A DNA stretch of 21,690 nt from a virus. The stretch covers positions 1 to 21,690 of the IMG/VR virus record IMGVR_UViG_3300033994_002165; one strand, written 5' to 3'. The position numbers were made by a program, and so were the translations under genes. Shown in pieces: positions 1 through 21,690 of the stretch (position 1 is its first letter; each line of letters opens with the position of its first letter). The notes beneath the pieces were generated by a model that saw only the letters and a program-made list of their open reading frames with translations, had not been told where the DNA came from and did no database searches.

Positions 1-2
1 GA

Positions 3-209
3 ATTAGACCTAATTACTCTACGGATGATGGTGGATGGGGTACGTTAACTCCTGAAATGGTTGGATATGGTGACCCTCAAATGGGATATCAACCAACTAA
101 TCAGTATGCATCTCCTTCCGCACCAATAAGTACCGGAAACGATATATTAGATAAAGCAATCGCAAGAAGTGCTAAGGTTTTGGCGGCAAGTAAAGATAAA
201 AATAGATAA
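3..209 (+). CDS. C-terminal end of an unidentified phage protein (5' partial)
   Basis: An open frame enters from the left edge and ends at TAA 207-209, leaving 68 visible codons with no internal stop. The visible part is polar and rich in Gly, Pro, Gln, Ser and Tyr (for example EMVGYGDPQMGYQPTNQY). It ends in a short, probably helical, Lys/Ala-rich tail (DKAIARSAKVLAASKDKNR). The stop overlaps the ATG of the gp25-like gene by one base (TAATG), the same junction used by the next three genes, so it belongs to the same baseplate operon. The position suggests a tail or baseplate component, but no family is recognisable from this fragment and no function is claimed. Confidence 0.7.
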   Translation: MRPNYSTDDGGWGTLTPEMVGYGDPQMGYQPTNQYASPSAPISTGNDILDKAIARSAKVLAASKDKNR

Positions 210-640
210 TGGCAATCATAACCGGCCCTAAGTTAGTAAAAGACCTACCTGAAAAGGATAGGGTGGCAATAGGAATCACTCTCCCAATCCAAAGAGGGAA
301 TGGTGGATTCTTTGCCCAATCTTACCAAACTTCAGAGCAGGTTAAATCCAATATAAAAAATTTAATCTTAACTCGAAAGGGTGAAAGATTAATGCATCCC
401 ACTTTTGGTACGGATTTGTATAATACTCTATTTAACCAAAATACGGATGATTTAGAATCAGAAATTGAACGTTCTATTGATAGAGCTATTCAAGAATGGA
501 TGCCGTATATATCAATTGATGAAATATTGGTAGACCAATCAAACACAAATAGAGATACCTATTTCTTTACGGTTACATTGAATTTTAGAGTTGCTGGACA
601 ACAAAATTTAGAAACGGTAACATTTAATATAAATGAATAA
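209..640 (+). CDS. gp25: Baseplate wedge subunit, T4 gp25-like (gpW/gp25 family)
   Basis: The 143-residue product fits the gp25/gpW/lysozyme-like family, a small wedge protein near the inner baseplate that is also conserved in P2 phage (gpW) and contractile injection systems. The hallmark is at about residues 52-75: LILTRKGERLMHPTFGTDLY, with the G-E-R-x-M-x-P-x-F-G signature at 58-67. It is followed by the expected amphipathic helix (DDLESEIERSIDRAIQEW) and strands ending in FRVAGQQNLETVTFNI. Length is typical for the family. TAATG overlaps occur at both ends, and the next gene is gp6-like, so the gp25-gp6 (P2 W-J) pairing is kept. The family call is firm; the T4 name is by analogy. Confidence 0.93.
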   Translation: MAIITGPKLVKDLPEKDRVAIGITLPIQRGNGGFFAQSYQTSEQVKSNIKNLILTRKGERLMHPTFGTDLYNTLFNQNTDDLESEIERSIDRAIQEWMPYISIDEILVDQSNTNRDTYFFTVTLNFRVAGQQNLETVTFNINE

Positions 641-2673
641 TGGCATTTAAAGTAACAAATAAAAATATAGGTAGAAATAGTAGAGATATATCCTATTTAG
701 GTAAGGATTTCGATTCGTTTAGAACTAACTTAATGGAGTATGCTAAAACATATTTCCCAAGTACATATAACGATTTTAATGAAACCTCACCTGGTATGAT
801 GTTTATTGAAATGGCATCTTACATAGGAGATGTATTAGGTTATTATACCGATGCTTCTTTAAAAGAGAGTTTAATACAATATGCATCCGAAGAAAAAAAT
901 GTATTTGCATTAGCTAACTTATTGGGGTATAAACCAAAATCATCTGCACCAGCAGTAACAACATTATCTGTATATCAATTATGTAAAGCAGATAACGCAG
1001 GTGAATTGGATACTAGATACTTATTGAGACTTAATTCTGGATTAACGATAACATCTACATCTAATTCTGAAATTACTTTTAGAACCGTTGAATCATTGGA
1101 TTTTAGTGACCCAATCGATAGAGAAATTTCTGTATATAATTTATCAGATTTTAACGTTCCTAATTATTATTTAATTAAGAAGCAAATTCAGGCAATATCA
1201 GCTACAGAAAAAGAATACACTCAACCTTTCACTTCAGCTGAATCATTTGCATCATTGATTTTACCGGAAACAAATGTTATATCAATTGAATCTGTTATAG
1301 ATGATGAGGGTAATAAATGGTATGAAGTTCCATATTTGGCACAAGAAACAATATATATTGATTATCCTAATGCAGAATCTAATGACCCAGATTTATATCA
1401 ATTTAAAGAAACTGTACCATACCTTTTAAAATTATTAAAAACTAGTAGAAGATTTGTAAGTAGAGTAAACGATGATTTTACCACATCAATTCATTTTGGA
1501 GGTGGAGATAGTTCTTTATCAGATGAACTTTTAATACCAAACGTTAAAAATGTAGGATTAGGATTAAATAGTTCAATCGATAGAATGGGAGAATCATATG
1601 ACCCAACCAATTTTTTAAAAACAAAATCATATGGTCAATCACCATCTAATACTACATTAACGATAAAATATTTAGTAGGAGGAGGAATTAGTTCAAATGT
1701 ACCACAAGGAGATTTGACAACTATATCATCAATTACATTTGATAATGATTTAGTAGATATGTTAGATTTAGATGATACCGTATATACGTTTATCAAAAAT
1801 TCAGTTGCAGTTGAAAACGAAATACCTGCAAAGGGAGGAAGAGGATTTGATACAATAGAAGAGATTAGAGAAAGTGCATTAGCTAATTTTGCATCACAAA
1901 ATAGAGCAGTGACATCAAAAGATTATCAGGTAAGAGCTTTATCAATGCCTTCAAAGTTTGGTGCAATTGCTAAAGTAGTTGCGGTTGGTGATAATTCTTT
2001 GAACGCTAATTCACCTGAAAGTATTTTAAACTCAACTGATAATGTAGACCAATTTACGGAAATAGTAAAAACTATAACTAAAACAGCAATTGCTAATGGA
2101 GGTAACATACCAACTACAAATGATATAAAAGGATTAGTTAGGAATTTTGTACAAAAGACAACACAAAATGCAGAGTTAGTAAATCCTTTTGCTATTAACC
2201 TTTATACATTAGGATATGATTCAAACGGAAACCTAACTATACTAAACAGAGCTGTAAAGGAAAATCTTAAAACATATATTAATGAATATAGAATGTTAAC
2301 CGATGGTGTTAACATAATCGATGGGTTTATTATTAATATAGGTGTTAATTTTGAAATAACCACATATAAAAACTTTAATCAAAGAGAAGTAATATTAACT
2401 TGTATAAATGAGTTAAAATCTTTCTTCGATATAAATAATTGGCAATTTAATCAAACTATAAATCTTTCTGATATAGAATTAACTATAGCTATGGTTGAAG
2501 GTGTTGCATCGGTTCAGAGGGTTGAGATTGTAAATAAGTGTGGTGGTATATATGCAAGAAATAGTTACGATATACAAGCAGCAACAAAGAATAAGATTAT
2601 CTATCCATCGTTAGACCCATCTATCTTTGAAGTTAAGTTTCCTGATAAAGATATTAAAGGTAAAGCTATATAA
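640..2673 (+). CDS. gp6: Baseplate wedge subunit, T4 gp6-like (baseplate J family)
   Basis: The 677-residue product is close in length to T4 gp6 (about 660). In T4 two gp6 copies and one gp7 form the wedge core bundle, and P2 gpJ is the equivalent. The N-terminal region (about 20-100) has the typical gp6 pattern: a LGKDFDSFRTNLMEYAKTYF segment, then SPGMMFIEMASYIGDVLGYY, then a helix ending in LLGYKP. The baseplate-J core is visible around 395-450 (GGRGFDTIEEIRESALANF, then RAVTSKDYQVRAL). The C-terminal third is mixed alpha/beta, with VEGVASVQRVEIVNKCGG near the end. The start follows a TAATG overlap with the gp25-like gene, and the end overlaps the next gene the same way. No truncation is visible. 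Confidence 0.92.
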   Translation: MAFKVTNKNIGRNSRDISYLGKDFDSFRTNLMEYAKTYFPSTYNDFNETSPGMMFIEMASYIGDVLGYYTDASLKESLIQYASEEKNVFALANLLGYKPKSSAPAVTTLSVYQLCKADNAGELDTRYLLRLNSGLTITSTSNSEITFRTVESLDFSDPIDREISVYNLSDFNVPNYYLIKKQIQAISATEKEYTQPFTSAESFASLILPETNVISIESVIDDEGNKWYEVPYLAQETIYIDYPNAESNDPDLYQFKETVPYLLKLLKTSRRFVSRVNDDFTTSIHFGGGDSSLSDELLIPNVKNVGLGLNSSIDRMGESYDPTNFLKTKSYGQSPSNTTLTIKYLVGGGISSNVPQGDLTTISSITFDNDLVDMLDLDDTVYTFIKNSVAVENEIPAKGGRGFDTIEEIRESALANFASQNRAVTSKDYQVRALSMPSKFGAIAKVVAVGDNSLNANSPESILNSTDNVDQFTEIVKTITKTAIANGGNIPTTNDIKGLVRNFVQKTTQNAELVNPFAINLYTLGYDSNGNLTILNRAVKENLKTYINEYRMLTDGVNIIDGFIINIGVNFEITTYKNFNQREVILTCINELKSFFDINNWQFNQTINLSDIELTIAMVEGVASVQRVEIVNKCGGIYARNSYDIQAATKNKIIYPSLDPSIFEVKFPDKDIKGKAI

Positions 2674-3638
2674 TGATATACTTTGTAACGGCATCAAAGG
2701 ATGCATCGGTTTATAGTTTATATGTAAATAAAAACACAGGTTTAGATGAGATACTAACTATATCCAAACATTACTCACGCTTTGCGGAAAGAGATAATGC
2801 TAGAACATTTATTGAATTTGATATAGATAATGTACCATCTTATGTAACCGCATCATCGGCTACTTTACAATTAACACTTACTCAGCCCGAAGAACTGGCA
2901 GTGAGTTATTCGGTGTATGGATATCCTGTAACTGAAAGTTGGAATATGGGGAGAGGGACATGGCCTGAAAATATTAACACAGATGGTATAAATTGGACAA
3001 ACCAAAGTGGAGTTGATTATACAATAGAAACTATTCAATCATTTACATATTTCGATGGAGATATCAAAATGAATATTAAACCAATATATGATTATTGGAC
3101 AGGTTCAGCTAATTATGGATTAAGATTATCACATACATCATCAGCTGAAAGTACTTCATTGGATTATGGTGTTCTAAAATATTACTCTAAAGAAACAAAC
3201 ACTATATTTCAACCTTTGTTAAAATTAGGATGGGATGATTCTCAATTTATCACCGGTTCACTTACTGCATTAACTGATTCACAAATTATAGTTAGAAGTA
3301 AAGAATTAAGGGATAATTATACTGAGGGTAATAAAGTTAAGATAAAAATAATAGGAAGAAGTTTGTATCCAACTAAAAGTTTTACAAACTCCTTTTCATA
3401 TGATGATGTTAAGTATTTACCTCAAACTTCATATTATGCAGTTAGAGATGAAATAACAAAAGTTAATATAATAGATTTTTCGGATTACACAAAAATCAGT
3501 TGTGATGCGAATGGTAATTATATTAATTTAGATACTTCTAATTTTCCTAAGAATAGAATTTACAGATTACTATTTAAGATAGTTAGAGATGGTATAAACG
3601 AATTTATTGAAGATGATTTAACTTTTATAATTAAGTAA
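2673..3638 (+). CDS. Probable virion protein with DNRLRE-like beta-sandwich domain
   Basis: This 321-residue product has a DNRLRE-type pattern over about residues 4-187. It starts with a short strand (ASKDASVYS). Next comes a strand reading RTFIEFDID at 44-52, then the family-typical segment VTESWNMGRGTWPENI, with Trp90, Gly93, Gly95 and Trp97, and INWTN at 106-110. Further on are IKPIYDYWTGSANYGLRL (about 136-152) and a closing strand QPLLKLGWDD. DNRLRE modules are known mostly from surface-exposed secreted proteins. The remaining ~130 residues look beta-rich and are not recognised. It is coupled by TAATG to the gp6-like gene and to the next gene. A peripheral baseplate or fibre-attachment role, perhaps binding glycans, is inference. 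Confidence in the domain is moderate. Confidence 0.68.
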   Translation: MIYFVTASKDASVYSLYVNKNTGLDEILTISKHYSRFAERDNARTFIEFDIDNVPSYVTASSATLQLTLTQPEELAVSYSVYGYPVTESWNMGRGTWPENINTDGINWTNQSGVDYTIETIQSFTYFDGDIKMNIKPIYDYWTGSANYGLRLSHTSSAESTSLDYGVLKYYSKETNTIFQPLLKLGWDDSQFITGSLTALTDSQIIVRSKELRDNYTEGNKVKIKIIGRSLYPTKSFTNSFSYDDVKYLPQTSYYAVRDEITKVNIIDFSDYTKISCDANGNYINLDTSNFPKNRIYRLLFKIVRDGINEFIEDDLTFIIK

Positions 3639-4651
3639 TGGAATTTGAATTAATTAAAAAGGATTTACAGAATAGTGGTTCGTTAGTAGCTAAAAACAAA
3701 CCAAACTCTTATTTTCAAACAAACATTGAAGATGAGAAAGGTGGGTTTGTGTATGCACCTTCTAAAAAAAGAATATATAATACCGATGAATTAAAGAAGA
3801 CAATTGATATAACTGTAGCTGAATTAATTCCAGATAGACAAGAAACACAATTAGATTTAGTACCACGTGTAATATATAATCAGGCAACTCGTTCATTAGA
3901 ACTTGCAAACGAAACTATATTATCACAATCCATAGTAATTGGAGGATTAGAGGCACAAGTATCAGAATTAACTTCAATATCGGCATCATTAGATATACAA
4001 TTAGATAATGAAAGATTATTAAGAGTTACTGCAGAATCAAACGCAGAACAACTTAGAAAACAATTTGTTTTGGTAAATGATACAATGCAAACTGCATTAC
4101 AACGTTCAGTTAGCGAGGGTATTGAAAAAACTGGATTACAAGCTAGAAATGAGGGACAGAATGCGACGGTTCAATCTCTTTCAAAGCAAGTGGATAGTTT
4201 AACTCAACAACTAAATGGTAAAAATGCCAGATTAGCAGAGGGAGCTAAAGCGGCTGCGGATTTTACCATTAGAGTAATTGAAAAAGGAGACCCTGCACAA
4301 AAGGAGTTATTTTTTGATGTTAAAACAGGTGAATCAACGGGTAAATGGAACAATGGCCCAACTGTAGAATTATTTAATACAACATTAGAGCCAATAACCG
4401 TTGATATAAAAATTAAAGGTACTCAAGCATGGATTAACGGACCATCAATAGTTAATATAGAACCTCAGCAAAAAGTTGAAGTAACGATGCAACCTGATTT
4501 TGGTGTAATTAATGGATTAGACCCTAGACCTAGAACATTCTTAGGAATAGCAGGAGGAGGTAAAGCTACAAACTATACTGGAACCGTATCATTTAAAAGT
4601 AAAAATGGAGAAGTTTCTTTAAGTTGTAATTTATACAAACATAGAAGTTAA
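3638..4651 (+). CDS. Probable baseplate/tail structural protein with coiled coil and C-terminal beta domain
   Basis: The family of this 337-residue protein is not recognised. Residues 1-80 are polar, with a motif GGFVYAPSKKRIYN. Two heptad-like stretches at about 85-145 (LELANETILSQSIVIGGLEA onward) and 165-205 (VQSLSKQVDSLTQQLNGKNA) predict a coiled coil and therefore oligomerisation. Residues 222-337 look like an immunoglobulin-like beta sandwich (VELFNTTLEPITVDIKIKG, then GPSIVNIEPQQKVEV, then TGTVSFKSKNGEVSLSC). No signal peptide or membrane segment is visible. The start overlaps the preceding stop as TAATG, and the next gene begins 5 bases after this stop. Context suggests a trimeric connector or short fibre on the baseplate, but this is inference. 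Confidence 0.75.
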   Translation: MEFELIKKDLQNSGSLVAKNKPNSYFQTNIEDEKGGFVYAPSKKRIYNTDELKKTIDITVAELIPDRQETQLDLVPRVIYNQATRSLELANETILSQSIVIGGLEAQVSELTSISASLDIQLDNERLLRVTAESNAEQLRKQFVLVNDTMQTALQRSVSEGIEKTGLQARNEGQNATVQSLSKQVDSLTQQLNGKNARLAEGAKAAADFTIRVIEKGDPAQKELFFDVKTGESTGKWNNGPTVELFNTTLEPITVDIKIKGTQAWINGPSIVNIEPQQKVEVTMQPDFGVINGLDPRPRTFLGIAGGGKATNYTGTVSFKSKNGEVSLSCNLYKHRS

Positions 4652-4656
4652 AAAAT

Positions 4657-6048
4657 ATGAGTTTAGATAAATTTAAAAATATTGATGATGTATTAAAGAA
4701 GGGAACATCTCTTACTACTGAGTTAAGTGCTACTGAGCTTAAGTTAATAGATAAGGGATTTATTCCAACCCCTTTTTTAATTGGTAATAATGATGTTTTA
4801 GAATTTATATTATATGATTCTACTAGTAACATATTAGAACAAAAAGATTATGGAAATGTTCGTTATATTAATGCAAACGAAATATCAAACTATATTATAA
4901 GAAGTGAAAATGTATTGGATACAATATATGATGGTGGCGGGTTTCTTATAGATGTTAAAAAATTAGTAAAAGAAGCAGGATACAACACAGGAGTATTTAG
5001 AGTGCAATTCAATTTTGTAAATAATAGGATTGGTTCTAAAATAGAAATGGATAGATTATGGATTCACGAAATATCACCATCTAGAACAGAATTAAGATTA
5101 TTACCTTATAATAATTTCAATACAAATATTGCATATGAAGCTGATATAGAAAGAGATTTAAATCAGGCATATGAAAGTTTTGTAGTAGGTAGATTTAGTG
5201 GAGATGAAGTTTACTCTGAAATAAATGAAATTATAAACAGATTAGATGTTCAAAAATTACAGGATACATTTGTTAAAATAAAATCAAAGGATTACATAGA
5301 TAGAATACAATATGAATTTGGTATAACAAACTACGACCAATTTTTTAATAAGGTATTAGAATCTATGAAAGAAGCGGTTAGACATGCATTGCTTCATAAA
5401 AATTCAATTATAGGAACTTCGGATTTTGGTAAACCATTAGGAGATGAAGTTGATTTTACATATTATAATAAAAACGATATTGTGAATCTTCTTAATAAAA
5501 AATTTAGAGATGCGTGTGATTTTCATCTTCCGAAAAGAACATTAGCTAATGAAGTATTGATAGATGCACAAACACAGGAAAGTATAGATAAATTAGCTAC
5601 ATTAATTCAAAAATTAGAATCAGATAAGGTTACAGAAAATGTTTCTACTGAAAGAGTATCTGTTCCAATACCAACGTATGGAGAAATTAAAGATGCGGTA
5701 ACATCTGTGACTAAAACAGCAGTTATTGTTCCTGGTGTAGAAACTCCTGTAATAATAGAAACTCCTGTTATGGAAACTCCTGCTACAACTGTATCAGATG
5801 TGATTAACGAAAGAGGTGGTGGTGGATTCTTAAGTAAATTTAGAAAAAAGGGAAATAAACCTAAAACTGGATTTTTAAATAAAGATATAACTAAAAAGAA
5901 ACTTGGTTTATTTGGAGGAAGGGGTGATATAAGTAATGGAGGAACAGGAGGCGGAACTACTACGGGTACAACGGAAGGTGATAGAAGAGCTGGAATTCCA
6001 TCTTCCATTGCAGAAAGGTTAAGAAATAAAAGAGATAACCAAAAATAA
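4657..6048 (+). CDS. Probable virion structural protein with Gly-rich, basic C-terminus
   Basis: In this 463-residue product, residues 1-150 are mainly beta and contain a striking segment: GYNTGVFRVQFNFVNNRIGS at 108-127, then LWIHEISPSRTELRLLP at 134-150. I have the impression that similar motifs occur in other tailed-phage structural proteins, but that is from memory and untested. Residues about 160-330 are largely helical. Residues about 345-385 are Thr/Val/Pro-rich (repeated ETPV). The last ~75 residues are Gly/Lys/Thr-rich and probably disordered (GGGGFLSKFRKKGNK; GGTGGGTTTGTTEGD). The gene is 5 bases after the coiled-coil gene and 7 bases before another Gly-rich protein. Its place in the baseplate block supports a virion role; the exact function is unknown. 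Confidence 0.75.
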   Translation: MSLDKFKNIDDVLKKGTSLTTELSATELKLIDKGFIPTPFLIGNNDVLEFILYDSTSNILEQKDYGNVRYINANEISNYIIRSENVLDTIYDGGGFLIDVKKLVKEAGYNTGVFRVQFNFVNNRIGSKIEMDRLWIHEISPSRTELRLLPYNNFNTNIAYEADIERDLNQAYESFVVGRFSGDEVYSEINEIINRLDVQKLQDTFVKIKSKDYIDRIQYEFGITNYDQFFNKVLESMKEAVRHALLHKNSIIGTSDFGKPLGDEVDFTYYNKNDIVNLLNKKFRDACDFHLPKRTLANEVLIDAQTQESIDKLATLIQKLESDKVTENVSTERVSVPIPTYGEIKDAVTSVTKTAVIVPGVETPVIIETPVMETPATTVSDVINERGGGGFLSKFRKKGNKPKTGFLNKDITKKKLGLFGGRGDISNGGTGGGTTTGTTEGDRRAGIPSSIAERLRNKRDNQK

Positions 6049-6055
6049 ATAAAAG

Positions 6056-6721
6056 ATGGCACAAAGAACTATAGAAGAATTAGCTAACGATTTTACTTAC
6101 TCCGGTACAAACCCAGGAGGTATTAGCGATTCTATATTAACCTCCAACGGCGGTGGCGGTGGTGGAGGAGGAAGAGCGCCAGGAGGAGATATTCTAGCAT
6201 TTGACCCATATACAAGCCCATATATAACTTCTCGAAAAGTTTTTTTCACAATAAACACATATACTAATTTAAGTAGAACCGATGTTTTGGCAAAAGCTTA
6301 TTTAAATGGAATCGAAATAGAAGACCAATCGAATTCAAAAGGAAGAGTTACATTTAGTTTGGACGAACAGAGATTATTAAACCCATCTACATTAACATTG
6401 GTTAGTGGTGATTTGAAACCACAAAAGTATTTTTTAATTCAATCTAGAAAAGATATTGAAAATGAAGTTTCCATAATAGAAATTGATAATATTGCAGATG
6501 CAACTCCTGTTGAGGGAACACCTGTGCCAGGCGGAGAAGGATTTGGCGGTGGAATTGTTGATACTCGTGGTGGGCAATTTGATGGAAGCGGTGGAGGCTC
6601 TGGTGGTGGCGGAGGTGGTAGTTATGGTGGTGGAATGAGAGAAGTTAATCCAAACGATTTTAGAGGAGCAGGATTTGGATTAGATGGAGGAGATGTAACT
6701 CAAAGAGAAAACCTACAATAA
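6056..6721 (+). CDS. Gly-rich small structural protein of unknown function
   Basis: This 221-residue protein has three parts. The N-terminal ~50 residues are low complexity, with a run of eight glycines at about 33-40. A compact central domain lies at about 50-150 (SRKVFFTINTYTNLSRTDVL, then AYLNGIEIEDQSNSKGRVTF, then KYFLIQSRKDIENEVSIIEI). The C-terminal tail is again Gly-rich (GSGGGSGGGGGGSYGGG). The ordered core between two flexible glycine arms suggests a linker or adaptor in the tail, but no family is recognised. The first codons (ATGGCACAAAG, MAQR) are nearly identical to those of the next gene, 16 bases downstream, pointing to a shared translation-initiation context. Its reality is supported by tight packing and by the ordered central domain. 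Confidence 0.72.
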   Translation: MAQRTIEELANDFTYSGTNPGGISDSILTSNGGGGGGGGRAPGGDILAFDPYTSPYITSRKVFFTINTYTNLSRTDVLAKAYLNGIEIEDQSNSKGRVTFSLDEQRLLNPSTLTLVSGDLKPQKYFLIQSRKDIENEVSIIEIDNIADATPVEGTPVPGGEGFGGGIVDTRGGQFDGSGGGSGGGGGGSYGGGMREVNPNDFRGAGFGLDGGDVTQRENLQ

Positions 6722-6737
6722 AACTATTTATTAACTA

Positions 6738-9700
6738 ATGGCACAAAGAGAGATAAAAATACCGTTTAAGGATTATAGAGCTGATATAATATTGGATGTT
6801 CCATTTGAGGGAAACATTTCAGTTAGTACACCAGCACCTCCTCAGGCCATTTCTATAACTATTATTAACTCTATAGACCGACCTTCGGTAAGAGTTTATT
6901 ATAAGAATGCAGCATCATTAGATGTTCAGGAAACTATAAGTACTACTAGAACTATAGAGGTATTACAGAATAGTAAATTATCTATAGGTAGAGCAGATGC
7001 TATAAACTTTAACATCACTGGTATTAAGGTATCAAAAAGTGATGGAACTTTAGTAAAAGATAGTTCAGCAAATTTATTTGATTTAGAAAATATTGTAGAA
7101 AGTTATACTATAAATGTAACAAGTCAGCAAAATGTAACTACTGATAATATAGCTAAATTTTCAAATGTATTACAACCAACATACAAATGGAATACGGAAT
7201 TAAATAAAGAATTTTCCATAAGTGTAGGAGTACAAAATGCTACATATGTAAAATACTATTTCCCAAATCAATCGGGTGCAAATTCAAATGGAGCAAAGAT
7301 TGCCAACGTTGTTGACGGGACTGCTATAATTGTATTAAATAACCCAAACGCGGTAGGAATATATGGATTAGTAGTTATAGCTGGAAATGATTTACTAAAA
7401 GATGGAGAAGAACAGAGGGCTAGAATAAATGTATATGTAGAAAAAACATATGGTCAACCGGATGTAACTAATATTATATTTGATAGAAATATTATAGAGG
7501 CCGATTTAAGACCTTTAGATTTTGATTTTAAGTTTGATATAGATACAGTAGATTCTGAAGGAGTTGATGTATTTTTAGGTGATAATAAAATTTTTAATAC
7601 TCCAATAGTAAATGGAGAGGCTAAAATCACATTAAAGGCAAAGGAATTATATAATTCATATAAAACTTATTTTAATGAAGATGATGATTCGTATGAAATA
7701 ACATTTACCTTACAACCATATTTTAATGGTATAAATGGTAAAATAGTAGGTAAGAGAGAAAGTTTTACTGTTTTTGTTCAAAAGGCTAAATACATTGTTT
7801 CAAGTGGAGAAGTTTTAGATACGTTTGCAAATGTATTTTCTCAACTATTCTCAGGCGAAACAACTAAAAAAGATTTTGAAGATAACATTGTATTTGAAGA
7901 TGATAAACACTTATACTATCAAGTTAAAACAGATAATGATGAATCGTATGTTATAACAAATACAGGTGCGGATGACGCTACATTCTCATTAGAGGGTGAA
8001 AAAATTGTTCCCACTAGATATGAGATAGACCCTCAAAGTGGAAATACCGTAAGGGTAAGAGAACAACGAGATTATTATTCATTAATAGTTAAATTATTAG
8101 AACCGGTAGCAGAAACTATAACTCCAAATCAATTAATTTGGGTTACTAAACAAATAATACCATCTATTGTAGAAACTATTATTATAAATGATAGTGATGA
8201 AAATACTTGTATTCCATTAAAACCAAATTTTGGAATAGATGTAGTAGATGAAACGGGCTATGAATTTTTTAATCAAATTGTAGCAAGTGGGTCAGTTACT
8301 TCTAATGATATAGTAAATCAATATTTATCAAAATCTCAATTTAATTTAGAAGACCTTAATATTGAGTACACTAGTGGTAGTAATGTAACTTCATCATATT
8401 TTTTAAAATTTGAAAACTTTGTAAACTTTTCAAGTGCACAAACTCGTTTAGAAAATTTTCAATATAAAATAGAAACAATTGAGAATTGGGAAAATAAATT
8501 AACAACTACTCTTTATTCAGGTTCTACATTATCTACTTCATCCGTATCCTTATTGACAAGTGCATCATATGATGATAAAATAAGAATTATAAAAAATGGA
8601 TTTGATGGGTTTGAGAAACAAATGTATGTTGATTATGGAGTAAATTCTTCAAACGCTCAGTTTTTTGAAATTCAAAAAGATTATGCAGAAGTATATGATA
8701 GAGAAAATAGAAACTATTTAGTAAAACATACACCTCAATTTATAAAAGAGGATTCAGGTAATTTAGAATTCCTTTCATTCTTAGAAATGATAGGTCAACA
8801 TTTTGATATTATATGGTCTTATATAAATGGTATCAATAGAATACGAAAAGTAACTAATAAATCAACGGATGGTATATCTGATAAATTAGTTTATACATTA
8901 TTAGAAAACTTTGGATGGGACCCGAAAACACCATTTAGTGGGCAACAATTATGGAAGTATGCGTTTGGGTTAAATGAAGATGGGACTACCACACAGAATA
9001 AAAACTCATTGGGTAATAACGTTTCACCTTCTTATACACCGGAAGAAGCAAGAAATCAAGTTTGGAGAAGAATTCTTAATAACTTACCATACCTATTAAA
9101 ACACAAAGGAACTAGGAAAGCTATTAATGCAATTATGGCGTGTTATGGCGTACCATCTTCATTATTAACAATAGTTGAATTTGGAGGGCCTGCGAATAGT
9201 GGTTCTCAGAGTACTAAATATACATACGAAGATAGAACTGCAGCACTTAATATTGCTAGAGATGAATATCTTACCGTTGATTGGAAAGAAGGAACATCAT
9301 TCAATGACCCTGATGCAATTGAACTTAGATTTAAAACATCTAGATTATCATTTGTATCACAATCTACAACTCTTTATCATACACAAAGTTTGGTAAACAT
9401 TGGTGGAGCTGGTAGTGGTATATGGAATGTTAAATTAGTTCCATCAGGCTCTTCTGTATATGGTGATATAGTATTCCAAATGAGTGCTAGTAGTAATGTT
9501 TATATCGGTCCTGGTGTAGTTACCTCAGGTTCTGAATTGGTATCAATGAGTATTCAAAATGTTCCTATATTCGATAACACATATAAACATTTTACAATTC
9601 AAAGAGAAGTTCTTAGTAGAGATGAGTACATTGGTAATACATTAACTAGAAGTTTGGATTATGAGCAATATACAATGTTTTATAAACAAGCTAACGGAGA

Positions 9701-11603
9701 TAGAATTTCAATAAGTGAATCCGATACATTAGATTTGTTAATTACATCCGGTTCGGGTTCATTAGTTTCAAATGCAAAATATTACAATGGTATATCATGG
9801 TTAAGTGGTAGTACGGTTAATTTTGGTGGTCAAAATGCAGGTGGTATTAGTGGTTCAATAGATGAGGTAAGAATTTGGGGTGGAGCATTGAGTGAATCGG
9901 TAATAACATCACATACATTAAATCCGGATACAATATTTGGTAATGATGTATATTCATCTACAAGTGATTTATTTTTCCGTTCAGATTTTGAATATCCTAA
10001 AAATAGACAAACTGGAAGTGGTGATAAGTTTATAAAGAACGTAGCACCATTTGTAACATACACATCTTCTTTAGATACTAATAATAAACAAATTGTTGTA
10101 AGTGGATATAGTGGTTATGCAACTGCTAGTATTTTTACAACTGCAAGTTCTTATCCATACCAATATGATGTATATGAAAGATTTGTAACTGCTGAAGTTC
10201 CTTCAATAGGATTTGTAGGAAAGGATAAAGTACGAACTGAAGATATCACATTAACTGGTCAACTATCATATAAACAAAGAGCAACTAAAAAGGCGTATGA
10301 TAGAGCACCGATTGATTCAAACAGATTGGGATTATTCTTCTCACCTGTTAAAGAATTGAATTTGGATATTCTTCGTTCATTAGGCCCTATCAATATTGGA
10401 GATTATATCGGAGATTGGAATGATGAATATGGAACTGATACTTACACAGACTTAGACCAACTTAGAAATTATTATTTTGAAAGAACTCAGTTAAATTTTG
10501 ATGAGTATATAAAACTTATTAAATCAATTGATAAATCTATGTTTGATATGTTAGAGCAGGTAATTCCTGTAAGAGCTAACGTATCAAAAGGATTATTAAT
10601 TGAACCATCATTATTAGAAAGAAGTAAAATTAAGATTAATAGACCGGTAGCAGAAAATATATTACATACTGCTTCTATTAATACAATGGATACGATTTTA
10701 ATAGAAATGAGTGTTCCTACATATACCGGTTCTCTTAATATGAACGATGGTATAACATTTGAAGCAACTCTTCCATACTATTCAGGTAGTTACGATATAA
10801 TTGAAAATTTAAATATAACAACGGAGTATCCTACTTATGGTGGAAATTATAGTGTTATTGGAAATATTACATCTAGTGCATCTATATTATCAAATTTACC
10901 AAATGCAGGAGGTATAGTAATAGAAATAGATTGTGGGCTGAAGAATCCTACTGTTTTGGGTGAAGTTGATTTAGAAGATTCATACCAACAAGTGGGTAAT
11001 GATGCAGATTCTCCATTTAACAAAGGATTTGGAATAGTAGGATTTAATGGAGCAGTTGATAGAACTTATTACAAAGATTCTGGTAATTTAGTATTAACTG
11101 AAAGATATAATTCATATATAATAACTGTTAAATATACTAGAAGTGTACCTAGAAGAGTTCCTGCAAACGGATTATCCGGTTCACTATTTAATACATCCAA
11201 ATTAGCACCAACGGATAAGGTAGTATTAGAAAAGATAGAAAGATACGAAAAGAAATTAATTTTAATAGAACCAATAGATTATTCACTTGGTGTACCTGCT
11301 TTTAGAGCACCATTGCAACATTCATTCTATGTAGATATATTAGCTAACTTAGGAACGTATCCGTATAAAAATGGTATAATAACTGCAATTGAACCTTTTA
11401 TAGGTTTAACATCTGGACATTATAGTAATACAAAGGATACATCTAGAGGTTTAGAAAATAGTTTTTATAGGGGTTCTAAACAAACATCGCGTACAACTTT
11501 GGATGGAACTCCAGCGGTTGAAACATTCTCAACTAACCCTAACCGATTAAGAGTTGGACCAACAGGTAGAGGTAGCGGAGAACCAATTTTAGAGGTAGAT
11601 TAA
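6738..11603 (+). CDS. Giant baseplate protein with gpI/gp7-like module and inserted lectin-like domain
   Basis: This is the largest gene here, 1621 residues. The N-terminal ~600 residues are beta-rich and probably Ig-like. At about 650-815 lies a module with YLVKHTPQFIKEDSGNLEF and a HFDIIWSYINGINRI helix. It ends in LPYLLKHKGTRKAINAI (H789-K-G-T-R), which resembles the H-x-x-K-G-T signature of P2 gpI-type tail proteins, the counterpart of T4 gp7. Residues about 815-1065 look like a concanavalin/LamG-like domain, ending in ISGSIDEVRIWGGALSESVI (Asp1042). The helical module seems to resume at 1250-1300 (SIDKSMFDMLEQVIPVRANV, then GLLIEPSLLERSK). Three ~20-residue repeats follow at 1325-1385, then a beta-rich C-terminus. 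With gp25-like and gp6-like proteins upstream, this would complete the wedge. The gp7/gpI assignment is inference. Confidence 0.8.
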   Translation: MAQREIKIPFKDYRADIILDVPFEGNISVSTPAPPQAISITIINSIDRPSVRVYYKNAASLDVQETISTTRTIEVLQNSKLSIGRADAINFNITGIKVSKSDGTLVKDSSANLFDLENIVESYTINVTSQQNVTTDNIAKFSNVLQPTYKWNTELNKEFSISVGVQNATYVKYYFPNQSGANSNGAKIANVVDGTAIIVLNNPNAVGIYGLVVIAGNDLLKDGEEQRARINVYVEKTYGQPDVTNIIFDRNIIEADLRPLDFDFKFDIDTVDSEGVDVFLGDNKIFNTPIVNGEAKITLKAKELYNSYKTYFNEDDDSYEITFTLQPYFNGINGKIVGKRESFTVFVQKAKYIVSSGEVLDTFANVFSQLFSGETTKKDFEDNIVFEDDKHLYYQVKTDNDESYVITNTGADDATFSLEGEKIVPTRYEIDPQSGNTVRVREQRDYYSLIVKLLEPVAETITPNQLIWVTKQIIPSIVETIIINDSDENTCIPLKPNFGIDVVDETGYEFFNQIVASGSVTSNDIVNQYLSKSQFNLEDLNIEYTSGSNVTSSYFLKFENFVNFSSAQTRLENFQYKIETIENWENKLTTTLYSGSTLSTSSVSLLTSASYDDKIRIIKNGFDGFEKQMYVDYGVNSSNAQFFEIQKDYAEVYDRENRNYLVKHTPQFIKEDSGNLEFLSFLEMIGQHFDIIWSYINGINRIRKVTNKSTDGISDKLVYTLLENFGWDPKTPFSGQQLWKYAFGLNEDGTTTQNKNSLGNNVSPSYTPEEARNQVWRRILNNLPYLLKHKGTRKAINAIMACYGVPSSLLTIVEFGGPANSGSQSTKYTYEDRTAALNIARDEYLTVDWKEGTSFNDPDAIELRFKTSRLSFVSQSTTLYHTQSLVNIGGAGSGIWNVKLVPSGSSVYGDIVFQMSASSNVYIGPGVVTSGSELVSMSIQNVPIFDNTYKHFTIQREVLSRDEYIGNTLTRSLDYEQYTMFYKQANGDRISISESDTLDLLITSGSGSLVSNAKYYNGISWLSGSTVNFGGQNAGGISGSIDEVRIWGGALSESVITSHTLNPDTIFGNDVYSSTSDLFFRSDFEYPKNRQTGSGDKFIKNVAPFVTYTSSLDTNNKQIVVSGYSGYATASIFTTASSYPYQYDVYERFVTAEVPSIGFVGKDKVRTEDITLTGQLSYKQRATKKAYDRAPIDSNRLGLFFSPVKELNLDILRSLGPINIGDYIGDWNDEYGTDTYTDLDQLRNYYFERTQLNFDEYIKLIKSIDKSMFDMLEQVIPVRANVSKGLLIEPSLLERSKIKINRPVAENILHTASINTMDTILIEMSVPTYTGSLNMNDGITFEATLPYYSGSYDIIENLNITTEYPTYGGNYSVIGNITSSASILSNLPNAGGIVIEIDCGLKNPTVLGEVDLEDSYQQVGNDADSPFNKGFGIVGFNGAVDRTYYKDSGNLVLTERYNSYIITVKYTRSVPRRVPANGLSGSLFNTSKLAPTDKVVLEKIERYEKKLILIEPIDYSLGVPAFRAPLQHSFYVDILANLGTYPYKNGIITAIEPFIGLTSGHYSNTKDTSRGLENSFYRGSKQTSRTTLDGTPAVETFSTNPNRLRVGPTGRGSGEPILEVD

Positions 11604-11631
11604 AAGATTTTGTATAAAACGAATAAGTTAT

Positions 11632-11639
11632 ATATTTAT
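11632..11639 (+). promoter_or_regulatory. Candidate promoter box ATATTTAT upstream of the 11669 gene
   Basis: The 65-base gap after the giant gene contains TATATTTATA, with TTTTG ending at 11612, 19 bases upstream. This resembles a Bacteroidota promoter whose last -7 base is changed (TATATTTA instead of TAnnTTTG), or a T4-type late element. The same ATATTTAT octamer occurs in the gaps before 13661 and 15242. In sequence this AT-rich such matches can arise by chance, so confidence is low. Confidence 0.35.
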
Positions 11640-11668
11640 AATAGAAATAACAAAAAGAAAACCAAAAC

Positions 11669-12283
11669 ATGGCATACTTAGATAACTCGGAAATCATTGT
11701 AGATGCTATTCTAACAAAGAAAGGTAGAGAAAAATTGGCAGCTGGTCAACAATTAGGTATTACTCAATTCGCATTGGGTGATGATGAAATTGATTACCAA
11801 TTATTTGATGCGGCACACCCAAAGGGTTCTGCATATTATGATGCGGCAATTAAAGCTACTCCTATATTAGAAGCTTCTCCAGATGAAACACAGGTTTTGA
11901 GATACAAACTTGTAACTCTTCCAAAAAACACAACTAAAATACCTCAAGTATCAATCGGCACAACTGCTATTAGTACTAATCAGACGAGAGGTAAAGTTTC
12001 TATTACACCTTCAACCTCACCAGCAGGTAACTCAACAAGTGGTTACACTGCGGTATTAGCTGATAAGACAGCAGGTACTTTGGTAGGAATTGGTATTGCA
12101 TCATCAGGACAAATTTCTGTTAGTGATAATGTAACTGCAACAGCGGATGTTAAGAAAGGTTTAACTTTCGAATTCATCCCTAATCCGAATTTAACTTCGG
12201 CGGTTGTAACAACATTGACAGTTTATGGAAACGAAACAGGTGGTTCGATTTCTATTCCTGTGACAGTAAACTATGTAGCATAA
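11669..12283 (+). CDS. Conserved-looking virion structural protein with C-terminal Ig-like domain
   Basis: This 204-residue product has two parts. Residues 1-92 form a compact domain starting AYLDNSEIIVDAILTKKGRE, followed by LGITQFALGDDEIDYQLFD, a HPKGSAYYD turn, and a RYKLVTLPKNTTKIP strand. From memory, this kind of N-terminus occurs in structural proteins of various myoviruses. Residues about 93-204 are Thr/Ser/Val-rich and beta, with the alternation of an immunoglobulin-like domain (KGLTFEFIPNPNLTSAVVTT, closing with GGSISIPVTVNYVA). The leader is A-rich (AACAAAAAGAAAACCAAAAC before the ATG) with no Shine-Dalgarno sequence. The gene follows the baseplate block after the largest gap so far, suggesting a separately transcribed, abundant virion component; that part is inference. 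Confidence 0.75.
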   Translation: MAYLDNSEIIVDAILTKKGREKLAAGQQLGITQFALGDDEIDYQLFDAAHPKGSAYYDAAIKATPILEASPDETQVLRYKLVTLPKNTTKIPQVSIGTTAISTNQTRGKVSITPSTSPAGNSTSGYTAVLADKTAGTLVGIGIASSGQISVSDNVTATADVKKGLTFEFIPNPNLTSAVVTTLTVYGNETGGSISIPVTVNYVA

Positions 12284-12300
12284 AAATATAATATAATAAG

Positions 12301-13548
12301 ATGGCACAAATTACAGGAGCACAGGGAGCAGATTTAACCCAGAAACTTTCCCAATATTTAGTAGATAATGCGGGGTTGATAGATTCTACTACGGTAGCTA
12401 ATTTATTGAACCAATACTTACCTGCTAATGAAAAAGTGGGATTATCAAGTGGTGGGGTTATTTCAAACGGAATATATAAAAAATTCGGAGATTTTGATGT
12501 TATTTCAAATAAAATAGAAGTAGTAACTGAAGGATTATGGAGTAATGGTAGTGGTAGTTTAAGTGGAGCTATTGCAACCGGTTCTACCGCAACTATAGCA
12601 GGACATAGCGGTTCAGATGCATCAAAGTATTACTTAAATGTATTCTTAACTGGTTCTAATACCGGTTCTACTGCACCAATTGAATTTGCAGTAGCATACG
12701 GACACAAATATGGTAGCGGTTCAGTTCAGTTAACAACTTCGGATTCTGCATTATTACCTACTAAGGCGATATACTCTCAATATAGAATTTTATTAAATAA
12801 TAACTTTGAGGGAGATGCAGATGATTTCTTCACTTTTTATTCTTCTTCAGTAGAAGATGGATATCAAGCAGACCAAATCTATGTTATTAACTTAGCTAGA
12901 GCTAGATATAGACAACAAGCAGATGCAGGTAATATTAAAATCACATTGAGTGGTTCTAATGGTACTTCATTTACTTTTATAGATGATAGTGGTAAGAAGT
13001 TCTCTGATAAAGCTGGAAAAGCTGGAACTGTATTTAATATAGTATCAGGTTCTAATAACTTAGGAACTGAATTGGATGCTACGATTCATTCGTATGTAGC
13101 TTCTAATCAACAAGGATTTGGTAAATTTTATCCACATTTGGGTATAATTTTATTAAACCCGGCAGCTATAGCAACCGTAGTAGGTTCAGAGGTGTTACCA
13201 TCTACTGCAACAACTCCTACTGCTGAAACGTATAATCACAGAAGAATATTTAATGCAATTAAAGGTGGAGGAGATTTCGAAATGAGAAGAACTGAAAACG
13301 TATCAACTCAACACTTCTTTGTAAGAGCAACAAATAGAGAGTTTAACTTCTCTAATAATCCTACATTCACAAGTGGTTCAGATGGTACTCTAAGAGAACC
13401 TTCATTCGAGACAGACCCTAAAACATATATTACATCAGTTGGTTTATTCAATGATGCTAACGAATTAATGGCTGTGGCTAAAACTTCACAACCAATAGCG
13501 AAATCCTTCGATAAGGAGGTGTTGATTAAGGTAAAACTTGATTTTTAA
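12301..13548 (+). CDS. Probable virion structural protein sharing a C-terminal domain with the next gene
   Basis: The 415-residue product is Ser/Gly/Thr-rich and beta-rich. It begins MAQITGAQGADLTQKLSQYL, a helical lead-in with a second helix (TVANLLNQYLPANEK). Its last ~77 residues (about 339-415) carry FFVRATNREFNFSNNPTF, then TYITSVGLFNDANELMAVAK, then a charged end closing VLIKVKLDF. The protein at 13661-15202 ends in a clearly related series (NEFNISTNP; PYITTVGLYDDEMNLVAVAK; VNIVVRFDT), so the two share a C-terminal domain by duplication or exchange. The gene starts 17 bases after the previous one with the MAQ start context seen elsewhere here. Its final codons (KLDF-stop) form the first unit of a tandem 13-bp repeat. 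The position in the particle is unknown; tail or decoration is likely. Confidence 0.78.
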   Translation: MAQITGAQGADLTQKLSQYLVDNAGLIDSTTVANLLNQYLPANEKVGLSSGGVISNGIYKKFGDFDVISNKIEVVTEGLWSNGSGSLSGAIATGSTATIAGHSGSDASKYYLNVFLTGSNTGSTAPIEFAVAYGHKYGSGSVQLTTSDSALLPTKAIYSQYRILLNNNFEGDADDFFTFYSSSVEDGYQADQIYVINLARARYRQQADAGNIKITLSGSNGTSFTFIDDSGKKFSDKAGKAGTVFNIVSGSNNLGTELDATIHSYVASNQQGFGKFYPHLGIILLNPAAIATVVGSEVLPSTATTPTAETYNHRRIFNAIKGGGDFEMRRTENVSTQHFFVRATNREFNFSNNPTFTSGSDGTLREPSFETDPKTYITSVGLFNDANELMAVAKTSQPIAKSFDKEVLIKVKLDF

Positions 13549-13611
13549 ATTTTATTTTTAAACTTCATTTTTAAACTTTGTTTTTAAACTTAATTTTTAA
13601 ACCTTAATTTT
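13534..13611 (+). repeat. Six tandem 13-bp AT-rich repeats
   Basis: Six head-to-tail 13-base units start at 13534, 13547, 13560, 13573, 13586 and 13599, with consensus AAACTTNATTTTT. The unit sequences are AAACTTGATTTTT, AAATTTTATTTTT, AAACTTCATTTTT, AAACTTTGTTTTT, AAACTTAATTTTT and AAACCTTAATTTT. Unit 1 contains the last codons and the start of the stop of the upstream gene (AAA CTT GAT TTT TAA). The array ends 5 bases before the terminator stem. Confidence 0.93.
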
Positions 13612-13616
13612 AATAG

Positions 13617-13639
13617 AACCCGCTTCGGCGGGTTTTTTT
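13617..13639 (+). terminator. Intrinsic terminator with C(TTCG)G tetraloop
   Basis: The stem is AACCCGC/GCGGGTT (7 bp, five of them G-C), closed by the very stable TTCG loop and followed directly by seven T residues (13633-13639). The GC-rich stem stands out sharply from the AT-rich surroundings. It should end transcripts covering the 12301-13548 gene, and the next start codon is only 22 bases beyond it. Confidence 0.95.
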
Positions 13640-13646
13640 AATTATG

Positions 13647-13654
13647 ATATTTAT
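13647..13654 (+). promoter_or_regulatory. Candidate ATATTTAT box between terminator and 13661 start
   Basis: The octamer ATATTTAT lies just 6 bases before the ATG at 13661, in the only 21 bases available between the terminator and the gene. No TTTG is found at the usual upstream distance. If it is a promoter element, the transcript would have almost no leader. Confidence is low; it is recorded because the octamer recurs before 11669 and 15242. Confidence 0.25.
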
Positions 13655-13660
13655 TGGTAT

Positions 13661-15202
13661 ATGTTTAAGTCAATCCCTAAATCCGATATCACCGTTAGAC
13701 CTTTTAAAGTCTTCAAAAATTGGTCTTTCAATGAAGATACAATAAATCTTCACGCTATTGAACGCAGAGAAGGTGCATTTGAAGATTATGAAGCATTCAA
13801 ACTTTATGGTTCAGGTAGTAACTATGATTTCTCATATTCATATAATGAGTATGCAACTGATAGAAGTATTAGAGCTATGTTCTATAATAATGCACCTAAA
13901 TTAGTAGCGGTTGTAACGAATTGGAATTTAGAAAAACATAAAGCTAAAAAACAAAGATATTATTTAGTACAAAATATTAATGATATTACTAACAATACTA
14001 TTACATATGAATACTATTATGATTCCACATCAGATTCTTATATAGATGAATTTCAGTCATATTTAGATAATCATGGTTATATCGTTAGTGATAGGGGACA
14101 AATATTAGCTGGTAAATTTACCGATATTACTAAGATGTATGGTAGTATGAAAAGTTTGGGTTCGGTTCAGGAAAGACAAATAGGTAATAGATTTTTCTTA
14201 TGGAATATACCAAATAAATTTATAGGAGAGGGTATAAAACCTGGTTCATTTAGAGTGGTAGATTATGGTAGAACGAGAAATACAAAAGGTAAGAAGGGAG
14301 AATTTGTAACTATAGTTGATGACGGTAAATCTAATTTAATTGATAATGATAGAGACTTTTTAGGAGTTATAGAGTTAGATTTTAGTGGGAGTAATGATAC
14401 CGGAAGTATGATTATTAGAACTACTGAAGGATTGGATTATACATTTAATTTATATGAAAATGATTTCGGTGATGATAATATTAATAATGATGAGGTACTA
14501 ACGTATCAATATGCAAACGATAGACCATATGGTGTTGATACTCGTGATATAGATGAAATAGATATAATGATGGGAACTATGTTTGCTGATGAAGAGTGGG
14601 ATTTACCATATCCAATACAGAACCCAAAAAAATCATTAGGTAATATATTTTACGCAAATGGTATAGCGACCTTAACGTGGCAAACTGGATTTAGTACAAG
14701 TAGTGGGGTATATGTAGAAGGAACTAATTATAATTTTGGAAGTGCTGGATATCAAATGAGTTTTCAATCTACAAAAACAATATTTGAAAATGAATTATTT
14801 TTGGAAGTTAAACCAAATGAATTCAACATATCAACCAACCCATCAGCTACGACTTTTTATAGTGGAGGTTTGTATATAAATAAATATATAGAAAATAAGC
14901 CATCCGCATTAGGAGATAGTGGTTCATTTTTTGATTTAGACTTCCGTATAAAATCGGAACATACGTTCAATTATACCTCATCGTGGGGGGCACCTGGTAC
15001 TTCGGTTACTCGTTCAATAGGATTTGATGATTATGAATTTAGTTCTTCTCTAGATTCAACAGGTTCGTATTTAGCACCATATATAACTACAGTTGGATTG
15101 TATGATGATGAGATGAATTTAGTTGCGGTAGCAAAGTTACCTTCTAAACCAAAATCGACACCTGACTACCCAGTGAATATAGTAGTTCGTTTTGATACTT
15201 AA
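13661..15202 (+). CDS. Probable virion structural protein, paralogous C-terminus to the upstream gene
   Basis: The 513-residue product begins MFKSIPKSDITVRPFKVFKN. It continues with an aromatic, acidic, beta-rich region (YGSGSNYDFSYSYNEYATD) and a DRSIRAMFYN segment. A small beta domain appears around 225-275 (GVIELDFSGSNDTGSMIIRT, then LDYTFNLYENDFGDDNINN). The C-terminal part, from about 379, matches the upstream gene's last domain: NEFNISTNP, then PYITTVGLYDDEMNLVAVAK, then a Pro/Lys-rich turn and VNIVVRFDT. Here a ~60-residue insert separates the two shared motifs. No signal peptide or membrane segment is visible. The gene stands alone between a terminator and a 39-base gap. It is probably a virion component; no specific role can be read from the sequence. 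Confidence 0.77.
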   Translation: MFKSIPKSDITVRPFKVFKNWSFNEDTINLHAIERREGAFEDYEAFKLYGSGSNYDFSYSYNEYATDRSIRAMFYNNAPKLVAVVTNWNLEKHKAKKQRYYLVQNINDITNNTITYEYYYDSTSDSYIDEFQSYLDNHGYIVSDRGQILAGKFTDITKMYGSMKSLGSVQERQIGNRFFLWNIPNKFIGEGIKPGSFRVVDYGRTRNTKGKKGEFVTIVDDGKSNLIDNDRDFLGVIELDFSGSNDTGSMIIRTTEGLDYTFNLYENDFGDDNINNDEVLTYQYANDRPYGVDTRDIDEIDIMMGTMFADEEWDLPYPIQNPKKSLGNIFYANGIATLTWQTGFSTSSGVYVEGTNYNFGSAGYQMSFQSTKTIFENELFLEVKPNEFNISTNPSATTFYSGGLYINKYIENKPSALGDSGSFFDLDFRIKSEHTFNYTSSWGAPGTSVTRSIGFDDYEFSSSLDSTGSYLAPYITTVGLYDDEMNLVAVAKLPSKPKSTPDYPVNIVVRFDT

Positions 15203-15216
15203 TCCGTTACGAAGTA

Positions 15217-15224
15217 ATATTTAT
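15217..15224 (+). promoter_or_regulatory. Candidate ATATTTAT promoter box upstream of 15242
   Basis: ATATTTAT occurs 17 bases before the ATG at 15242, with TTTTG ending at 15194, 22 bases upstream. The context (TAATATTTATATAAAAC) resembles the element before 11669. A weak TTAC-GAA-GTAA inverted repeat (15207-15217) abuts it. The evidence is recurrence of the octamer only. Confidence 0.3.
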
Positions 15225-15241
15225 ATAAAACATACAAACAC

Positions 15242-15475
15242 ATGGCAAAGCAAATTATTGATTTATACAAAACTTCTAGAATACCGGAGAAAAACGCATC
15301 TTCTCAAAAAGTAGATTTTGTCAAATCTAAGGTAAACGGACAAATCGCTGTAGATGGATTTACTCCAAAAGCAACTTTAGGTATCAGCGGATATAATACC
15401 GATGAGAAGGTATTGGAAGGTGCTAGAAAAGGTAAAGTAAATTTAAACAAATACTCATCTTCTACAAAAAGATAA
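15242..15475 (+). CDS. Small basic protein of unknown function
   Basis: This 77-residue protein is rich in Lys, Ser, Gly and Val: MAKQIIDLYKTSRIPEKNAS, then KVDFVKSKVNGQIAVDGF and GISGYNTDEKVLEGARKG. It is basic, has no cysteine and no membrane segment, and matches no family I recognise. Support for its reality comes from its own gap with an A-rich leader (AAAACATACAAACAC before the ATG), from protein-like codon use similar to its neighbours, and from the gene starting 16 bases later. It could be a minor structural or assembly protein, since it sits at the boundary between the virion block and the enzyme block, but this is only a positional guess. Confidence 0.65.
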   Translation: MAKQIIDLYKTSRIPEKNASSQKVDFVKSKVNGQIAVDGFTPKATLGISGYNTDEKVLEGARKGKVNLNKYSSSTKR

Positions 15476-15491
15476 TAAATAAATAAAGGTT

Positions 15492-15938
15492 ATGTGGAAA
15501 TATCAAAATGGGGTAATCTCAGATATAAATGAGATTCCCTATGGAGCATTTGGGTTTGTGTATGAGGTGACGCATATTCCATCTGGTAAAAAATATATTG
15601 GGAGGAAGCAACTTATATCAGTTACCACAAAAGCATTAGGTAAAAAAGAATTAGCTGAAATAACTGATAAAAGAGCTAGTAAGAAAAAGAAGGTTCAAAA
15701 AGAGAGTGATTGGAAAACATATTACGGTTCTCACTCTGAAATCAAACAACTTATTAAAGAAGGTAAAAAAGAAGAGTTCGAAAGAACGATTATTGAATTT
15801 GCCTTTGCTCCAAAACATTTAACCTATTTGGAAACAAAATATTTATTCTCACTAGGAGTTTTGGAAAACGGAGATGTTTATTTCAACGATAATATATTAG
15901 GAAAGTTTTTCCGAAAAGATATACCGAGATATGAGTGA
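15492..15938 (+). CDS. GIY-YIG-like nuclease-fold protein
   Basis: This 148-residue protein has a recognisable GIY-YIG-like core: GFVYEV at 21-26 in the GIY position and KKYIGRK at 33-39 in the YIG position, with Tyr24, Tyr35 and Arg38 as expected catalytic-type residues. A lysine-rich segment follows (about 58-72). Then come DWKTYYGSHSEIKQLIKEG and EFERTIIEF, and a helix with Glu114 (HLTYLETKYLF) in the place of the metal-binding glutamate. The end NDNILGKFF is typical of small phage members of this group. GIY is changed to GFVY, a tolerated variation. No separate DNA-binding domain is visible. It overlaps the next gene by 8 bases (ATGAGTGA). It could be a free-standing homing or repair nuclease; substrate and activity are unknown. 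Confidence 0.72.
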   Translation: MWKYQNGVISDINEIPYGAFGFVYEVTHIPSGKKYIGRKQLISVTTKALGKKELAEITDKRASKKKKVQKESDWKTYYGSHSEIKQLIKEGKKEEFERTIIEFAFAPKHLTYLETKYLFSLGVLENGDVYFNDNILGKFFRKDIPRYE

Positions 15939-16755
15939 TTTATTAATTACAATTGGTGATTCTTTCACATATGGTGAAGGATTACAATTTCATCTATGGA
16001 AAAATAGATATACTAATACCTTTGATATGTTCAAAGGAAAAACTTCATATGAACCTTGTCAGACTGTAAGTGAAACATTTTCGGAATTCTATGAGTTTAG
16101 AACCAATAACAATTATAGTGGTGTATTAGGAAAACTATTAAATACTCCAAAGGTATCTAATTTTGGAAATGGAGGTAGTAACTATGGTGCAATCGAAACT
16201 CTTGATATATGGTTAGATTATTTGAAATCGGAAAAGGCAATACATCCAAAATTATTAGTTTTCCAATTCACTAACGTTGTAAGAGATATTGGGCATACCC
16301 AAAGTAAATATAGAAGTACAGGTGGTATTTTTGGGCCTGAATTTTATGAAGATATAAAATATGCAATTGCTAGATTAAATCCGGTTCACATCCAAACCAA
16401 AGAGGATGTTGAAAAAATGAACCCAATCCTTACCAAAATATTCCAAATAATGCTCTTGGAAGTTAAAAAAAGATTTAGTATCTTAGAGGATAAATATGGG
16501 TGTAAATGTATCTATCTAATCGGTTCAGTAGAAGAATATTCCAAACATTTGATATATGAGGTTGTTAAAGATGACCCATATAATTTACCGATTATATACA
16601 ATGATACCCCATACGAAAGTTGGGATATTATGAATCGAACGAACAAATGGACATTAAGGGAAAATATCGAAGTAAACGATGACCACCCCTGCTTAGATTC
16701 CCATCATTGGTTAGCAAACCAACTCTACAAAAAGTATTTGGAAATATCGAAATAA
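15931..16755 (+). CDS. SGNH/GDSL hydrolase-like protein 1
   Basis: The 274-residue product shows SGNH-hydrolase blocks in order. Block I is LITIGDSFTYGEG, with Ser11 as candidate nucleophile. Block II is SNFGNGGSNYGAIET, with Gly79/Gly81. Block III is VFQFTNVVRD, with Asn115. Block V is CLDSHHWLANQLYKKYL, with Asp256 and His259 in DxxH spacing. All four catalytic-type residues are therefore present. SGNH enzymes are esterases, often acting on acyl groups of glycans. No signal peptide is visible, so it would act in the cytoplasm or on the virion. It overlaps the GIY-YIG-like gene by 8 bases. Its last codons carry the -33 box of the next promoter and its stop lies in a palindrome. The substrate is unknown; DNA or sugar modification or receptor processing are all open. 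Confidence 0.75.
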   Translation: MSDLLITIGDSFTYGEGLQFHLWKNRYTNTFDMFKGKTSYEPCQTVSETFSEFYEFRTNNNYSGVLGKLLNTPKVSNFGNGGSNYGAIETLDIWLDYLKSEKAIHPKLLVFQFTNVVRDIGHTQSKYRSTGGIFGPEFYEDIKYAIARLNPVHIQTKEDVEKMNPILTKIFQIMLLEVKKRFSILEDKYGCKCIYLIGSVEEYSKHLIYEVVKDDPYNLPIIYNDTPYESWDIMNRTNKWTLRENIEVNDDHPCLDSHHWLANQLYKKYLEISK

Positions 16756-16768
16756 TTTCGTATATTTG
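16737..16768 (+). promoter_or_regulatory. Bacteroidota-type promoter before the second SGNH gene
   Basis: TTTG (16737-16740), 20 bases, then TATATTTG (16761-16768) matches the Bacteroidota -33/-7 form. The 13-base core TTTCGTATATTTG differs by one base from that of the promoter at 19785-19816, which has the same spacing. The -7 box ends 3 bases before the ATG, so the transcript would be essentially leaderless. Confidence 0.6.
16748..16760. repeat. Perfect palindrome CGAAAT-A-ATTTCG in the promoter spacer
   Basis: A 6-bp perfect inverted repeat with a one-base centre fills the 3' half of the promoter spacer and abuts the -7 box. It also contains the TAA stop of the upstream gene (16753-16755). 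Its placement is that of an operator that would block RNA polymerase, but no regulator is known. Confidence 0.7.
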
Positions 16769-16771
16769 GGT

Positions 16772-17494
16772 ATGAAAAAATTGTATCTTTTCGGAGACTC
16801 ATTCTCGTTATTTACCGGAGATATTAAAGAATCCCATCGTAATGATGTAGAATTCAATACACACCATTCATTATCAAATGACCATATTCTTAAATTAGTT
16901 AAGTTAAAACTTAATAAATTAGTAGAAAATGGAATCGATTCAAAGGGTTCGGCTATATTAGTTCAGTTTACTGTTTGCAGTAGAATATGCGTTTTACAAT
17001 CTAATATGAGCGAAACCAGAGAGTTTATGCAAAAAGTATATGGGTATGAATCTGATATGGTTAAATATGGAGATGTTAGTATATTTAATAACTACTATCG
17101 TACTTTATATCCCAATATGTCTTCAATGGATTCAGAATTGGTGAAGATGGTATTCATGCCTTATTTAGGCTTCTTTATTAATCAAAATGAAATTAAAATT
17201 TTTAATGATTTAGTTTTGGAAATTAGTTTATTAAAAAAATTAGCAGAAACAATCGGAGTAAAGTTGGAGTACTTTTTATACTCATCTGATTTTGATAAAA
17301 AATTAATTAGTACGAAATCCGGAGGAGAACAAATATCTAAAAGTGAACACATTATGTTTGATGGACACCATAGTTTACAATCATATATTGCCGAAAATAG
17401 ACCGGAATATTTTGTATCTAAGATGGATATTCACTTTAATGATAATGGAAATAGATGGTATATTAATTGGTTAAAAGAAAGATATGATATCTGA
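16772..17494 (+). CDS. SGNH/GDSL hydrolase-like protein 2 (divergent)
   Basis: This 240-residue product begins MKKLYLFGDSFSLFTGD, with the GDS block I at once (Ser10). A strand AILVQFTVCSRI sits in the block III position, but the asparagine seen in the first SGNH protein is replaced (FTVC instead of FTNV). The end MDIHFNDNGNRWYINWLKE supplies an Asp-x-His pair in the block V position. The fold therefore looks kept while one oxyanion-hole residue may be lost. The ATG at 16772 is preferred over a TTG two codons upstream, which lies inside the promoter's -7 box. The 3' end overlaps the primase gene by 11 bases. It may be a paralogue of the preceding gene with a changed substrate. Function unknown. 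Confidence 0.68.
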   Translation: MKKLYLFGDSFSLFTGDIKESHRNDVEFNTHHSLSNDHILKLVKLKLNKLVENGIDSKGSAILVQFTVCSRICVLQSNMSETREFMQKVYGYESDMVKYGDVSIFNNYYRTLYPNMSSMDSELVKMVFMPYLGFFINQNEIKIFNDLVLEISLLKKLAETIGVKLEYFLYSSDFDKKLISTKSGGEQISKSEHIMFDGHHSLQSYIAENRPEYFVSKMDIHFNDNGNRWYINWLKERYDI

Positions 17495-18413
17495 AATAGA
17501 TAAACAATATGTGCTAGGCCAAATGAATGTAGTTTTGGGAGAAGGAAGAAACTTAGGTAGTTCCGAAATCCAATACTATTGCCCATTTTGTTCACACCAT
17601 AAACCTAAACTACAGGTCAACTTAGAATCACAAAAGTGGAGATGTTGGGTTTGCAATGCAAGAGGTAAAAAGGTTCACTCTCTATTAAAGAAGTTAAGTG
17701 TAGATTATGATGTTATCCAAAGGGTAATGAAAATCTATGATGAATCTGGATATATAGCAAAAGCCGAAGATGAAGAATTTGTAGAAATACATTTACCATC
17801 TGAATATAAAACACTATTAGATAATCAGCATATTATTGAATTTAGAGTTGCTTATAATTATTTAAAGAAAAGAGGTATAAGTGATAAGGATATTCTTAAA
17901 CATAAAATAGGATATTGTGATGGTGGTATGTATAAAGGAAGAATCATCGTACCATCTTACAATTCACTTCATCAACTTAATTTCTTTTTGGCTAGAAGTA
18001 TTTATCCAGATGAGAAATTAAAATATAAGAATCCACCTGTATCAAAGAATATAATTGGATTTGAATCAATGATAAATTGGAAAATGCCGGTAACACTTTG
18101 TGAAGGAGCATTTGATGCAATTGCAATCAAACGAAACGCTTCTCCCATATTAGGTAAAACACTTTCCAAAGAATTAACTGATAAAATCTTAACAGAGAAA
18201 CCATCGATTAATATTGTATTAGATGATGATGCAATGGGAGATGCGATTAGGCATTACGAATACTTAACTGCAAATGGAATCGATTGTAAGTTAGTTAGAT
18301 TAAGTGGCAAAGACCCTTCGGAAATGGGATTCGTAGAAGTAACAAAACAAATAGAACAAAACACAACCTCATCATTTGAGGATTTAATAAGATTAAAACT
18401 ATCGTTTACATAA
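17484..18413 (+). CDS. DNA primase, zinc-ribbon plus TOPRIM (DnaG/T4 gp61 type)
   Basis: The 309-residue product has both primase domains. The zinc ribbon is at about 30-62 (CPFC with Cys33/Cys36 and CWVC with Cys54/Cys57). The N-terminal core of the catalytic region follows at about 125-195 (RGISDKDILKHKIGY; RIIVPSYNS; LARSIYP; KYKNPP). The TOPRIM acidic motifs are Glu207 in LCEGAFDAI and the IVLDDDAMGD triad 247-249. KDPSEMG near 276 matches the usual DP-x-E/D-x region. It is slightly shorter than T4 gp61 (about 340) and lacks the C-terminal helicase-binding domain of cellular DnaG. It would make RNA primers for lagging-strand synthesis with a phage helicase not seen here. It overlaps the SGNH gene by 11 bases and is joined by TAATG to thymidylate synthase. 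Confidence 0.87.
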   Translation: MISEIDKQYVLGQMNVVLGEGRNLGSSEIQYYCPFCSHHKPKLQVNLESQKWRCWVCNARGKKVHSLLKKLSVDYDVIQRVMKIYDESGYIAKAEDEEFVEIHLPSEYKTLLDNQHIIEFRVAYNYLKKRGISDKDILKHKIGYCDGGMYKGRIIVPSYNSLHQLNFFLARSIYPDEKLKYKNPPVSKNIIGFESMINWKMPVTLCEGAFDAIAIKRNASPILGKTLSKELTDKILTEKPSINIVLDDDAMGDAIRHYEYLTANGIDCKLVRLSGKDPSEMGFVEVTKQIEQNTTSSFEDLIRLKLSFT

Positions 18414-19390
18414 TGAATAACTTAGACAAAAAATATCAACAACTATTAAGTGATATCATTGAATTTGGTGTAGAGAAAGAAGATAGAACAGGAACTGGCA
18501 CTATCTCAGAATTTGGTCATCAAATACGCCACAAAATGAGTGAAGGATTTCCATTGCTTACTACAAAAAAGATGCATTGGAATTCCATTGTAACGGAACT
18601 CTTATGGTTTCTAAGAGGTGATACTAATATTAAATTCCTATTAGATTATGATTGTCATATTTGGGATGGTGATGCTTATAAGAACTATGCTTCAAAAACA
18701 TCTCTTGATGCGGATGGGCAACTTACAAAAGAAGAGTTTATTAAAAAAATCAGAACCGATGAAGCATTTGCAACTCAATGGGGAAATTTAGGACCAATTT
18801 ATGGTAAACAATGGAGAGATTGGAATGGAATTGACCAAATTCAAAATCTAATCAACGAACTCAAATCAAATCCTGATAGTAGAAGATTGATGGTAAGTGC
18901 TTGGAATGTAGGTGAGTTAGACAAAATGGTTTTACCTCCTTGTCATTATGGATTCCAAATTTATACTAGAAAAACAACAAGAGATGAAAAGATAGTTCAT
19001 CCTGGAAAATATAGAGCAATTTCTCTAATGTGGAATCAACGAAGTGTAGATACATTTTTGGGATTACCTTTTAATATTGCATCTTATGGATTGTTATTAG
19101 AGATTATCGCAAAGGAAGTGAATATGATACCTGATGAATTGATTGGAAACTTAGGAGATGTTCATTTATACAAAAACCATATTGAACAGGCAAAAGAACA
19201 AATCAGTAGAACATCATTTGGTTTACCAACAATACAAATTACCGAAAGGAATTGGTATCAACACCAATTGGTTAAAGAACGATTGGGTGAAAAAACTTTA
19301 GATGAAAAACTTAAAAGTTATAGACCTGATTGTTTTGAATTAATAGGATATGAATCACATCCAAAAATTAAAGCACCACTAAGTAATTAA
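18413..19390 (+). CDS. thyA: Thymidylate synthase (ThyA family)
   Basis: The 325-residue enzyme methylates dUMP to dTMP using methylene-tetrahydrofolate, raising the thymine supply for an AT-rich phage genome. Family signatures are complete: EDRTGTGT with Arg25, LLTTKKMHWNSIVTELLWFL, GPIYGKQWR, the SRRLMVSAWN phosphate-binding pair Arg157/Arg158, LPPCHYGFQ with the catalytic Cys177, QRSVDTFLGLPFNIASY, and GDVHLYKNHIEQ. It is about 60 residues longer than the E. coli enzyme. Part of the excess is an insert at about 85-123, in the place where the Lactobacillus casei-type enzyme also has one. It starts at a TAATG overlap with the primase and is followed after one base by the cupin, so all three are co-translated. 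No key residue is missing. Confidence 0.96.
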   Translation: MNNLDKKYQQLLSDIIEFGVEKEDRTGTGTISEFGHQIRHKMSEGFPLLTTKKMHWNSIVTELLWFLRGDTNIKFLLDYDCHIWDGDAYKNYASKTSLDADGQLTKEEFIKKIRTDEAFATQWGNLGPIYGKQWRDWNGIDQIQNLINELKSNPDSRRLMVSAWNVGELDKMVLPPCHYGFQIYTRKTTRDEKIVHPGKYRAISLMWNQRSVDTFLGLPFNIASYGLLLEIIAKEVNMIPDELIGNLGDVHLYKNHIEQAKEQISRTSFGLPTIQITERNWYQHQLVKERLGEKTLDEKLKSYRPDCFELIGYESHPKIKAPLSN

Positions 19391-19391
19391 T

Positions 19392-19784
19392 ATGAAATTA
19401 GAAGTAGAAATTAAACAACCCCTTAAAGTAGAAAAGGCATGGGGGCACGAATTATGGATTCACAATGATGAAGAGTATTGTGGAAAATTATTAGTATTCA
19501 ATTATACCGGAGATAAGTTCTCTATGCATTATCACTTAAAGAAAAAAGAAAGTTGGTATGTTCAACAAGGTAGTTTTATATTCAGTTGGTTGGATGTAGA
19601 AGATGGTAAGTTAGCATCACAAATAATCAAAGTAGGTGATTCTGTTACAATAGAAAGAGGATTGCCACACCAACTGCAAGCTATAGATGATAATTCTACT
19701 ATATACGAGGTTAGTACTCAACACTTTAATGACGATTCGTATAGAATATTCCGCAATACACCAATGGATTTAATTGGGAAATAA
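19392..19784 (+). CDS. Small cupin, sugar-phosphate isomerase/pyrophosphorylase C-terminal type
   Basis: This 130-residue single-domain cupin has the metal motif MHYHLKKKESWYVQQG (His46, His48, Glu53) and the second motif GDSVTIERGLPHQLQAI (His93). Its start, KAWGHELWIHN, resembles the KPWG-E opening of the C-terminal domain of bifunctional mannose-6-phosphate isomerase/mannose-1-phosphate guanylyltransferase proteins. EVSTQHFNDDSYRI is likewise typical. No nucleotidyltransferase domain is present, so it could be a stand-alone isomerase or epimerase acting on a sugar phosphate, or only a sugar binder. It begins one base after the thymidylate synthase stop. The next gene has its own promoter, so this cupin closes the transcription unit. 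The fold is secure; the substrate is not. Confidence 0.82.
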   Translation: MKLEVEIKQPLKVEKAWGHELWIHNDEEYCGKLLVFNYTGDKFSMHYHLKKKESWYVQQGSFIFSWLDVEDGKLASQIIKVGDSVTIERGLPHQLQAIDDNSTIYEVSTQHFNDDSYRIFRNTPMDLIGK

Positions 19785-19816
19785 TTTGGTCGTCTCACCT
19801 TTTTTTCGTATCTTTG
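19785..19816 (+). promoter_or_regulatory. Bacteroidota-type promoter for the nuclease-ATPase fusion gene
   Basis: TTTG (19785-19788), 20 bases, then TATCTTTG (19809-19816) is an exact match to the Bacteroidota -33/-7 pattern. The start codon at 19839 lies 22 bases after the -7 box, giving a short A-rich leader (ACAACATATAGTATAAAC). The core TTTCGTATCTTTG is shared, with one change, with the promoter at 16737-16768. Confidence 0.8.
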
Positions 19817-19838
19817 TAACACAACATATAGTATAAAC

Positions 19839-21690
19839 ATGCTCAATATAAAAGTAGATTACATCTATCACTTAGCGGATTTACACATCCGTAACTTAAA
19901 ACGTCATAAGGAGTATAGAGAAATTCTAAATCAATTCTTAGTGGATGTAGATTCGCAAAAGAAAGAAAACGCTATTATTTATTTAGCGGGTGATATTGCT
20001 CACGCTAAAACGGAAATGAGTCCGGAATTAGTTAGAGAAATCACTTGGTTCTTCAATGAATGTGCAAATCGATTCCCTACATTTGTAATCACAGGAAACC
20101 ACGATTGTAACTTAAATAATATGGATAGATTGGATGTATTAACTCCTATCTGTGATAATTTAAACAACCCAAATTTATATTACTTAAGAGATACCGGTAC
20201 AACACATATCAATGATGAATTAACTTTTACGGTATATTCAATTTTAGATAAGAAAGCAAACTGGCCTTTAGGTAAAGATGTAGAAGGAAAGAAAAAGATT
20301 TGTTTCTTTCACGGGCCGGTAGATGCGGCTAAAACTGATATTGGTTATGTGGTATCATCTAACAATTTTACACCCGATATGTTTGATGGGTTTGATATGG
20401 TATTGATGGGGGATATTCACAAAAGACAAATCGTTCAACAAAGAGATAAGGCAAATGGTAAACCGATTGTAGTTTATGCAGGTTCGATTGTTCAACAAAA
20501 TCACGGAGAATACTTAGAGAATCATGGTTACCTATTATGGGATGTAAAGAACGAAACATTTGAAGAGTTTAATATTCATAACGATTATGGTTACCTAACT
20601 ATTGATGTAACTAATGGTGTTATACCACAATGGGTAATGGATGAGATTGGAACTAAACTTCCTAAACAACCACGCTTAAGAGTTAGATTTCAGGAAACAG
20701 AAGCAGCGGATATTAAATTAGTATCAACTGAGTTACAAAAGATGTTTAACATTTCTGAGATTACCGTCACTCGACAAGATACTTTGAATTCTATGAAAAC
20801 AAAGAATCGTAATGCTAGAAACTTAGCGGGTAATGTTAAAGATGTAAACGTTCAGAATGGGTTAATTAAGGAGTATTTAGAGAGGCAATTTCTTTTAGAT
20901 GATGAAACCCTTAATAAGGTAATTGAGATTAATAATAACGTTAATACGAAGATTACACATGAGGATACGGATAATATTCTATGGATTCCTAAGAAGTTTG
21001 AATTCAGTAATATGTTCTCATATGGTGAAGGAAACAAAATAGAGTTTGATAGAGCAAAGGGAATCATTGGTTTATTTGCACCGAACACACAGGGTAAATC
21101 ATCCCTATTCGATTCACTTTCATTTTGCATATTTGATAAGTGTAGTAGAGCATTTAAGGCTACTCATATTATGAATAATCAAAAAGATACATTCAGTTGT
21201 AAATTTAATTTTGAGATTGATGGTATAGATTATTTTATAGAAAGGGAGGCACACACTACTAAAACTGAAAAGGTTAAAGTAAATGTTAATTTCTGGAGAG
21301 TAGTAGATGGAATCAATGAATCACTTAATGGTGATGAGAGAAGAAATACAAATGATGTAATCAAAAAGTATTTAGGTACTTATGAAGATTTTGTAATGAC
21401 TTCACTTTCATTGCAAGGTAATAATGCTTTATTCATTGATAAATCACAATCGGAAAGAAAAGATATTCTTGCACAATATATCGGTGTAAATGTATTCGAT
21501 AAATTATTTGATGTTGTAAACGAAGATAATAAAGAAGCTACAATCCTATTAAAGAATTTTAAAAAGGATGATTTCTCTTTGAGATTAGCGGAATTAGATG
21601 AGATTGTTAAAACTAACGGAAAGGTGTTTAATGAGTTAGTTGAAAAGAAAGATGAGTTTGAGCAAGATAAAACCGAAGCAGAAAGGAAGT
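19839..21690 (+). CDS. Fused Mre11/SbcD-type nuclease and Rad50/SbcC-type ATPase (3' partial)
   Basis: One frame runs from ATG 19839 past the window edge: 617 codons, no stop. The first half has the Mre11/SbcD (T4 gp47) metallophosphoesterase motifs: ADLHIRN (Asp14, His16), LAGDIAH (Asp52), ITGNHD (Asn87, His88), FFHGP (His158) and MGDIHKRQ (Asp192, His194). A capping-like region continues to about residue 370. With almost no linker, the second half starts as a Rad50/SbcC (T4 gp46) head: ILWIPKKFEFSNMFSYGEG (379-397), Walker A APNTQGKSS (Lys420), Q-loop SLQGNN (Gln526), then QSERKDILAQYIG and the start of a coiled coil. In T4 the two proteins are separate subunits that resect ends for recombination-dependent replication. 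The distal coiled coil, signature and Walker B lie beyond the window. Confidence 0.88.
   Translation, partial: MLNIKVDYIYHLADLHIRNLKRHKEYREILNQFLVDVDSQKKENAIIYLAGDIAHAKTEMSPELVREITWFFNECANRFPTFVITGNHDCNLNNMDRLDVLTPICDNLNNPNLYYLRDTGTTHINDELTFTVYSILDKKANWPLGKDVEGKKKICFFHGPVDAAKTDIGYVVSSNNFTPDMFDGFDMVLMGDIHKRQIVQQRDKANGKPIVVYAGSIVQQNHGEYLENHGYLLWDVKNETFEEFNIHNDYGYLTIDVTNGVIPQWVMDEIGTKLPKQPRLRVRFQETEAADIKLVSTELQKMFNISEITVTRQDTLNSMKTKNRNARNLAGNVKDVNVQNGLIKEYLERQFLLDDETLNKVIEINNNVNTKITHEDTDNILWIPKKFEFSNMFSYGEGNKIEFDRAKGIIGLFAPNTQGKSSLFDSLSFCIFDKCSRAFKATHIMNNQKDTFSCKFNFEIDGIDYFIEREAHTTKTEKVKVNVNFWRVVDGINESLNGDERRNTNDVIKKYLGTYEDFVMTSLSLQGNNALFIDKSQSERKDILAQYIGVNVFDKLFDVVNEDNKEATILLKNFKKDDFSLRLAELDEIVKTNGKVFNELVEKKDEFEQDKTEAERK

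Follow-up and report, generated by a model that had tools for sequence, protein, structure and literature searches.

The locus analyzed here raises the question of whether a tailed phage encodes the nuclease and the ATPase of the Mre11–Rad50 machine (gp47/gp46, SbcD/SbcC) in one polypeptide. In the following, the window denotes the whole stretch of 21,690 nucleotides (IMG/VR record IMGVR_UViG_3300033994_002165, positions 1–21,690). On its plus strand, an open reading frame (19,839–21,689) starts with the ATG at 19,839, runs through 617 codons without a stop, and leaves the window at its end; the region 19,839–21,690 was annotated as the 5′ part of an Mre11(SbcD)–Rad50(SbcC) fusion gene that continues past the window. 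Residues 1–260 (19,839–20,618) constitute the phosphodiesterase core of Mre11/SbcD, in which D14/H16 (DLH), D52 (GDIAH), N87/H88/D89 (GNHD), H158, and D192/H194 (GDIH) are all present. This core is followed by a capping domain (residues 261–334; 20,619–20,840), a helix-loop-helix (HLH) of the Rad50-binding type (335–369; 20,841–20,945), a fusion linker without an in-frame start codon (370–382; 20,946–20,984), and the N-lobe of Rad50/SbcC with the start of its coiled coil (383–617; 20,985–21,689), all on the plus strand. The ATPase part contains the Q-loop residue Q526 and the Walker A stretch APNTQGKS, including K420, which conforms to the Walker A pattern [AG]x4GK[ST]. Pfam detected both Metallophos (residues 9–195, E 3.4e-8) and AAA_23 (residues 390–608, E 2.5e-8) in the same window protein, and PHROGs likewise matched an SbcD-like and an SbcC-like family. 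Profile matches to solved structures were obtained for SbcC (6s6v_C, E 4.7e-26), Rad50 (5f3w_B, E 5.6e-19), and Mre11 (3qg5_C, E 4.5e-9). The preliminary description of this DNA had read a nuclease followed by an ATPase with no stop from 19,839, and every residue it named was located; the 47-then-46 gene order it recognized is also kept, as the Mre11 half precedes the Rad50 half. The metal-ligand motif residues of the nuclease are invariant across 23 aligned relatives, in which the last motif is GDIH and not GHxH. The five phosphodiesterase motifs and a fold with a capping domain, both expected of an Mre11/SbcD nuclease, were found, as was the architecture of one ORF comprising Mre11, HLH, a short linker, and Rad50 known from the Mimivirus protein R555, while the T4-type arrangement of separate gp47 and gp46 genes was not. 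In one relative (L064, 9989–12,979), most of the capping domain is absent, although the HLH, linker, and ATPase are kept and the fusion is otherwise intact.

The remainder of the gene was read from relatives because the window's own record stops at 21,690. The protein of the contig L003, which is 97.6% identical to that of the window over 617 residues, has a full length of 1059 residues, of which the window covers the first 617. It contains the zinc hook CKYC at residues 734–737, the ABC signature CSGMEK at 970–975, Walker B (D1001/E1002), the D-loop (D1008), and the H-loop (H1034). Hence, the Rad50/SbcC set of Walker A, Q-loop, hooked coiled coil, signature, Walker B, D-loop, and H-loop is complete in L003, whereas the window itself reaches no further than Walker A, the Q-loop, and the coil start. 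The hook, signature, and Walker B that were anticipated past 21,690 thus occur in the same frame. We consider it highly probable that this gene encodes a one-chain Mre11–Rad50 (gp47–gp46, SbcD–SbcC) nuclease/ATPase, which would assemble into M2R2 and serve end resection and tethering in phage replication.

The same ORF would be seen if an assembly or sequencing error had joined neighboring genes of a real phage possessing separate gp47 and gp46. Deposited genomes may contain joins of this kind: a single 1009-residue SbcD–SbcC CDS is present in Listeria phage LMTA-57 (L181, 2054–5083), whereas its relative cka4 has SbcD and SbcC as two genes in different frames with a slight overlap, so that the LMTA-57 gene looks like a recent join or a sequence artefact. 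The window was compared with the contigs L002, L003, and L004 from three metagenomes, in all of which the frame is intact. They differ from the window at 64, 140, and 165 nucleotides, of which 51, 116, and 131, respectively, are third codon positions. Within the junction (codons 335–395), 0, 19, and 16 differences were counted; 0, 16, and 13 of them are at third positions and none at second positions. The other two frames of the same strand contain several stops over the junction. Its dN/dS evaluated with L003 as the reference was 0, 0.025, and 0.076 in three of six relatives, and was not computable for the other three owing to synonymous saturation. The junction is under protein-coding selection. 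Furthermore, Q339 and W382 are spaced 43–47 residues apart across 164 aligned sequences (counting the window and duplicates), 146 distinct IMG/VR contigs share the frame, and the fusion also occurs in the named genome of Microcystis phage Mel-JY01. An assembly error was rejected since other contigs carry the same frame, and its chance is negligible; the frame error that the preliminary description had named as a danger to its reading did not appear in the contigs compared. The fusion of the window, being in-frame across relatives, does not look like a join of the LMTA-57 type.

Another possibility is that the fused ORF additionally yields free ATPase, as a separate Rad50 that is translated from an internal start or released by cleavage in the linker. 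The codon of M392 is ATG in 161 of the 164 sequences, as would suit an internal start. This methionine, however, is part of the FEFSNMFSYG motif, where the first ATPase strand lies, and initiation there would remove most of that strand, because the split T5-like D13 (MLILKYMEFSNILSYG) starts upstream of the equivalent motif. The sole purine run in the 20 bases before M392, judged by eye, is AGAAG located 16–20 bases upstream, which is far for a ribosome site, and no in-frame ATG, GTG, or TTG was found in the window between codons 319 and 392. A strong internal start for gp46, which had been put forward as counter-evidence to a fusion, is not evident, and a separately produced Rad50 is improbable. 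Upstream of the whole gene, a match to the Bacteroidota-type promoter motif TTTG-N-TAnnTTTG was observed at 19,785–19,816, immediately ahead of the fusion gene. This motif gave 3 matches against 1.21 expected, and 10 of 100 shuffles reached as many, which is not significant.

A monomer model of the fusion was built using AlphaFold2 with 23 relatives and was of moderate quality (mean pLDDT 71.6, pTM 0.40); the C-lobe is of low confidence, with a pLDDT below 50 for residues 957–1018. In this model, the HLH is composed of helices 336–350 and 355–369, followed by the linker (370–382) and the first ATPase strand (383–390). When the model was submitted to Foldseek, the first 12 places were entries of Mre11, SbcCD, or Mre11–Rad50 complexes. 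The nuclease and cap part was aligned with SbcD (7dog_A, a structure comprising the nuclease and capping domains) by VIA-align with a Z of 23.7 and an rmsd of 3.2 for 275 aligned residues, the match spanning model residues 6–312; the rows of that output are Mre11-type and other phosphoesterase chains, since a single domain is enough to occupy all of them. Among BFVD models, the best matches came from giant viruses, Tupanvirus included, and are DNA repair proteins, the first with 24% identity; this ranking hints that the fusion may group with R555.

The placement of the HLH is as described for Mre11 in the available text of Yoshida, Claverie and Ogata 2011 (PMC3175470). Since the HLH is in place and the linker leads straight into the first ATPase strand, the join is predicted to sit at the normal contact between the subunits. 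The same text estimates that 9–12 residues, about 28 Å, suffice from the end of Mre11 to the start of Rad50. With a linker of approximately 13 residues, two chains could therefore form M2R2 at a fixed 1:1 stoichiometry. Two fused chains would pair via their Mre11 domains and, in the ATP-bound state, via their Rad50 heads; the product would be the M2R2 machine assembled from two proteins in other phages, with the nuclease HLH staying put and the short linker running directly into the ATPase head. In the recombination-dependent replication and the repair of phage DNA, such a machine may open hairpins as well as resect and tether DNA ends. A metal-dependent nuclease activity is likewise inferred, though it may differ from the usual one because the first His of GHxH is replaced by Asp (GDIH), as reported for R555. 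In R555, the third Asp of GDxxD is His and the equivalent of His206 is Asp, according to the passages of PMC3175470 on its active site; by this description, the window shares both changes (GDIAH and GDIH). The pair GDxxH and GDxH is not unique to fusions, as it is present in the split T5-like D12 too. A single-chain Mre11–Rad50 of fixed stoichiometry would suit structural and single-molecule work.

The author of the preliminary description knew of no such fusion described from a phage, and named a database search showing it to be common and described as a result that would refute the reading. Its anatomy and motifs of one polypeptide hold, while its novelty among phages does not. In the available text of PMC3175470, Mimivirus R555 and twelve more Mre11/Rad50 fusions are reported, 13 in total; such fusions are described there from Mimivirus, plasmids, bacteria, eukaryotes, Bacillus phage 0305phi8-36, and aquatic viral metagenomes. 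Fusions of this kind have been known since 2011, and the window is a well-supported further example. R555 resembles the window's protein in that Mre11 comes first, the HLH is kept, and a short linker leads to Rad50 within one ORF; it differs as a protein of 1351 residues from a giant amoebal virus, in contrast to the 1059 residues of the tailed-phage protein. The assignment to a tailed phage is based on baseplate genes; the contig of L003 is 164 kb long. T4 gp47/gp46, T5-like D12/D13, and E. coli SbcD/SbcC belong to the same families with the same motifs and gene order as the fusion, but each pair consists of two separate proteins. According to the same passages of PMC3175470, the homologs of R555 from aquatic samples most likely belong to viruses, phages among them, and the metagenomic fusion was confirmed for a few long scaffolds only. 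The present data support the suggestion that part of these homologs belong to phages, and add full-length, primase-linked examples, some of them in named phages. In the accessible portions of later papers, a 2021 survey of jumbo phages named SbcC and SbcD as partners and left a fusion unmentioned, a 2013 ocean virome paper cited Yoshida et al. 2011, and a 2019 giant-virus paper treated Mre11 and Rad50 as subunits. Among the matches listed in our literature search, no paper on the fusion in PAU or Tenacibaculum phages was found, and the name Microcystis phage Mel-JY01 appeared in none.

To see how the fused and split forms are distributed, relatives were collected by two scans of IMG/VR, which took the best 80 of 117 relatives and the best 80 of at least 600 stretches, respectively. 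The resulting 79 and 80 loci correspond to 146 distinct contigs once 13 seen twice were removed. A complete single ORF of 997–1068 residues is present in 115 of them, and in the remaining 31 the ORF reaches the contig end without a stop; split Mre11 and Rad50 genes were found in none of these 146 best-matching contigs. A third scan used a Rad50-only alignment as the query, by which fused genes are not favored, and again took the best 80 of at least 600 stretches. Among its 79 newly stored loci (of 80 listed), at least 12 of which lie on contigs already present in the earlier scans, 78 are fused and none is split, with one (L198) being undecidable as the contig end cuts the locus; the script called 76 fused, and L218 and L252 were added, as their Mre11 match lies in the same frame and ORF. 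These samples represent the nearest relatives rather than the entire collection, and more distant split relatives could be missed because each scan took the best 80 matches. In cellular genomes, four relatives were detected, all in MAG contigs of 4–20 kb, which are labelled Nitrosopelagicus (L085), Chloroflexi (L086), bacterium (L087), and Gammaproteobacteria (L088) and carry a fusion each. In the three of them whose upstream sequence amounts to 1.2 kb or more, a primase lies upstream, so these contigs are probably phage and likely misbinned. Plasmid records gave 9 partial SbcC-like matches, none of which covered 80% of the query.

Fused genes were also identified in named phages. Mel-JY01 (WWT39521.1) has a protein of the same architecture with approximately 41% identity, annotated as an AAA domain containing protein; as in the window, a primase and a GIY-YIG gene lie upstream, but its host is a cyanobacterium. 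Tenacibaculum phages pT24 and PTm1, Sphingomonas phage PAU (gp288), and Chryseobacterium phage MA9V-1 each have one CDS of 1301–1326 residues, which matched phrog_35725 in all four cases and aligned over 96–99% of the fused protein of L083; PTm5 and MA9V-2 were also among the matches of the search that gave pT24 and PTm1. In these four phages, Pfam and PHROGs matched Metallophos and/or SMC/AAA_23/SbcC-like families, with both halves recognized in some and one half in others. Foldseek identity between the fusion and pT24, PTm1, and the 1301-residue protein H9NCG5 is 14–16%. The four CDSs are annotated as metallo-phosphoesterase, and other copies from pT24 and PTm1 as "DNA repair" or "DNA repair exonuclease"; the fusion is concealed by names like "metallo-phosphoesterase" and "AAA domain protein". 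The Bacillus phage case in the available text of PMC3175470 contradicts the notion that none had been described, and the phages named here carry such fusions too.

In a quick tree built from 23 fused and 7 split rows (30 in all), with several long branches flagged and R555 absent, 21 of the fused rows form a single group that contains no split row (SH-aLRT 98). The window falls in this group, as do pT24, PTm1, PAU gp288, and MA9V-1. The two other fused rows, LMTA-57 and L084, were placed among split phages. L084 (MT837445.1, 2–3469), a human gut phage fragment, carries an SbcD–SbcC fusion of the canonical GHIH type with its 5′ end cut by the contig, and this fusion is probably independent of that of the window. 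A simple-pattern motif table mis-assigned some motifs (e.g., T4 motif II and PTm1), and was disregarded for those phages. From the tree, fusion looks repeated overall but single for the window's group. The loss of one stop/start junction, proposed earlier as its origin, is plausible; it would be an old event because no split member was found in the window's clade. More tentatively, and with somewhat less than even confidence, we propose that the fused form is an old and fixed trait of a very large lineage of tailed phages, to which the window, Mel-JY01, and the Tenacibaculum/PAU jumbo phages belong, that it arose once and is inherited beside the primase in most of this lineage, and that mimivirid R555 descends from this lineage or shares an ancestor with it. 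In the 484-kb phage L082 (LR756508.1), an insert of about 1 kb (4580–5634) breaks the Mre11 part shortly after GDIHKRQ, leaving the fusion gene without one open frame. The insert, which may be a homing insert or a mobile intron, contains an ORF of 305 residues whose product has Cys pairs and an endonuclease domain of the TnsA-like type; when L082 was scanned for introns with Rfam, 3 matches were obtained, all under the gathering scores, with no known intron.

The genomic neighborhood bears on the role of the fusion. A DnaG-type primase (17,484–18,413, plus strand; phrog_47, E 1.7e-42) is encoded upstream in the window. Once four loci with less than 1.2 kb of upstream sequence are left out, 162 of 163 loci (counting duplicates) have a primase on the same strand, upstream of the fusion; the exception is L083. 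In 74 of the 162, the fusion begins 6 or 9 bases past the end of the primase match. Primases resembling the SPO1 and Twort enzymes were present on scaffolds with aquatic R555 homologs as well, according to the available text of PMC3175470, which further recounts the recombination-dependent replication of T4. The primase synteny fits a replication of this type, and the fusion may act in a cluster with the primase. Alternatively, the fusion could chiefly be an attack or counter-defense nuclease, for example for degradation of host DNA, and not one for replication or repair. PADLOC matched residues 396–1051 to the Lamassu defense protein LmuB (E 7e-23), and T4 gp46/gp47 are annotated as needed for both recombination and host-DNA degradation. 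LmuB, however, is itself an SMC/Rad50-like ATPase, and the match is expected from this shared ancestry; the constant company of the primase fits a core replication role. A chiefly offensive function is accordingly quite improbable, but degradation of host DNA could be a second task of the one-chain replication and repair machine.

Two genes, thymidylate synthase and cupin, lie between the primase and the fusion in the window, and each has matches in 15 of 168 loci. The thymidylate synthase has 325 residues in the window (18,413–19,390) and 348 in L003 (8506–9552). Farther upstream, two adjacent ORFs (15,931–16,755 and 16,766–17,494) appear SGNH-hydrolase-like by eye (GDSFTYG and GDSFS), and Pfam gave no match for either at an E of 0.001. 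A protein with a SegE-type GIY-YIG endonuclease domain is encoded at 15,492–15,938 and is matched in 95 of 168 loci, a count that includes duplicates and the window's own locus (L001), so this gene may be resident in the neighborhood rather than a recent homing insert.
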